This document shows, one piece after another, positions 1 through 64,000 of a stretch of DNA of 64,000 nt. The stretch comes from Daejeonella sp. GTDB taxonomy: Bacteria; Bacteroidota; Bacteroidia; Sphingobacteriales; Sphingobacteriaceae. Location of the stretch: positions 62,001-126,000 of the forward strand of contig NZ_JAUXXZ010000023.1 in the NCBI RefSeq assembly GCF_030684675.1, in the 5' to 3' direction. The first letter of the stretch is position 1. Each line of letters begins with the position of its first letter. Both the position numbers and the translations under genes were made by a program. Under the pieces are notes generated by a model. It did no database searches and was not told the DNA's origin. It saw nothing but the letters and a program-made list of their open reading frames with translations.

Positions 1-561
1 CACCGGAAAGGCTGCCAGATTACCCCAGACTACCAGTGCAAGTGGAGATTCTGAATGAATTTTCTTGGTGAACATATTCCCTGCAGCCCATGAAAAGGCA
101 GCAAGAAGCATCAGAATCAGACCTGTAAAGGTGCTCCCACCATTAACATGATATCCCACAATCCCGATGCCGACGAAAGATATCAGGGAGCCGGCAATTT
201 TGAAAGGACTTGGCCGGTCGTGAAAGAACAAGAAAGCAAGGCCCATTGAAAAGAATACCTGAATCTGGAGAACGAGTGAAGCAAGCCCCGGAGATATCCC
301 AAGATGGATTCCGGTAAAAATGAACCCAAACTGCAGGGCGAAATTAAAGAGGCCGTAATATACAATCAACTTAACTGAGCCTTTGGGCCTGGGTATGAAA
401 AACACCCATGGTAGGGCCGAAAGGCCAAATCGAAGCGCACTTAACAGAAAGGGAGGGAAACTCTTTAATCCGATATAGACTGCAACAAAATTGACGCCCC
501 ATATCAACACGATGGCAAGAACCATGAGAAGATGTTTTGGAGGTAAATTTATCGTGTTCAT
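1..561 (-). CDS. EamA/DMT-family transporter, partial (C-terminus beyond window)
   Basis: A 187-codon open frame runs from an ATG at 561 off the left edge, so only the N-terminal part is present. It is an inner-membrane drug/metabolite transporter of the EamA type. The first helix reads VLIWGVNFVAVYIGL, followed by PPFLLSALRFGLSA and SPGLASLVLQIQVFF, which closely match the E. coli O-acetylserine/cysteine exporter EamA (YdeD) as I recall it. About five hydrophobic helices are visible, and the second EamA repeat begins at LLAAFSWAAGNMFTKK. The substrate cannot be read from sequence. Family assignment is firm; a cysteine-pathway exporter is the best guess. Confidence 0.85.
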   Translation of the reverse strand, partial: MNTINLPPKHLLMVLAIVLIWGVNFVAVYIGLKSFPPFLLSALRFGLSALPWVFFIPRPKGSVKLIVYYGLFNFALQFGFIFTGIHLGISPGLASLVLQIQVFFSMGLAFLFFHDRPSPFKIAGSLISFVGIGIVGYHVNGGSTFTGLILMLLAAFSWAAGNMFTKKIHSESPLALVVWGNLAAFPV

Positions 562-1187
562 TATTTTAATAACATGTAAGCATGATGAGCCTCCTTATTA
601 AATCATCCTCATTCTGATCCGAAACCTGTTTCCTTTACCAATGGACTGACTAGATTACTCATAAACCATAAAGCAGTCCGGTACTTTTTGAGTCTGTAAG
701 ATTCGAGTGGGGCAGGCCTCTTTACAAGGAGCGACAAATGTAGCCATCTTTACGAATCTGTATTGAAATTTTTGAAATAATCTGCCGAATGGTCCAAAAC
801 CTGTGGAATTCTCCTTCATTCGTTTTATTTCATATTCTCTTGACTATTCCGCCCTGATATAACTGAACAGGTTAATTAACGAGTTCGATATAGGCATTAC
901 TCTTCTAATCAGATTGAGGTTTCAGCTTTGAGCTGTAGAGAAGAATTGAGCGCTGAAATTTTACTCTCTCAACCCGATTGTACTATCGCGTTTCCTATTC
1001 CCTATTCCTACCTGATATCTTTCCCAGAGTTTGAACAGTCATTAATCCTTATTTTATAAAAAAGAACACAAGTTTTCATAATTACGGAAATTGATTTTTC
1101 AGTAAAACATTGAATAGCTGTTGTACAGTTTCAGCAAAGTATTTCCACAGACAGTGAGTCTACCTGCAAAGAAAGGGCATTCCAGAG
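562..1187. other. 626-bp intergenic region, no gene recognised
   Basis: This gap separates the partial EamA gene from the C-terminal end of the histidine kinase gene; both neighbours are read leftwards. I see no ORF resembling a known protein, no tRNA and no strong terminator. On the minus strand an AAGGAGG at about 591-597 precedes a five-codon ATG frame (MLTCY) ending just upstream of the EamA start. Shine-Dalgarno motifs are little used in this phylum, so I give it no function. Confidence 0.5.
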
Positions 1188-2459
1188 CTAATTCAATTTC
1201 GGCAAAGAAAAACAGACTGTAGTCCCCTTACCTAATGTACTTTCAATCCATAATTCGCCATGATGATTTACGATTAACTCTTTAGAAAAAATCAATCCGA
1301 GTCCACTGCCTTTTTCATTGGCGGTACCGCGCATTGTCGTTCGCCTATTCATATCGAAAAGTGATTTCAAGGAATCATGGCTCATGCCAACACCTTCGTC
1401 CCTGACTAAAAAAGTCAATTTATCCTCAGCTTCTATTGCAGAGAAAATAATGGTTTGGTTACTATGGCTAAATTTAACAGCATTAGCTGTTAAATTTCTT
1501 ATAACGAATGAAATCTGCTCCAAATCGGCTATAATGCCGATTGCCGGCGAGATATTGTTTTTAAAAACTATGTTTTTCTTAAGAGCCGCCTGATTGAAAA
1601 ACAGTTTTATTTTTTCAACCACCTGATAGAGATCTATCTGTTCAGGTTTAATCTTACTTTCAGAATTATCAGCATAGTAAGTTTGTGTTGCCCATGCTAA
1701 AATATTATCCAGTGTTTCCAGCGAAAGGTCTACGCTTTTCTGTAAATCAGCAGTTAAGCTTTTCTTTTCGTTTTCTGTCAATTCATTGTTCACCATAAGT
1801 TCCAGTATCCCCTTTGCATCTACAAAGGGGGTACGCATATCATGCCCAATGACAGTAAGCATCCTATTCTTAAACATGATCGAATTCTCAAGGGCTAATT
1901 TTTGGTCTTGTATAATTTTTTCGGATCGTTTAGCATTATTAAAGACTACGATATAAATAAAAGAAATGGCGATTAAGGGAATTACGGTGTTTATAAGATA
2001 AAATACAGGTGCTGCTTTGGGTAAGGGAAAGTAGGGAAAATAAAATTGCTGATGTAAATTAATAATTACAGCAACCATAAGTATGATCAGAATACTAATT
2101 ATTTTATATCGGGTACTCTTACTGAAAATTGCCAAACAGATGAGGGCAATGATCAAATAATTTTGATTGCCAAGTTTGGTTCCAAATGCTAAACATGAAT
2201 AAATAATCCAGATGGTGGTGCTTATCGGCAAAAAGTACCGTACAAGGTTTATAGCTTTAAAATAGCAAAGTACCAGCGAAAAAGTCATAATTCCCGCAAG
2301 TGCAATCAGGGATATGGCATAAGGTACCGAGTCTCTTCCAAAAAATGCACTGATAAGCGCCATAACACCACTAGTGGCACTAATAGCACTCATTATTTTA
2401 ACAAAGGAACTATCCGCAAATCCGGTTTCGCCGTTCCTTAAAAAATAGTGGTTTGACAT
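1188..2459 (-). CDS. Membrane sensor histidine kinase (orphan)
   Basis: The 423-residue protein has about six hydrophobic helices in residues 20-175, a short linker, a HisKA dimerisation helix with phospho-acceptor His206 (VIGHDMRTPF), and a HATPase_c domain. The ATPase shows an N-box (NLTANAVKFS, about 333-342), a G1 box (DEGVGMS) and a G2 box (GSGLGLIFSKEL). It would autophosphorylate and pass phosphate to an unknown response regulator. No receiver gene is adjacent, so the partner is encoded elsewhere. No periplasmic sensor domain is evident, so any signal is probably sensed in or near the membrane. The kinase class is clear; the stimulus is unknown. Confidence 0.9.
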   Translation of the reverse strand: MSNHYFLRNGETGFADSSFVKIMSAISATSGVMALISAFFGRDSVPYAISLIALAGIMTFSLVLCYFKAINLVRYFLPISTTIWIIYSCLAFGTKLGNQNYLIIALICLAIFSKSTRYKIISILIILMVAVIINLHQQFYFPYFPLPKAAPVFYLINTVIPLIAISFIYIVVFNNAKRSEKIIQDQKLALENSIMFKNRMLTVIGHDMRTPFVDAKGILELMVNNELTENEKKSLTADLQKSVDLSLETLDNILAWATQTYYADNSESKIKPEQIDLYQVVEKIKLFFNQAALKKNIVFKNNISPAIGIIADLEQISFVIRNLTANAVKFSHSNQTIIFSAIEAEDKLTFLVRDEGVGMSHDSLKSLFDMNRRTTMRGTANEKGSGLGLIFSKELIVNHHGELWIESTLGKGTTVCFSLPKLN

Positions 2460-2913
2460 ATGGTTAAAATTTATCCGAATATAATACTTAAAAAAATAAA
2501 GCAGGAAAGGAAGAATATGATCTCAGCTATTAAAATTAATTAAAGGACAAATTGTCTTAAGATTTATTAACTTATAGAAAAGTATGTCTTAGGTCCTACC
2601 CCTCCCCAGGGTTTTCATTAACTATATAATTTTTAAACTAATGATGCACAAAAGAACTAACATACGCCAACTATAAGCAAGAGCATTCTGAAGCCCAGAA
2701 ACTACTTTACAAAATCCCCCGCCGCGTGATTGACAAAGAAATTAAATAGAAAAAGCATAAAAATTGTCCCCATAAAAGTTAAAAACGGATCTTTTGTAGC
2801 TGGAACGATCGGATGGTCATTCCTCCAGTATCGCCAACAGGCAAAACCAAAATTTTAAACGAGTTGAATCTAAGTGCGTTCGCATAAACGTATATAACAT
2901 ATCAAATTTGTTC
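2460..2913. other. Intergenic region, nothing firmly recognised
   Basis: This 454-bp AT-rich stretch lies between the divergently transcribed histidine kinase and PldA-like genes and should hold both promoters. A short frame near 2665-2749 ends QKLLYKIPRRVIDKEIK and looks coding-like, but it has no usable start and I do not recognise it. No hairpin terminator or RNA gene is evident. Confidence 0.4.
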
Positions 2914-3921
2914 ATGAAAACTCTCCTGGCCTATACTGCAATTTGTTTTTTAATAAATAACACCAGCTTTGCACAGGTTAAGATAGATGCTGCAGATTCC
3001 ATCCACAAAGAAGTAAATCAGGAATATATCGAGCGATATAAAGAAAACCGCGAACTATCCTATACTAGTCCTTTCGGGGAGATAGGCGCTCCTGCTAAAT
3101 TTATTATCGAGGGGCGGCTCACCACCACTTACTTAATAATTGCCAGTAAACACTTGCCGGTATCACTTGCGCTAATTCCTGATTTTACAGTTAAAGTGCT
3201 CAATGAACGGTCGGCCGGAGTGCGCACCTCTAGCTTTAGGCTTGGAGCAGCAGCCTATGTGCGGTTAAACAACGATGCTGAACATTATAAATATGCTGAG
3301 CTAAGTTTTACCCATCATTCTAACGGACAGGATGGCAATGCCTTAAACCCAGACGGCACAATAAACACGTATAATGGCAATTTCAACACCAATTACATCA
3401 CTGCTTTGTACAGGTTTGGCCATTTTCAGAATCAGGATCCTCAGCATACTGCATATTCTTCATTTAATCATCGCGTAGGTGTAGAAATACATAAGGGTTT
3501 TAGCTATGAGCCCATCTTAAAAAACGATTATGGTTTTACCCGGATCCTGTATAGCTTTTCCTTCAGGAGGTACAACCTATATAAAGAAAATGGCAGATCG
3601 TGGAAAAAGTTGAAAAACAGAGAGAACGATGACCAGAAGGTATTGGAAAAGGAATTGATTCGGGTGAACGCTGATTTATCTTATGCCGTTAATCCGATGG
3701 CTGAATACAAATTTGGATCAGCAAAGAAAAGACTAAATGCAGAGGTTTCATTCAACTACAGCATGCCTTTTATGCAGAACGCATTTCTGATGGCTTCCGC
3801 CGGATATTATGGCGAGGATCCATACAATATCTATTACACAAATCAGTATAGTTATATCCGTTTGGGGATTTCCAGCGGATTTATAAAGAATAAGATTCGT
3901 TCATTGCAATACTTAAAATGA
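2914..3921 (+). CDS. Phospholipase A1 (OmpPLA/PldA)-like outer-membrane beta-barrel protein
   Basis: The 335-residue exported protein begins with a signal peptide, MKTLLAYTAICFLINNTSFAQ. I chose the ATG at 2914 over an in-frame TTG at 2908 because it starts directly with the Lys and hydrophobic core. Residues 134-138 read HHSNG inside an amphipathic strand (YAELSFTHHSNGQDG), matching the H-x-S-N-G active-site motif of E. coli PldA (His142, Ser144). A downstream Asn in NFNTNYITALYRFG could be the third catalytic residue. Alternating beta strands with aromatic belts continue to the C-terminus. PldA hydrolyses phospholipids that reach the outer leaflet. Length exceeds E. coli PldA, so the assignment is to the superfamily, not proven activity. 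Confidence 0.6.
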   Translation: MKTLLAYTAICFLINNTSFAQVKIDAADSIHKEVNQEYIERYKENRELSYTSPFGEIGAPAKFIIEGRLTTTYLIIASKHLPVSLALIPDFTVKVLNERSAGVRTSSFRLGAAAYVRLNNDAEHYKYAELSFTHHSNGQDGNALNPDGTINTYNGNFNTNYITALYRFGHFQNQDPQHTAYSSFNHRVGVEIHKGFSYEPILKNDYGFTRILYSFSFRRYNLYKENGRSWKKLKNRENDDQKVLEKELIRVNADLSYAVNPMAEYKFGSAKKRLNAEVSFNYSMPFMQNAFLMASAGYYGEDPYNIYYTNQYSYIRLGISSGFIKNKIRSLQYLK

Positions 3922-4107
3922 GGGATTCTTATTTTCGCTAATGAATGTAGATTGAGCTATAACGTGCCAAAATGTGTCAGCAAACGTGTCAATAAACCTT
4001 AAAATCCTTATAATTATATCTACAAATTAAGTATTAATTCTAGACACAAGGTAAGCCATCAAATAGCATAAATACCCCCTCAAGCAGGCCGGCGACACCT
4101 TGCAGCA

Positions 4108-4137
4108 TAAAAAAGCCTCAGAGAATATCTCCGAGGC
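4108..4137 (-). terminator. Rho-independent terminator-like hairpin
   Basis: Arms GCCTCAGAG (4115-4123) and CTCCGAGGC (4129-4137) form a 9-bp stem with one mismatch. Read on the minus strand it is followed by a run of six T. It would terminate a leftward transcript entering from about 4150, where only a degenerate tRNA-like 3' end is found. Confidence 0.6.
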
Positions 4138-4143
4138 CTGTGC

Positions 4144-4253
4144 ACCCAACTGTGCGTTTCTCGAACCACTTTATGGATGATTTGAAGCGATTAGTGGATC
4201 TATGTGCTTGAAACAAGGTTTTGATAAGAACCCAACTGTGCGTTTCTCGAACC
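4144..4253. repeat. Two direct copies of a 24-bp tRNA T-arm-like sequence
   Basis: An identical 24-bp sequence, starting ACCCAACTGTGCG and ending CTCGAACC, occurs at 4144-4167 and 4230-4253, 86 bp apart. On the minus strand it reads GGTTCGAG...GTTGGGT, followed in the first copy by GCAC and the terminator at 4108. That layout mimics the 3' end of a tRNA gene plus its terminator, like the genuine tRNA-Met at 10.5 kb. No cloverleaf can be completed, so it looks like a remnant or an integration scar. Confidence 0.5.
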
Positions 4254-4434
4254 GGGAAACTTAAATACATTTCATTTAAGTAATGTCCGTGACACCACTA
4301 ACTCGGTTTTTTATCCATAGTTTAAGGTCACTATCGATAATAATTAACGGTAACATATCGGCAATTCAAAGGAAAATTACCCCTCTTAAAAGAAGCATTC
4401 GTCTAAAAAGATAAAATTCGCTAAATAGCATAAG

Positions 4435-5439
4435 ATGATCTTACCAAGGCTCAACATAGATAAATATCTGCCTCCATTATTACACATGTTAGGATGGTTT
4501 GCCTACATTTTAATGGTTTACATTGGAAATGCGTCAAGGGTAAGTTCCTATTCTTTATTAGTTCATCAGGGCTTAGGCATCGTATGCCAGGGGATAATCT
4601 TTTATGCAAACTTCATTTATCTGCTCCCCTTCATTTTTAAAAGGATCAGGCTTATTAGTTGGATCTTTATTAATCTGCTATTGATCGTCTTTTTATCTGC
4701 TTTTTTTGTCTGGGTTCAGTATGCATTTAATTATCATACCACCCTATCCGACAGGCACTATATTCTAGATATCTTCATACGTATTATTAATAATGTAGCA
4801 TTTCTTGGACTTGCTATGATCATACGGTTCAGTATTGATTGGTTTAAACAGAAATATAATGAAAATGAATTGGAGAATAAAACACTTAAAACAGAGCTTG
4901 CTTTTTTAAAAACACAGATCAATCCTCACTTTCTGTTCAATGCACTCAACAACTTGTATGCGTTGTCATTAAAGAATTCTCCTGAAGCTCCTCAATCCAT
5001 TTTACAGATCTCAAAGATCATGCGTTATTTGCTTTACGAGACCAATGACTCGAAGGTTCAACTGAGTAAAGAAATAGAGATCATTCAGGATTATATAGCC
5101 CTGCAGCAATTAAAATCCAAAATAAAAACTGAAGGACTATTTACGATAACCGGAGATTCTGAATTAATCAATATTGAACCTTTATTGCTGCTTCCGTTGG
5201 TTGAAAATGTATTTAAGCATGGTGCGGCGCCAATGAAGATACAACTAACTATAACGAGCAAAACAATAACATTCGGAACTGTTAATCTTAAAAAAACAGA
5301 ACAGAAAACAGCGGAAGGCATTGGCCTGCAAAATCTAAAAAGACGACTTGAACTACTTTATCCAGATCAATATCAATTGGATATTGATGAAAAAGAAGGC
5401 AACTTTATAGCAGAGATGATTATACAATATAAATCATGA
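4435..5439 (+). CDS. LytS/YehU-type sensor histidine kinase
   Basis: The 334-residue protein has four transmembrane helices (about 14-140), then a His_kinase (PF06580) domain with phospho-acceptor His165 in KTQINPHFLFNALNNL and a HATPase domain with LLLLPLVENVFKHG and the G box GIGLQNLKRRLELLY. It lacks periplasmic domains. Its stop overlaps the start of the LytTR regulator by 4 bp, so the two are co-transcribed and translationally coupled. The pair directly precedes an ABC exporter and an outer-membrane receptor on the same strand, the usual arrangement for envelope-stress or peptide-sensing control. The signal is unknown. Confidence 0.92.
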   Translation: MILPRLNIDKYLPPLLHMLGWFAYILMVYIGNASRVSSYSLLVHQGLGIVCQGIIFYANFIYLLPFIFKRIRLISWIFINLLLIVFLSAFFVWVQYAFNYHTTLSDRHYILDIFIRIINNVAFLGLAMIIRFSIDWFKQKYNENELENKTLKTELAFLKTQINPHFLFNALNNLYALSLKNSPEAPQSILQISKIMRYLLYETNDSKVQLSKEIEIIQDYIALQQLKSKIKTEGLFTITGDSELINIEPLLLLPLVENVFKHGAAPMKIQLTITSKTITFGTVNLKKTEQKTAEGIGLQNLKRRLELLYPDQYQLDIDEKEGNFIAEMIIQYKS

Positions 5440-6116
5440 TCAGATGTATTGCGATAGATGATGAGTTTCTGGCCTTAGAGGTTATAGAAAATTATGTTGA
5501 ACGGTTGCCGCATGTCCAATTGGTAAAAACATTTACGAATGCGCTGGAATCGATATCGTTTCTCAATCAGGAACAACCTGACCTTATCTTTCTGGATATT
5601 GATATGCCCGAGATCAATGGCATTGAGTTTCTCAAATCATTGAATAAACCTCCCTTAGCCATTTTTACAACAGCTTACTCTCAATTTGCACCAGAAGCAT
5701 TTGATCTTGATGCTGTTGATTACCTCATCAAGCCCATTCCTTTTGAACGCTTTTTAAAAGCAATACAGAAAGTAGAGCAAAGGATGAATTCCACAGCCGA
5801 TAAGAACAACCAGCCCTATCTGTTCATCAAATCAGATTATAAGACATTCAGGGTTGATTTTGATGATATTCTGTTTATTGAAGGGATGAAAGATTTTATA
5901 TCCGTACGCACCTCCAACCAGGAAATTCCAACACTGTTAACCATAAGTGGAATCCTTGAAAAATTACCTGCATCTAATTTTATACGTGTCCACCGTTCCT
6001 TTGTAATAGCGTTGAACAAAATAAGCAGCATTGAACGCGGCCATATCTTTATCGGCGAGTTCAAAATCCCTATCGGAGATATGTATCGCGATGAGCTGAT
6101 GAAAAGGATCGTCTGA
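5436..6116 (+). CDS. LytTR-family response regulator
   Basis: The 226-residue protein has an N-terminal receiver domain (acidic pocket D8/D9, phospho-acceptor D54 in IFLDIDMPEI, Lys in YLIKPIPFERF) and a C-terminal LytTR DNA-binding domain from about residue 125 (KTFRVDFDDILFIEGMKDFI through FIRVHRSFVIALNKI). It is the cognate partner of the LytS kinase by the 4-bp ATGA overlap. LytTR proteins bind paired direct repeats upstream of their targets. The nearest candidates are the ABC transporter genes starting 136 bp downstream. Confidence 0.93.
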   Translation: MIRCIAIDDEFLALEVIENYVERLPHVQLVKTFTNALESISFLNQEQPDLIFLDIDMPEINGIEFLKSLNKPPLAIFTTAYSQFAPEAFDLDAVDYLIKPIPFERFLKAIQKVEQRMNSTADKNNQPYLFIKSDYKTFRVDFDDILFIEGMKDFISVRTSNQEIPTLLTISGILEKLPASNFIRVHRSFVIALNKISSIERGHIFIGEFKIPIGDMYRDELMKRIV

Positions 6117-6252
6117 CCTTCATTTTTGCAGGCATCTTTTTTTAACCCCCCTATTCTGACCGTTCACCTCCAAAATCAGGTCATTGATGAATTTATTCTT
6201 CAATTGGACAAGTCGCCTGTTTCTTTGATGACATTATTAGTTAAACACGAAT

Positions 6253-7149
6253 ATGTCATCAATAGTAAAGACAACAAATCTGGATTACTCCTTTAACGCC
6301 GGAGAAAAGATCCTGGATAATATCAATTTGGATATCCCGGACGGAAGCATTTATGGTTTTCTTGGCCCGAATGGTGCCGGAAAAACAACCACACTACGGT
6401 TATTGCTTGGTCTGCTTCAGATTAAAACACCTGGCATCAGGATATTGGGACGGGATTTCAAAAGCAACCGGATCTCAATTCTCCGGTCTATCGGTTCGCT
6501 GATTGAACAGCCCTCGTTATACCTCCACCTTACCGGTAATGAAAATCTTGAGATCTTCCGCTTATCCTATGATCTTCCCAAGTCGCGAATTGCAGAAGTC
6601 TTGACTATTGTTGGCCTAAGGGACGCGGCAAATAAAAAGACAAAGGCATATTCTTTAGGGATGAAACAACGGCTTGCGATAGCTATTGCTTTACTTCATG
6701 ACCCGGAACTTTTGATCCTGGATGAACCTACTAACGGACTGGATCCAAATGGCATCGTTGAAATCCGAGATCTGATAAGCAAGCTAAACCAACAACATGG
6801 CAAAACCATTATTATCTCCAGTCACCTGCTCTCTGAAGTAGAAAAAATAGTTACTCACGTAGGGATCATCCATCACGGCAAATTACTCTTCCAGGGTACC
6901 TTTCCTGAATTACAGAAATTGCAGTCCAACCATTCCTTCATCGAAATTAACACCAGTGATAATATAAAAGCTATGGATATTCTGGGTGGGGCAATTTCAA
7001 AGAGTAATATGCTGCGGGTACATTATAAAAACGACAAACAACTGGCAGAGATTAACCGAACATTGGTTTTGAAAGACTTTGAGGTATATCATCTGGCTCG
7101 TGTAAAGAATGACCTCGAAGAGATATTTATGGAACTAATTGCTGAATGA
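6253..7149 (+). CDS. ABC transporter ATP-binding protein (bacitracin/lantibiotic-export type)
   Basis: This 298-residue ATPase has Walker A GPNGAGKTT (38-46), a Q-loop near IEQPSLY, signature SLGMKQ (about 134-139), Walker B LLILDEP (about 153-159) and H-loop SSHLL. The C-terminal extension is typical of BcrA-like subunits of ABC-2 exporters. It overlaps its permease gene by 4 bp. Placed directly after the LytS/LytTR genes, it is probably their regulatory target. Substrates of this class include peptide antibiotics, but nothing in the sequence fixes this one. Confidence 0.9.
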   Translation: MSSIVKTTNLDYSFNAGEKILDNINLDIPDGSIYGFLGPNGAGKTTTLRLLLGLLQIKTPGIRILGRDFKSNRISILRSIGSLIEQPSLYLHLTGNENLEIFRLSYDLPKSRIAEVLTIVGLRDAANKKTKAYSLGMKQRLAIAIALLHDPELLILDEPTNGLDPNGIVEIRDLISKLNQQHGKTIIISSHLLSEVEKIVTHVGIIHHGKLLFQGTFPELQKLQSNHSFIEINTSDNIKAMDILGGAISKSNMLRVHYKNDKQLAEINRTLVLKDFEVYHLARVKNDLEEIFMELIAE

Positions 7150-7925
7150 TCATGAAAAGATTTTTTTTAAATACAAAAACTGAGTTCCTGAAAAGTAAAG
7201 GAACAGCAGCAGTGTGGCTCACTATTCTGGCTGCACTATTTATCCCTGTCATTTATGCCATGGTGTGTTTGGAACGCCCTGATGTGATGGTTAAAAAGAT
7301 CAATTCTGATCCATGGATGGCTTTCCTAAGAATGAACTGGAAAAATGTAGCCGCGGTCATTCTTCCACTTTATTGTGTACTGATGACCAGTCTGATCATA
7401 CAAATTGAATACCGGAACAATACCTGGAAACAGGTTTATACCCTTCCGCGAAAATTTGCAGATGTGTTCTTTTCTAAATTTATTGTTATCCATTCGTTCC
7501 TCATTGGATTTATTCTGCTATTCAGCAGCGCAATAATTATATCCGGATTATCAGTTGCTCGGCTCAATCCGGCATATCATCTTCTAAGTAAAGATATTCC
7601 ATGGATGATGCTACTGATTATAGCATCAAGAATCTATCTCGGCCTGTTCGCCATAACAATTGTACAGTACTGGTTAAGCCTTCGATTTAAGAATTTTGTC
7701 GTTTCGTTGGGGATTGGCATGGGCCTTTGGATTACTGGTATAGTGTTGATGGATTGGGACAAGATCGTCTATTACCCATACATGTATTCAACGTTTATGT
7801 TCTTTACAGATTTTGATAAAAATCCCGAAACGCTTGTACAGTTGAGCCTGTGTTCAATTATTAGTTCTGTCTTGTTCCTGACCTTATCCTTCCGGGATAT
7901 TTATCTATTACCTGAACGGGGATAA
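7146..7925 (+). CDS. ABC-2 type permease
   Basis: The 259-residue protein has six predicted hydrophobic helices (about 22-40, 60-80, 105-130, 150-175, 185-200, 232-252) and the N-terminal NTKTEFLKSKGTAA segment common to ABC-2 permeases paired with BcrA-like ATPases. Two start codons, MIM at 7146 and 7152, are possible; the first gives the 4-bp overlap with the ATPase gene. It forms the membrane channel of the exporter. The next gene, an outer-membrane receptor, starts only 26 bp downstream. Confidence 0.88.
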   Translation: MIMKRFFLNTKTEFLKSKGTAAVWLTILAALFIPVIYAMVCLERPDVMVKKINSDPWMAFLRMNWKNVAAVILPLYCVLMTSLIIQIEYRNNTWKQVYTLPRKFADVFFSKFIVIHSFLIGFILLFSSAIIISGLSVARLNPAYHLLSKDIPWMMLLIIASRIYLGLFAITIVQYWLSLRFKNFVVSLGIGMGLWITGIVLMDWDKIVYYPYMYSTFMFFTDFDKNPETLVQLSLCSIISSVLFLTLSFRDIYLLPERG

Positions 7926-7951
7926 TCTTAAAAACTTCTAAATCAATACAA

Positions 7952-10372
7952 ATGAAAGCATTAATTTTTCATATAGCATTGCTATTGGCTGTAACAAGCG
8001 GCTATGCGCAACAAATAAACGGGTCTGTTAAAGGTGAAGATGGTTTCCCGTTAAAAAACGTATCTGTATCTCTAAAGAAAACAAGCGATAGCTCAACTGT
8101 TAAGCTAAATATATCCGATGAAAAAGGGAACTATAGTTTTAATAATATTCCTGCGGGAAAATATTTCATTACAGCCGCATATACAGGTTACCTGAACCAA
8201 CGATCGGATGATTTTGAGGTAACAAAAAGTGATGCCAATATTCAAACTATTTTTCTGGCAAAAGCCCAGATAAATTTAAAGGAAGTAACAATCACTTATC
8301 AAAAACCCTTAATAGAAGTCAAATCTGACAAGATCGTTTTGAATGTAGAAAACACAATAAATGCTATCGGTCAGGATGCATTAGAGCTGCTTCGCAAGTC
8401 TCCCGGTGTCATTCTCGACAAGGATGATAATTTAAGTTTGAACGGCAAAAATGGGGTGCAGGTTTATATTAATGGTAAGCCAAGCCCACTGTCAGGGACT
8501 GATCTTTCGGAATACCTAAAATCATTTCAATCTTCACAGATTGAAGCCATAGAGATCATTTCCAATCCATCCTCCCGTTATGATGCTGCCGGCAATGCAG
8601 GTATTATAAACATCCGGTTAAAGAAGAATAAAGCTTTTGGAACCAACGGTACATTGACAGCCGGACTTGGAATGGCAAACAGTCCAAAATATAATGGCGG
8701 GCTGACACTCAACCACCGTAATAATAATATAAATCTATTTGGAAGCTATAGTTACAATGAACGTAAAAATGATGGATATTTAACGACCTACAGAAAGCTT
8801 TTGGACTCCACTTTTAATCAATCTGCCGTTAATGTCAATCAATCAGAATCTCATAGTCTGCAGGGAGGCGCAGACTATATTCTAAATCAAAAGAATACTA
8901 TTGGAATTCTTTTAAATGGTACGCTATCTGATAATCATGTAAACTTTAATAATAAGACGGTTATTTCTTATACTCCAACAGGCCTGATCAGCAAAAGCTT
9001 AACAACAAATACACTAAATGAAACAACCAGGAACAACGGTAGTATCAATCTCAATTATAGATTTGATAACACAAAAGGCCACTCCTTAGGGATTGATGCT
9101 GATTACGGCATTTATTCGGTTCATAACAATCAACTTGTACCGAATCAATATTTTTCTCCCGCCGGAACATTTTTATATGACAACACGTATCGGCTCTTAG
9201 CCCCAACCACCATTCAAATTTATAGTTTCAAATCTGACTATGAGCGAAAATTAAATAACGGTACACTCGGGCTGGGTGCTAAAAGTTCCTATGTAAATAG
9301 TTCCAATGACTTTCGCGAATACAGTATCAAAAATGGAGCAGAACAATTGAATATTGATCACAGCAATAACTTCGCTTATAAAGAGAATATCAACGCAGCG
9401 TATGCCACATATAATCAGGCATTTAAAAGCTTCACTATACAGGCAGGTTTGCGTTTGGAAAATACAATTGGGAAAGGGGTATCGATGAGGTATAGTTCAA
9501 TAACCGGATCTTTTGCCAGTGATTCAGCTTTTCATCGTAATTATACGTCTCTGTTTCCAAGTGCCTCGATCAATTTTAACCATGATCCGATGAAGCAATG
9601 GAGCATCAATTACAGCAGACGTACAGACCGGCCATCTTATACAGACCTTAACCCTTTTGAGTTCAAGCTCGATGATTATAACTTCAGGAAGGGTAATACA
9701 TTGCTTACGCCTCAATATACAAACAGCATTGGAATCACTTATCTATATAAGCAGAAATTAACTACGGGTTTGAACTATAGCCATGTGAAGGATGTGTTCG
9801 GCATCATTCGGGATACTCTAAACAGATCTATGACTTATGTAATGAAAAAGAATCTTGCATCGCAGGATATTGTTAGCCTGAGTATGAGTTATAATCTTTC
9901 TGTGAAATGGTACACGCTCTTTGCAAATTTAAACTCCTACTATGTTGACTATAAAGGAAATTTTGGGCCAGGAAAAACGATCAATATGAATACTGTTGCA
10001 ACGGAAGTCTTCCTGCAGCAATCTTTCCGTCTCGGTAAAGGATGGTCATCGGACCTTGGCGGATTTTATAATTCGCCAACAGTTATCCAGGGTGCTACAA
10101 AGCTCAAAGGATATTGGAGTACAGACGCGGGACTTCAAAAACTATTACTGCAAAATAAAGCTTCACTTAAGTTATCTGTGAGCGATCTTTTTCACACATT
10201 ATATAATACCGGAACAATTAATTATGCAGGACAGCAAATTATTGCAAAAAGCGGAGGTGAGACACAGGTTTTCAGGTTAGCTTTTTCATGGAGATTTGGG
10301 AATAGCCAACTAAAAGCACTTCCAAAACATAAAGCGGGAACGGAGGATGAAAATAGACGGTCTGTAAATTAA
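7952..10372 (+). CDS. Outer-membrane beta-barrel receptor (CarboxypepD_reg-like / OMP_b-brl_3 family)
   Basis: This 806-residue exported protein has a signal peptide (MKALIFHIALLLAVTSGYAQ), a carboxypeptidase regulatory-like domain (about 22-105), a plug-like domain (SPGVILDKDDNLSLNG, VYINGKPSPLSG, IEIISNPSSRYDAAG) and a long barrel of alternating strands to the C-terminus. The plug resembles TonB-dependent receptors, and the family is known as outer membrane beta-barrel family protein. No SusD partner follows, so it is not a SusCD glycan importer. Lying 26 bp after the ABC permease, it is probably co-transcribed with it. Whether it imports a ligand or serves as an envelope sensor is unknown. 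Confidence 0.85.
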   Translation: MKALIFHIALLLAVTSGYAQQINGSVKGEDGFPLKNVSVSLKKTSDSSTVKLNISDEKGNYSFNNIPAGKYFITAAYTGYLNQRSDDFEVTKSDANIQTIFLAKAQINLKEVTITYQKPLIEVKSDKIVLNVENTINAIGQDALELLRKSPGVILDKDDNLSLNGKNGVQVYINGKPSPLSGTDLSEYLKSFQSSQIEAIEIISNPSSRYDAAGNAGIINIRLKKNKAFGTNGTLTAGLGMANSPKYNGGLTLNHRNNNINLFGSYSYNERKNDGYLTTYRKLLDSTFNQSAVNVNQSESHSLQGGADYILNQKNTIGILLNGTLSDNHVNFNNKTVISYTPTGLISKSLTTNTLNETTRNNGSINLNYRFDNTKGHSLGIDADYGIYSVHNNQLVPNQYFSPAGTFLYDNTYRLLAPTTIQIYSFKSDYERKLNNGTLGLGAKSSYVNSSNDFREYSIKNGAEQLNIDHSNNFAYKENINAAYATYNQAFKSFTIQAGLRLENTIGKGVSMRYSSITGSFASDSAFHRNYTSLFPSASINFNHDPMKQWSINYSRRTDRPSYTDLNPFEFKLDDYNFRKGNTLLTPQYTNSIGITYLYKQKLTTGLNYSHVKDVFGIIRDTLNRSMTYVMKKNLASQDIVSLSMSYNLSVKWYTLFANLNSYYVDYKGNFGPGKTINMNTVATEVFLQQSFRLGKGWSSDLGGFYNSPTVIQGATKLKGYWSTDAGLQKLLLQNKASLKLSVSDLFHTLYNTGTINYAGQQIIAKSGGETQVFRLAFSWRFGNSQLKALPKHKAGTEDENRRSVN

Positions 10373-10463
10373 CTGTAAACAATGATAGAAAAATCCAAAT
10401 TGGGCTCGAACCAAAAAAGTGCCTTTGCAAGCTTTAAATAACATTTTCAGAATAGATCGAATC

Positions 10464-10499
10464 AAAAAACGGCCTTAATGATATCATTAAGGCCGTTTG
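10464..10499 (-). terminator. Rho-independent terminator of tRNA-Met
   Basis: A perfect 13-bp palindromic stem (CGGCCTTAATGAT against ATCATTAAGGCCG, 10470-10495) is followed on the minus strand by a run of T. It begins a few bases after the tRNA 3' end and would also limit rightward read-through from the receptor gene. Confidence 0.8.
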
Positions 10500-10573
10500 T
10501 GCGCCCACCTGGGCTCGAACCAGGGACCAAAAGATTATGAGTCTTCTACTCTAACCAACTGAGCTATGGGCGC
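10500..10573 (-). tRNA. tRNA-Met (anticodon CAU)
   Basis: The minus strand folds into a 74-nt cloverleaf: acceptor GCGCCCA/TGGGCGC, D-arm GCTC...GAGT, anticodon stem GAAGA/TCTTT with loop CTCATAA, and T-arm CCTGG-TTCGAGC-CCAGG, with discriminator A. The anticodon is CAU. CCA is not encoded. An elongator tRNA-Met is most likely; a tRNA-Ile2 whose C34 is modified to lysidine has the same anticodon and cannot be fully excluded by eye. A terminator follows directly. Confidence 0.9.
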
Positions 10574-10574
10574 C

Positions 10575-10645
10575 TTCGTCCGACGTAGCTTTAGCGAAGT
10601 CGGATTGTTGATTTCCCACCTACGCTAAAAAGCTACGGCGGGTGA
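10575..10645. repeat. Short palindromic repeat upstream of tRNA-Met
   Basis: CGTAGCTTTAGCG (about 10583-10595) and CGCTAAAAAGCTACG (about 10623-10637) are near-complementary with a two-base bulge, and the flanks also partly mirror each other. It resembles a REP-type intergenic hairpin. It sits just 5' of the tRNA gene in a 243-bp gap otherwise without features. Confidence 0.5.
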
Positions 10646-10817
10646 ATAAGGTTGCAATTTTACGGAAATGCTTTGGGATTCTAAAATAGAATTTAGGAAT
10701 TATTCGAATTTGATAAACGAGTGATGTTTAAGAGGGGTTTGGAGCCCAAACACCTACCTGCAAAACTAAATAAAGACAAGACTCTGCCCTAATGTCCATT
10801 TTGGACATCAAAGCATC

Positions 10818-12110
10818 TTACAAAAATTGATTGATCAAAAGCACTCCGAGTAAACCAAGCACAGATACCAAACTCTCCATTATAGTCCATGTACCGAAAG
10901 TCTGTTTCAAACTCAGGTTAAAATATTCCTTAAACATCCAGAATCCGGCATCGTTCACATGAGAAAACATCAGGCTACCGGCACCTATAGAAAGCACCAT
11001 TAACTCTGCAGATACGCCACTCCCGACCAATGGAAGGACAATACCTGCTGCTGTAAGTCCGGCAACCGTAGCCGAACCCAGGGTAACCCTGATTAAAGCG
11101 GCGATGAGCCAGCCAAGAAATAAAGGTGACAGATCAAACCTTGCGGAAAACTCTTTGACTGTATCTCCTACTCCACTGTCAATAAGAACCTGCTTAAATG
11201 CACCGCCTGCGGCAATAATCAAAATAATCATCGCAACACCTTTAAGCCCCTCGGCACTGTAATCCATTGCCTTAGCGATTGGGATTTTGAGAACAATGAT
11301 GCTAAGCAATACCGCTGTCAGCAAGGCAATTGTAGGATCTGCCATAAACACAAACAGGGGTTGAATAGCTTCCGAACGAATGAAAAAAGTGCCTGCAGTA
11401 CCCGCAATTATTAAAAATACCGGCAACAAAGCTGTGATAAAGCTCCTGAAGCCAGATGGCAGTAGTTTCTCCTCTTCTGGTAAAAATTCAAGCGGACTGG
11501 CAACAGACAAATTATTCTTCAGGATGATGCGGGGTAAAATTATTCCTCCGGCGATCGCAACAGGAATAGTTAATATTAAACCATAGATAAGAATAATGCC
11601 CACATCGGCTTTAAATATAGACGCTATGGCCAATGGACCGGGATGAGGAGGGAGAAAACCATGAGTAACTGACAATGAAGCCGCCATTGGCAAAGCCAGG
11701 TATAATAAGGGCAAACGCGTGGTGGAAGCAATGGCAAATATCAGCGGAACCAAAACCACAAATCCTGCATTATAGAATAAGGGGATACCAACCAGTAAGC
11801 CCGTTAATAATATCGCCCATTGAATATTTTTAATCCCGAAAAGACGGATCAGGATGAATACAATTTTTTTAGAAGAACCACTTTCTTCAATCAATTTACC
11901 CAACATTGCACCCAGAGCTAATACCATCACCATACTTCCGAGCGTACTGCCTATACCGCTTGCAATGGTGGTCATTACTTTACCCGGCGTCATACCAAGC
12001 AGTAGGCCCGTGATAATAGATACGATAAGTAAAGCCAGCATTGGACTTACTTTTTTTACAATAAGAATGAGAAGAAGCAGAAGCCCAAAGAGTACAATGA
12101 GTAAGGCCAT
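10818..12110 (-). CDS. GntP-family gluconate:proton symporter
   Basis: The 430-residue integral membrane protein has about 12 hydrophobic helices. It shows family hallmarks such as SVTHGFLPPHPGPLAIA, the glycine-rich AMLGKLIEESGSSKKI and FSHVNDAGFWMFKEYFNLSL. Length matches GntT/GntP transporters (about 440). It imports gluconate or a related sugar acid across the inner membrane with protons. No gluconate kinase or GntR regulator is adjacent, so the exact substrate is open. A dyad ATGTCC-ATTTT-GGACAT lies just after the stop at about 10793-10809 but has no T run. Confidence 0.92.
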   Translation of the reverse strand: MALLIVLFGLLLLLILIVKKVSPMLALLIVSIITGLLLGMTPGKVMTTIASGIGSTLGSMVMVLALGAMLGKLIEESGSSKKIVFILIRLFGIKNIQWAILLTGLLVGIPLFYNAGFVVLVPLIFAIASTTRLPLLYLALPMAASLSVTHGFLPPHPGPLAIASIFKADVGIILIYGLILTIPVAIAGGIILPRIILKNNLSVASPLEFLPEEEKLLPSGFRSFITALLPVFLIIAGTAGTFFIRSEAIQPLFVFMADPTIALLTAVLLSIIVLKIPIAKAMDYSAEGLKGVAMIILIIAAGGAFKQVLIDSGVGDTVKEFSARFDLSPLFLGWLIAALIRVTLGSATVAGLTAAGIVLPLVGSGVSAELMVLSIGAGSLMFSHVNDAGFWMFKEYFNLSLKQTFGTWTIMESLVSVLGLLGVLLINQFL

Positions 12111-12238
12111 AACAATAAATTAATGCTCAGAAAAACTGATTTGTTTTAATAAAGATTAGCAAATAAATCCTTATTTAACAAAATATTGAGAGAAATAAAC
12201 AAATAGAGGTTCAAGAATTTTCTCAATTATAAGCCCGA

Positions 12239-13015
12239 TCATTTCAATTTTGAAACCGCCCAAAATATGGCATTTCTGTACAGGCTCGTATAGGATGGAT
12301 TTTCAAACAGTTCAGGCCCATGCCCCATAAAAATATAGACATTCCTGGCTTTCATTTTTGTATTTGTCCAGATAACGGGATGATCTCCCATCTTAATATC
12401 CCTTGACGGGATATAGGTATTTTCATCTACAGTAGCCAGAACCTGTATGTTTTTATTCAAGCGCGGACTTTTATCATAGGTATACCATTCTTCTCTGACA
12501 ATAGGAAAAGAAGCTGGTACACCTGCCATTACAGGATGTTTCTTAATCTCTACATTCACTGTGGCCGCTGCAAAATCCGGGATGTACTTTTTGAATTGAA
12601 TGCCGCCCATAAATTCGGAAAACCATTGCCATAATGGAAAACCATCGAAAGTTCCGAGCAGGGTAGCATGATGAAAACCTATCCAGCCTCCTTTACCCTG
12701 TTCAATATATTCAATAAAAGCATCTTCGGATTCTTTACTCCAGGAATAAGGGGGATAATCGATCTGAATAAATAGTTGATACTGCCCGAGGAACTCCTTA
12801 GTAATGGGCTTGGTATTGGTATAATAATCAATGGTAAAATTACTATCTGCCGCAAGCTTGTTGAGCCAGATCTTCGCTGCCTGAGTGTGCAGAAGATGGT
12901 GCCCACCGTTCTCTCCTATGGCAAGCACCTTAAATCGCGGTTTAATGGTTTGAGCGCTAACAGAATTGCTGAAAAACAGAACGCAGAGAAATAAAAGTAT
13001 TTGAAACTGCCTCAT
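12239..13015 (-). CDS. Secreted ThuA-domain protein
   Basis: The protein starts at the ATG at 13015, giving the signal peptide MRQFQILLFLCVLFFSNSVSAQ; an in-frame ATG ten codons upstream would bury it. The mature part is a single ThuA-like (PF06283) class-I-glutamine-amidotransferase-like fold: FKVLAIGENGGHH near the N-terminus, the GGWIGFHHATL turn, HPVMAGVP, REEWYTYD and the terminal NAIFWAV. ThuA proteins are linked to trehalose and other sugar utilisation, but their reaction is unsettled. It lies downstream of the 7TM histidine kinase on the same strand. Confidence 0.88.
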   Translation of the reverse strand: MRQFQILLFLCVLFFSNSVSAQTIKPRFKVLAIGENGGHHLLHTQAAKIWLNKLAADSNFTIDYYTNTKPITKEFLGQYQLFIQIDYPPYSWSKESEDAFIEYIEQGKGGWIGFHHATLLGTFDGFPLWQWFSEFMGGIQFKKYIPDFAAATVNVEIKKHPVMAGVPASFPIVREEWYTYDKSPRLNKNIQVLATVDENTYIPSRDIKMGDHPVIWTNTKMKARNVYIFMGHGPELFENPSYTSLYRNAIFWAVSKLK

Positions 13016-13108
13016 CTTTATTTTTAATATCACTGAAATATCCATGCAGCTTAATTAGGGAGTGTAGCAAAAATTAAAGTTTCTACTTGCCCTGAATAAA
13101 CCCTGGAT

Positions 13109-14860
13109 TTACCAATTAGCATTTGGAATGCGAACACAGAATTTACTACCTTTTCCCATTTTACTTTCCACCCAGATTGAACCTCCGTTCTTTTCAATAA
13201 AATCTTTGCATAAAAGTAGTCCAAGCCCTGTACCCTGCTCATTATCAGTACCACGGGTAGTAAAGGTCTCCTGCTCAAATAATTTCTTCTGGTCAGCCTC
13301 AGAGATTCCAACTCCGGTATCTTTGATACAAAGAATAGTATTATTTCCTTCCGCACTAGTGCTAAGTTTAATATTACCACCACGTTTTGAGAATTTCATG
13401 GCATTGGATATCAAATTCCTGACTACCAGTTGGATCATGTCTTTATCCGCATAAACCTTACACCCCAATTGAATATTGTTTTCTATTAAGATATTCTTCT
13501 CGTGAATTATGTTCTCAAAAAGATGAAGTACATTAACACTAACTTCTTTCAAATTAAAATAAACAGGTTTTACCACCTCTCCCTGAAGCTGACTTTTCGA
13601 CCAGAATAAAAGATTCTCAAGTAGACCGCTGGTATAGCCAATGTTCTTTGATAATTGGGGCACAAATGATTTGAACTCTTCCTCAGTAATCATACCCTCA
13701 TTGAGCATTTTGATAATATCATTTAAATTGATCAGTGGCCCCCTGAGATCATGTGAAATGATCGAAAACAGTCGGTCTTTCAGCTTGTTCATGCCTAAAA
13801 GCTCATCCGACTGCAGGCGCACCTTATTTTCAATTTCTACGCGTTCTGTAATATCCCTGATCAGGATAATCAAGCCGCTGTATGCATGCTGATTTTCAAA
13901 CAAAGGAGTAAGGCTGGCTTCCAGAAAAAGCTCAGAGCCCACAAGTTTCAATTGTAATTGCCCACCCTTTCGGGCCTTAATCAATTCATAAAGCTCAGTC
14001 TGCTCCGGAAGGATTATCTCAAGTCGCTTACCAATGATTTTTTTCTCTTCAATCGAGAGGATCTTCCTGATTTCCTGATTCAAATCTACAATCCGGTCCT
14101 GATTATCCGTCACAATCAGACCTTCGTTCATAGCTTCAATAACTTTCTCACGTGCAATTGGGATGATATCCAGCAATCTGAAACGAACGAGTCCGATACT
14201 AAGAAACAGCATCGTAATGACGAATGCAAAAGGTGTACTATCAATATGTCCCATTGGCCGGTAACCAAACAAGTACAGTACATTGGCAACCCATGGAATG
14301 AATACCGCAATGAGAATGGTTAGATTCTGCCTTCTAAAGACCTGGTCAGACTTCCTGTACTTATTGACAAGCAAGATTACTCCCCAAACCAAAAGTGTAT
14401 AGAAATAAATAGTATGAACGATATACCAGGGGCCAGTTTCAAGGCTTAATAATGGGAAGGGACCCGAGTTATCAACCCCTACACTTTTATAATGAAGATG
14501 ATGATACTTATTGGTCCATACCATCAGTAGCGTGATTAATGGCAACACCATGAAGGCATAAAAATATTTCGGGTTCAGCCACTTATCCTTGCCGGTAAAC
14601 TTTAAGAGGAACAATAACCAGAATGCCGGGATGAAGGCTATTCCAAGATACTCGACATTGATCCAGAATAACATCTGCTCAAGGCTGGTACTTGAAAGTT
14701 CTAATCCATAACTTAGCGCCCAGATTGCAATGCCTAACATCATAAATCCAAACCAGCGTACAACGATCTCATATCTGCGAAAAATCCTGACACACATATA
14801 GAGTGTGATGAGGCCGCAGATTATTAGAATAATTGAATAGGTATTCGGAATAAATGTCAT
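13109..14860 (-). CDS. 7TM-PAS sensor histidine kinase
   Basis: The 583-residue protein has an N-terminal seven-helix membrane region (about 8-228) of the histidine-kinase N-terminal 7TM family, a PAS domain (about 238-345, AMNEGLIVTDNQDRIVDLNQE), a HisKA domain with phospho-acceptor His370 (LFSIISHDLRGPLINL), and a HATPase with N-box NLISNAMKFS, G1 DTGVGIS and G2 GTGLGLLLCKDF. No receiver gene is adjacent. The 7TM domain may bind a small hydrophobic or extracellular ligand and the PAS may add a second input. Kinase identity is firm; the pathway is unknown. Confidence 0.93.
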   Translation of the reverse strand: MTFIPNTYSIILIICGLITLYMCVRIFRRYEIVVRWFGFMMLGIAIWALSYGLELSSTSLEQMLFWINVEYLGIAFIPAFWLLFLLKFTGKDKWLNPKYFYAFMVLPLITLLMVWTNKYHHLHYKSVGVDNSGPFPLLSLETGPWYIVHTIYFYTLLVWGVILLVNKYRKSDQVFRRQNLTILIAVFIPWVANVLYLFGYRPMGHIDSTPFAFVITMLFLSIGLVRFRLLDIIPIAREKVIEAMNEGLIVTDNQDRIVDLNQEIRKILSIEEKKIIGKRLEIILPEQTELYELIKARKGGQLQLKLVGSELFLEASLTPLFENQHAYSGLIILIRDITERVEIENKVRLQSDELLGMNKLKDRLFSIISHDLRGPLINLNDIIKMLNEGMITEEEFKSFVPQLSKNIGYTSGLLENLLFWSKSQLQGEVVKPVYFNLKEVSVNVLHLFENIIHEKNILIENNIQLGCKVYADKDMIQLVVRNLISNAMKFSKRGGNIKLSTSAEGNNTILCIKDTGVGISEADQKKLFEQETFTTRGTDNEQGTGLGLLLCKDFIEKNGGSIWVESKMGKGSKFCVRIPNANW

Positions 14861-14944
14861 TTAGCAGATCAGATCGGGCAAGAAAAAAACAAAAAAGAAC
14901 CCTGACTTTAAAAGGTTAAAATTTTAATATACTGCACTAAATAT

Positions 14945-15583
14945 ATGAATAAGATTAGAAATATAATTTTCGATTATGGTAATGTAATTTTCACTATTGA
15001 CTTCAACAAAGCCCAGCATAGTTTTACTGAGCTTGGAGTCAAAAAAATAGAACATTTCTTTTCACATAAAGGTCACGATTCACTGTTTGATCAGTTTGAA
15101 CAAGGCCTTATCTCCTCTTCAGAATTCAGGGAGGGTATTCGCAAAGCCACCGGAATCGAAAGTTTAAGTGATGCTGAGATTGATAAGGCATGGAATTCCC
15201 TGCTAATCGGTGTTCCTGAGCCAAACCATGATCTTCTTTTGAAAGTAAAAGAAAAGTACAGAACCTTCCTGCTTAGCAACAACAATGAAATCCATTACAA
15301 CTGGATTATGGATTACCTTCAAAGAGAGCATCAGTTAGATTCCAATGCTGTATTTTTTGAGAAAGATTATTATTCCCATCTCATGAAAATGCGGAAGCCC
15401 AATCGCGAGATCTTTGAATTTGTAATGCGTGAAAACAATCTCAATCCTAATGAAACCCTTTTTATAGACGACAGCCCGCAGCATTTGAAAACTGCTGATA
15501 TGCTGGGACTTAACACCCACCTGCTAACAGCGGATGAGACACTGGAAAGTTATTTGTATGATTCCGGAATATTAAGCAGATAA
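14945..15583 (+). CDS. HAD-IA family hydrolase (YihX-like)
   Basis: The 212-residue soluble protein carries the HAD motifs: I, IIFDYGNVIF with nucleophile Asp; II, FLLSNNNE; III, Lys in MRKPNREIFEF; IV, TLFIDDSPQHL. The DxGxV form of motif I, with Gly in place of the second Asp, is normal for the YihX/epoxide-hydrolase-like branch of subfamily IA. The likely reaction is dephosphorylation of a small phosphometabolite such as a sugar phosphate. The start ATG at 14945 is only 4 codons before motif I, as usual. It is transcribed away from the kinase gene. Confidence 0.85.
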   Translation: MNKIRNIIFDYGNVIFTIDFNKAQHSFTELGVKKIEHFFSHKGHDSLFDQFEQGLISSSEFREGIRKATGIESLSDAEIDKAWNSLLIGVPEPNHDLLLKVKEKYRTFLLSNNNEIHYNWIMDYLQREHQLDSNAVFFEKDYYSHLMKMRKPNREIFEFVMRENNLNPNETLFIDDSPQHLKTADMLGLNTHLLTADETLESYLYDSGILSR

Positions 15584-15598
15584 ATGCTTTGATCCAGG

Positions 15599-15669
15599 AA
15601 CCAAGAACCAGGAGCAAAGACAGATTGGAGTTAATTAGAGATTAGGCTTTTTTGTCTTGGTTCTTGGTT
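15599..15669. repeat. Inverted repeat between convergent genes
   Basis: AACCAAGAACC (15599-15609) and GGTTCTTGGTT (15659-15669) are a perfect 11-bp inverted pair 49 bp apart, with extra similarity outward (GTCTTGG, TTCTTGAT). It lies between the convergent HAD and proline dehydrogenase genes. A T run at 15647-15653 inside the loop could contribute to termination, but the shape is not a classic terminator. Confidence 0.5.
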
Positions 15670-15683
15670 CTTGATACTTGATA

Positions 15684-16928
15684 CTACTTCAGTTTCCGGC
15701 GCTTCATTTCGGCAGAGATCAAACGAAGCTCCCTGCCCATTTGCCCGGCAACTGATGTGTTTTCCTCTGCCCTCCTGAAAAGATAAGGCATAACCGCCTT
15801 TAGCGGCCCATAAGGAACATATTTCGCAATATTATAACCTGCTTCACCCAGATTAAAGCTTAAATTATCACTCATCCCAAGTAATTGGGAAAAATAAATA
15901 TGCTCATGATTATGTGGGATACCCTTTTCTTCGAGCAATTCAGTCAGTAATTCACAGCTAAATTCATTGTGAGTACCGGCGACAAAGGAAACAAAATCGA
16001 TCTTACTGATACAGAACTTTAAAGCATCATTATAATCATTGTCTGTGGATTGCTTATCCGTATGAATTGGCGAAGCATAAGCCATCTCAACAGCACGCTC
16101 ACGTTCCTTTTCCATATAAGCACCCCTAACCAGTTTGGCTCCAAGCATGAATTGTTCTGAACCCGCTAATGTGATATCTGCCTGGAGCGATGCTAATTTG
16201 TCTTTTCTGTAAAGCTGGTAGGTATTAAAAACGATTACCTGCTCCTGATTATACCTGCGCATCATTTCAAGAGCCATCGAATCTATCGGATCCTGAATCC
16301 AGCTTTCTTCTGCGTCAATCATCACCCTGACATTCAACTCATGTGCGAGTCGGCAGATCTGATCAACCCTGTGACTCAGTCGTTGAAATTCCGATTTTTC
16401 AGCGGATTCAAGAGCTTGACCTGCATTTATTTTCTCAAGTAAAGCAAATCTGCCCAGTCCGGTGACTTTAAACACTGTTAAAGGAATACGATCGTCACCA
16501 TCCGCATGACGAATCGTTTTCATGATTTCTTCACAGGTATGATCAAATACCTCTTCATCATCTTCCCCCTCAACCGAATAATCGAGAATTGATCCTACGC
16601 TGCCGGCATGAAGCTGAGCAACAGTTTGTTCACATTCTGCAATACTCTCTCCCCCGCAAAATTGACGGAAGATGGTAGCTTTAATTAGTGATTTAATAGG
16701 TAAGCCCAACGTAAGGGCTGCATTGGTGATTGAAGGACCAATCTTCGTTAGAAAATTAATACTAATAAACTTAAATAACCAGTATGCACGGGTTAGATCT
16801 GAATTCGATTTTCCACGAAAAGCAATCTCAGTATTATCAAATGATAAATTATGGCTTGTTGCCGGGCGGCTCTTCAAAATAATTGGTTTATTGCACAAAG
16901 GTAGAAATATTGAGATATTAACATACAA
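15684..16928 (-). CDS. Proline dehydrogenase
   Basis: The protein is a monofunctional PRODH that oxidises proline to pyrroline-5-carboxylate with FAD. It shows LDYSVEGED, VFKVTGLGRFALLEK, VMIDAEESWIQDP, KLVRGAYMEKERE, FVAGTHNE, QLLGMSDN and the C-terminal YLFRRAEENTS substrate-binding motif (Y-x-x-RR). The ATG at 16928 is the only ATG before the conserved LSFDNTEIAFRGKS block. However, a TAnnTTTG promoter box lies inside this 5' region, so a TTG at 16877 may be the true start, giving 397 residues. No P5C dehydrogenase gene is next to it. Confidence 0.93.
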   Translation of the reverse strand: MYVNISIFLPLCNKPIILKSRPATSHNLSFDNTEIAFRGKSNSDLTRAYWLFKFISINFLTKIGPSITNAALTLGLPIKSLIKATIFRQFCGGESIAECEQTVAQLHAGSVGSILDYSVEGEDDEEVFDHTCEEIMKTIRHADGDDRIPLTVFKVTGLGRFALLEKINAGQALESAEKSEFQRLSHRVDQICRLAHELNVRVMIDAEESWIQDPIDSMALEMMRRYNQEQVIVFNTYQLYRKDKLASLQADITLAGSEQFMLGAKLVRGAYMEKERERAVEMAYASPIHTDKQSTDNDYNDALKFCISKIDFVSFVAGTHNEFSCELLTELLEEKGIPHNHEHIYFSQLLGMSDNLSFNLGEAGYNIAKYVPYGPLKAVMPYLFRRAEENTSVAGQMGRELRLISAEMKRRKLK

Positions 16929-16930
16929 AA
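16896..16930 (-). promoter_or_regulatory. Putative promoter for proline dehydrogenase
   Basis: On the minus strand a TTTTG (16930-16926) and TACCTTTG (16903-16896) match the Bacteroidota -33 TTTG and -7 TAnnTTTG elements, with a slightly long 22-nt spacer. Transcription would begin near 16890, downstream of the ATG at 16928, which argues for the TTG start. Confidence 0.4.
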
Positions 16931-16953
16931 GCTAAAATTTGTAAGTTTGCTGC

Positions 16954-17160
16954 ATGCTCGAATTTAAATTAGAAGGAGAATTCATTCCGATGATCCAGTT
17001 ACTGAAGGCGATGAACCAGGTCCCAAGCGGTGGAGAAGCCCAAATTGTGGTGGAAGCAGGATTAGTGAAATATAACGGAGAGGTGGATCTACGCAAACGC
17101 CTGAAAGTTAGACGTGGCGATATCGTTGAATTCAAAGGACAAAAAATAAAAGTTACATGA
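16954..17160 (+). CDS. RNA-binding S4-domain protein (YbcJ-like)
   Basis: This 68-residue protein is almost entirely one S4 domain: EFIPMIQLLKAMNQVPSGGEA, then VVEAGLVKYNGEVDLRKRLKVRRGDIVEF, the alpha-L fold that binds structured RNA. Length matches E. coli YbcJ (70). It overlaps aroB by 4 bp (ATGA), so the two are translationally coupled. This S4 family is thought to touch ribosomal or other structured RNA; the target is unknown. No link to shikimate synthesis is implied beyond co-transcription. Confidence 0.88.
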   Translation: MLEFKLEGEFIPMIQLLKAMNQVPSGGEAQIVVEAGLVKYNGEVDLRKRLKVRRGDIVEFKGQKIKVT

Positions 17161-18221
17161 AACCCATTGAGAGTATAAGCTATTCCGTTTTTTTCGAGAA
17201 CAGTCTGCAGGAATTATCTGCATTTTTAAATAAAAAGAAATACAGCAAGGTTTTTGTTCTGGTTGACAGCAATACAGAAATTCATTGTCTGCCGGCATTA
17301 CAGGAAGCTTTAGGATCCATTGAATTTGATCTGATTGAAGTTACACCTGGTGAGGAAAATAAGAATATTGATTTTTGTATCGGGATCTGGAGAATGCTCC
17401 TTGACTTTGGCGCCGACAGAAACAGCATCATGATCAACCTTGGCGGTGGTGTGATTACTGACATGGGTGGTTTTGCAGCTTCTACATTCAAGCGGGGTAT
17501 TGATTTTGTACAGGTACCTACTACCCTATTATCCCAGGTTGATGCTTCCGTCGGTGGCAAAACCGGAGTGGATATGGAGAGTGTAAAAAACATCATTGGC
17601 ACCTTTACTCAGCCTAAGGCGGTCTATATCCAAACCCAGTTCCTGAAGACATTAAGTGACAGGGAACTCCGTTCTGGATATGCTGAAGTAATTAAACACG
17701 GACTCATTTACGATGCCTCCCTGTTCGAAGAGCTGAAGGGAATTGTTCCAAAAGAACTGAGTGATGAAATTATCTACCGTTCCATTGAAATTAAAAATGA
17801 AGTAGTCATTGCAGATCCTTTTGAAAAAGGGTTACGAAAAATTCTGAATTACGGTCATACCATTGGGCATGCTGTCGAAAGTTACTCTTTGAAACATGAT
17901 AAAAGTCCATTATTGCATGGAGAAGCGATTGCAATTGGTTTCATTTGCGAAGCTTTCCTTTCTGAAAAAAGAAATGGCCTTAAAAAAGAGGAGCTTTCTG
18001 AAATTGTAAAAACCATTCAGAATACTTACCCTGCTTATAAATTAAATAAAAGCATTTATCCTGACCTGCTTGATATCATTAAGAATGATAAAAAGAACAA
18101 TGCCGGGCAGATCAGCTTCTCCTTGTTAAGTGAAATTGGTAAATGCGGATACGACATTTATTGCACCGAAGAAGAGATATTTGAGAGTTTAGATTTTTAC
18201 ATGACTTGCGAAATCACCTGA
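17157..18221 (+). CDS. aroB: 3-dehydroquinate synthase
   Basis: The 354-residue enzyme converts DAHP to 3-dehydroquinate (second shikimate step) using NAD+ and a divalent metal. The sequence shows the NAD site (VTPGEENKN, INLGGGVITDMGGFAAS), VPTTLLSQVDASVGGKTGVD, RSGYAEVIKHGLI and metal-ligand regions NYGHTIGHAVES and LHGEAIAIGF. The final residues MTCEIT and the stop codon lie inside the first unit of the repeat starting at 18203, so the native C-terminus may have been altered by repeat insertion. It is upstream of, and separated by repeats from, the attenuated pheA operon. Confidence 0.96.
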   Translation: MKPIESISYSVFFENSLQELSAFLNKKKYSKVFVLVDSNTEIHCLPALQEALGSIEFDLIEVTPGEENKNIDFCIGIWRMLLDFGADRNSIMINLGGGVITDMGGFAASTFKRGIDFVQVPTTLLSQVDASVGGKTGVDMESVKNIIGTFTQPKAVYIQTQFLKTLSDRELRSGYAEVIKHGLIYDASLFEELKGIVPKELSDEIIYRSIEIKNEVVIADPFEKGLRKILNYGHTIGHAVESYSLKHDKSPLLHGEAIAIGFICEAFLSEKRNGLKKEELSEIVKTIQNTYPAYKLNKSIYPDLLDIIKNDKKNNAGQISFSLLSEIGKCGYDIYCTEEEIFESLDFYMTCEIT

Positions 18222-18492
18222 CAGAGCGGAAAGTAGATTTCGTCAGTCTGAACTTCCCCGACTTGCGAAATCACCTAACCGAGCGGAAAGTGATTTCGTC
18301 AGTCGCAAATCTAAATAGGGCGACTGACGAATTTGTCTTGCATGATGCCCAGGTAAATTCGTAAGTCTGAACTTCCCCGACTTGCGAAATCACCTAACCG
18401 AGCGGAAAGTAGATTTCGTCAGTCGCAAATCTAAATAGGGCGACTGACGAATTTGTCTTGCATGATGCCCAGGTAAATTCGTAAGTCTGAAC
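18203..18492. repeat. Tandem paired-hairpin (REP/BIME-like) repeats, about 120-bp unit
   Basis: Two nearly identical units (18260-18378 and 18379-18492) follow a shortened first unit (18203-18259). Each full unit holds two hairpins: GACTTGCGAAATC with GATTTCGTCAGTC, and GACTGACGAATTT with AAATTCGTAAGTC, so all four arms are versions of GACTkrCGAAwTy. The copies differ by one 1-bp indel (AGTGATTTC against AGTAGATTTC). The array begins within the last codons of aroB and ends about 60 bp before the pheA promoter. Paired palindromes of this kind resemble BIMEs moved by REP-associated tyrosine transposases; no such gene is in the window. Confidence 0.85.
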
Positions 18493-18555
18493 AAGCATAT
18501 AAATTAGATGATTTGCAAAAATCCAGTCGATTCACAAAATAATTTATTTTTTCTA

Positions 18556-18585
18556 TTGACAGAATTAAATTTTGTGCTACATTTG
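18556..18585 (+). promoter_or_regulatory. Promoter of the pheA leader/operon
   Basis: TTG at 18556-18558 and TACATTTG at 18578-18585, separated by 19 bp, match the Bacteroidota consensus TTTG-N19-TAnnTTTG closely. Transcription would start near 18590, a few bases before the leader-peptide ATG at 18598. Confidence 0.7.
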
Positions 18586-18597
18586 GAAAACATAAGG

Positions 18598-18669
18598 ATG
18601 AAAAATTCAACTACATATTACTTCGCTTATTTTTACTATCACGGTAAGAGCGGGGAAAATATGCAATAG
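18598..18669 (+). CDS. pheL: pheA operon leader peptide (Tyr/Phe-rich attenuator peptide)
   Basis: This 23-codon ORF begins MKNSTTYYFAYFYYHGK and ends NMQ. Codons 7-14 contain five Tyr and two Phe among eight, a density expected of a leader peptide that stalls the ribosome when charged tRNA-Tyr or tRNA-Phe is scarce. It starts 12 bp after a good promoter and is followed by an intrinsic terminator 22 nt beyond its stop codon, then by pheA. The role is analogous to PheL of E. coli, although the sequence is not homologous and Tyr dominates, suggesting joint sensing of both amino acids. Confidence 0.85.
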   Translation: MKNSTTYYFAYFYYHGKSGENMQ

Positions 18670-18702
18670 ATCTTAATATAGAAATTAGCAAAAAGTCCCT
18701 GC
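18650..18702 (+). promoter_or_regulatory. Predicted antiterminator pairing of the pheA attenuator
   Basis: GCGGGGA (18650-18656), inside the leader codons for Ser-Gly-Glu just after the aromatic run, can pair over all seven bases (one G-U) with TCCCTGC (18696-18702), which is the 5' arm of the terminator. A ribosome stalled at the Tyr/Phe codons would leave 18650-18656 free and block the terminator. A ribosome reaching the TAG at 18667 would cover it and allow termination. Confidence 0.7.
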
Positions 18703-18724
18703 CCAAAAGCAGGGACTTTTTTTA
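18691..18724 (+). terminator. Attenuator terminator before pheA
   Basis: A perfect stem AAAAGTCCCTGC (18691-18702) and GCAGGGACTTTT (18709-18720), with a 6-nt loop CCAAAA and a 3' run of seven T, lies 12 bp upstream of the pheA ATG. It can only regulate entry into the pheA operon, since no gene other than the leader precedes it on this transcript. Confidence 0.9.
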
Positions 18725-18735
18725 TTTAAAATCAA

Positions 18736-19563
18736 ATGCAAAAAAAACGAGTAGCAATTCAGGGAATCCGGGCATCATTTCACGAAGAGGCAGCATTTAA
18801 ATTCTTCGGGACTGATATCGAAACCATTGAATGCGAATCATTCAAAAAAACCTGTGAGGTTTTGAAGAATAAACAGGCAGATTACGTGGTCATGGCTATT
18901 GAAAATTCAATTGCCGGAAGTCTTCTGCCTAACTATACCCTGCTCAGAGAATACAACTTCTCCATAGTCGGTGAGGTCTATCTCGCGATACAACTTCATT
19001 TGCTTGCGCTTCCTGGAGTAAAATTCGAAGATGTAAAGTATGTTCAGTCACATCCGATCGCCATTCGTCAATGCAGTGATTTCTTCGAAGAATTTCCTCA
19101 TTTACAAGTAGTTGAAAGCAGTGATACTGCGGCCTGTGCGAAGAAAATCAGAGAAGAAAACCTGACTGATACCGTAGCTATTGCAAATCTTCTTGCTGCT
19201 AAACTATATGATCTGGAAGTCATGGAAAGAAGGATTGAATCTAATAAGAAAAATTTTACCCGATTCCTGATCCTTGCAAATAAACCACTCGAAAATGTTG
19301 AAGTCAATAAAGCTTCCTTTAGTTTCCAGGTAGGGAACTCCGTTGGATCGCTGGCCGATGTGCTGAATATCTTTGCTTCCAAAAAGATAAATCTGAGCAA
19401 AATCCAGTCAATGCCCGTACTTGGAAAACGAAATGAATATAATTTTTACGTTGATATAGAATGGAAAAATCAGGCCGATTATGATTCTGCGATCCGTCAG
19501 GTTTTAAAACATACCATCAACTTCACAATTATGGGTGAGTACTTAAAAAACGATAAAGTTTAA
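18736..19563 (+). CDS. pheA: Prephenate dehydratase
   Basis: The 275-residue protein converts prephenate to phenylpyruvate. The N-terminal catalytic half shows VAIQGIRASFHEEAA, VMAIENSIAGSLLPNY, VQSHPIAIRQC and the key NFTRFLIL (TRF) motif near residue 178. The C-terminal ACT domain begins at SFSFQVGNSVGSLADVL (usually GxLxxVL) and contains NLSKIQSMPV, the usual phenylalanine-binding ESRP site being replaced by QSMP. The chorismate mutase activity is not fused here but on the next gene product. Expression is predicted to be under Tyr/Phe attenuation by the leader at 18598. Confidence 0.95.
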   Translation: MQKKRVAIQGIRASFHEEAAFKFFGTDIETIECESFKKTCEVLKNKQADYVVMAIENSIAGSLLPNYTLLREYNFSIVGEVYLAIQLHLLALPGVKFEDVKYVQSHPIAIRQCSDFFEEFPHLQVVESSDTAACAKKIREENLTDTVAIANLLAAKLYDLEVMERRIESNKKNFTRFLILANKPLENVEVNKASFSFQVGNSVGSLADVLNIFASKKINLSKIQSMPVLGKRNEYNFYVDIEWKNQADYDSAIRQVLKHTINFTIMGEYLKNDKV

Positions 19564-19639
19564 CCTAAAAAAGCAAACAACAATTAAAAACGATACTATA
19601 ATCAACCCTGGAAAGCTTTCCGGACCAAAAATTAAAACG

Positions 19640-20743
19640 ATGAAATTAAATTTAAAATTACAGCCCTTAAGTACCTGGGTAAAAACAAAAAACGAGCCTT
19701 TATTAATTGCAGGGCCATGCAGTGCTGAAACTGAAGATCAGCTGATGGCTACCGCACATTTACTGGCAAAAACAGGAAAGGTTTCTGTTTTAAGAGCTGG
19801 AATCTGGAAACCGCGTACCCGTCCCGGAGAGTTTGAAGGTATTGGAAGTATTGGCTTAACCTGGTTAAAAAGAGCCAAGGAAGAAACAGGCTTACCTACT
19901 GCAGTAGAAGTAGCAAACGCAAAACATGTAGAAGAAGCCCTGGCAGCAGGAGTTGATATACTTTGGGTGGGTGCACGTTCAACGGTAAATCCATTTACAG
20001 TACAGGAAATTGCCGATGCCCTTAAAGGTGTAGATATTCCGGTGATGGTTAAAAATCCGGTTAATCCTGACCTTCAGTTATGGATAGGTGCATTGGAACG
20101 TTTCAATAATGCTGGTATCACAAAGCTTGCGGCTATTCACAGAGGATTCTCTTCTTTTGAAAAAACCGCGTTCAGAAATGAACCGATGTGGGAACTGGCC
20201 ATTCAGCTAAAAACTTTATGTCCTGAACTTCCAATCATCAATGACCCTAGCCATATTTGTGGAAACCGTGAATTGATTCAATACGTTGCCCAAAAAGCAC
20301 TTGATCTGGATATGCAGGGATTAATGATCGAGTCTCACCTTGACCCTTCTGTAGCATGGACTGATGCAAAACAACAGTTAACTCCTGCTGCATTATCAGA
20401 ATTAATGGAGCTTCTTACACTGCGTAAGCCGGAAAGTAAAGACAAAGAGTTTACTGATAAACTGGCTGATCTGCGTACCAGTATTGATAAAATTGATGAT
20501 CAGATCATTCAGAAAATAGCCGAAAGAATGCAGGTAGTTCAAAAAATCGGTGAATTCAAACGTGATAATGGAGTAACTATCCTTCAGGTAAACCGCTGGG
20601 ATCAGATCATGAACAAACGCAGTGCATTTGCAAAGGCTTTAAAGCTGGATCTTAACTTTACAGGTAAACTTCTGGAATTAATCCACAGCGAATCTATCCG
20701 CAAGCAAACTGAAATCATGAACGATAAAGTGAATGTTGAATAA
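19640..20743 (+). CDS. Bifunctional DAHP synthase / chorismate mutase
   Basis: The 367-residue protein has an N-terminal type I-beta, KDO8P-like DAHP synthase (LLIAGPCSAET, LRAGIWKPRTRPGEFEGIG, AVEVANAKHVEEAL, ILWVGARSTVNPF, MVKNPVNPDLQLWIGALER, IHRGFSS, NDPSHICGNRE) and a C-terminal AroQ-type chorismate mutase of about 90 residues (LRTSIDKIDDQIIQKIAERMQVVQKIGEFKRDNGV). It condenses PEP with erythrose-4-phosphate to start the shikimate pathway and also makes prephenate for the pheA product. The fusion usually allows the mutase domain to mediate feedback control. Confidence 0.94.
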   Translation: MKLNLKLQPLSTWVKTKNEPLLIAGPCSAETEDQLMATAHLLAKTGKVSVLRAGIWKPRTRPGEFEGIGSIGLTWLKRAKEETGLPTAVEVANAKHVEEALAAGVDILWVGARSTVNPFTVQEIADALKGVDIPVMVKNPVNPDLQLWIGALERFNNAGITKLAAIHRGFSSFEKTAFRNEPMWELAIQLKTLCPELPIINDPSHICGNRELIQYVAQKALDLDMQGLMIESHLDPSVAWTDAKQQLTPAALSELMELLTLRKPESKDKEFTDKLADLRTSIDKIDDQIIQKIAERMQVVQKIGEFKRDNGVTILQVNRWDQIMNKRSAFAKALKLDLNFTGKLLELIHSESIRKQTEIMNDKVNVE

Positions 20744-20745
20744 CA

Positions 20746-21990
20746 ATGAGTTCAGCAAGCATAAAAATATCAGCAGCAAATAAAAAACTAGACTGCACCA
20801 TACCTCTGACCGGATCAAAAAGCGAGTGTAACCGCGCTTTGATCATGCAGGCATTGAGTGATGGTGCGGTCCAGGTAGAGAATATATCTGAAGCTGCTGA
20901 TACTGTTACGTTAAACAATATCCTCCGAGATAAGGCACAAAAAATAGTTGATATCGGTCCGGCAGGTACTGCCATGCGCTTTTTAACTGCTTTTTACTCC
21001 CTACAGGCTGGTGAAGTGATTTTAACCGGGTCGGAGCGCATGAAACAGCGACCTATCGGGATTCTGGTTGATGCTTTAAGAACGCTCGGTGCTGATATTC
21101 AATATGCGGAAAAAGAAGGATTCCCTCCATTAAAAATCAGGGGTTCGCTTCAGCAGAAAACGAATCAAGTGAGTATAAAAGGCAATATCAGTAGTCAGTA
21201 TATTTCTGCCCTATTGCTTATTGCCCCAAAACTTGAACAAGGTTTGAATCTTGTGATTGAGGGGGAATTAACCTCAAAACCATATGTTCAGATGACCCTT
21301 GCAATGATGGAACAAGCTGGCATCAGACATACCTGGAGTGATAATGTGATCAGCATTGCAAGGCAGCCTTTCAATAAGTCGGTAATTAATGTGGAACCCG
21401 ACTGGAGTGCAGCTTCTTATTGGTATGCTATTGCGGCCTTATCTGAAGAAGCCCGTCTTTTCCTACCGGGATTGAATGGATATAGTCTCCAGGGAGACAG
21501 TATGATTACTGAGATTATGGCAAACTTTGGCATAAGCTCACAGTTCAAAGATGGTGGTGTCTATTTATTCAAGGAAGCAAAGAAATTGGAGCGAAAGATC
21601 TTTGATTTTAAGGAATGTCCGGATCTGGCACAGACTGTAATTGTTTGTTGTGCAGCACTGGGACATGATGCTACCTTCACCGGATTGGAGACTTTAAAAA
21701 TTAAGGAAACCGACCGGGTCAATGCACTTCAGACTGAACTGGCTAAGATCGGAGTAAAGCTGATTGAAAAGAATCAAACTTATAAACTGGATTGCTCAGG
21801 ACTAGATCTGAATAAAAAAATTCAGATAGCAACTTACGATGATCATAGAATGGCTATGGCCTTTGCACCACTTGCATTAGTTATGCCGGAGCTCGAAATT
21901 GAAGATCATCTGGTTGTTGAAAAATCATATCCGGATTTTTGGAAACATCTGGAAATAGCAGGATTCAATTTAAGGAGTATTGAGAAGTGA
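20746..21990 (+). CDS. aroA: 3-phosphoshikimate 1-carboxyvinyltransferase (EPSP synthase)
   Basis: The 414-residue enzyme joins shikimate-3-phosphate and PEP. Visible signatures are PLTGSKSECNRALIMQAL, DIGPAGTAMRFLTAF, LTGSERMKQRPIG, GNISSQYISALLLIAP, EPDWSAASYWYA, LKIKETDRVNALQTEL and TYDDHRMAMAFAPLAL. The PEP-site NAGTAxR motif reads PAGTAMR here, a modest deviation seen in divergent Bacteroidota enzymes. It starts 2 bp after the DAHP synthase stop, indicating tight co-translation. The protein is shorter and more divergent than E. coli AroA (427). Confidence 0.94.
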   Translation: MSSASIKISAANKKLDCTIPLTGSKSECNRALIMQALSDGAVQVENISEAADTVTLNNILRDKAQKIVDIGPAGTAMRFLTAFYSLQAGEVILTGSERMKQRPIGILVDALRTLGADIQYAEKEGFPPLKIRGSLQQKTNQVSIKGNISSQYISALLLIAPKLEQGLNLVIEGELTSKPYVQMTLAMMEQAGIRHTWSDNVISIARQPFNKSVINVEPDWSAASYWYAIAALSEEARLFLPGLNGYSLQGDSMITEIMANFGISSQFKDGGVYLFKEAKKLERKIFDFKECPDLAQTVIVCCAALGHDATFTGLETLKIKETDRVNALQTELAKIGVKLIEKNQTYKLDCSGLDLNKKIQIATYDDHRMAMAFAPLALVMPELEIEDHLVVEKSYPDFWKHLEIAGFNLRSIEK

Positions 21991-22079
21991 GTATTGAGTA
22001 TTGAGAATGAAAAATCCTACTACCAACTATATTTTTTACCACAAATTGTAATTTTAACTACTTATAACTTAAAACCTAC

Positions 22080-22110
22080 AACTTATAACTTATAACTTAT
22101 AACTTATAAC
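22080..22110 (+). repeat. Heptanucleotide tandem repeat (AACTTAT)n upstream of aroC
   Basis: About four and a half copies of AACTTAT end 6 bp before the aroC start codon; looser copies precede them (22056-22069), and a GTATTGA repeat overlaps the end of aroA. Changes in copy number would alter spacing between upstream elements and the aroC start. Confidence 0.7.
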
Positions 22111-22116
22111 TCAAAA

Positions 22117-23220
22117 ATGGCAGGCAATTCATTCGGTCAACTGTTCCGCATAACAACTTTCGGAGAATCACATGGTGAGGCTATTGGGGTGATTATCGAT
22201 GGCTGTCCTTCTAATTTGGTGGTCGACATGGATTTCATCCAGTCTGAGCTCGATAAGCGTAAACCGGGACAATCAAAGATTACAACCCAGCGCAAGGAAA
22301 GTGATACAGTACAGATCCTTTCAGGAGTATTTGAAGGCAAAACCACCGGCACTCCTATTGCTATGATCATCCCGAATGAAGATCAGCGTTCAAAAGATTA
22401 TTCGCATATCAAAGATGCCTATCGTCCCTCACATGCAGATTATACTTACGATGCCAAATACGGTCATCGGGATCACCGCGGTGGTGGAAGATCATCTGCA
22501 AGAGAAACAGCAGCAAGGGTAGCCGCAGGAGCAATCGCTAAACTTTTATTACAACAATCCGGAATCGAAATATTTGCACATGTATCATCAGCAGGTACCA
22601 TCGAAGCTCCCCTGCTTTCAATAAATTCGATACCAGAATTGCTTGAGATCAGGGAGAGTAATATTGTACGTTGTGCCGATCCGGCTACCGCCAATCAGAT
22701 GATTGAACTGATCGATGGGGTCAGAAAAGAAGGAGATACGATCGGTGGTAAAATTTCATGCCTGGTTAAAAACTGTCCCGTTGGATTGGGAGAGCCTGTT
22801 TTTGACAAACTGCATGCCGATTTAGGTAAGGCGATGTTAAGTATCAATGCCGTTCATGGCTTTGATTATGGATCGGGGTTTGCAGGTTCAGAAATGAGAG
22901 GTTCTGAGCATAATGATCTTTTTGTAGCCCCTTCAGAAGGACAGGAAAACAGTAATTTCCGTACTCTGACTAACTATTCGGGCGGAATTCAGGGTGGGAT
23001 ATCAAACGGAATGGATATTACCTTCAGGGTGGCATTCAAACCGGTAGCAACCATCATGCAAAATCAGGCCAGCCTCGATTCTGCAGGTAATGCAGCAAAT
23101 GTTCAGGGAAAGGGCAGGCATGATCCATGTGTTGTGCCCCGCGCGGTAGCAATTATTGAAGCTATGGCAGCACTGGTACTGGCTGATCATTTATTGAGGA
23201 ATAGGGTAATCAGGCTTTAG
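22117..23220 (+). CDS. aroC: Chorismate synthase
   Basis: The 367-residue enzyme converts EPSP to chorismate with reduced FMN. It shows the family signatures [57 protein letters not shown]-type core (positions about 106-145), [13 protein letters not shown], and [23 protein letters not shown]. Length is typical. The 126-bp gap before it contains simple-sequence repeats, so it may have its own promoter, although it remains in line with the pheA-aroA block. Confidence 0.97.
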
Positions 23221-23245
23221 GGGATTCGTGAATGACAGTATTTGT

Positions 23246-23330
23246 GTCATTGCGAGCACAGCGAAGCAATCTCTTGGTTATTCAATCACCAATTGCATAA
23301 GATTGCTTCGTCGTACCTCCTCGCAAAGAC
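23246..23330. repeat. REP-like hairpin repeat (GTCATTGCGAG type)
   Basis: GTCATTGCGAGCACAGCGA followed by AGCAATCT, and the mirrored AGATTGCTTCG...CTCGCAAAGAC, form an imperfect hairpin of about 27-bp arms. The GTCATTGCGAG/GCAATCT pattern is a common intergenic repeat in many bacterial genomes. It sits between the convergent aroC and E1 genes. Confidence 0.65.
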
Positions 23331-23395
23331 ATTCTATTATTGATACTGCTAATTTTGGCAAAGGAGTGCCGCCTGACCAGATGGGCAGGTACGAT

Positions 23396-23443
23396 GGAGA
23401 AATCTGTTCTTCAATGGCAAAGTGTTACTCAACAGATTTCTCC
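23396..23443. repeat. Second REP-like hairpin repeat
   Basis: GGAGAAATCTGTT (23396-23408) and AACAGATTTCTCC (23431-23443) form a perfect 13-bp inverted repeat with a 22-nt loop. It differs in sequence from the neighbouring GTCATTGCGAG hairpin, so two families are packed into one 291-bp gap between convergent genes. Confidence 0.65.
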
Positions 23444-23511
23444 TCGCGTTGAAAATCACCTAATTACAAAAATTTTAGCTCGCTCGTATGACGGGATGTT
23501 GTTCGTAACGA

Positions 23512-25929
23512 TTAAAATAACTTTGGAAACTTATCCGGGAAACTGTCGTTCATCATTGCATAAACGATTTCAACAACATCATCCACAGAAGGTTTGGTGA
23601 AATAATCACCATCCGAACCATAGGGTGTACGGTGTGGTTTGGCAGTCAGTGTATGCGGCTGCCCGTCCAAAAACCGGTATCCATTCTGACGTTCCAGTAC
23701 CTGCTGCATGATAAAAGCTGATGAACCTCCGGGAACATCTTCACCAACAACAAGCAATTTATTAGTCTTACTCAAAGATTTTGCGCACAGATTGTCAAGA
23801 TCAAAAGGCAAAAAAGTCTGTGGATCAACAATTTCAATATCGATACCCAAACTCTCAAGTTCCTCAGCAGCCTCTTCCACTATTCTCAAAGTTGAACCGT
23901 ATGAAATAACAGTGATATCCTTTCCTTCACGAATAATCTCTGCTTTACCCAATTCCACTCTGAATTCACCTACATTATCAGGCATGGTCTCTTTCAGGCG
24001 GTAACCGTTAAGACACTCAATAACCAAAGCAGGCTCATCCCCACGAAGGAGTGTATTATACATACCTGCAGCCTGAGTCATATTTCTGGGCACACAAACA
24101 TGCACACCTCTTAAAGAATTGATGATCACTCCCATTGGCGAACCTGAATGCCAGATTCCCTCTAAGCGGTGTCCTCTGGTTCTGACGATAAGGGGAGCTT
24201 TTTGCCTGCCTTTGGTACGGTAACTTAATGTTGCCAGATCATCACTCAGAATATTTAAGGCAAATAGCAAATAATCCAGATACTGAATCTCAGCAATGGG
24301 TCTTAAACCCCGCAAAGCCAAACCAATTCCTTGCCCGATGATGGTCATTTCTCTGATACCGGTATCCGTGATCCTCTTTTTACCAAATTTAGCTTGCAGA
24401 CCGGCAAAACCCTGATTTACATCCCCAATAGCTCCAACATCCTCACCAAAGGCAAGAACACGGGCATCGCGAGCGAAATTTGCATCAAAACATGCATTTA
24501 GAATTTCCCTGCCATCAACCACTTTTGAACTTTCAGAGTATTCAGGTTTAAGTCCTTCGAGATTTAATGGAGATTCCTTTGATCCTGTGAAAAGTTTGGA
24601 ATTATAACGATCAAAAATCTGGTCATGCTGCTGGCTATACCAATCCAACAATGCCTTTTTTGATTCTGAATGATCATGACGCAATAATCTTATTGCATTT
24701 CTGACCATTGCTATGACATCCTTACGGGATGGGTCGATACTTGTTTTAAGCTGAGTGGCTAACTGGATAAGTTCAGGCTTCTGCGTCCTCTCAACAAGAC
24801 TGATCGCTGAATCAAGCTCTGATTTCATCCCTGAATTGAACTCAGCCCATGCCTTCTTCTGACAATTACGAATATATATTTTGGCATTTGCTTCGATCTC
24901 ATTCAACTCATCTTCTGAAGATATAGCTGATTCGATCATCCATTTCCGCATCTGCAACATGCAATCGTATTCATTTTCCCAGGCTATCCTATCCTTATTT
25001 TTATAGCGTTCGTGTGAGCCTGAAGTCGAATGCCCCTGTGGCTGGGTCATTTCAGTAACATGTATCATTACCGGAATATGCTGTTCACGGCAAACCTTGA
25101 TCGCTTTTTCATAGGTTTCACACAAACCGGGATAATCCCAGCCCCTGACTTTAAATATCTCGTACCCTTCGCCCTTATCATCACGCTGAAATCCCTTCAG
25201 AATTTCAGAGATGTCCTGTTTGGTGGTCTGATATTCGGCAGGAACAGAAATCCCATAGGCATCATCCCATATAGAAATTGCCATTGGCACCTGCAGTACT
25301 CCGGCAGCATTGATAGCCTCAAAGAAAATACCCTCTGAAGTCGAAGCATTACCTATGGTTCCGAAAGCAACTTCATTACCATTTACCGAGAAATTCTTTA
25401 AATAATTAAGATCCGGATTGTTTTTATACAACTTCGAAGCCAGAGCTAAACCTACAAGGCGCCCCATTTGCCCGCCTGTAGGCGAAATATCTGAGGACGA
25501 ATTCTTAGTACTTGTCAGATCCATCCAGCTACCATCTTCGTTTAATAGACGGCTTGCAAAATGGCAATTCATCTGTCTGCCTCCCGAACCCGGGTCAGCA
25601 TCAGGATCTGTATTGGCATAAAGCTGAGCAAAGAATTCAGGCATCGTTAGCATACCTGCTGCAAGCATAAAGGTTTGATCCCGGTAATACCCTGAACGCC
25701 AGTCGCCAGCCATAAAGACCTTTGCCATAGCCAGCTGTGCTACCTCTTTTCCATCCCCGAAGATTCCGAATTTAGCTTTACCGGTCAGAACTTCCTTACG
25801 GCCCAAAAGACTTGCCTGCCTGCTTTCAAAAGCAATTTTGTAATCATTAACGATTATGCTTTTGAATGCTTCAAAGCTTAATTCCTCTTGTTCCTGCAGA
25901 TTGTTCTCGTTTACCCGGATTTCTATCAT
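23512..25929 (-). CDS. Fused alpha/beta 2-oxoacid dehydrogenase E1 (branched-chain type)
   Basis: The 805-residue protein joins an E1-alpha-like half (about 1-430; RDQTFMLAAGM, GGRQMNCHFAS, GNASTSEGIFFEAINAAG, QPQGHSTSGSHERY) to an E1-beta-like half (about 470-805; VLAFGEDVGAIGDVNQGFAGLQ, GIREMTIIGQGIGLALRGLRPIAEIQY, PFDLDNL, VVGEDVPGGSS, PHRTPYGSDGDYFTKPS). It would decarboxylate a branched-chain or related 2-oxoacid with thiamine diphosphate and pass the acyl group to a lipoyl E2, which is not in the window. The thiamine-binding GDG...N motif appears as GNA...DD, an Asp/Asn exchange. Substrate is inferred, not proven. Confidence 0.88.
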   Translation of the reverse strand: MIEIRVNENNLQEQEELSFEAFKSIIVNDYKIAFESRQASLLGRKEVLTGKAKFGIFGDGKEVAQLAMAKVFMAGDWRSGYYRDQTFMLAAGMLTMPEFFAQLYANTDPDADPGSGGRQMNCHFASRLLNEDGSWMDLTSTKNSSSDISPTGGQMGRLVGLALASKLYKNNPDLNYLKNFSVNGNEVAFGTIGNASTSEGIFFEAINAAGVLQVPMAISIWDDAYGISVPAEYQTTKQDISEILKGFQRDDKGEGYEIFKVRGWDYPGLCETYEKAIKVCREQHIPVMIHVTEMTQPQGHSTSGSHERYKNKDRIAWENEYDCMLQMRKWMIESAISSEDELNEIEANAKIYIRNCQKKAWAEFNSGMKSELDSAISLVERTQKPELIQLATQLKTSIDPSRKDVIAMVRNAIRLLRHDHSESKKALLDWYSQQHDQIFDRYNSKLFTGSKESPLNLEGLKPEYSESSKVVDGREILNACFDANFARDARVLAFGEDVGAIGDVNQGFAGLQAKFGKKRITDTGIREMTIIGQGIGLALRGLRPIAEIQYLDYLLFALNILSDDLATLSYRTKGRQKAPLIVRTRGHRLEGIWHSGSPMGVIINSLRGVHVCVPRNMTQAAGMYNTLLRGDEPALVIECLNGYRLKETMPDNVGEFRVELGKAEIIREGKDITVISYGSTLRIVEEAAEELESLGIDIEIVDPQTFLPFDLDNLCAKSLSKTNKLLVVGEDVPGGSSAFIMQQVLERQNGYRFLDGQPHTLTAKPHRTPYGSDGDYFTKPSVDDVVEIVYAMMNDSFPDKFPKLF

Positions 25930-26114
25930 AGAATTGCTTTATGGCCAAAAATAAGAAAAGAGTGCAGGAAATGATAATCCTGATGCAAAATAATAATTCG
26001 CTTATTCAGGAATTAGCCAAATAATAACATCCGGATGATTAATAAATAAATGCAATCGCCTGATTTGGAATGATATTTGAATGATTCTGTTTGATATTGC
26101 TAAAATAAATTAAG

Positions 26115-26504
26115 ATGAAAAAAGTATTAATCCTGTTAGCTGCCGTAATTGTAATTGTGGTTTTTAAGTCAATGCAAACTGAAAATAAAGCAGAATTCAA
26201 ATTTGATAAAGAAACTCATGATTTCGGACAGATCCCGAAGGGCACACCAGTTAGTGCCGAATTTACCTTCACAAATACGGGAGGTGAACCATTGATTATT
26301 TCCTCAATTGAATCAAGCTGCGACTGTATCATTACCAAATTCACTAGAGAACCTATTTTAGAAGGAGGCAAAGGAATTATTACTATCACTTATGATGCTG
26401 CTTTGCCTCAGGCAGGATTTACAAAAGCTGTGAGGGTTAAATCCAATGCAAGAACCCCTATTAAAGTACTCTATGTTAAAGGTGAGGTCCGGAGTGCCGG
26501 CTGA
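26115..26504 (+). CDS. DUF1573 domain protein
   Basis: The 129-residue protein has one N-terminal hydrophobic helix (VLILLAAVIVIVVF), then a single DUF1573 Ig-like domain: FDKETHDFGQIPKGTPVSAEFTFTNTGGEPLIIS, SSCDCI and ITITYDA. The helix has no clear cleavage site, so it may be membrane-anchored with the domain in the periplasm. The family is abundant in Bacteroidota and its function is not known. A terminator follows directly. Confidence 0.85.
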   Translation: MKKVLILLAAVIVIVVFKSMQTENKAEFKFDKETHDFGQIPKGTPVSAEFTFTNTGGEPLIISSIESSCDCIITKFTREPILEGGKGIITITYDAALPQAGFTKAVRVKSNARTPIKVLYVKGEVRSAG

Positions 26505-26528
26505 TAAATAATCATAAATTAAAAATTA

Positions 26529-26558
26529 AAAAGCCTCTCCCATTCGGAGAGGTTTTTT
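26529..26558 (+). terminator. Intrinsic terminator after the DUF1573 gene
   Basis: CCTCTCC (26534-26540) and GGAGAGG (26546-26552) form a stem, extended by A-T/G-T pairs, followed by TTTTTT. It ends only 12 bp before the aminotransferase ATG, so that gene's transcript must begin nearly at its start codon or inside this region. Confidence 0.85.
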
Positions 26559-26569
26559 AATTTTGTACC

Positions 26570-27766
26570 ATGCCAGAAATTTCAAGTAAAGGCAGGCAGA
26601 TGCCTGCTTCTCCAATTCGCAAGCTTACTCCTTTTGCTGATCAGGCAAAACGTGAAGGAAAAAAGGTTTATCATTTAAATATCGGTCAGCCGGATATTGA
26701 GACCCCTCAGGGAATGCTCGATGCGATAAAAAATATAGATTTTAAGGTCTGGGCCTATACCCCTTCAGAAGGAACGCTGGTTTATCGTACCAAGCTGACT
26801 GAATATTATAATAAACTGGGTTATAACATCAATCCGGCACAGATCCTGGTGACAGTAGGTGGTTCTGAAGCAATTACTATCGCAATGCAGGCCTGTGTCA
26901 ACGAAGGTGATGAGATCATAATTCCTGAGCCTTTTTATGCCAACTATAATGGATTCGCCTGCATGAGCAATGTGGTGGTGAAGCCCATCCTGTCTGTCAT
27001 TGAAAACGGATTTGCGCTCCCTCCGATCTCTGAATTTGAGAAACTGATTAGTCCGAAGACCAAAGCTATCATAATTTGTAATCCAAATAACCCAACCGGG
27101 TACCTGTATTCAAAACAAGAATTGGAGGCTCTTAGAGAGTTATGCCTCAAATATAACCTGTTCCTCTTCTCTGACGAGGCTTATCGTGAGTTCTGCTATT
27201 ATGGTAAGGAATTTATTTCTCCAATGCATCTCGAAGGACTTGATCAGCATGTGATCGTTTTAGATACTGTTTCCAAACGATACAGTGCCTGTGGTGCCCG
27301 TCTGGGATGTCTGATTACAAAAAACAAGGAAGTAATTGCCGCGGGATTGAAATTCGCACAGGCACGTCTGAGTCCGGGTATGGTTGAACAGATTGCAGCA
27401 ACAGCCGCAGTTGACACACCTGATAGCTATTTTGAACAGGTAAATAAGGAATATACCATCCGCAGGAATACACTGGTTGAGCGACTTAACAAAATTGAAG
27501 GGGTATTTTGTCCGAACCCCGGTGGTGCGTTTTATGTTGTTGCAAAATTCCCGATCGACAATGCGGATAAATTCTGCCAGTGGATGCTGGAAGAGTTTGA
27601 ACATGAAAATTCGACAGTAATGATGGCGCCTGCAACCGGATTTTACAGTACTGCAGGGGCCGGAACTAACGAAGTACGTTTGGCATACGTTTTGAACAAG
27701 GAAGATCTGGAAGCCGCAATGACCTGCCTTGAGCAGGCATTAAAAGTGTATCCGGGACGGATATAG
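26570..27766 (+). CDS. Class I/II pyridoxal-phosphate aminotransferase (aspartate/aromatic type)
   Basis: The 398-residue fold-type I enzyme shows FADQAKREGKKVYHLNIGQPDIETP, VTVGGSEAITIAMQA, IICNPNNPTGYLYS, LFSDEAYREF and the PLP-lysine region LDTVSKRYSACGARLG with Lys near residue 236, then RLAYVLN carrying the carboxylate-binding Arg. It belongs to the AspC-like I-gamma group. Because tyrosine and phenylalanine synthesis needs a transaminase and none is in the aromatic cluster 3 kb upstream, this is a candidate for that step, but an aspartate role is equally possible. Confidence 0.88.
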   Translation: MPEISSKGRQMPASPIRKLTPFADQAKREGKKVYHLNIGQPDIETPQGMLDAIKNIDFKVWAYTPSEGTLVYRTKLTEYYNKLGYNINPAQILVTVGGSEAITIAMQACVNEGDEIIIPEPFYANYNGFACMSNVVVKPILSVIENGFALPPISEFEKLISPKTKAIIICNPNNPTGYLYSKQELEALRELCLKYNLFLFSDEAYREFCYYGKEFISPMHLEGLDQHVIVLDTVSKRYSACGARLGCLITKNKEVIAAGLKFAQARLSPGMVEQIAATAAVDTPDSYFEQVNKEYTIRRNTLVERLNKIEGVFCPNPGGAFYVVAKFPIDNADKFCQWMLEEFEHENSTVMMAPATGFYSTAGAGTNEVRLAYVLNKEDLEAAMTCLEQALKVYPGRI

Positions 27767-27799
27767 TGGCTTTTGCAGGGATGCTATTGTAATATTTCG

Positions 27800-27807
27800 T
27801 ATCTTTG
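27800..27807 (+). promoter_or_regulatory. Promoter -7 element of tmRNA
   Basis: TATCTTTG matches the TAnnTTTG -7 consensus exactly and lies 28 bp upstream of the mature tmRNA 5' end. A short 5' precursor would be removed by RNase P. A TTTTG about 24 bp upstream may serve as the -33 element. Confidence 0.5.
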
Positions 27808-27835
27808 CATTATATACTCTCCAACACAAAATTCA

Positions 27836-28204
27836 GGGGCCGACCGGAATTGACAGGATGGAGGCAGGTATGTAAGCATGCAGCGCATTGTGAGTAGTAG
27901 CGCTTAAATCTGAACTTTCAAACCACAATTGGCGAAAATAACTACGCCTTAGCTGCTTAATTTAGAATTAAGTAAGCTTTTGTTCCGTCAGATTCTGTTC
28001 TGTAATCTGACATCAGGAGCATCGAACAACAGGACTGGCCAGGGTTTAATGATGTGATAATCCGGTAAGACAAGACATCTACGGAAGACGGTACAGGTAA
28101 GCGGTTGACCTTCCCCTTCCCGACAATTAAACAACAGCTAAGCATGTAGAAAGCGTAACATGTCCCATGTTTGGACGAGGGTTCGAATCCCTCCGGCTCC
28201 ACCA
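27836..28204 (+). ncRNA. ssrA: tmRNA (transfer-messenger RNA)
   Basis: The 369-nt RNA rescues stalled ribosomes by trans-translation. Its 5' end GGGGCCG pairs with 3' CGGCTCC to form a tRNA-Ala-like acceptor stem, followed by discriminator A and an encoded CCA. The T-arm GAGGGTTCGAATCCCTC is intact. The tag reading frame starts with GGC at 27931 and encodes GENNYALAA then TAA (27958-27960), the typical Bacteroidota degradation tag. A terminator follows 8 bp later. SmpB is not in the window. Confidence 0.97.
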
Positions 28205-28212
28205 CAGAAGCA

Positions 28213-28243
28213 GAAAAAGCTATCCTTATGGGATAGCTTTTTC
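28213..28243 (+). terminator. Intrinsic terminator of tmRNA
   Basis: A perfect 13-bp stem GAAAAAGCTATCC (28213-28225) and GGATAGCTTTTTC (28231-28243) with a 5-nt loop and internal T5 follows the tmRNA 3' end by 8 bp. Confidence 0.85.
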
Positions 28244-28327
28244 GCTTCGTGGTGTTCCACAGCGATGGAGGCACGACATCTGCTGTCGGAACTCTATATA
28301 ATTGAGTTCAATTTAGTAAGTTTATGA

Positions 28328-28654
28328 ATGACACAAGCTTTGCCATATTGTATATATGTACTTTTTAGCGAAAAGGATGCAATGCTTTATGTTGGATATT
28401 CTTCAAATCTTGCAAACCGGATAGTAAATCACAATGCCGGTAGAACGAAAAGCACAGCGTCAAGAAGACCTCTCAAACTAATCTTCTGCGAATTTTATCT
28501 GTTTGAAAAAGATGCCAGAAATCGTGAAAAGTATTTAAAAACTACAGCAGGTAAAAGAGCATTAAAACTAATGCTTCGATCAACGCTTCATAGCCTTGGC
28601 TATGCGGAAAAAGTATCATTTATTTTCGCCAATGAGGATGAGGATAATGACTAA
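28328..28654 (+). CDS. GIY-YIG nuclease superfamily protein
   Basis: The 108-residue protein is a stand-alone GIY-YIG domain. CIYVLFS carries the first Tyr, and LYVGYSSNLANRIVNHNAG gives the second motif (YVG) with the conserved Arg in NLANRI. CEFYLFEKDARNREKYLKT contains the catalytic Glu region. It belongs to the UPF0213/YhbQ-like short family of Bacteroidota. An ATG at 28324 is out of frame, so 28328 is the start. Such genes often sit directly beside tRNA or tmRNA genes, as here 85 bp after the tmRNA terminator. No recombinase accompanies it. Confidence 0.85.
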   Translation: MTQALPYCIYVLFSEKDAMLYVGYSSNLANRIVNHNAGRTKSTASRRPLKLIFCEFYLFEKDARNREKYLKTTAGKRALKLMLRSTLHSLGYAEKVSFIFANEDEDND

Positions 28655-28739
28655 TATTTGGATGAAGCTCTTCTGATTCGCCGAAGCGACCTATGGTGGA
28701 CGAAGTCCACCGCAGGGTTGCGAAGGAGACTAAATGATA

Positions 28740-28769
28740 AAAACCAAGCCCATAAGGTTTGGTTTTTTT
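28740..28769 (+). terminator. Intrinsic terminator downstream of the GIY-YIG gene
   Basis: AAAACCAAGCC (28740-28750) and GGTTTGGTTTT (28756-28766) form an 11-bp stem with one G-U, ending in a run of seven T. Confidence 0.8.
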
Positions 28770-28917
28770 ATGTAATAATTTTCAGGAGGGATGAGAACCC
28801 GGATGGCTCTAAACTTTCTCTGGATGGGGATGAACGAAAATCATAACATCAAGAGCCTTATTAAAATAATCATCTGTTATTTCAGTCCGATTTAAATAGC
28901 TTAAGCGATATTATACT

Positions 28918-28932
28918 ATAGACAAAATCTAT
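28918..28932 (+). promoter_or_regulatory. OxyR-like operator half-site upstream of katG
   Basis: ATAG-N7-CTAT (28918-28921 and 28929-28932) matches exactly one half of the published OxyR consensus ATAG-N7-CTAT-N7-ATAG-N7-CTAT, and the dyad extends one more pair (T/A). The following half is weak (TAAA, GATA). It lies about 45 bp upstream of the katG -7 box, a suitable activator position. Confidence 0.5.
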
Positions 28933-28976
28933 AACAACATAAACATAATCGATAAGATTTATAATATAGAATAATG

Positions 28977-28984
28977 TAGCTTTG
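28977..28984 (+). promoter_or_regulatory. katG promoter -7 element
   Basis: TAGCTTTG is a perfect TAnnTTTG match. No good TTTG is found 19-21 bp upstream, which fits a promoter needing an activator. Transcription from about 28990 would give a leader of roughly 70 nt. Confidence 0.5.
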
Positions 28985-29047
28985 AATAGGCGAATTAAAC
29001 CGCAAAAACCTACAAATTCGATATATTTATCTTATATAATTTAATAA

Positions 29048-31267
<2,220 letters not shown>

Positions 31268-31290
31268 TTTAATAAAAAATAATTTAATAG

Positions 31291-31323
31291 AAAAGGTGGC
31301 CAGATAATGAGCCACCTTTTTTT
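31291..31323 (+). terminator. Intrinsic terminator of katG
   Basis: AAAAGGTGGC (31291-31300) and GCCACCTTTT (31311-31320) form a perfect 10-bp stem followed by more T, 23 bp after the katG stop. Confidence 0.9.
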
Positions 31324-31506
31324 ATACCCTGCTCATTCGCTTATTATCTATTCGAATAGATTTAATATCCATAAAAATTTAGCGACTAGAATTTAGTTGC
31401 AATTACAAATCGCCTTTTATAGATTTGTAATAACCGTTTAATAATTCAATGACATAACCTGTAGCTGCTTATAGATATATTGGTTCAGTTTATAAACTGT
31501 TCCATC

Positions 31507-31770
31507 ATGTCGAGATTTGAAAAGCTACAAAGAAGATTTTTATCAGTACCTAAAGACTTCACATGGGAAGAATTGGTTAAAATTTTATCTGCCTTTGGTT
31601 ATGAAGAAATTATTGCTGGAAAAACGGGTGGATCAAGAAGGAAATTCAAAGATAGTAACAATAATATCATCTCCCTTCATAAACCTCATCCCTCCAGCAT
31701 ATTAAAAGAATACACTATTTCTGATGTGATTAATCATCTAAAAATAAATGGGCATATTAAACATGAATGA
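31507..31770 (+). CDS. hicA: HicA-family toxin
   Basis: The 87-residue basic protein resembles HicA mRNA interferases, with their double-stranded-RNA-binding-like fold. FTWEELVKILSAFGYEE is followed by GKTGGSRRKFKD and LHKPHPSSILKEYTISDVINHL. In canonical HicA the GSH histidine is catalytic; here the motif reads GSR, as I recall for a sub-branch in Bacteroidota. The ATG at 31507 is preferred over an upstream in-frame TTG at 31480. It overlaps the antitoxin gene by 8 bp, the usual order toxin-antitoxin. Confidence 0.8.
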   Translation: MSRFEKLQRRFLSVPKDFTWEELVKILSAFGYEEIIAGKTGGSRRKFKDSNNNIISLHKPHPSSILKEYTISDVINHLKINGHIKHE

Positions 31771-32152
31771 TATCTTACAATACAAGGAATACTATGCTTC
31801 GATACAATTAAGTGCTGATGATGAAATATTTACCGGCAAGGTATTAGGCATTAATGACCTGATAAATTTCGAAGGGTCTTCAGTTTCAGAATTAAAAAAA
31901 GCTTTCAAAGAGGCTGTAGATGACTATCTGCAAACCTGTTCAAGTATTGGCAAAACACCAGACAAGACTTTTAAAGGCAGTTTCAATGTCCGTGTTTCGC
32001 CTAAGCTTCACCAGGAAGCTTCTACATTTGCAGCCATTCACAATATTACTTTAAATGAATTTGTTAAAACAGCACTTTCATATGCATTGAAGCAAAAAGA
32101 AGATGTCAGTCAAATTCTGGAAGAAAATAACAAAAAGCTGGAAACCGCTTAA
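31763..32152 (+). CDS. hicB: HicB-family antitoxin
   Basis: The 129-residue protein has an N-terminal HicB partially degenerated RNase-H-like domain (YYASIQLSADDEIFTGKVLGINDLINFEGSSVSELKKAFKEAVDDYL) and a C-terminal ribbon-helix-helix motif (GSFNVRVSPKLHQEASTFAAIHNITLNEFVKTAL) for DNA binding and autoregulation. The start at 31763 fits the usual MNDILQYK opening; a second ATG five codons upstream is possible. Together with hicA it forms a type II toxin-antitoxin pair. Confidence 0.88.
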   Translation: MNDILQYKEYYASIQLSADDEIFTGKVLGINDLINFEGSSVSELKKAFKEAVDDYLQTCSSIGKTPDKTFKGSFNVRVSPKLHQEASTFAAIHNITLNEFVKTALSYALKQKEDVSQILEENNKKLETA

Positions 32153-32182
32153 GCGCCTTTCGAAACATTATATTATTAAAAA

Positions 32183-32674
32183 ATGATCCAAAACCTCATC
32201 CATCAATACAATTTACTCCCCCACCCCGAAGGAGGTTATTTTAAAGAGACTTACCGATCAACAGAAAGTATTCCGGCGAACGGATTACCATTAAGATTTC
32301 CCGCTGAGCGGACTTTCAGCACCGCCATTTATTTTCTGTTATTAAAAGATTTATTTTCAGCTTTCCACCGCATCAAAAGTGATGAATGCTGGCATTTTTA
32401 TGAAGGAGACAGCCTGAGTGTGCATGTGCTGCATCTTGACGGAACTTACGAACTGATTCGTCTGGGTAAAAACCGCGAAGAAGGAGAAGTTTATCAGGCC
32501 ATAGTACCTGCCTGTGCATGGTTTGCTTCAGAAACAAGCGGAGAATATTCATTTGTTGGCTGTACCGTAGCTCCGGGATTTGATTTCACCAATTTTGAAC
32601 TTGCTAAAGCTGCTGAACTGAAACCAGAATATCCCGAATCTGCAAGCTTAATTGAAAGACTTTGTCGTCAGTGA
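32183..32674 (+). CDS. Cupin-fold DUF985 protein
   Basis: The 163-residue protein is a DUF985/cupin_5 (RmlC-like) domain: LLPHPEGGYFKETYRS, TAIYFLLLKDLFSAFHRIKSDECWHFYEGDSLSVH, VYQAIVPACAWFASE and YSFVGCTVAPGFDFTNFELA. These are the family's conserved blocks. The His/Glu residues in FHRIKSDECWHFYEG could bind metal. Function is not established; some relatives are thought to be sugar-related epimerase-like cupins. It lies between HicB and the first sulfatase, 42 bp from the latter. Confidence 0.85.
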   Translation: MIQNLIHQYNLLPHPEGGYFKETYRSTESIPANGLPLRFPAERTFSTAIYFLLLKDLFSAFHRIKSDECWHFYEGDSLSVHVLHLDGTYELIRLGKNREEGEVYQAIVPACAWFASETSGEYSFVGCTVAPGFDFTNFELAKAAELKPEYPESASLIERLCRQ

Positions 32675-32716
32675 AAAATCTTTAAATTACAGTATAATTA
32701 ATACAAGTTTTCATTC

Positions 32717-34162
32717 ATGAAAATTCTATCATTTATTCTGGTGGTACTTATACTTCCAACGAGTATAATTGCTCAAAAAATCACCACAAGGGCAAAAAAT
32801 GTATTGATTATTTATTCAGATGATCATAGTTATCATGCCTTAGGTGCTGCCGGGAACAAGGAGATTTCAACCCCAAATCTGGATAAACTGGCAAAATCAG
32901 GATTGATGTTTACCCAGACTCATGTAATGGGCGGGCATCAGGGTGCAGTTTGTATCCCAAGCCGTGTGATGCTACTAACAGGTCGCTACGTAAACAGATT
33001 ACCCGGAGATGGAAATACAATCCCCGATAGCATTGTTAGTTTGCCCGAAGTATTACGAAAACAGGGTTATAACACCTACCATACCGGTAAATGGCATAGT
33101 GATAAAGCATCCCATAGCCGCATGTTCAGTACAGGAGGGGATATATTTTTTGGAGGAATGCATTTTCCGAAATTTGGCGGACAGGAACATCCAACAGTAT
33201 CTCTTTTCGATAGTACCGGAGTTTATAGTGAAAACCGCAAGCGGGTCAGTGATATTTACAGCACCACGCTTTATGCAGATAATGCCATCCGCTTTTTGAG
33301 TAGTTCAACAGCGAATACAAATCCATTTTTCTGTTATGTGGCTTTTACTTCTCCGCATGATCCAAGAACTCCTCCAGGGAATTTTGCAACAATGTATGAT
33401 CCAAAAAAAATTACCTTGCCAGCAAATTTCCTGATTAAACATCCTTTTGATAATGGTGATCTGAATGTACGGGATGAACAATTGTTACCTGTTCCCCGGG
33501 ATCCGGAAGCTACTAAAAAAGAGATTGCCCTATACTATGGAATGGTTAGTGAAATGGATGCCCAGGTTGGGAGGATTTTAGAAGCACTTGAGAAAAACGG
33601 CTTGAAAGAAAATACCTTAATTGTTTTTGCAGGTGATAACGGCCTGGCAGTGGGACAGCATGGATTACTCGGCAAGCAAAATCTTTATGAGCATAGCATC
33701 AGAGTACCCATGATTATGTCAGGTCCCGATATACCTGTTAACAAGAAAACTGAAGGATTTACTTACCTGAGTGATATTACACCGACAATAATAGATTATC
33801 TGGAGGTAAAAAGACCCTCAAGTGTGGAAGGACGTTCATTATTGCCTGTTATTCAGGATCCATCAAGAAAGGTCAGATCATCTATTTACAATGTTTATGG
33901 TCACTGGAGCAGAAGTATTAAATCTGAGGATGGTTATAAAATGATCGTTTATAATGTGGATGGAATCGCAACTACACAGTTGTTCAATCTCAAAAAAGAC
34001 CCATTGGAAATTAAAGATCTTTCCAAAGAGCCGGCCTACAATGAAAAGATCCTGCAAATGAGAAATCTGCTGAAACAGCAAATGACAGCTGCATTCGACG
34101 ATCTTAATATTGATCTGCCTGATTGGGGAAGAAAGAAAAATCAGAAATCCCGTGGTAGTTGA
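32717..34162 (+). CDS. Secreted type I sulfatase
   Basis: The 481-residue protein starts with a signal peptide (MKILSFILVVLILPTSIIAQ). It shows metal-binding D35/D36 (IIYSDDHSYH), the formylglycine-forming C79-x-P-S-R (AVCIPSRVMLLTGR), HTGKWH near residue 122, FTSPHDPRTPP, and AGDNGLAVGQHGLLGKQNLYEHSIRVP. This layout belongs to the alkaline-phosphatase-like S1 family that removes sulfate esters from glycans. The Cys must be converted by a maturase not seen here. It opens a run of glycan genes and is followed 19 bp later by a truncated fucosidase, as in carbohydrate utilisation loci. Confidence 0.92.
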   Translation: MKILSFILVVLILPTSIIAQKITTRAKNVLIIYSDDHSYHALGAAGNKEISTPNLDKLAKSGLMFTQTHVMGGHQGAVCIPSRVMLLTGRYVNRLPGDGNTIPDSIVSLPEVLRKQGYNTYHTGKWHSDKASHSRMFSTGGDIFFGGMHFPKFGGQEHPTVSLFDSTGVYSENRKRVSDIYSTTLYADNAIRFLSSSTANTNPFFCYVAFTSPHDPRTPPGNFATMYDPKKITLPANFLIKHPFDNGDLNVRDEQLLPVPRDPEATKKEIALYYGMVSEMDAQVGRILEALEKNGLKENTLIVFAGDNGLAVGQHGLLGKQNLYEHSIRVPMIMSGPDIPVNKKTEGFTYLSDITPTIIDYLEVKRPSSVEGRSLLPVIQDPSRKVRSSIYNVYGHWSRSIKSEDGYKMIVYNVDGIATTQLFNLKKDPLEIKDLSKEPAYNEKILQMRNLLKQQMTAAFDDLNIDLPDWGRKKNQKSRGS

Positions 34163-34181
34163 AAACAGAAAATCAATTAAA

Positions 34182-34583
34182 ATGATAATCAATACTTCAA
34201 ATAAATACATTGCTTTAATTACTGCATGCCTGATACTTGTCTTAACCGACAAAATCTATGCTCAGAAAAATATTCCACTTCCTAAAAAAAGTCAGTTAGT
34301 CTGGCAGGATGCAGAACTTACGGCACTAATCTCTTATGATCTGCATGTTTTTGATGGTAAAAAATACAATCAGGCGTTAAACAGGATCACACCTATCGCC
34401 GATTACAATATTTTTAATCCCACAAAACTGGATACTGATCAATGGATCAGGTCTGTGAAAGATATGGGAGGTAAGATTGCGATTCTTACGGTAACACACG
34501 AAACCGGATTTGCACTTTACCAATCTGATGTGAACCCCTATTCCATGAAGGCTCTTAAGTTCAGAATATCAATAATTAGTTAA
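34182..34583 (+). pseudogene. Truncated GH29 alpha-L-fucosidase (N-terminal fragment)
   Basis: The frame from ATG 34182 encodes a signal peptide (ITACLILVLTDKIYAQ) and then the start of a GH29 catalytic domain: SQLVWQDAELTALISYDLHVFDGKKYN, YNIFNPTKLDTDQWIRSVKDMGGKIAILTVTHETGFALYQS and NPYSMKALKF. It then runs into a few unrelated residues (RISIIS) and stops, giving 133 residues where the family has about 450. The catalytic Asp lies in the missing part. A MITE-like element begins 17 bp after the stop, so deletion or insertion probably destroyed the gene. Activity is not expected. Confidence 0.8.
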
Positions 34584-34600
34584 CCCGAGTAATAGCCTGA

Positions 34601-34807
34601 TTAACCTGAGATTGATATTAAACTATCTAAAGATTAATATTTAACCACATAGATTGACTGTTATTATGCTTTAAAGGAGACATAGATTGTAAATCACATA
34701 GCTTGAAGCGAAGCTTCAAGGCTATCTGTGTCTAAAATATGGGGTAGAAGCTATAAAATGCTATGTTTCTATGCGGTTTTTTAAATATTATGTCGAACTC
34801 ACGTTAA
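34601..34807 (+). mobile_element. MITE-like element, copy 1 (207 bp)
   Basis: A 207-bp AT-rich segment is repeated in inverted orientation at 47423-47629. Its ends are TTAACCTGAGATT and GAACTCACGTTAA, imperfect terminal inverted repeats (better kept in copy 2), and inside them ACCACATAG...CTATGCGGT forms sub-terminal repeats. It holds no ORF. The right-hand TTAA supplies the TAA stop codon of the sulfatase-esterase gene on the opposite strand. A further end-like TTAACCCGAGT occurs at 34580-34590. Confidence 0.8.
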
Positions 34808-37530
34808 TTAACCAGAAAATGTAAAATTCTGCAGGCATTGCCATTACTCTTGCTATTCTTTTCTGAAAGGGTTCTGATAATCAGGGTATGCTTTTTATCA
34901 TCTAATTGATCATTTAGCATGATGTACCAGGGAAGATGAAGTCCCCCGCTCCATTGGGTGTAAAGATCTGCCTTTTTAAAAGCAGCTCCGTCAATACTAT
35001 ATTCAATCATACCTGCATCCGGACCTGAAGCAATACAGATACCAATAGCCTTTCCGGTAAAGTCAAGCTTCATTTCAGCACCGGATACTTCTGCGACCAT
35101 TGCCGGAATGTCCACATAGCGCTTTCTTGTAGAAACACCATCCTTAGGCGACCATTTCTCAATAAAATTCCAGTTAATCACATTTCCCGCCTGACTAACA
35201 GGCAGATACTGACCTGAGGTATAACTGAAGCTATCCAGCGCTTCGGGCAATAGCCTGGCTGTAGGTTTCGGACTGTCTGCAGCAACCTTTGCGAATGCAT
35301 TATCCAAAAATGTGCTGATCGAGCGGGCATAAATCTCATGGCCAAATTCTGATGGATGAAGATCCTTAAAATCATCTTTCCAGTTAAACTCAGCGGCAAG
35401 AATCCGGTCGCTAATCTCTCTGGCCAAATGAATACTATTCACTTTGTATCGCTCAGCTACCTTTTCGTGATTGATAATAACTTCCGGCACACCACCATTC
35501 CTATAAATTTCTAGTTTTGGGGGATCAATAAAATGCAACATCACCACATCCATTTTGGGATAACTTCTTAATGCATGACTAATAATACCTTCCATCCCCC
35601 TTAATTGTGATTTTCCATCAAAGCCATTCACTTCATCATTTACAGCTGCCTCTTCAAAAAACAAGTCGATCGGACCTTTTGAAAGCACATCCTGTTCCAG
35701 CCTGAATGCTCCGGGAGTGCTTCCGGTTGAACTGATTCCGGCATTGATAAATTCAAAATCAGTATCCGGAAAACGGCCTTTCAGATAGCTTTCTATCTTC
35801 CCGCGCCAGGCACCACCTTCCGTAATTGATCCACCCATAAAAGCTACCCTTCCTTTTTTCTCCTGACTGAATTTATTATAACTGTTTTGCAAGCTCTGCC
35901 GGTGAATATGGTAATTGGACGGCGGAATAAAATTATTTGAAGCCCCATTTTGCTTTCCCGGTGGCTGAATAACTTGCTGAAGCCTTAATGAATCTGCGAT
36001 CTGTTCGTATAATTCATCAGGCCATGGAATCTGCTTACCTGTTTTCTTGTAAGTTGGCATAGCAGCCCCCCTTTTTTTAAGCTCATTGGTCAGAAGCCCC
36101 GCCATTTCCTTCAACTTTTTGACTTGAAGCATTGAAAGATCGTTTTTCTCCCCAATATCAGCCTGAATATCATATAGCTCCAGCTTAGCTGCCTTATGAA
36201 AATAAATAAGTTTCCATTTACCTTTGCGAATGGCAGAAGCCCAGGAAATTCCTTTCAGATTGATAGTTGTCCAGTTATTTGGATAATGCCATAACAGAAT
36301 CTTCTCATTATCTGTTTTATTCGAATCAAACAGAAAAGGGCTGATACTTCTACCGTCAACTTGTTGTATAGTGCTGTATTTTTTGAGTCCGGCCAATTCC
36401 AACACAGTTGGAAAAATATCATCAATACCTACATATTGATTATTGGTACTGGCTTTGGCTATTCCCGGCCCTGCTGCGATCATTGGAATACGAATTCCCC
36501 CTTCATACAAAGATCCTTTCCCCATTTTTAATGGCAAATTTTGAGTATGTGCCAATCCACCTCTGTTCGGTGTAGTTGTTAATCCACCATTATCAGAAAG
36601 AAATAGAATATAGGTATCATCGGATATTCCTTCGGCATCCAGATAATCCATCAGATCACCCAAACTTTTATCCATGCCTTCAATTAAGGCTGCATATCGG
36701 GCTTCTGTATCCGACAAACCCCTATCGATATAGTTCTGATAAAAACGTTTGTCCTTACTGAATGGCAAATGCACCGCATAATGCGACATGTACAAAAAGA
36801 ATGGCTTTTTATTTTTCCTGTTTGATGCTAAAGTAGCAATGGCCTCTCTGGTCAGAGCCTCGGTAAGATTTAAACCCTGATCTGCATACTTATCCAATCC
36901 CCTGACACCCCAGGTAGTGTCATTTGGATTGTTTCTATATCGGTCTTCGGCCAGAAAACTTCCCGGATGACCGGCTGCTGTGCCTGCAATATTCACGTCA
37001 AAACCAATTGTTAAAGGATCTGATGCAGGGGTGCCATATGGAGCAAAATGGGCCTTTCCGCAATGTATATTGAAATAGCCTGCCTGCTTTAAAAGTACTG
37101 GAAGTGGTGTAGCTATTACGCTATTGTTAATTCCTTTTGCCAATGCAAGTCCGTTATGGTTCCACACCGGAGGAATCAGAACACTGTCCGGATAATCGGT
37201 AGGCGTATTCTTTTTTACATTGGTCCAGTTAGTTATTCCATGCCTGGCTACATTCATTCCGGTTACCAGACTAACCCGGGTTGGTGTACAAACTGAATTA
37301 GCATAAGCATTACTAAATTTCATCCCACGCCTGGCAAGACGCTCCATATTTGGGGTACGATAGATCCCGTTTAAACTGGTTGATTTAGACCAGAAAGGCA
37401 CAGAAGTATCCTGCCAACCCATATCATCAACCAGAAATACGATGATATTCTTTTTTTTCTGTTGGGAAAATGCCTGCATCGAAATAACTGAAAGCAAAGC
37501 AATTAGAAGGGAGTATCTGATCTTTAGCAT
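34804..37530 (-). CDS. Sulfatase fused to SGNH/GDSL-type esterase
   Basis: The 908-residue exported protein (signal MLKIRYSLLIALLSVISMQAFSQ) has two enzymes. Residues 25-500 are a type I sulfatase with D35/D36, C81-T-P-T-R (formylglycine site), LSDNGGLTTTPNRGGL and GKGSLYEGGIRIP. Residues 555-745 are an SGNH hydrolase: GGSITEGG with Ser568, NAGISSTGS glycine block, AAVNDEVN with Asn631, and KDLHPSEFGH with Asp723/His725. A further beta-sandwich-like tail of about 150 residues follows. It would remove both sulfate and ester groups such as acetyl from one glycan. It faces the other sulfatases on the opposite strand. Confidence 0.88.
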   Translation of the reverse strand: MLKIRYSLLIALLSVISMQAFSQQKKKNIIVFLVDDMGWQDTSVPFWSKSTSLNGIYRTPNMERLARRGMKFSNAYANSVCTPTRVSLVTGMNVARHGITNWTNVKKNTPTDYPDSVLIPPVWNHNGLALAKGINNSVIATPLPVLLKQAGYFNIHCGKAHFAPYGTPASDPLTIGFDVNIAGTAAGHPGSFLAEDRYRNNPNDTTWGVRGLDKYADQGLNLTEALTREAIATLASNRKNKKPFFLYMSHYAVHLPFSKDKRFYQNYIDRGLSDTEARYAALIEGMDKSLGDLMDYLDAEGISDDTYILFLSDNGGLTTTPNRGGLAHTQNLPLKMGKGSLYEGGIRIPMIAAGPGIAKASTNNQYVGIDDIFPTVLELAGLKKYSTIQQVDGRSISPFLFDSNKTDNEKILLWHYPNNWTTINLKGISWASAIRKGKWKLIYFHKAAKLELYDIQADIGEKNDLSMLQVKKLKEMAGLLTNELKKRGAAMPTYKKTGKQIPWPDELYEQIADSLRLQQVIQPPGKQNGASNNFIPPSNYHIHRQSLQNSYNKFSQEKKGRVAFMGGSITEGGAWRGKIESYLKGRFPDTDFEFINAGISSTGSTPGAFRLEQDVLSKGPIDLFFEEAAVNDEVNGFDGKSQLRGMEGIISHALRSYPKMDVVMLHFIDPPKLEIYRNGGVPEVIINHEKVAERYKVNSIHLAREISDRILAAEFNWKDDFKDLHPSEFGHEIYARSISTFLDNAFAKVAADSPKPTARLLPEALDSFSYTSGQYLPVSQAGNVINWNFIEKWSPKDGVSTRKRYVDIPAMVAEVSGAEMKLDFTGKAIGICIASGPDAGMIEYSIDGAAFKKADLYTQWSGGLHLPWYIMLNDQLDDKKHTLIIRTLSEKNSKSNGNACRILHFLVN

Positions 37531-37691
37531 TTGACTAAATTAAATAATAAAACCAAAAAATGATACTCAGGTAATAAAAATGCCTTATTGAAAACGGAGG
37601 GTAGTATTTCGTCAATCCATGAAGAATATTGAATGAAAATGTGAATACAATTTTTCTATCTTGTCATTCAAATTCAATTTTGATCACAAAT

Positions 37692-39212
37692 ATGTTAAAA
37701 GAAGCAAGGAATACTTTAAATCAATGCTTAGGAACATCGGGCCTGTTTGTTTTATTTTTCCTTATTCCTTTGTTCATTATAGCGCAGGAACAAAAAACTA
37801 AACCAAACATTATTTACATCTATGCTGACGATCTTGGCTATGGAGAGCTTGGCAGCTATGGTCAAACAAAAATAAAGACCCCACATCTTGACCGGATGGC
37901 AAAGGAGGGAATGCGTTTTACACAGCACTACAGTGGAGCACCCGTTTGTGCACCATCCCGGAGCATTTTGATGACAGGAAAACATTCAGGGCACTCTTAT
38001 ATCAGAGGGAATTATGAAATGGGTGGTTTTGCTGATAGTCTGGAGGGCGGACAAATGCCCCTGCATGAAGGTGCCTATACAATTGCCAAAATGCTTAAAG
38101 AAAGAGGCTACCATACCGGGCTTGTTGGGAAATGGGGAATGGGGGTTACCGGAACTACCGGTAGTCCGCTGAACCATGGCTTCGATTATTATTACGGAGT
38201 TCTGGATCAGAAGCAGGCACATAATTTTTACCCTACACATCTCTGGGAAAATGACAAATGGGATGCATTGAACAATCATGTATTCAGTGTTCATGGAAAA
38301 ATTGATTCAAAAACTGCAACAGGCGCCGATTTTGAAAAGTTCAGAGGCAAAGATTATGCTCCCGCAAAATTCACTCAGAAGGCATTGAGTTATATTGAAA
38401 AGAATAGCAAACAACCTTTCTTTTTATACCTGCCCTATACCTTGCCGCATCTGGCTTTGCAGGCTCCAGAGGAATCTGTCAGGAAATATATTGGTCAGTT
38501 TGATGAAAAGCCCTATTATGGCGAAAATGGTTATGCGCCCAATAAATATCCACTCTCAACCTACGCTGCTATGATTAGCTATCTTGATGAGCAGGTAGGA
38601 ATCATCATGGACCGGATAAAAAAACTCGGACTGGATGAGAATACGATCATTATGTTTTCAAGTGATAACGGTGCTACTTTCTCGGCAGGGGTGGATACAA
38701 AATTTTTTAACAGTGTTTCAGGTTTACGCGGATTAAAAATGGATCTCTATGAAGGCGGAATCAGGGTACCGTTCATAGCCCGATGGCCAAATCATATTAA
38801 AGCGAATACCGTGAGTGATCATGTTTCTATTCAATATGATATTATGCCTACCCTTGCAGAACTAAGCGGCTCAAAAATTACACAAACAGATGGAAAATCA
38901 TTAGTCCCGGAACTATTAGGAAGGGAAACAGAGCAGAAAAAACATGAATTCCTTTATTTTGAATACCCTGAAAACGGAGGGCAACTAGCGGTTAGAATCG
39001 GAAATTGGAAAGGGGTAAAAAGAAATGTGAGGAAGAATCCCAAAGATCCATGGGAGCTTTTTGATCTTGCAACAGACAAATATGAGCGTAATGACCTTGC
39101 TGCTAAACATCCGGAGATCATTGAAAAGATGAATGCTATTGTAAAGCGGGAACATGTTCATCCTCATATACTTGACTGGGAATTTATTGACCCAAAAATC
39201 ATCAGGAACTAA
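37692..39212 (+). CDS. Secreted arylsulfatase-type sulfatase
   Basis: I start it at ATG 37692 (506 residues), which gives a membrane-spanning signal segment SGLFVLFFLIPLFIIAQ; an in-frame TTG at 37629 would add 21 unlikely residues. The sulfatase core shows IIYIYADDLGYGELGSYG, the formylglycine motif CAPSR (VCAPSRSILMTGKHSG), GLVGKWGMG, YLPYTLPHLALQ, SSDNGATFSAGVD and LYEGGIRVPFIARWP. It belongs to the S1 arylsulfatase A-like group. It is divergent from the sulfatase-esterase gene with a 161-bp shared control region and is followed 31 bp later by another sulfatase gene. Confidence 0.92.
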   Translation: MLKEARNTLNQCLGTSGLFVLFFLIPLFIIAQEQKTKPNIIYIYADDLGYGELGSYGQTKIKTPHLDRMAKEGMRFTQHYSGAPVCAPSRSILMTGKHSGHSYIRGNYEMGGFADSLEGGQMPLHEGAYTIAKMLKERGYHTGLVGKWGMGVTGTTGSPLNHGFDYYYGVLDQKQAHNFYPTHLWENDKWDALNNHVFSVHGKIDSKTATGADFEKFRGKDYAPAKFTQKALSYIEKNSKQPFFLYLPYTLPHLALQAPEESVRKYIGQFDEKPYYGENGYAPNKYPLSTYAAMISYLDEQVGIIMDRIKKLGLDENTIIMFSSDNGATFSAGVDTKFFNSVSGLRGLKMDLYEGGIRVPFIARWPNHIKANTVSDHVSIQYDIMPTLAELSGSKITQTDGKSLVPELLGRETEQKKHEFLYFEYPENGGQLAVRIGNWKGVKRNVRKNPKDPWELFDLATDKYERNDLAAKHPEIIEKMNAIVKREHVHPHILDWEFIDPKIIRN

Positions 39213-39243
39213 TTTAGTATAGACCAAATTTTAACACCAAAAT

Positions 39244-40734
39244 ATGAAGTATCGCTTTTTAATATTATTTCTGATTCTGGCTGCGGAATCATTCGCACAG
39301 AAGCCTAATGTGGTCTTGATTTATGCCGATGATTTGGGTTATGGCGATCTCAGTTGCTATGGTGCAAAAGCCATAAAAACGCCAAATATTGACAAATTAG
39401 CCAAACAGGGAATGAAATTTACCAGGGGCTATAGTACTTCAGCAACCTGTACGCCATCCCGATATTCCTTGCTAACCGGCCGTTATGCATTTCGTCGGAA
39501 CGATACTGGAATAGCCCCGGGAAATGCTTCCGCACTAATTAAGGGCGGGCAGCAGAGCGTAGCTACTGTTTTCGGTAAAGCAGGTTATCAATCGGCAGTT
39601 GTAGGTAAATGGCATCTGGGCCTTGGTGGTGCTGAAGGCCCTAACTGGAATGGTAAGATATCTAACGGACCACTAGATATAGGATTCAATTATGCATTTC
39701 TGATCCCTGCAACCGGCGACAGGGTACCTTGTGTCTATGTTGAAAATGATCGGGTAGTAAATCTGGATCCAAAAGATCCGATTGAGGTTAATTATGTAAA
39801 TAAAATAGGACAATGGCCAACAGGGAAAGATAATCCTGAACTTTTAAGAATGAAACATTCTGACGGGCATGATAACACCATAGTCAACGGAATCGGTCGT
39901 ATAGGTTACATGACTGGCGGAACCAGCGCCCTATGGAAGGATGAAGATATTGCCCAGCGAATTACTGACAAAGCAAAAGAATTTATTTCAAAGAATAGCC
40001 AAAATCCATTCTTCCTTTTTTTCTCTACTCATGATATTCATGTTCCGAGAGTCCCTAATTCCCGATTCCTTGGCAAAAGTGGCCTTGGAAACAGAGGCGA
40101 TGCAATTTTGCAATTCGACGATTCAGTTGGGCAGCTTATGAAATTACTTGATTCGCTTCAACTGAGTTCAAACACTATGGTTATTCTAACAAGTGATAAC
40201 GGACCCGTTGTAGATGATGGATACCATGATGGTTCAAAAGAGAATATTGGAAAGCATAAGCCCGCTGCGGGCTTAAGAGGAGGAAAATACAGTGCTTTTG
40301 AAGCAGGTACACGGGTACCATTTATTGTCAGGCATCCATCAGTAAAAGCAGATGAGAGCTCAAGTGCCTTGGTATCACAGGTAGATTTTTTGGCAACAAT
40401 GGCGGGTTTAACGAATCAAAAATATGATGTAGCTTCAGCATCAGACAGTCAGAATCAGCTGAAAACCTGGCTTGGCTCCGATACCAAAGGAAGAACACAT
40501 GTTATTGAACAGTCAGGAACATTAAGTATCGTACAAGGTAACTGGAAGTATATCAAACCGAATAAAGGTCCTGCTTACAATCCTAAAATCGATATCGAAT
40601 ATGGTAACGATGAAGCAGAACAACTCTACGATCTTAGCAGGGATCCCTTTGAGAGATATAATCTCGCAACTTCCGTTCCGGCAAAATTAAGTGAATTGAA
40701 AAGTCTCTTACAAAACGAATTATTAAAGAAATAA
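39244..40734 (+). CDS. Secreted arylsulfatase-type sulfatase
   Basis: The 496-residue protein has signal MKYRFLILFLILAAESFAQ and a sulfatase core: VVLIYADDLGYGDLSCYG, the formylglycine motif CTPSR (ATCTPSRYSLLTGRY), VVGKWHLGLGG, FFSTHDIHVPRVPNS, TSDNGPVVDDGYHDGS and GKYSAFEAGTRVPFIVRHP. The YDDGY-like insert (DDGYHDGSKENIGKH) is typical of the arylsulfatase subgroup often found in algal or host-glycan loci. It follows the preceding sulfatase by 31 bp and is likely co-transcribed. Confidence 0.92.
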   Translation: MKYRFLILFLILAAESFAQKPNVVLIYADDLGYGDLSCYGAKAIKTPNIDKLAKQGMKFTRGYSTSATCTPSRYSLLTGRYAFRRNDTGIAPGNASALIKGGQQSVATVFGKAGYQSAVVGKWHLGLGGAEGPNWNGKISNGPLDIGFNYAFLIPATGDRVPCVYVENDRVVNLDPKDPIEVNYVNKIGQWPTGKDNPELLRMKHSDGHDNTIVNGIGRIGYMTGGTSALWKDEDIAQRITDKAKEFISKNSQNPFFLFFSTHDIHVPRVPNSRFLGKSGLGNRGDAILQFDDSVGQLMKLLDSLQLSSNTMVILTSDNGPVVDDGYHDGSKENIGKHKPAAGLRGGKYSAFEAGTRVPFIVRHPSVKADESSSALVSQVDFLATMAGLTNQKYDVASASDSQNQLKTWLGSDTKGRTHVIEQSGTLSIVQGNWKYIKPNKGPAYNPKIDIEYGNDEAEQLYDLSRDPFERYNLATSVPAKLSELKSLLQNELLKK

Positions 40735-40930
40735 AAATTTGTTCTGTTAGAAAAGCTACATCAGTTCACATATTAGATTCATGGATATCACAGAAAGAAA
40801 ATATTTATCTAATTTAGAAATCTAGCAACAATCCAATTAAAAGAATTTAGTGTACTATTAATCTGCAATTAATAAACATTATAACCTGTTAAACTCTCAT
40901 ATTTATTTAGAAGATTTAAAAAACCAGATT

Positions 40931-41692
40931 ATGCTGATTCCAGAAAAAGATGATGAAAGTGATAAGCGCTTTTACAAAGCAGCCCAATTAAGCAATCAGA
41001 TTTATATTGACACCCAAAAAATTAAAAAATTTCTATACTACACCTTTCTAATACAACTAACATTCAATCTTGTAGTAGTCTTTTTAACTGAAGCAGGCCA
41101 TACCAATTTTTATGGTTTTAAAAAGTTCTTCTTTGATGATGAAGAAAGTATACCTACTTACTTTTCAGCTATTAACCTGCTTTTCGCGGGCATTCTATTG
41201 GCCTTAATTACAAATTTAAAGTCAAAGGTAAATGATCCTTTTACTATGCGCTGGAAGATACTTTCAATCCTGTTTATACTCTTATCGATCGATGAAATTG
41301 CTGGTTTTCACGAAATGACCATCGATCCTTTGGTTCGGGTTTATCAGCTTAGCGGTTACATGAGGTTTCCCTGGGTTATTTTGGGATTAATTTTCATGAC
41401 CGGTTTTTCCCTGTACTATTTTCAATTTCTAAAAGCCTTGCCCAGACCTTATATTAAAGGCTTCTTTTATTCTTGCTTGATTTTTTTAAGTGGCTCAATT
41501 GGTCTGGAAATTATAAGTGCCAAAATATTTATCAGTCTGGAACAAAGTCCTAAAGATCTGATGTATAATTTAGTAACAACCATGGAAGAAAGCTGTGAAA
41601 TGCTTGGAATAATTATGTTCATTAATGTTTTGCTTTCATATCTAAAGTCATTGAATATCACCACTAACTTATATTTTCAACACAGTGAATAG
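40931..41692 (+). CDS. Multi-pass membrane protein of unknown function
   Basis: I do not recognise a named family. The 253-residue protein has a cytoplasmic-looking N-terminus rich in Lys and about six hydrophobic helices (roughly 38-55, 80-100, 110-128, 145-165, 177-195, 225-240). Helix three ends with SIDEIAGFHEM and the last begins TTMEESCEMLG. Paired acidic and His residues at helix ends (DE-x4-HE and EE-x2-E) would be well placed to bind a metal within the membrane plane, but that is inference. It follows the last sulfatase by 196 bp and is convergent with the helicase gene. Confidence 0.7.
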   Translation: MLIPEKDDESDKRFYKAAQLSNQIYIDTQKIKKFLYYTFLIQLTFNLVVVFLTEAGHTNFYGFKKFFFDDEESIPTYFSAINLLFAGILLALITNLKSKVNDPFTMRWKILSILFILLSIDEIAGFHEMTIDPLVRVYQLSGYMRFPWVILGLIFMTGFSLYYFQFLKALPRPYIKGFFYSCLIFLSGSIGLEIISAKIFISLEQSPKDLMYNLVTTMEESCEMLGIIMFINVLLSYLKSLNITTNLYFQHSE

Positions 41693-41699
41693 CATTAAA

Positions 41700-43142
41700 T
41701 CACTGTGTTGAATTATTATTCTCTAAGAAAAACTGATCACTAAAGTTGACCAGAAACAGCTCCTTATTAGAGCGGGTGACCCCGGTATAAAGCCATCTTA
41801 AAAATTCAGTATTCAGCATTTCATCGGTAAGATATCCCTGATCGATAAAAACGGCAGGCCATTGTCCGCCCTGAGCTTTATGGCAAGTGACAGCAAAGGC
41901 AAATTTTATCTGGAGGGCATTGTAGTATGGATCCTTCTTTAGTTCCTCCATCCTGAGTTTCTTGTTTTCGATATGCATATAATCCTGCAATACTGCTTCA
42001 TAAAAGCGTTTATTGTCGGCATTGGAAAGGCTTGGCGTTTCAGAATATAAGGTATCCAGCATCACTTTACAGCTCAGTGGTTCCTGGTCAGGATAATCAA
42101 GCAATTCAATGACAAGCTCAGCAAAGCGGAAGCCATATTGCTCTTCAATGCTTCTCACCTTCCGTATCTTTGCAATATCTCCATTTGCAATAAAATCACC
42201 GCTATTATCTTCCGGTTTCAGCCAGAAATAATTATTACGAACAACCATAATATGGTCGCCACTACTTAACTCCTCCTCCCGGTACAAAATCCTGTTACGG
42301 ATATTTTGATTGTAGGCATTTGCATTTTTATTGGAGCGGCAGATCACAATGCTATTTTCCATTCCATACTTATCATAGGCATAATTCAGGCCTTCAATAA
42401 GTCGTTCACCGGTCATTCTGAAAATATCCTTGTATCCCCTGATCTTAAATTTTGGGAAGACTTCTTCTCCTTTCCGTACCAACTCACGGAGTTGTGTAGC
42501 ATTAAACAGTATTCCGGATTCCTTTTCCTGACGAACTACATCAGTCAGTTCATAGGTAAAAACACTCAATCGGAACTGATCGGAAACGAATTGTTTGTTC
42601 AGTGCCGGACTTATAGCCGAACCTACCGGCGGCAATTGTGCGGTATCGCCTACTAACATCAGTTTACAGTTTTTACCATTGTAAACGTAGGAGATCAGAT
42701 CCTGCAAAAGGCTTTGACGACTGTAATCATGCACCTGATCGGAGATCATGGAAGCCTCATCAACGATAAACAAGGTATTTTCCATGATATTATCACCCAG
42801 TACGAAATTCATTTCCGGACTTGCCGCAACTTTCTTACGGTATATTTTCTTATGGATAGTAAATGCTTTCTTGCCTGAATAATTACTGATTACTTTAGCT
42901 GCCCGGCCGGTCGGTGCGAGCAAAACTGATTTTAACTTCATTTTAGGCAGTACCTTAACCAGTGCACTGATCAGAGTAGTTTTACCGGTTCCTGCATAGC
43001 CTTTCAGAATGAAGCATTCATCAGCGTTTGTTGAACTAAGAAACTTCTCGAGCATAACAAAAACCTCTCTCTGCTGGGCGGTAGGTATTTTGCCAAAATT
43101 TTGCTCGATAAGATCCCGGATATACATTTCCGCAAATTGCAA
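41700..43142 (-). CDS. RecD-like ATP-dependent DNA helicase
   Basis: The 480-residue superfamily 1 helicase shows Walker A GYAGTGKTTLISAL (about 48-61), motif Ia APTGRAAKV, Walker B FIVDEASMI, motif III GDTAQLPPVGSA, and the C-terminal UvrD_C_2 motif FAVTCHKAQGGQWPAVFID followed by LYTGVTRSNKELF. There is no RecBC in the neighbourhood, so it belongs to the stand-alone RecD2/Pif1-like group used in DNA repair or replication fork processing. Convergent with the membrane protein gene by 7 bp. Confidence 0.9.
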   Translation of the reverse strand: MQFAEMYIRDLIEQNFGKIPTAQQREVFVMLEKFLSSTNADECFILKGYAGTGKTTLISALVKVLPKMKLKSVLLAPTGRAAKVISNYSGKKAFTIHKKIYRKKVAASPEMNFVLGDNIMENTLFIVDEASMISDQVHDYSRQSLLQDLISYVYNGKNCKLMLVGDTAQLPPVGSAISPALNKQFVSDQFRLSVFTYELTDVVRQEKESGILFNATQLRELVRKGEEVFPKFKIRGYKDIFRMTGERLIEGLNYAYDKYGMENSIVICRSNKNANAYNQNIRNRILYREEELSSGDHIMVVRNNYFWLKPEDNSGDFIANGDIAKIRKVRSIEEQYGFRFAELVIELLDYPDQEPLSCKVMLDTLYSETPSLSNADNKRFYEAVLQDYMHIENKKLRMEELKKDPYYNALQIKFAFAVTCHKAQGGQWPAVFIDQGYLTDEMLNTEFLRWLYTGVTRSNKELFLVNFSDQFFLENNNSTQ

Positions 43143-43250
43143 ATAATGAATCTATTATTTTTCGAAAGCATAAAATGGATTGAAAATAATTAAAGTGCTA
43201 AATCAGCAGATTGTGCAAAATATTGCAGAGAAACTATATTTTTGTTGTTG

Positions 43251-44105
43251 ATGATCAAATTACTACACTTAGTCGACAACAGCTTACAATCTCAAACAGC
43301 AGCAAAGTGCGATCTTTTGATCCATATAGGTATTGGAAAACTACAATACGCCATTATTGATAAGGTAAGGGATGAACTTAAAGCTCTTGCAGAATATGAA
43401 TTGCCTGAGATTAGTAATCTGGCTGACCTGATGCTTGCAATTGAAAGACTTCCTGAAACCAAACGGGAATTTACATACCCTTTCAGTAAGATCCGGATTT
43501 CTTTCGACTCCTATAAGTTCACGTTCATCCCTGAAGAATTATATGAAAATGAGAATGAGCAGGAATATGCAAAATTCTTTAATCCTTCGGCAACAGATCT
43601 GATTCTAACGAACAGGATCAGAACTTCCAAAATCAGAAACATTTTCGCCATCGATGCAAATTTCAATAGCGCTTTAAATCATATTTTTCAGAAGCCGCGT
43701 ATTTACAGTCAGGCTAGTTCTTTCATTGAAGGCATAAAAAAAACCAACCCCGACAGAAATGGCACCTGCTTATTCATCGATTTTCATGGCGATCATATCC
43801 AGATTGCTTGTTTAAAAAAATCTGAACTTGTATTGTACAATATACTCGAATGTATCAATGCAGATGAATTTAACTACTATCTGCTAAATACAATTGATTC
43901 GTTAGATCTTGACCCAGCAATTACAAAAGTGATGATTTCAGGAGATGTGACATCCGGGAATGATGAATATTATGAGAGGATTATAAAATATTTTAAAGTA
44001 CCGATGTTTGCCGATAGTAGATTAATTGTTAATCACCCGGAATTGTTTAATAATGTAAGTCCTCATACTTATTTCTCACTAATTAGTCTGGACGAATGCG
44101 AATAA
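43251..44105 (+). CDS. DUF3822 family protein
   Basis: The 284-residue protein matches the Bacteroidota-specific DUF3822 family, an actin/hexokinase-like ATPase fold by appearance (CLFIDFHGDHIQIACLKKSELVLYN; VMISGDVTSG). ATG at 43251 is preferred over in-frame TTG codons at 43242-43250. Its last codons overlap rsmD by 10 bp. The DUF3822-rsmD-coaD order is common in the phylum as I recall, but no function is known for it. Confidence 0.82.
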   Translation: MIKLLHLVDNSLQSQTAAKCDLLIHIGIGKLQYAIIDKVRDELKALAEYELPEISNLADLMLAIERLPETKREFTYPFSKIRISFDSYKFTFIPEELYENENEQEYAKFFNPSATDLILTNRIRTSKIRNIFAIDANFNSALNHIFQKPRIYSQASSFIEGIKKTNPDRNGTCLFIDFHGDHIQIACLKKSELVLYNILECINADEFNYYLLNTIDSLDLDPAITKVMISGDVTSGNDEYYERIIKYFKVPMFADSRLIVNHPELFNNVSPHTYFSLISLDECE

Positions 44106-44650
44106 TAGGCGGGAAATTAAAAGGCCTGCGTTTAAACCCTCCAGCGAAATTACCTGTCAGACCTACAACTGATGTTGCAAAAGAAGCCCTGTTTAATATC
44201 CTTTTTAACCAGTTTGATTTTGAAAAGATTCGGGTTTTAGATCTTTTTAGCGGAACCGGAAATATTTCAATGGAATTTGCATCAAGAGGAGTCCCCAATA
44301 TCTGCTCAGTCGACCGCGACTTTGGCTGCTATAATTACCTCAAAACATTAGCAAAACAATACGACCTTCCAGCCATAAAATCTTTCAAGGCTGATGTATT
44401 TAAATTCCTGGAATCTGAAACAGAAAAATATGATCTGATATTTGCTGATCCACCCTATGACCTTCCTCAAATCAATATAATTGCAAAAACAATTTTTGAT
44501 CGTAATCTATTAAAGGCTGATGGATATCTGATTATTGAACATTCAAGTATGAAAAAGCTGGATAATCACCAAAATTATATTGAGCAGCGACAGTATGGCT
44601 CATCTTCATTTAGCCTTTTCAGGGAAAAGCAAGGTAAAAATGAAGATTGA
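44096..44650 (+). CDS. rsmD: 16S rRNA (guanine(966)-N2)-methyltransferase
   Basis: The 184-residue protein starts with the diagnostic MRIIGGKLKG and RPTTDVAKEALFNIL, binds S-adenosylmethionine through VLDLFSGTGNISMEFASRG and has the N2-methylase catalytic DPPY (IFADPPYDLPQ). It modifies G966 of 16S rRNA during 30S assembly. Length matches the family (about 180-200). It overlaps the DUF3822 gene by 10 bp and is followed 112 bp later by coaD, a conserved arrangement in many bacteria. Confidence 0.95.
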   Translation: MRIIGGKLKGLRLNPPAKLPVRPTTDVAKEALFNILFNQFDFEKIRVLDLFSGTGNISMEFASRGVPNICSVDRDFGCYNYLKTLAKQYDLPAIKSFKADVFKFLESETEKYDLIFADPPYDLPQINIIAKTIFDRNLLKADGYLIIEHSSMKKLDNHQNYIEQRQYGSSSFSLFREKQGKNED

Positions 44651-44762
44651 TTATATTCAATTATATTTAACTTTAATAAAAAAGCACTCTAAAGCAATTT
44701 CTGAATAAGTACAGATCATTTTAATTAATCGATCCGCCCCGGGCGGAAAAACAAAAAAACCT

Positions 44763-45248
44763 ATGAAGATCGCCCTTTTTCCAGGCTCATTTGACCCGGT
44801 TACAAAAGCCCACGTCGATATACTAAAACGTTCTTTACCCCTTTTTGATAAAGTTATTATCGGTATTGGCTTAAACAGTACCAAAGCCCCATACCTTGGT
44901 ATCGACATCAGAAAAGCAATGCTCAGAGCGGTATTTGCGAATGAGCCTAAAGTTGAAGTTCAAACCTATGAAGGACTGACGGTTGAATTTTGCAAAAAGA
45001 TCAATGCCACATACATGATCAGAGGCATTCGAACAGTTTCAGATTTTGAATATGAAAAGGCGATCGCTCAAATGAATCATGCACTCGTACCCGAAATTGA
45101 AAGCATCTTTATTGTCAGCAAACCGGGGTATTCATCCATAAGTTCGACAATAGTTCGTGATATAATGAGGAATAATGGGGATGTGAGGCAGTTTATACCT
45201 CAGGAAGCGTTTGATTTAATTAACCCGAATTCGATAAAGAAAGGGTAA
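44763..45248 (+). CDS. coaD: Pantetheine-phosphate adenylyltransferase
   Basis: The 161-residue enzyme transfers AMP from ATP to 4'-phosphopantetheine, the penultimate step of coenzyme A synthesis. It shows ALFPGSFDPVTKAHVDIL, where the T/HxGH nucleotide motif reads T14-K-A-H17, an Ala for Gly change, then MIRGIRTVSDFEYEKAIAQMN and SSISSTIVRDIMRNNGDV. Length matches E. coli CoaD (159). A GC-rich palindrome TCCGCCCCGGGCGGA lies 16 bp upstream of the start. Confidence 0.95.
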   Translation: MKIALFPGSFDPVTKAHVDILKRSLPLFDKVIIGIGLNSTKAPYLGIDIRKAMLRAVFANEPKVEVQTYEGLTVEFCKKINATYMIRGIRTVSDFEYEKAIAQMNHALVPEIESIFIVSKPGYSSISSTIVRDIMRNNGDVRQFIPQEAFDLINPNSIKKG

Positions 45249-45423
45249 AATAATACGATTATAATTGGTCAGGTCGGGCTCTGGAGCGAAAATAATTTGA
45301 TTTTTGAAACCAATACAGTTTTGCGTGTATTATAAGTAGCCGATTAAAAAGCACTTAACTTTCAGTTTGGCAATGACTTTATTAAAAGCACTGACCTTTG
45401 ATTTATTAGTGGCTGTGCTTTAT

Positions 45424-45915
45424 CTAATCTTGATGTCCGTAACCTAATTCTTCATTTTTGTCCCAAAATGCCATAAAAAGTTCCGCAGAAGTTCCTTTTC
45501 TACTAGTCCACTCCGCAACAATCTTTATTGCTTCTTCAAGGTCTTCAATATATGCCATTCTACCATCACTACCTCTTATTCCTTTTTCGTCCTTTTTAGC
45601 TCCTCGATTAATAAGAATATTTTTTTCATCATAAACAATTCTTCTCACATCTTCAAATTCCTTTCCTTTTGGAAGACTGTCTTTTAATAGCTTAGATAGA
45701 CCGTGATAATATAATTGAAACTTTTGTACTGGGTCGTCTATTCGCTGACCAAGGAGAAGTTCCGCTTGATTTTCAACAATAAGTTCCGAGTCAAGATTTA
45801 TAGAAAGTTGCTCTCCTTTTATATCTTCAGACTTTTGTAGAATTTCTAATCTCTCTAAGTCTTCCTTGGAAAGTTTCCTTTCTATTTTGCTTTGGTCTGT
45901 CTTTTTATCTTTCAT
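45424..45915 (-). CDS. Uncharacterised protein downstream of the XRE-ImmA gene
   Basis: I do not recognise this 163-residue charged, soluble protein. It has a Lys/Glu-rich, probably coiled N-terminus (KIERKLSKEDLERLEILQKSE), and a C-terminal half with RIVYDEKNILINRGAKKDEKGIRGSDGRMAYIEDLEEAIKIVAEWTSRKGTSAELFMAFWDKNEELGYGHQD, split here only for reading. There is no membrane segment or known catalytic motif. It begins 9 bp after the stop of the ImmA/IrrE gene, so the two form an operon. It may be a partner or substrate of the protease-like regulator. Confidence 0.7.
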   Translation of the reverse strand: MKDKKTDQSKIERKLSKEDLERLEILQKSEDIKGEQLSINLDSELIVENQAELLLGQRIDDPVQKFQLYYHGLSKLLKDSLPKGKEFEDVRRIVYDEKNILINRGAKKDEKGIRGSDGRMAYIEDLEEAIKIVAEWTSRKGTSAELFMAFWDKNEELGYGHQD

Positions 45916-45924
45916 ACCACAATT

Positions 45925-47100
45925 TTATACTGTTAATAATTCTCTTATTTTTAATGCTGCTTCTTTAATTGATTCTATGTCCCAATTTGAAACGTTTAAT
46001 TTTTTAGTGACGCTTTTTATATTAGGAAAATGTTCTTTAAAAGCACCCCAGTAATCATTTCCTTTTTCTGATTGCCTCCATTGGTACTGTGAATAAATTA
46101 TACAAGGATGAACTTGACACTCTTTTGCAAATTTTTCCACCATAAATCTATTATGCATCATCTTTTCAATAAATCTCATTTTCTCAGATGATAATAAATA
46201 CTCAGATGCAAATTCGTTTGCTTTATCTTCTTGTATTAAAAATAGATCAGGCTCACCAGACAAATGATAATTTGTTTTTTCAATTGTTTCCAGGTCAAAT
46301 AAAATATGATGGAGTTCGTGAATCAGAGCAAACCAAATCGTTGAATAATTCCTATTGAAATCTGTAATTACGATACAAGGTTTATTTTTAATTAAAAACG
46401 TTGCTCCTCTTATTTGTGTTTTTGGCAAAGAAGGTTGAAAAACTACTGTAATACCGATGTTGTATAAGGCTTGAAAAACTGTAAGTAAACCTGTTTCAAC
46501 GTTTTGCGTATATGGTTTGATTTTAGGAATTAATTCAACTAAATTTCGTCTGCTGTAATCGTTAGGGTTATCAATTAACTCAAAATATTTATAACTTGAT
46601 TTAATCCAAAAATCTTTCATTTTATCACTAAAAGACTTTTTGGTTCTGCTATAAAACGCTTCACTTAATTCTCTATCATATTCGTAAATACTGTCTATAT
46701 CGAAAAAATTACAAATTCTCTCTTTCAGTTTATCCAAAGAATCATTCTTATCAATAAACCCTAAATTTATCAACGTTTTAAGATCAAAATATTTATTGAT
46801 AAATGTAATGTCCATTGATGATTGGAGTTCTTTTATTTCCTCAACAGGTCTATCTTTAAAATGAACGATTAATAGTTCATTGAAATCCATTTCTAAGAAC
46901 TCAGCAAGTTTTAAGAGTTTAATTATGTCTGTTTGTTTGGAAGTTTTGTCAAGAATGGCATCTAGACTTCTTCTTTCCATTCCCGATAATTTTTCAAATT
47001 GAGTCTTAGTCAAACCCGAATTTTCAAGCTTCTCTTTAAATAGTTCTTCAAGAGTTGGACCATTATACTGAAAGCTTCTATCTAAAATATTATCTATCAT
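45925..47100 (-). CDS. XRE-type HTH / ImmA-IrrE metallopeptidase protein
   Basis: The 391-residue protein has an N-terminal HTH_3 domain (about 15-75; LTKTQFEKLSGMERRSLDAIL then IIKLLKLAEFLEMDFNELL) and a C-terminal ImmA/IrrE-type zinc peptidase domain with the HExxH site in WFALIHELHHILFDL and a downstream Glu in NEFASEYLL. This architecture occurs in HigA-like antitoxins, in phage-like repressor proteases (ImmA) and in stress regulators. Two GGTA-n4-TACC palindromes precede its start, suggesting autorepression. It is followed 9 bp later by an unknown 163-residue protein. AT-rich and flanked by repeats, it looks acquired. Confidence 0.88.
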   Translation of the reverse strand: MIDNILDRSFQYNGPTLEELFKEKLENSGLTKTQFEKLSGMERRSLDAILDKTSKQTDIIKLLKLAEFLEMDFNELLIVHFKDRPVEEIKELQSSMDITFINKYFDLKTLINLGFIDKNDSLDKLKERICNFFDIDSIYEYDRELSEAFYSRTKKSFSDKMKDFWIKSSYKYFELIDNPNDYSRRNLVELIPKIKPYTQNVETGLLTVFQALYNIGITVVFQPSLPKTQIRGATFLIKNKPCIVITDFNRNYSTIWFALIHELHHILFDLETIEKTNYHLSGEPDLFLIQEDKANEFASEYLLSSEKMRFIEKMMHNRFMVEKFAKECQVHPCIIYSQYQWRQSEKGNDYWGAFKEHFPNIKSVTKKLNVSNWDIESIKEAALKIRELLTV

Positions 47101-47113
47101 TGAATTTATTTGA

Positions 47114-47125
47114 GGTAAATATACC
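47114..47125 (-). promoter_or_regulatory. Putative operator 1 of the XRE-ImmA gene
   Basis: GGTAAATATACC is a 12-bp near-palindrome 14 bp upstream of the ATG at 47100. It shares the GGTA...TACC arms with operator 2, and the two centres are 52 bp apart (close to five helical turns). Confidence 0.5.
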
Positions 47126-47162
47126 GCAAATATAATGATATTAATTAAATAAGCAAATAATT

Positions 47163-47180
47163 AAAGGTAAATTTACCTTT
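47163..47180 (-). promoter_or_regulatory. Putative operator 2 of the XRE-ImmA gene
   Basis: AAAGGTAAATTTACCTTT is a perfect 18-bp palindrome about 63 bp upstream of the ATG. XRE-family proteins bind such dyads as dimers. Together with operator 1 it suggests cooperative autoregulation. Confidence 0.6.
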
Positions 47181-47778
47181 TAAAAAAATTAGCATTTTCC
47201 TCTTTGTTTAATTGATTTAGCTGTGTGGTCAGTTAGCATAGCCACTAACTTTGTGTTATAGATTGGCTCAGCCCTTTCCTCCGGAGTATTTCCGGCAATA
47301 AATCCCGTTCTATTTCAAATTACGAATAGCCTGAAGCTACCTCCTCCGGCAAGGTTTATTTTACCCGGAGCTGTATTCCATTGGGACAGACAGCTCGGCC
47401 TTGCCGCTGCGCGCACTATAAATTAACGTGTTCTCGACATAATATTTTAAAAACCACATAGAAACATAGCAATTTATAACTTCTAACCTATATTTTAGAC
47501 ACAGATAGCCTTGAAGCTTTGCTTCAATCTATAGGATTTACAATCTACGTTTCCTTTAAAGCATAATAAAAGTCAAACTATGTGGTTAAATTTTAATCTT
47601 TAGATAGTTTAATATAGAACTCACGTTAAATTAGCACACATTACACACGTGCGCTGGCAAGTAGGCTGGCACAACCGAAGAGAAACAGACCCTGCTTTCT
47701 AAAACAAGAGAAAATCATTCAATCTAAAATAGCCCCGCAGGATTTTATACCGAACTCAGGTTAATTAATACCTGAAAA
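47181..47778. other. Repeat-rich intergenic region between island and NUDIX gene
   Basis: This 598-bp gap contains a possible island-end inverted repeat (47235-47248), several GC-rich hairpins around 47280-47420, MITE-like copy 2 (47423-47629) and a solo MITE end GAACTCAGGTTAA (47752-47764). No ORF is supported. Both neighbouring genes are read leftwards. Confidence 0.6.
47423..47629 (-). mobile_element. MITE-like element, copy 2 (207 bp)
   Basis: This is the reverse-complement counterpart of 34601-34807, equal in length and roughly 85 percent alike by eye. Ends are TTAACGTGTTCTC (left) and GAACTCACGTTAA (right), flanking ACCACATAG and CTATGTGGT sub-terminal inverted repeats and an internal hairpin TTGAAGC/GCTTCAA. 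No ORF lies within. The flanks (ATAAA before, ATTAG after) do not show a clear target duplication beyond TTAA. Confidence 0.8.
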
Positions 47779-48387
47779 TCAGAACTCAGCATTCAGCAGA
47801 TCCCTGATCGAAGGATAAGTATTCTGCCTGATCATCATAAAATCACCCGGAGCAAGCCATCGTACATCTGTGATTCCTTCTTCAAGCTGAGGGATCAATA
47901 CCTTCTGATTAACAGCGCTCATCCGGTACCAGGAAGTTTTCTTTAATATCCGTTCTTTGTTCATTTCATAAATATGATAGGTGTTACAGATCTTATCTCC
48001 AAGGCTCTCGATACGAATACCACACTCCTCTTCCACCTCCCGTACCGCAGCTACTTTAGCAGTTTCTCCACTATCCAGCTTTCCCTTTGGCAAATCCCAC
48101 TTACCATTTCTGAAAATAAACAAGTAGTGCTTTTCTTCATTACTCACAAGTCCACCTGCAGCCTTTATCATTTTCATTGACCGCTTAATTTTCTTGAAAT
48201 GCGACTTAAAATTTTTGCTTAAAAGAAGAAATATTTTAGGGCTGTTAAGCTCTCTGACCTGTTCATAAAACCTGAAAAAATTAAACTCTGAAATTTTAAG
48301 TTCCTGATAGTCTTGAATATCTGAAGGTTGAGAATCTGTAATGATTAAAGCTACTTCGTTGATATAAATTTTATAAATTTGAGCCAT
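47779..48387 (-). CDS. NUDIX hydrolase
   Basis: I start it at ATG 48387 (202 residues, MAQIYKIYINEVALIIT); further upstream codons run into pyrE and are unlikely. A 75-residue N-terminal region precedes the NUDIX fold. The Nudix box G-K-L-D-S-G-E-x7-REVEEECGI (GKLDSGETAKVAAVREVEEECGI in two pieces) fully matches GX5EX7REUXEEXGU. It hydrolyses nucleoside diphosphates linked to another group; the substrate is unknown. Its start codon overlaps the divergent pyrE start codon in the tetranucleotide CATG. Confidence 0.9.
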   Translation of the reverse strand: MAQIYKIYINEVALIITDSQPSDIQDYQELKISEFNFFRFYEQVRELNSPKIFLLLSKNFKSHFKKIKRSMKMIKAAGGLVSNEEKHYLFIFRNGKWDLPKGKLDSGETAKVAAVREVEEECGIRIESLGDKICNTYHIYEMNKERILKKTSWYRMSAVNQKVLIPQLEEGITDVRWLAPGDFMMIRQNTYPSIRDLLNAEF

Positions 48388-49039
48388 GATTAATAAGAGT
48401 GAGATTGAACAAAAAGTAGCTGAATTTTTGCTACAAATTAAAGCAATTAAATTACAACCCAACAATCCATTTACATGGGCTTCGGGTTGGAAATCCCCTA
48501 TTTACTGCGACAATCGCATCACTTTATCGCATCCATCTATCCGTACTTATATCCGGCAAAAACTTTCTTCCTTGATTCAGGAAGAATTCGGTTCTGTTTC
48601 TGTAATCGCCGGAGTGGCAACTGCCGGTATTCCGCAAGGGGTTCTTGTAGCACAGGAACTAGGGCTACCATTCATTTATGTGAGGGCAAAAGCCAAAGAG
48701 CATGGAAGAGGAAATCTGATTGAAGGTGAATTTTCACCCGGGCAAAGGGTTGTTGTTGTCGAAGACCTGATCTCGACCGGAACCAGCAGTTTACAGGCTG
48801 TCCATGCGCTTCGGGAAGCCGGTTGCGAAGTTGCAGGATTGGTTGGAATTTTCAACTATGGATTTGACGCTGCTGATGAAAATTTCAAAAAAGCAAAATG
48901 TCGTTTCTTAACACTTTCTAATTATAATACTTTAATCAATTACGCCGCAGAGCACAGTTTTGTATCAGCAGAAGATTTGAAATTATTAAGAACCTGGCGT
49001 GAAGACCCTCAAAACTGGGGTAATACCTTAGAAAGCTAA
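48386..49039 (+). CDS. pyrE: Orotate phosphoribosyltransferase
   Basis: The 217-residue enzyme joins orotate and PRPP to make orotidine 5'-monophosphate in pyrimidine synthesis. It shows FTWASGWKSPIYCDNR, VIAGVATAGIPQGVLVAQEL, FIYVRAKAKEHGRGNLIEG and the PRPP motif VVVVEDLISTGTSSLQAV. Length matches the family. The start lies in CATG shared with the NUDIX gene on the other strand, so promoters for each must lie inside the partner's coding region. The SRPBCC gene follows by 10 bp. Confidence 0.96.
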   Translation: MINKSEIEQKVAEFLLQIKAIKLQPNNPFTWASGWKSPIYCDNRITLSHPSIRTYIRQKLSSLIQEEFGSVSVIAGVATAGIPQGVLVAQELGLPFIYVRAKAKEHGRGNLIEGEFSPGQRVVVVEDLISTGTSSLQAVHALREAGCEVAGLVGIFNYGFDAADENFKKAKCRFLTLSNYNTLINYAAEHSFVSAEDLKLLRTWREDPQNWGNTLES

Positions 49040-49049
49040 ACCTGATCGT

Positions 49050-49451
49050 ATGACGAACATTGAAAGTACAGTATCTATTGACAGGCTGCTTACTGAAGTA
49101 TTCGACTTCCTTGCCGACCTGAACAATCATCAGCAGCTGATGCCTGAGAATATTTACAACTGGTCGTCTACAAAAGATGAAGCCCGATTCACCATACAAA
49201 ATATGGCTAAACTGGCTTTAAAGGTTTCCTCCATTACAAAAGACAAAGAAATTATCGTCAAACCATCAGAAGCTGCACCGTTCGAGCTGGAATTAAAATG
49301 GACCCTCAATGATCTTGGGGATGGAAAAACAGAAGCCATATACACTATTTCTGCAGATCTGAATATGATGATGAAAATGATTGTTTCCGGTCCGCTTCAA
49401 AAACTGGTAGATCATGAAGCAGCTCAACTTAAAGCTGTTCTTTCAAAATAA
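49050..49451 (+). CDS. SRPBCC-fold protein
   Basis: The 133-residue protein resembles the START/Bet v1-like SRPBCC family: TVSIDRLLTEVFDFLADLNNHQQLMPENIYNW opening, a beta-rich middle (ARFTIQ, LKVSSITKDKEIIVKPSE, ELELKWTLNDLGDGKTEAIYTISAD) and the terminal amphipathic helix LQKLVDHEAAQLKAVL. Such proteins bind hydrophobic ligands. It starts 10 bp after pyrE and is probably co-transcribed; no role in pyrimidine synthesis is known. Confidence 0.8.
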   Translation: MTNIESTVSIDRLLTEVFDFLADLNNHQQLMPENIYNWSSTKDEARFTIQNMAKLALKVSSITKDKEIIVKPSEAAPFELELKWTLNDLGDGKTEAIYTISADLNMMMKMIVSGPLQKLVDHEAAQLKAVLSK

Positions 49452-49656
49452 ACAAGTTTAATTTTTTCTGGTATGCTGTTTAGCAAAACAGATCCCTTTA
49501 TCCTGCCTTTCTGATTGCATTTCACCAGGACAATGTATCAGGTTAAATTGCTAATTTACAGACATTTAGTCAGTATTATTTAAATTTTACTGACAAAATT
49601 TCAGTTTGTCCAAGAGTATCTCAAGATGGCAATCAATTTGAGAGTATATTGATACT

Positions 49657-52257
49657 ATGAACCTAAACAACTTCACCATCAAAGCACAGGAAGCAATTCA
49701 GAAAGCTTCAGAAATAGCAGGCGGCAATCAGCAGCAGGCTATAGAAACTGCACACATACTGAAAGGATTATTAAGTGTTGATGAGAATGTGATCAGCTAC
49801 CTTCTGAAAAAACTGAATGTCAATATTAACCGGATTTCTGAAGTTCTTGACGCTCAGATCCAAAGCTTTCCAAAAGTCAGTGGAAGTGAGATTTACCTTT
49901 CTTCAGGTGCCAATTCAGCGCTGCAAAAAGCAGTTTCTTATTTAAAAGAATTTAAAGATGAATTTGTTTCTGTAGAGCATGTCCTTTTGGGATTGCTTGA
50001 AACAGGCGACAAGGTTAGCTCAATTCTAAAGGATGCAGGTGTTAACCAAAAAGATCTTAAGAAAGTGATTCTGGAGCTTCGGGGTAATACAAGAGTGACC
50101 GACCAGAATGCAGAGGCAACTTATAATGCCTTGAATAAATATGCACGCAATCTGAATGAATATGCTGAATCGGGCAAGCTTGATCCGGTAATTGGACGTG
50201 ATGAAGAGATCAGAAGGGTTATTCAAATCCTTTCACGACGCACAAAGAATAATCCGATACTGATTGGAGAGCCGGGTGTGGGTAAAACTGCCATTGCAGA
50301 AGGTATTGCTTTTAGAGTTATACAGGGAGATGTTCCAGAAAATCTGAAAACCAAGACAGTTTTCTCTTTAGATATGGGTGCCCTGATTGCCGGAGCAAAA
50401 TATAAAGGTGAGTTTGAAGAACGTTTGAAAGCAGTAATCAAGGAAGTAACGCAGAGTGATGGGGAAATTATCCTTTTCATTGACGAAATCCATACACTGG
50501 TAGGTGCCGGAGGTGGAGAAGGTGCAATGGATGCTGCAAATATTCTTAAGCCGGCACTGGCGCGCGGAGAATTACGTGCGATCGGAGCAACTACCCTGAA
50601 CGAATACCAGAAATACTTCGAGAAAGACAAAGCATTAGAGCGTCGCTTCCAAAAAGTAATGGTTGATGAACCAAATACTCAGGATGCAATCTCTATCCTG
50701 AGAGGCTTAAAGGAAAGATATGAGACTCACCATAAGGTAAGGATCAAAGACGAAGCTATTATTGCCGCGGTAGAATTATCGCAGCGCTATATTTCAGATC
50801 GCTTCCTGCCTGATAAGGCCATTGACCTTATGGACGAGGCTGCCTCAAAACTACGCTTAGAAATGGATTCGGTGCCGGAAGCAGTCGATGAACTGGATCG
50901 CAAGATCATGCAGTTGGAAATTGAACGTGAAGCCATTAAGAGAGAGAATGACGAGAAAAAAGTAAAAGAACTTTCTGAAGATATCGCTAACCTTTCAAGC
51001 GAACGCGATTCGCTCAAGGCACGCTGGAAGGCTGAAAAAGACCTTGTGGATGCGATCAATAATCAGGGAGAACAGATAGAAAGCTTTAAACTGGAAGCAG
51101 ACCAGGCCGAACGTGCCGGAGATTACGGCAAGGTAGCTGAATTGAGATATGGTAAGATTAAGGAAGCCCAGGACAAGGTTGAGCAATTGAAGCAACAACT
51201 GGCCGAAACTCAGGTTGATAACCGGATGCTGAAAGAAGAGGTAACCTCAGAAGATATAGCTGGAGTTGTTTCTCGCTGGACAGGTGTACCAGTTACCAAA
51301 ATGATTCAGAGTGAACGTGAAAAGCTGCTCCATATGGAAACTGAGCTACATAAACGTGTTGCAGGTCAGGATGAAGCTATTGAAGCTATTTCAGACGCTA
51401 TTCGTCGCTCCCGTGCCGGATTACAGGATAAAAGGAAGCCAATTGGCTCGTTCATTTTCCTGGGAACCACAGGTGTAGGAAAAACCGAGCTTGCCAAAGC
51501 ATTGGCAGATTATCTATTCAATGATGAGCATGCAATGATCCGGATTGATATGAGTGAATACCAGGAGCGCCATGCAGTTTCGAGACTGATTGGTGCGCCT
51601 CCGGGATATGTTGGATATGATGAAGGTGGTCAGCTAACCGAAGCGGTAAGAAGAAAACCTTATTCTGTGATTCTGCTTGATGAAATAGAAAAAGCGCATC
51701 CTGATGTATTTAATATTTTATTGCAGGTATTGGATGATGGAAGATTGACGGATAATAAAGGCCGTTTGGTTGATTTCAAAAACACAATCATCATTATGAC
51801 CTCAAATATTGGATCTCACCTGATTCAGGATAATTTTAAAGATCTAAACGAAATAAACAGGGATGAAGTGATTGCCAAAACAAAGACTGAATTGTTTGAA
51901 CTCTTAAAACAAACCATCAGACCTGAGTTTTTAAACCGGATCGATGAACTGATCATGTTTACCCCCCTTAACAGGAATGAACTCAGGGATATTGTAACGC
52001 TTCAGTTCAAAGGGGTACAAAGTACATTAGCTGAAATGGGCATTGAAATTGAAGCTTCTGAAGAAGCACTCGACTGGCTGGCACAATTGGGATACGACCC
52101 ACAATTTGGAGCACGTCCATTGAAAAGAGTCATTCAGAAGAGAATATTGAATGAATTATCAAAAGATATCCTTTCGGGGAAGATAGATAAAGACAGCAGA
52201 ATCAAACTGGATGTATTTGACAATCATTTTGTATTTCTGAATGCAGATAAAGCCTGA
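49657..52257 (+). CDS. clpB: ClpB disaggregase chaperone
   Basis: The 866-residue AAA+ protein has an N-terminal Clp-N domain (two repeats, 1-150), NBD1 with Walker [10 protein letters not shown] and Walker [16 protein letters not shown], a coiled-coil middle domain (about 410-525) that distinguishes ClpB from ClpA/ClpC, and NBD2 with [13 protein letters not shown] and [16 protein letters not shown], followed by a small C-terminal domain. It rescues aggregated proteins with DnaK. Upstream lies a weak dyad TCTCAA/TTGAGA (about 49620-49645) that may contain the promoter; no CIRCE element is present. Confidence 0.97.
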
Positions 52258-52273
52258 GCCTGAATTTTAATAG

Positions 52274-52309
52274 AAAAGCCGTGCAGATCTGAATCTGCAC
52301 GGCTTTTTG
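52274..52309. terminator. Bidirectional intrinsic terminator between clpB and the cold-shock gene
   Basis: AAAAGCCGTGCAGAT (52274-52288) and ATCTGCACGGCTTTT (52293-52307) form a perfect 15-bp stem with a 4-nt loop. T runs on both strands allow it to end the convergent clpB and csp transcripts. Confidence 0.92.
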
Positions 52310-52345
52310 TTAGGATGTAATATCCGCTTAGAATCAAGTAAAAGT

Positions 52346-52534
52346 TTATGCAAGTCTTACATTAACTGCGCTTAAGCCTTTTTTACCTTCTTCAACATCG
52401 AACTCTACTTTATCATTTTGTCTTATATCCTGTTTAAGTCCGCTTACGTGAACAAAAATTTCTTTGCCATCCTCTTGGGTAATAAATCCGAATCCTTTGG
52501 ACTCGTTGAAAAATTTTACTGTACCGGTTTCCAT
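52346..52534 (-). CDS. Cold-shock protein (CspA family)
   Basis: The 62-residue protein is a single cold-shock domain with both RNA-binding motifs, RNP1 KGFGFIT and RNP2 IFVHVSG, and the usual opening TGTVKFFNES. It binds single-stranded RNA and DNA and acts as an RNA chaperone. It is a monocistronic gene with an unusual inverted repeat in its upstream region. Confidence 0.96.
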   Translation of the reverse strand: METGTVKFFNESKGFGFITQEDGKEIFVHVSGLKQDIRQNDKVEFDVEEGKKGLSAVNVRLA

Positions 52535-52568
52535 TAATGAATAGTTTAGTTGTTTAATTTGTTAAGTG

Positions 52569-52599
52569 TTATTGCAAATTACTTATTTATTTGCAATAA
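52569..52599 (-). promoter_or_regulatory. 11-bp inverted repeat upstream of the cold-shock gene
   Basis: TTATTGCAAAT (52569-52579) and ATTTGCAATAA (52589-52599) are perfect inverted arms with a 9-nt loop, 35-65 nt before the csp ATG. It may be a 5'-UTR hairpin or an operator overlapping the promoter. The weak box TATTATTG at its edge makes both possible. Confidence 0.6.
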
Positions 52600-52679
52600 T
52601 AAATATATAAAAAACAAAATTAAATTCAGCTAATTTAATTTTTCATGTTCAGAATAAAAACACTCAAAAAATATCGGTC

Positions 52680-53762
52680 TTAATTCTCTTTTAAACACTT
52701 ATTAACAATATCTACCAATATTTTCTCCTTTTCAAAGAATTCAGCCAATAATTTAAACTGGTTTCTTGTCCTATCGAGGTTTTGCTCCGGGTAAGAGATG
52801 GGATAATAAATACTTCCATTCAAATAATCACTTAAAAACCTAATTGCCTGCATATAAATCAGGTACTTTCCGGAAAATAAGATCAAATCCTTTTCAACTT
52901 CGGTCAAAATAGAGCCCATTTCGTGCAAATAACCTTGAATAATAGCCTCAAAATATTCAATACGTATAAATATCTTATCAGTATCCGGTTCATTCTCTGA
53001 AAAGGCACACAGGTAGGTCCGCATCATATCCCCAAGGTCCGAAATAAATTTTCCCGACATCAGTGTATCCAGATCGATAACACAGATACCCTTCATGGTA
53101 TCCTTGTCGAACAGCATGTTACTGATTTTGGTATCATGATGCATCGCCCGGTTGGGAAAATCACGCGAATTTTTAAATGAATTAAAATAGTCGAGAATAA
53201 AGGAATAATGTTTGGCCTTCTGAATTTCAGGTTCAGCCTTTTGTTTTAATGATTCAGTAGTATTCTCGAGCGCTTCGGCAAATTGCCTGTAGCGCAATCC
53301 AAGATCATGAAAACCAGGAATAGTTTCCTTCAACTGAGAAGCATCAAAATCAGCGAGTAATCTGTTTAACCTCCCAAACTGCATGGCAGCTTCATAGGCC
53401 TGATCAGGATCGCTTAGGGTATCGAATGAAACCGAATTTTTAATGAAGTCAGTCAGCCTCCAGTAGATATCCCCGACGAATGCCATTTCGCTACCATCCC
53501 GGGTTGGAATAGCACCCACAAAAAGATAATCAGGATTATGTTTTTTAAGATAATCTGATACCAGCTTCACATTGGCGGCAATAAATTCTGGCTCCTTAAA
53601 TACATTTCTGTTGATACTTTGCAATATGTATTGTTCTGAACTATTCTGAATGCTAACTAACCACGTAGAATTTATGTGACCAGTTCCAAAGGGCTTATAA
53701 TTTACCTGATCAGGCTGAAATCCGTATTCATTAAGAACTTGTTCGATGAGTTGTTTATCCAT
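52680..53762 (-). CDS. NahK-like N-acetylhexosamine kinase (aminoglycoside phosphotransferase fold)
   Basis: The 360-residue protein has the APH/choline-kinase fold: GTGHINSTWLV nucleotide loop, YILQSINRNVF Lys/Gln region, catalytic MHHDTKISNMLFD and metal-binding CVIDLDTLM with SDLGDMMR. The nearest known homologue is NahK of bifidobacteria, which phosphorylates GlcNAc/GalNAc at C1. It is 26 bp downstream of the DUF5690 transporter gene, suggesting uptake followed by phosphorylation. A GH20 hexosaminidase gene at the window end fits an amino-sugar theme. Substrate is inferred. Confidence 0.78.
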   Translation of the reverse strand: MDKQLIEQVLNEYGFQPDQVNYKPFGTGHINSTWLVSIQNSSEQYILQSINRNVFKEPEFIAANVKLVSDYLKKHNPDYLFVGAIPTRDGSEMAFVGDIYWRLTDFIKNSVSFDTLSDPDQAYEAAMQFGRLNRLLADFDASQLKETIPGFHDLGLRYRQFAEALENTTESLKQKAEPEIQKAKHYSFILDYFNSFKNSRDFPNRAMHHDTKISNMLFDKDTMKGICVIDLDTLMSGKFISDLGDMMRTYLCAFSENEPDTDKIFIRIEYFEAIIQGYLHEMGSILTEVEKDLILFSGKYLIYMQAIRFLSDYLNGSIYYPISYPEQNLDRTRNQFKLLAEFFEKEKILVDIVNKCLKEN

Positions 53763-53788
53763 TTTTGATTTAAAACGATATTTCTTTG

Positions 53789-55084
53789 TTAATATTCAGC
53801 AAATGGCTTATTTAAAACCAGCGACTTATACTTTGTGTAAAAGTAAATAAATGAAAAGACTGTCAGAGCTAGTCCGGCTACCGATAGCCCTATGACACTA
53901 TTTGAAAAGAAGGTTACCCAATTAAGCTGAACCTTGAAGATCTCTTTACTAAGCATGACCCCGACACTTCCAACATAGCCGAAAGAATCAGCAAGATAGA
54001 TCAGAAAACCTACGTTCCCGGTATGTTTAAAACTAGCTATCATACGTTCAAAAAACACGGAATTAAACGGAATATAGACCATATACAAGCCAAGTCCAAC
54101 GAGAGTCATCCACCAAACCGGTGCCATCGCCCCGGTGATAAAAAGGAAGGAACATACTCCTGCCAATACAAAACCAAAACCGATGAAAATATGGGAAAGC
54201 ATAAAGGCTTTAAAACTATCCTTAATCATCACCATACTTCCGATCAGCACCAGAATAATTATAGTTATTGGCGTTTCAGTCCTCGCAAAAAGATCTGGTT
54301 TATCAAAAAAACCCATTTCTTTCCACATTTCTGCACTGAAATTATCACGCATATCCCTGAAAATAGTTGCGAAGGTATAGATCAGAATACATGCTGCAAG
54401 TCCTGGAAAAAACATTCTTACAAACTTTTTCCGGTCGGCAGCTAACATCGGAACCCTGTTCATCCGGTAAGCAATATCTTCATCATCTGGTGCCGGAATT
54501 TTCTCAATGAGGTAAACAAACAGCAACAATGGAGCTGCAAAGACTAATCCGGTATAAAAAGGGACCCAAAATTCTGTAATATTAAAGGTCAGCATTAACC
54601 AGGTCCCAACAGTTTTGACAAAGCCGGAAGCAAAAATGAAGCTGACTGCTAGCGTAGCTCCAATAAAGTCAGTACTCCTTCTACCTTCAACATAGGAGAA
54701 AACAACTCCCCATAACATACCTAAAGGAAAGCCATTAATGAACAGAAAAAGAATATTGTATGGAGCAGGTACCAGGGCAAAAAACAACCAACTAAGCCAG
54801 GCAATAAGCGTCAGAATGAGAATAATCCTTCCACGGCCATGTCGTTTTAATTCAGATATATACTTAATTCCATAGAACTTTGCGAGCATATAACCTAACA
54901 TCTGGGAGATCACCAGTACAGTTTTATAACTATAACCTGCAATTGTCATCCCATCGAAAGTAGCAACAGTAAAAGATTTCCGGAACCCAAAAACCATCGT
55001 GTAGGTCAGAAAAACAGTAATGGCTGCATACAAACCTATCTGGAGGGAATTACCCTTAATATGTGCGGGTTTAAATAAACTCAT
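53789..55084 (-). CDS. DUF5690 family MFS-like transporter
   Basis: The 431-residue protein has about 12 transmembrane helices, with early motifs FRKSFTVATFDG, YSYKTVLVISQMLGYMLAKFYGIKY and a cytoplasmic loop around PDDEDIAYRMNRVPM, as in the Bacteroidota DUF5690 family of major-facilitator proteins. It is thought to import sugars or related compounds. It lies directly upstream of the NahK-like kinase gene, a pairing that implies N-acetylhexosamine uptake. Gene order on the minus strand is transporter then kinase. Confidence 0.82.
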   Translation of the reverse strand: MSLFKPAHIKGNSLQIGLYAAITVFLTYTMVFGFRKSFTVATFDGMTIAGYSYKTVLVISQMLGYMLAKFYGIKYISELKRHGRGRIILILTLIAWLSWLFFALVPAPYNILFLFINGFPLGMLWGVVFSYVEGRRSTDFIGATLAVSFIFASGFVKTVGTWLMLTFNITEFWVPFYTGLVFAAPLLLFVYLIEKIPAPDDEDIAYRMNRVPMLAADRKKFVRMFFPGLAACILIYTFATIFRDMRDNFSAEMWKEMGFFDKPDLFARTETPITIIILVLIGSMVMIKDSFKAFMLSHIFIGFGFVLAGVCSFLFITGAMAPVWWMTLVGLGLYMVYIPFNSVFFERMIASFKHTGNVGFLIYLADSFGYVGSVGVMLSKEIFKVQLNWVTFFSNSVIGLSVAGLALTVFSFIYFYTKYKSLVLNKPFAEY

Positions 55085-55277
55085 TCAATTTCTGGGCTAT
55101 CAATTGGATTTCATTAAGGCAGGAAGGTAATAAAACCTTTGACAATGCAAAAATCAGATCATCGAATTTTCTGATAATGCAAATATTTTTCAGAATTCAG
55201 GTCACCCTTAAAATGATTAAAAATTTCCAATTCAGGATGAATTGTATAACTTCAATTTAGCATATATACCCCAAAAC

Positions 55278-56156
55278 ATGAAACTAAGATTCTTAAAGCT
55301 GTTATTTCTATTATTTCCTATTGTTTCTTCTGTGATTGCACAGGAAAAACCACTACAGATTATAATGATTGGAGCACATCCCGACGATTGTGACATCAAA
55401 TCAGGCGGAACTGCTGCTCTTTTTGTAGCCATGGGTCATAAGGTTAAATTTCTATCGGTCACTAATGGGGATGCCGGTCATATGAAAGAAGGCGGTGGAA
55501 TGCTCGCTCAGAGGCGATTGGAAGAAACAAAAGAAGTTTCAAGAAGATTAGGAGTTACTTATGAAGTATTGGATAATCATGATGGAGAATTGCTTCCTAC
55601 TTTAGCCATTCGTATGGAAGTTATCAAAAGGATCAGAGAATGGAATGCAGATGTGGTTATTGCACCCAGATCAAATGACTATCATCCTGACCACCGTTAT
55701 ACCGGAATATTAGTACAGGATGCCGCATTTATGGTTGGAGTTCCCAATATTGCTCCTGACACCCCTCCCCTGAGCAAAAACCCGGTATTCCTTTATTTTC
55801 AGGATAATTTCAAGAAACCGAACCCCTTTCAACCGGATATTGCAGTAGATATTAGCAGCGTAATTGACAAAAAAGTATACAGTCTGGATGCCCATCAGTC
55901 GCAATTCTATGAGTGGCTTCCATGGATTGGAAACTATGAAGATCAGGTTCCAAAAGGAAAAGCAGAACGATTGGAATGGTTAAAGAAATTAAGGGGAAGC
56001 GGCATCAATCCGGCTGTTAAAAGCAGTCTTGAAAAATGGTATGGATCAGCAAAAGCAGGCGAGGTAAGCTATGCCGAATCATTTGAAATTTGTGAATATG
56101 GGAGCCGACCAAGCGACGAGGACATAAAAAGATTGTTTCCTATGTTAGGAAAATAG
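55278..56156 (+). CDS. Secreted PIG-L family deacetylase
   Basis: The ATG at 55278 gives a signal peptide MKLRFLKLLFLLFPIVSSVIAQ (292 residues); a TTG at 55242 is rejected. Zinc ligands and catalysis are in IMIGAHPDDCDIKSGG (AHPDD) and YHPDHRYTG (HPDH). The family removes N-acetyl groups from GlcNAc-containing molecules, and several Bacteroidota members are exported. The mature protein is periplasmic or extracellular. Neighbouring amino-sugar genes suggest a glycan substrate, but none is proven. It is transcribed divergently from the DUF5690 gene. Confidence 0.88.
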   Translation: MKLRFLKLLFLLFPIVSSVIAQEKPLQIIMIGAHPDDCDIKSGGTAALFVAMGHKVKFLSVTNGDAGHMKEGGGMLAQRRLEETKEVSRRLGVTYEVLDNHDGELLPTLAIRMEVIKRIREWNADVVIAPRSNDYHPDHRYTGILVQDAAFMVGVPNIAPDTPPLSKNPVFLYFQDNFKKPNPFQPDIAVDISSVIDKKVYSLDAHQSQFYEWLPWIGNYEDQVPKGKAERLEWLKKLRGSGINPAVKSSLEKWYGSAKAGEVSYAESFEICEYGSRPSDEDIKRLFPMLGK

Positions 56157-56168
56157 CTTAATACGGTA

Positions 56169-56393
56169 TTACTCCGGTTTCGGACCACGCTTGTAAATAA
56201 TCAATCCGTTAAGAAAATTCCGCAGAATCTGGTCGCCGCAAGGCTTAAAATTCTCATGCTCCTTATTTCGGAAAATCGCTCCTAATTCGGCTTTTGTAAT
56301 TGAGAAATCTACCAATTTAAGTATGTCAACAATTTCCTGATCGTTTAGCTTTAGTGCTACCCGAAGCTTTTTCATAATGTCATTATTACTCAT
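56169..56393 (-). CDS. DUF1456 protein, single-repeat form
   Basis: The 74-residue protein matches DUF1456: SNNDIMKKLRVALKLNDQEIVDILKLVDFSITKAELGAIFRNKEHENFKPCGDQILRNFLNGL, here split between two pattern blocks. E. coli YehS, the type member, carries two such repeats in about 156 residues, so this one is half length. The end KRGPKPE is basic. The gene starts 5 bp after the DEAD-box helicase stop and is co-transcribed with it. Function unknown, with a possible nucleic-acid role. Confidence 0.82.
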   Translation of the reverse strand: MSNNDIMKKLRVALKLNDQEIVDILKLVDFSITKAELGAIFRNKEHENFKPCGDQILRNFLNGLIIYKRGPKPE

Positions 56394-56398
56394 ATCAA

Positions 56399-57700
56399 TT
56401 ATCTGGAAACTTCAATTTTGATTTTTTTATTCTTAATCTTTTCCATTTTCAGCAGTCTAACCACCACATCAATTTTATTGCGCTTTACAGCGGCATAGGA
56501 TGAAAAGTCCTGAACCTCTATTAAACCCAGTTCATCCTTATCCAATTTACCCTTTTTCATTAAAAGGCCAACAATATCAATCTTATTAATTTTATCCTTT
56601 CTGCCTGCTCCAAGATACAATGTTGCCCAATCAGTATTCGCCGGAGTGACATCCTTTTCAGGTAAGTCCTCTACTTCTATTTCGTCTGAAAGAAAAGATG
56701 GACGTTCGGTCTCAGTAAGAATTACATAGGCCGTCCCGCTTGAATGCATCCTTGCAGTGCGCCCATTTCTATGCAGAAAGGCTTCTTCGTTATGAGGCAG
56801 TTGATAGTGTATCACATAATCAATTTCAGGAATATCAAGTCCTCTGGATGCCAGATCCGTAGTGATCAGCAAACGGTAACTGCCATTTCTGAATTTTAAC
56901 AAGGCCTTTTCACGATCCTCCTGTTCCATCCCGCCATGAAAAACCCCATGATCCAGGCCCATATCCCAAAGCAAAGCACTAATCCTGTCGACCGCCTCCC
57001 TATGATTACAAAAAACCAAAGCTGAGCCATTCCTGATTTTGCATATCAGGGAAAATAAGGTCTCCAATTTATCAGCAGCTTCAGAAATCACTGATCTGAC
57101 TTTTAGGTTAGGAAGGCTGTTAGTATCTTTCAAGAAATTAACCTCAAGAGGGTGCACAAGTCCGGTAAACAGTGGTATCCCCTCCATCTTTGTTGCAGAG
57201 GTCAATATTCTTCTTTTGACGTTCTTTAAACGGCTGATAATAAAACTCATATCATCTTCAAAACCGAATTCCAGTGCCTTATCAAATTCATCCAATACCA
57301 GTGTATGTATATCATCCGGACTAAAATTCTCATGCCGGATATGGTATGCTATCCGGCCGGGAGTACCAATCAAAACAGCCGGTGCCTGGGTCAGATTGTT
57401 CTTCTCCGTCCTGACCGGATGCCCGCCATAAAAACAATTGACCTTAAAGCCAGTCACCATAGCTTTAAAAACCTGTTCGATTTGCATAGCCAATTCTCTG
57501 GATGGAACAAGAATCATTGCCTGTACCCCCTGTTTTGAATCATCAAGGCGCTTTAACAAAGGAATCAAGAAAGCAATAGTTTTTCCGGAGCCTGTAGGCG
57601 ATAAAATAATCGTATCCTTATTAGCTGCAGCATCTATAGCAACACGCTGCATCTCATTCAGGGATGCTATTTTTAAATTCTTTAATACCTTTTCAGTCAT
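56399..57700 (-). CDS. DEAD-box-family ATP-dependent RNA helicase (DbpA-like C-terminus)
   Basis: The start at 57700 (433 residues) places ATG just before the Q-motif region KVLKNLKIASLNEMQRVAIDAA; an upstream ATG adds ten unlikely residues. Motifs are I LSPTGSGKT, Ia VPSRELAMQ, II LVLDEFDKALE (DEFD rather than DEAD), III LTSATKM, IV VFCNHREA, V TTDLASRGLDIPEID and VI HRNGRTARM. A C-terminal RNA-binding-like domain (KINKIDIVGLLMKKGKLDKDELGLIEVQDFSSYAAV) resembles DbpA, which remodels 23S rRNA. It probably acts in large-subunit ribosome assembly. Confidence 0.9.
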   Translation of the reverse strand: MTEKVLKNLKIASLNEMQRVAIDAAANKDTIILSPTGSGKTIAFLIPLLKRLDDSKQGVQAMILVPSRELAMQIEQVFKAMVTGFKVNCFYGGHPVRTEKNNLTQAPAVLIGTPGRIAYHIRHENFSPDDIHTLVLDEFDKALEFGFEDDMSFIISRLKNVKRRILTSATKMEGIPLFTGLVHPLEVNFLKDTNSLPNLKVRSVISEAADKLETLFSLICKIRNGSALVFCNHREAVDRISALLWDMGLDHGVFHGGMEQEDREKALLKFRNGSYRLLITTDLASRGLDIPEIDYVIHYQLPHNEEAFLHRNGRTARMHSSGTAYVILTETERPSFLSDEIEVEDLPEKDVTPANTDWATLYLGAGRKDKINKIDIVGLLMKKGKLDKDELGLIEVQDFSSYAAVKRNKIDVVVRLLKMEKIKNKKIKIEVSR

Positions 57701-57862
57701 CTGGCTTTTCAAAACGCAAAGGTAATGCAAATATCCTCAATCGATTTAGTCATTTGGACTTAGTTCTTCAATATAAATTTCAAAGCCAATTCTGTGGATC
57801 AGCCTATTTTTCTCTATTTTCGTGAATAAATTTATCAAACACTCAAGCCTATCTATTTTCAA

Positions 57863-58750
57863 ATGATGAACAAAAAATTAATCCCATTTTATGTACTTGT
57901 ACTAAGTATTTTCCTCAGTTCCTGCCAATCAAATTCCAAAACACTCGCATCAGACTCTGCTGATAGTACTTCAGCAACTCAAAATGTTGAGGAAAGCAGC
58001 TCGGACGAGCCGGAAAAAGCAGAAACACAACAAAAAGGAGGTAAAAAGGCCAATGCAGCAGAGATTCTTGCCAGACCTCAGGTACCCATTCTTTGTTATC
58101 ACCAGATAAGAAATTGGGTTTCAACCGACGGAAAAATGGGGAAAGATTATATTGTACCTATTGCAGAGTTCAAATCGCAGATGAAAATGCTTGCTGATAG
58201 CGGTTATCAGACTATTTTACCTGATCAGCTTTATAACTACCTGGTTTATGGTACCAAATTGCCTAAGAAGCCAATCATGTTGACTTTTGATGATACCAAA
58301 CTGGATCAGTACACCAACGCACTCCCGGAATTGAAAAAATATGGTTTTAAAGGCGTGTTTTTCATCATGACTGTTTCTTTAGGTAAACCAAATTATATGA
58401 GCAAAGCACAGGTAAAAGAACTATCGGATGCCGGACATGTTATTGGTTCACATACTTATGACCACCAGAATGTAAAGAAATATCAGGGTGAAGATTGGAT
58501 AACTCAGATTGAGAAGCCGACTAAAACGCTTAAAGAAATTACAGGTAAGGATGTGAACTATTTTGCTTATCCCTTCGGCTTGTGGAATAAGGAAGCCATT
58601 CCTGAATTAAAGAAAAGGGGATTCACCTCTGCATTCATTCTTGCAGAAAAAAGGGATGAAAATGATCCACTATTTACAATCAGAAGAATAATAGCTAGCG
58701 GATACTGGAATACCCGTACACTTCATAACAGCATTGTAAAAAGTTTTTAA
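57863..58750 (+). CDS. Polysaccharide deacetylase family lipoprotein
   Basis: The 295-residue protein has a lipoprotein signal with lipobox LSSC at about residue 20, a Ser/Glu/Lys-rich linker (about 25-70) and a NodB-type carbohydrate-esterase-4 domain: VPILCYHQI, MLTFDDTKLDQY (TFDD), the metal motif GSHTYDHQN (H-x3-H) and FAYPFGLWN. It would remove N- or O-acetyl groups from polysaccharide or peptidoglycan at the outer membrane or periplasm. The TFDD motif has two Asp, as in active members. Confidence 0.88.
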   Translation: MMNKKLIPFYVLVLSIFLSSCQSNSKTLASDSADSTSATQNVEESSSDEPEKAETQQKGGKKANAAEILARPQVPILCYHQIRNWVSTDGKMGKDYIVPIAEFKSQMKMLADSGYQTILPDQLYNYLVYGTKLPKKPIMLTFDDTKLDQYTNALPELKKYGFKGVFFIMTVSLGKPNYMSKAQVKELSDAGHVIGSHTYDHQNVKKYQGEDWITQIEKPTKTLKEITGKDVNYFAYPFGLWNKEAIPELKKRGFTSAFILAEKRDENDPLFTIRRIIASGYWNTRTLHNSIVKSF

Positions 58751-58807
58751 TTTTATATTTAAAATCAACCTAATCGATATATTTATAGATTATAAAAGAT
58801 AAAAATC

Positions 58808-59320
58808 ATGAAAAAACTATTTCTATTAACCCTGGTTACAGGACTATTTTTAAGTCTTGGTTCATCCGCTCAGCAGGATAAAAGTAAAAGACCAAGTCCG
58901 CCTGCAAAAGTTTCGAAAACTATTGCTTCAGGCGCTGAAATTTCAGTTGATTACAGTCGCCCCTCTTTAAAAGGAAGAGCTTTAACAGCTCTTGCTCCTG
59001 TTGGAAAAGTTTGGCGTACAGGAGCAAACGAGGCTACCGTGTTCGAAACAACTAAGGATGTAAAAATTGAAGGCAAAACCTTACCAGCTGGCAAATATGG
59101 TCTTTATACCATTCCGGGAGATGATGAATGGACTATAATTTTCAACAAGACCTGGAAGCAATGGGGAACTGTTTATAAAGACAGTGAAGACGCATTACGT
59201 GTGAATGTTAAGGCAGGAAAATCCTCAGAAAATACAGAAGTATTTACTTTTGATATTGCTGACAATGGAAACGTCTCCATGATGTGGGCTAACACTAAAG
59301 TAGTTTTTAGAGTTCGATAA
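58808..59320 (+). CDS. Secreted DUF2911 protein
   Basis: The 170-residue protein has a signal peptide (MKKLFLLTLVTGLFLSLGSSAQ) and one DUF2911 domain: SPPAKVSKTIASGAEISVDYSRPSLKGRAL, VGKVWRTGANEAT, GKTLPAGKYGLYTIPGDDEWTIIFNK and VNVKAGKSSENTEVFTFDI, quoted as separate blocks. It is a small beta-rich periplasmic domain widespread in Bacteroidota, with no assigned function. A strong terminator follows. Confidence 0.88.
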   Translation: MKKLFLLTLVTGLFLSLGSSAQQDKSKRPSPPAKVSKTIASGAEISVDYSRPSLKGRALTALAPVGKVWRTGANEATVFETTKDVKIEGKTLPAGKYGLYTIPGDDEWTIIFNKTWKQWGTVYKDSEDALRVNVKAGKSSENTEVFTFDIADNGNVSMMWANTKVVFRVR

Positions 59321-59338
59321 AAAAGTTTCTTATATTAC

Positions 59339-59372
59339 AAGGGCTTAAGTTGTTAAACTTAAGCCCTTTTTT
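59339..59372 (+). terminator. Intrinsic terminator after the DUF2911 gene
   Basis: GGGCTTAAGTT (59341-59351) and AACTTAAGCCC (59356-59366) form a perfect 11-bp stem with a GTTA loop and a T6 tail, 18 bp after the stop. Confidence 0.92.
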
Positions 59373-59412
59373 GTGTTCATTTATTTAGCTTGAGATTATC
59401 CCTAAGCCCCTT

Positions 59413-60315
59413 ATGAAGATTCTTTACTCGTTTACCTTTTTGTGTTTAGTATCACTCACTCTCCTATCTTCCTGTAAATCAGACAATAAAACAAACTCAA
59501 AGAAGAGAAGTACCGATTATCTTCAAAATGATTTCAAACCGGATGAATTTTATCCGGCCGGACAGGTTGAATTGCAAATGAAATCAGATGGCTCAACCAT
59601 GTATGGTTTTGCTTACACAGCCGACGGAAAGGGTCCTCATCCAACGGTGGTTTTGCTGCATGGATTACCAGGTAATGAACGAAGTCACGATCTTGCTCAG
59701 AACTTAAGGCGTGCGGGTTATAATACCATCTATTTTAATTACAGTGGAGCATGGGGCAGCAAGGGCACATTCGGATTTCAGAATGCAATTGACGATGCGA
59801 GCGCAGTAGTAGATTTTCTTACCGATAGCGTGAACACAGAAACTTTAAGGGTCGATACCTCAAAAATAGCATTTGCAGGCCATAGTATGGGAGCCGGAAT
59901 AGCGCTGCTTGCTGGATTAAAAGATCCAAGGGTTAAGTCAATTGTTGGAGTTTCGGTGTTTAATCCTTATACCCTTTTACAAGGAGAAGGTGCGGCAGGT
60001 AATCTCATCGGACTCAAAGAATACCTCTTAACCCTGGGTATGCTTAACTGTGAACCCAATAAATTTTTAGATGATATCCTGGCCAAACTTGATTCTTATG
60101 ATATTGAGACTCAGGTTTCCAAATCTAACAAAGCAATATTGGTTCTGGATGAACACCAGAACAATACCTATTTCTCAAAATTTAATCCGAGGAAAAATTT
60201 TGACTACAAGATCTGGAACACAGACCATGCCTTTACCAACAAACGTATTGCACTGGCTAAAGAAATTGTTAACTGGTTTGATGAAACGATGATAGATAAA
60301 CCAAAAGCTAAGTAG
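59413..60315 (+). CDS. Alpha/beta hydrolase lipoprotein
   Basis: The 300-residue protein begins with a lipoprotein signal (lipobox LSSC at residues about 18-21). The fold shows the oxyanion region VVLLHGLPGNERSHD, the nucleophile elbow FAGHSMGAGIAL with Ser near residue 158, and a likely catalytic His in IWNTDHAFTNKR. The acidic residue is probably the Asp in LVLDEHQ. It resembles serine peptidase/dienelactone-hydrolase-like enzymes; the substrate is unknown. It lies downstream of a terminator, so it has its own promoter. Confidence 0.85.
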   Translation: MKILYSFTFLCLVSLTLLSSCKSDNKTNSKKRSTDYLQNDFKPDEFYPAGQVELQMKSDGSTMYGFAYTADGKGPHPTVVLLHGLPGNERSHDLAQNLRRAGYNTIYFNYSGAWGSKGTFGFQNAIDDASAVVDFLTDSVNTETLRVDTSKIAFAGHSMGAGIALLAGLKDPRVKSIVGVSVFNPYTLLQGEGAAGNLIGLKEYLLTLGMLNCEPNKFLDDILAKLDSYDIETQVSKSNKAILVLDEHQNNTYFSKFNPRKNFDYKIWNTDHAFTNKRIALAKEIVNWFDETMIDKPKAK

Positions 60316-60322
60316 AACCTGT

Positions 60323-60775
60323 TTATTGGATATCTTCTATTTTAAAAGTCTTACCATTAAAGTCAAACTCATGCCCTATCTTCTGCCGCATTAATTTTGT
60401 CCCAATTGGCGAAGCTGCAGAAATTGCGAAATAGTTGACTCCCTCAACATGCATCTGTCCGCGGCTGATTGCAATATAAAATTTACCAAAATTTGTAATA
60501 ACCAGGCTTCCTGTTTGAACAATATCATAATGCTTTTGATGTTCAATCTGCTCGAGGCTTAACTTTTGCATTTTAGCTTCTTCAAGTTGCTTCCGGTTTC
60601 TGTCGATTTCCTGTTGCATCATCTCCCTCCCTGTTTCATACTTATCGCCGGCACTGCTCTTTGTATCATCATTGGATGATTCGATTGCAGCATTAATAGC
60701 CTGCTGAGCAGTATCAATACAATCCTGAACATACTTCAGGCACTCTTTGTACAGTTCTTCTTTTATCCCAATCAT
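60323..60775 (-). CDS. GreA/GreB C-terminal-domain-like protein
   Basis: The 150-residue protein has a helical, probably coiled-coil N-terminal half (SSNDDTKSSAGDKYETGREMMQQEIDRNRKQLEEAKMQKL, quoted in short parts) and a beta-rich C-terminal domain with AISAASPIGTKLMRQKIGHEFDFNGKTFKIEDI that resembles the FKBP-like C-terminus of GreA/GreB. The GreA acidic hairpin tip is not obvious. Homologues in Bacteroidota are often mislabelled as acyl-carrier synthases. It may bind RNA polymerase. Its stop is only 7 bp from the convergent hydrolase gene. Confidence 0.65.
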   Translation of the reverse strand: MIGIKEELYKECLKYVQDCIDTAQQAINAAIESSNDDTKSSAGDKYETGREMMQQEIDRNRKQLEEAKMQKLSLEQIEHQKHYDIVQTGSLVITNFGKFYIAISRGQMHVEGVNYFAISAASPIGTKLMRQKIGHEFDFNGKTFKIEDIQ

Positions 60776-60873
60776 TTGTGCAAAGAAGCATAATTTTTCA
60801 GGATTAGCGAAGATGTTAACGCTAAATTGGGCTGATATTTATGAACAATTGATAGCAATTAAACAGAATGGAA

Positions 60874-61416
60874 TCAGGATTTCAATTTCTTCAAAATCCG
60901 TTTCCCACGACTTTGAACCGCAGCCGAACCATTCTTTAGCAAGAATTGAACCTGAGAACGGAGTTCGTCAGTGATCCAGGCCTGCTTTTTACCAAACTGA
61001 AGTAAAATATCCATACAATTAACTTTCACAGCGACTGGTGTTCGCGGATCAATCAGCCAATCAAAAGTAATCTCTATGACCTGCTCCTGATATTCAGTTA
61101 TCAGAGAATGAGTTTCTGTTACTGATGTAGAATCAGTCAGATACATCATGATCTTGGTATAATGTCGTTGACAACTGCGGTTCTTCTGAATGAGATAACT
61201 TGTAATAAAATCAGGGAGGTATGGTACAAGATCAGCCCATCTGAAATAAAGAAACTGTTCAAGTACCCAGGATGCCCTGAAGGCGATTTCATTCTGAGGA
61301 TATAAACTTAAACTAATCAGATCAGCAGGCATACAGGCTTGGTCAAGGGCAATCTTAACAGCATCCGCTTTGCTCAGGGTTTTAGAAAGTCTGTTGAATA
61401 ATTTATCCCTGTCCAT
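60874..61416 (-). CDS. HEAT-repeat-like helical protein, unknown function
   Basis: I do not recognise a named function for this 180-residue all-helical protein. It contains PQNEIAFRASWVLEQFLYF, YTKIMMYLTD, TFDWLIDPRTPVAVKVNCMDILLQFGKK and GSAAVQSRGKRILKKLKS, a pattern like two to three HEAT-type repeats. The basic C-terminus may bind nucleic acid or acidic partners. ATG at 61416 is chosen over a TTG two codons upstream. It is sometimes annotated as adenylosuccinate lyase in related genomes, but no lyase signature is present. Confidence 0.6.
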   Translation of the reverse strand: MDRDKLFNRLSKTLSKADAVKIALDQACMPADLISLSLYPQNEIAFRASWVLEQFLYFRWADLVPYLPDFITSYLIQKNRSCQRHYTKIMMYLTDSTSVTETHSLITEYQEQVIEITFDWLIDPRTPVAVKVNCMDILLQFGKKQAWITDELRSQVQFLLKNGSAAVQSRGKRILKKLKS

Positions 61417-61485
61417 GCACAAAAAAATAAGAATTAGTCATTCGTCTGATACAAACATTCGCTCATGATTAAAATACACCATTAA

Positions 61486-63144
<1,659 letters not shown>

Positions 63145-63159
63145 CTTTAAAAATCACAT

Positions 63160-63196
63160 AAAAAAGCTGGCGAATTAGTATTCACCGGCTTTTTTA
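63160..63196. terminator. Bidirectional intrinsic terminator between ABC-F and GH20 genes
   Basis: AAAAAAGCTGGCGAAT (63160-63175) and ATTCACCGGCTTTTTT (63180-63195) form a 16-bp stem with two G-U pairs and a TAGT loop. T runs exist on both strands for the convergent genes. Confidence 0.88.
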
Positions 63197-63198
63197 AT

Positions 63199-64000
63199 TT
63201 AATACAATCTGGCTCGCTTCCTTAATTCAGCGATAGGCATTGTAAGCATTCGCCCTACAGGTTCTTTACCCTTGTAAGTAATTACTTTCAACTGTTTGGC
63301 GTCAATAGGTGCGGTCAATGTAGTCATGTATTTTGGGTAAAATCTGTCAGGGAATGAATTATCAAATGAATAATAGATATCCAGTCCTTCAACTTCAGTA
63401 CTCAAGTCAATTGTCAATCTATTATCTGCAGTTTTACCAGCCTTGAATATAGGATCATAGACTGCAGGAGAATATTTGGTTTCGGAGATAGCAAGGCGGC
63501 CAAAATGCTTCTCAACCCTGCTAAAGAAATCAGGCCAGTTTTTCTGCTGATTTGGTGACCATACTGATTCTGCAATTGCAAAGCCTCTTGGCCAGGTCAT
63601 ATATTCTGCCTGCCGGATATTGTAAACCTGCTCGGTCCATAAATTAGCCTGTCCACCTTTAATAAATTGCGGATCAACTCCCGTAGGAACAGGCTCGAAT
63701 TCATAGGATTTACTCAGGCGTAATGAAGCATAAACCCTGGGTTCAGATATTTCATCAGACTGCATATAATCAAGATAAGCGTAGGTTGTAGGACTCATGA
63801 CCACCTGATGTTGATTCTGTGCTGCTTCTATTCCATATTTCATCCCACGCCAGCTCATCACTGCAGTAGACGGACTTACACCTCCTTCCAAAACCTCATC
63901 CCATGCCATCATTTTCTTACCTTTCGATTCCACAATCTGTTCAACCCTTTTCGTAAAATACCCCTGAACCTGTTTAATATCTTTAATGCCTTCACGAGCC
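63199..64000 (-). CDS. GH20 beta-N-acetylhexosaminidase, C-terminal part (start beyond window)
   Basis: The open frame reaches the right edge, giving the last 266 codons. It reads VQGYFTKRVEQIVESKGKKMMAWDEVLEGGVSPSTAVMSWRG, the end of a GH20 barrel (WDEVLEGG, MSWRG, GGQANLWTEQV with the conserved Trp/Glu, YMTWPRGFAIAESVW), then a C-terminal beta domain. The catalytic Asp-Glu pair should lie upstream of the window. It would cleave terminal GlcNAc/GalNAc, in line with the NahK-like kinase and DUF5690 genes 8 kb away. Confidence 0.93.
   Translation of the reverse strand, partial: AREGIKDIKQVQGYFTKRVEQIVESKGKKMMAWDEVLEGGVSPSTAVMSWRGMKYGIEAAQNQHQVVMSPTTYAYLDYMQSDEISEPRVYASLRLSKSYEFEPVPTGVDPQFIKGGQANLWTEQVYNIRQAEYMTWPRGFAIAESVWSPNQQKNWPDFFSRVEKHFGRLAISETKYSPAVYDPIFKAGKTADNRLTIDLSTEVEGLDIYYSFDNSFPDRFYPKYMTTLTAPIDAKQLKVITYKGKEPVGRMLTMPIAELRKRARLY

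Follow-up and report, generated by a model that had tools for sequence, protein, structure and literature searches.

What is a 23-codon open reading frame crowded with tyrosine and phenylalanine codons doing directly upstream of pheA? We investigated this question in a 64,000-nucleotide stretch of DNA, hereafter the window (G000:C7:62001-126000), whose closest named relatives include several Daejeonella (Sphingobacteriaceae). The original prediction had read the site as a ribosome-coupled attenuator, and our analysis supports this reading; every feature it named is present and is conserved in related genomes. We consider it very probable that the element is a ribosome-mediated transcription attenuator reading the supply of charged Tyr- and Phe-tRNA. 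The features of the locus are the following.

18556-18585, + strand: sigma-A type promoter (Bacteroidota), TTG-N19-TAcaTTTG, from direct reading.
18598-18669, + strand: leader peptide ORF of 23 codons, MKNSTTYYFAYFYYHGKSGENMQ, from direct reading and conserved in relatives.
18614-18663, + strand: regions 1 and 2, forming the 1:2 stem between the Tyr/Phe codon region and the antiterminator strand, from folding (-14.4 kcal/mol).
18650-18656, + strand: region 2, the antiterminator 5' strand GCGGGGA, from sequence, pairing conservation and folding.
18690-18723, + strand: intrinsic terminator, a 13-bp stem (18690-18702/18709-18721) with U-run (-20.2 kcal/mol).
18696-18702, + strand: region 3 core, the antiterminator 3' strand TCCCTGC, also in the terminator 5' arm, from sequence, alignment and folding.
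18736-19563, + strand: pheA, the first structural gene, encoding a prephenate dehydratase that lacks a chorismate mutase domain (PRK11898).
19640-20743, + strand: second gene, a fusion of DAHP synthase with chorismate mutase.
20746-21990, + strand: aroA, EPSP synthase (TIGR01356, 299.6 bits, above cut-off).

The leader ORF runs from the ATG at 18598 to the stop codon at 18667-18669, and direct reading confirmed both its predicted length and the predicted cluster, YYFAYFYY at 18616-18639, with five Tyr and two Phe in eight codons. It is the sole case with at least six aromatic codons in eight among the 946 ATG ORFs of 10-40 codons in the window, and 60 Markov-shuffled windows yielded 2 ORFs with at least seven in eight among 39,797. 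Such an aromatic leader ORF is very unlikely to occur by chance. The ORF is short, translatable and rich in codons for the operon's end product.

The predicted promoter, TTG-N19-TAnnTTTG, was also found on direct reading (TTG at 18556-18558, a 19-nt spacer, and TAcaTTTG at 18578-18585), and all elements lie, as claimed, inside 18556-18735, directly before pheA, which starts at 18736. The pattern by itself is not rare (34 occurrences in 60 Markov-shuffled windows, one strand each) and, by itself, is weak evidence. The position of this putative promoter is kept in relatives: a TAnnTTTG box lies 5' of 109/118 family leaders, and a TTG stands at a spacing of 18-20 nt in 103/118. With the box set at -12 to -5, as it is placed in PMC9723704, the predicted transcription start falls at about 18590, giving a 5' UTR of 8 nt in the window and a median of 13 nt in the family. 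A Shine-Dalgarno-like motif was detected by a simple pattern test in only 2 of the 118 leaders. The leader ATG is predicted to lie some 8-14 nt after the transcript start and to have no Shine-Dalgarno sequence in front of it. Bacteroidota ribosomes mostly ignore Shine-Dalgarno sequences, and attenuators of this sort are thinly documented in this phylum.

A comparative search revealed that the leader ORF and its pairings are conserved in relatives. PheA was recognisable in 39 of 60 relatives, and all 32 family members among these carry, upstream of it, a short ORF in which Tyr/Phe (and often Trp) codons cluster; in two larger sets, which share some genomes, pheA is preceded by an aromatic leader in 118/119 family genomes examined and in 80/80 named relatives. 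In the aligned leaders, insertions and deletions that fall in the codon cluster come in multiples of three nucleotides. Leader length ranges from 14 to 30 codons, and the C-terminal part varies freely with changes of tail frame; in 16-codon leaders (e.g., MNINNTYYFAYFYYPQ in G003) the stop comes from the conserved AGTAAGAGC, read there in a different frame, which argues that the RNA is kept, not the peptide tail.

We built a covariance model from 30 leaders; at E <= 0.001 it had matches in 59 of the 395 phylum genomes searched. Among the 41 matches inspected outside the window genome, nearly all of those with an aromatic leader lie directly before pheA, and these leaders occur in six families of the class, namely the window's own and five others. 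Weak matches elsewhere in the window's own genome (E 0.002 and above) contained no aromatic leaders. One aromatic leader, MKTLFAAYFYFFYFIEKVR (L063, in G372), precedes DAHP synthase, not pheA, indicating that the element need not be tied to pheA; another (L081) precedes phenylalanine hydroxylase.

Folding of 18590-18735 (-36.7 kcal/mol, z = -5.3 against shuffles) revealed competing 1:2, 2:3 and 3:4 structures, whose local energies (-14.4, -15.9 for the 2:3 segment, and -20.2 kcal/mol, respectively) describe balanced alternatives in this model. The original prediction had listed a perfect terminator and a seven-base antiterminator pairing of 18650-18656 with 18696-18702, and both hold: the terminator stem has 13/13 pairs, with the U-run extending to 18723, and one of the seven antiterminator pairs is G-U. 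The 1:2 stem is a further element, absent from that list. The intrinsic terminator lies between the leader ORF and the first structural gene, and the 2:3 antiterminator and the 1:2 stem are mutually exclusive.

These pairings exceed expectation both in the window and across relatives. The 2:3 score of the window was reached in 2% of trials with the antiterminator strand shuffled, and 2:3 pairing exceeded region 2 shuffles at p<0.05 in 83% of 111 leaders. In the alignment of 30 leaders, 89% of the cells of the 2:3 helix were paired versus 28-55% when slid by 1-3 columns, and the 1:2 and 3:4 helices jointly reached 95.1% versus 32-51% when slid; the aligned 1:2 stems were paired in 88.8% and 98.7% of cells. 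The terminator helix was paired in 97% of cells, with 5/11 pairs changed on both sides. The aligned sequences are related, so that counts of changed cells overstate independent events, and the 12 double changes at a single 2:3 pair largely go back to one event inherited within the window's genus.

To examine the switch, we masked the RNA that a ribosome would cover and folded the sequence through the last base of region 3. The mean 2:3 pairing probability was 0.87 with the A site at the aromatic codons and 0.02 at the stop codon; by this calculation, a ribosome finishing the leader would block region 2 and with it the antiterminator, whereas one stalled on the cluster would leave region 2 free. 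The antiterminator was also predicted with the ribosome on codons 1-6, and the 2:3 probability without a ribosome was 0.86, so the equilibrium model separates finished from unfinished translation rather than Tyr/Phe codons from earlier ones. Once region 4 was included, the terminator was always thermodynamically favoured over 2:3, and folding order therefore decides the outcome, as it does in classical attenuators.

From these elements we infer ribosome stalling, read-through and a response to Tyr and Phe, which would proceed as follows. RNA polymerase would start about 8 nt before the leader ATG, with a ribosome close behind. When Tyr and Phe are ample, the ribosome would pass the cluster at 18616-18639, reach the stop at 18667 and cover region 2, leaving region 3 to pair with region 4; the terminator would then form and transcription would end near 18720. 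A shortage of either amino acid would stall the ribosome on the cluster, keeping region 1 out of the 1:2 stem and region 2 free, and region 2 would pair with region 3 before region 4 is made. The terminator would then be absent, and pheA, the DAHP synthase-chorismate mutase gene and aroA would be transcribed.

Two readings would dispense with ribosome regulation or with attenuation altogether. A fixed terminator after a short gene, imposing a constant partial stop, would agree with the terminator being the most stable single hairpin (-20.2 kcal/mol), but it leaves unexplained the aromatic codons, the conserved 2:3 and 1:2 pairings, and the conservation of region 2 across different reading frames, and we regard it as highly improbable. 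The ORF might instead encode a functional small protein, a reading that could draw on its own promoter and terminator and on the conserved aromatic core. We consider this extremely improbable, since length (14-30 codons) and C-terminal part vary freely, the frames of the tail change, and the ORF immediately precedes pheA or, in one case (L063), DAHP synthase.

For the ribosome-mediated attenuator, sensing of both Tyr and Phe had been proposed, and this proposal is supported by the retention of both codons in all relatives; Trp codons also occur in many relatives' leaders. The excess of Tyr over Phe is no contradiction, because the DAHP synthase-chorismate mutase encoded after pheA serves both amino acids, and a mixed leader fits an operon that also makes this enzyme. 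Sensing of Tyr alone or nearly so, with the Phe codons incidental, would suit the window, where Tyr accounts for 5/7 aromatic codons, and the 69 family genomes without canonical TyrA, where the mean Tyr share is 0.61, a majority on average. We consider it unlikely: every leader retains Phe codons, which on average form the majority where canonical TyrA is present (Tyr share 0.42), the leaders of G021 and G453 contain 2 Tyr and 7-8 Phe, and stalling at either codon type frees region 2 in the folding calculation.

The difference in leader Tyr share with canonical TyrA (0.42) versus without (0.61; Mann-Whitney p 4e-15) is a correlation only, confounded by kinship, for which we claim no cause. It has counterexamples in G556, which has a canonical TyrA yet a Tyr-rich leader, and in G021 and G453, which have the divergent enzyme yet Phe-rich leaders. 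In the window's genome, no canonical TyrA (PF02153) was found above threshold, and the single weak match was a 419-aa prephenate dehydrogenase-like protein outside the window (G000:C7:8181-9437; L088:1429-2688). This protein occurs in 95/161 family genomes and never alongside canonical TyrA (54 genomes). Its discovery led us to drop the idea that the genome has no Tyr-making dehydrogenase and draws all Tyr from Phe, so that Tyr codons dominate. The 8 genomes with PheA but neither dehydrogenase all have a biopterin-dependent aromatic amino acid hydroxylase; the aromatic amino acid hydroxylase gene of the window's own genome was not found to have a Tyr leader. A wider reading, which we regard as possible but doubtful, is that these are class-wide, uncatalogued mixed aromatic attenuators, translated from about 8-14 nt after the transcript start without Shine-Dalgarno sequences, and with a Tyr:Phe:Trp mix that evolves with pathway wiring and is Tyr-rich where canonical TyrA is replaced by the divergent prephenate dehydrogenase-like protein or where Tyr comes only from Phe via phenylalanine hydroxylase.

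The pheA product matched PRK11898 at E 2.7e-55 and 187.5 bits, under the model cut-off of 219; aroA begins 2 nt past the DAHP synthase gene, aroC follows at 22117, 126 nt past aroA, and aroB lies at 17157, upstream of the leader. The gene after pheA encodes DAHP synthase-chorismate mutase in all 43 family loci examined, and in other families it resembles an aminotransferase in nine loci, by inspection of sequence. G050, G047 and G037 carry tyrA on the same strand as pheA, some 1.2-1.3 kb past it. At 18202-18492, in the interval separating aroB from the leader, are tandem repeats of about 120 nt that have inverted-repeat arms; they are missing in the closest relative (L002), and the insertion alters the last aroB codons. 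The window also contains a tmRNA (27836-28204, + strand) and a tRNA (10500-10573, - strand).

The element resembles the E. coli pheL-pheA attenuator (RF01859 Phe_leader) in placing a short aromatic leader peptide before pheA and in combining 1:2, 2:3 and 3:4 alternatives with an intrinsic terminator. E. coli PheL contains Phe codons and is not known to contain Tyr codons, whereas Tyr and Phe are mixed here, Trp is present in many relatives, and initiation occurs without a Shine-Dalgarno sequence. RF01859 scored 31.1 bits against the window (E 0.004 in an 801-base search), under its gathering score of 55, and none of 4227 Rfam families matched over the leader at gathering threshold in the window and 20 related loci. 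Earlier comparative surveys of attenuation reportedly also mention Bacteroidetes. For Flavobacterium psychrophilum, of the same phylum, a study whose main text names neither phenylalanine nor tryptophan reports strong indications that leader-peptide attenuation acts ahead of operons for amino-acid biosynthesis (PMC9723704). The Bacteroid-trp motif (RF01692), a listed cis-regulatory RNA of Bacteroidetes (PMC2864571), had no match in the window at gathering threshold, and its kinship lies only in the phylum and, judging from its name, in trp genes. Upstream ORFs with notable Phe and Tyr have been shown at shikimate-metabolism genes (PMC6429828, Fig. 6b) in five genomes, none of them from Bacteroidota. 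We found no description of this pheA leader element in a literature search of main texts. The mechanism is known from E. coli pheL/pheA, and the element is almost certainly an uncatalogued, class-wide example of it, absent from Rfam.

Other leaders also emerged. Tyr-rich leader ORFs (MKNLNNTYYYYPILTRRIGQ, MNFTTAIYYYYPILSLRVES and MKTNRIYTIYMYTFYHRWRAR in L215, L216 and L220) with terminators precede phenylalanine 4-hydroxylase genes, within 260 nt upstream of position 1501, and suggest Tyr-controlled attenuation of a Tyr-making hydroxylase. Thr/Ile leaders with terminators (e.g., MIFNTSIITTIIITTGINQRG; L076, G032:C2:604583-604713, and L077, G190:C1:644721-644851), reminiscent of E. coli thrL, precede an aspartokinase-type gene, and His-rich leader ORFs with terminators (L064 and L066) precede a hisG-like gene, identified by inspection.

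These Thr/Ile, His and Tyr leaders, recovered with the same model, point to broad use of attenuation in Bacteroidota. The pheA leader itself provides a concrete, widely conserved attenuator for a phylum that mostly ignores Shine-Dalgarno sequences, and can be converted at once into a covariance model. Furthermore, its natural mixtures of Tyr, Phe and Trp offer a direct test of which codons are actually read and how fast that reading evolves.
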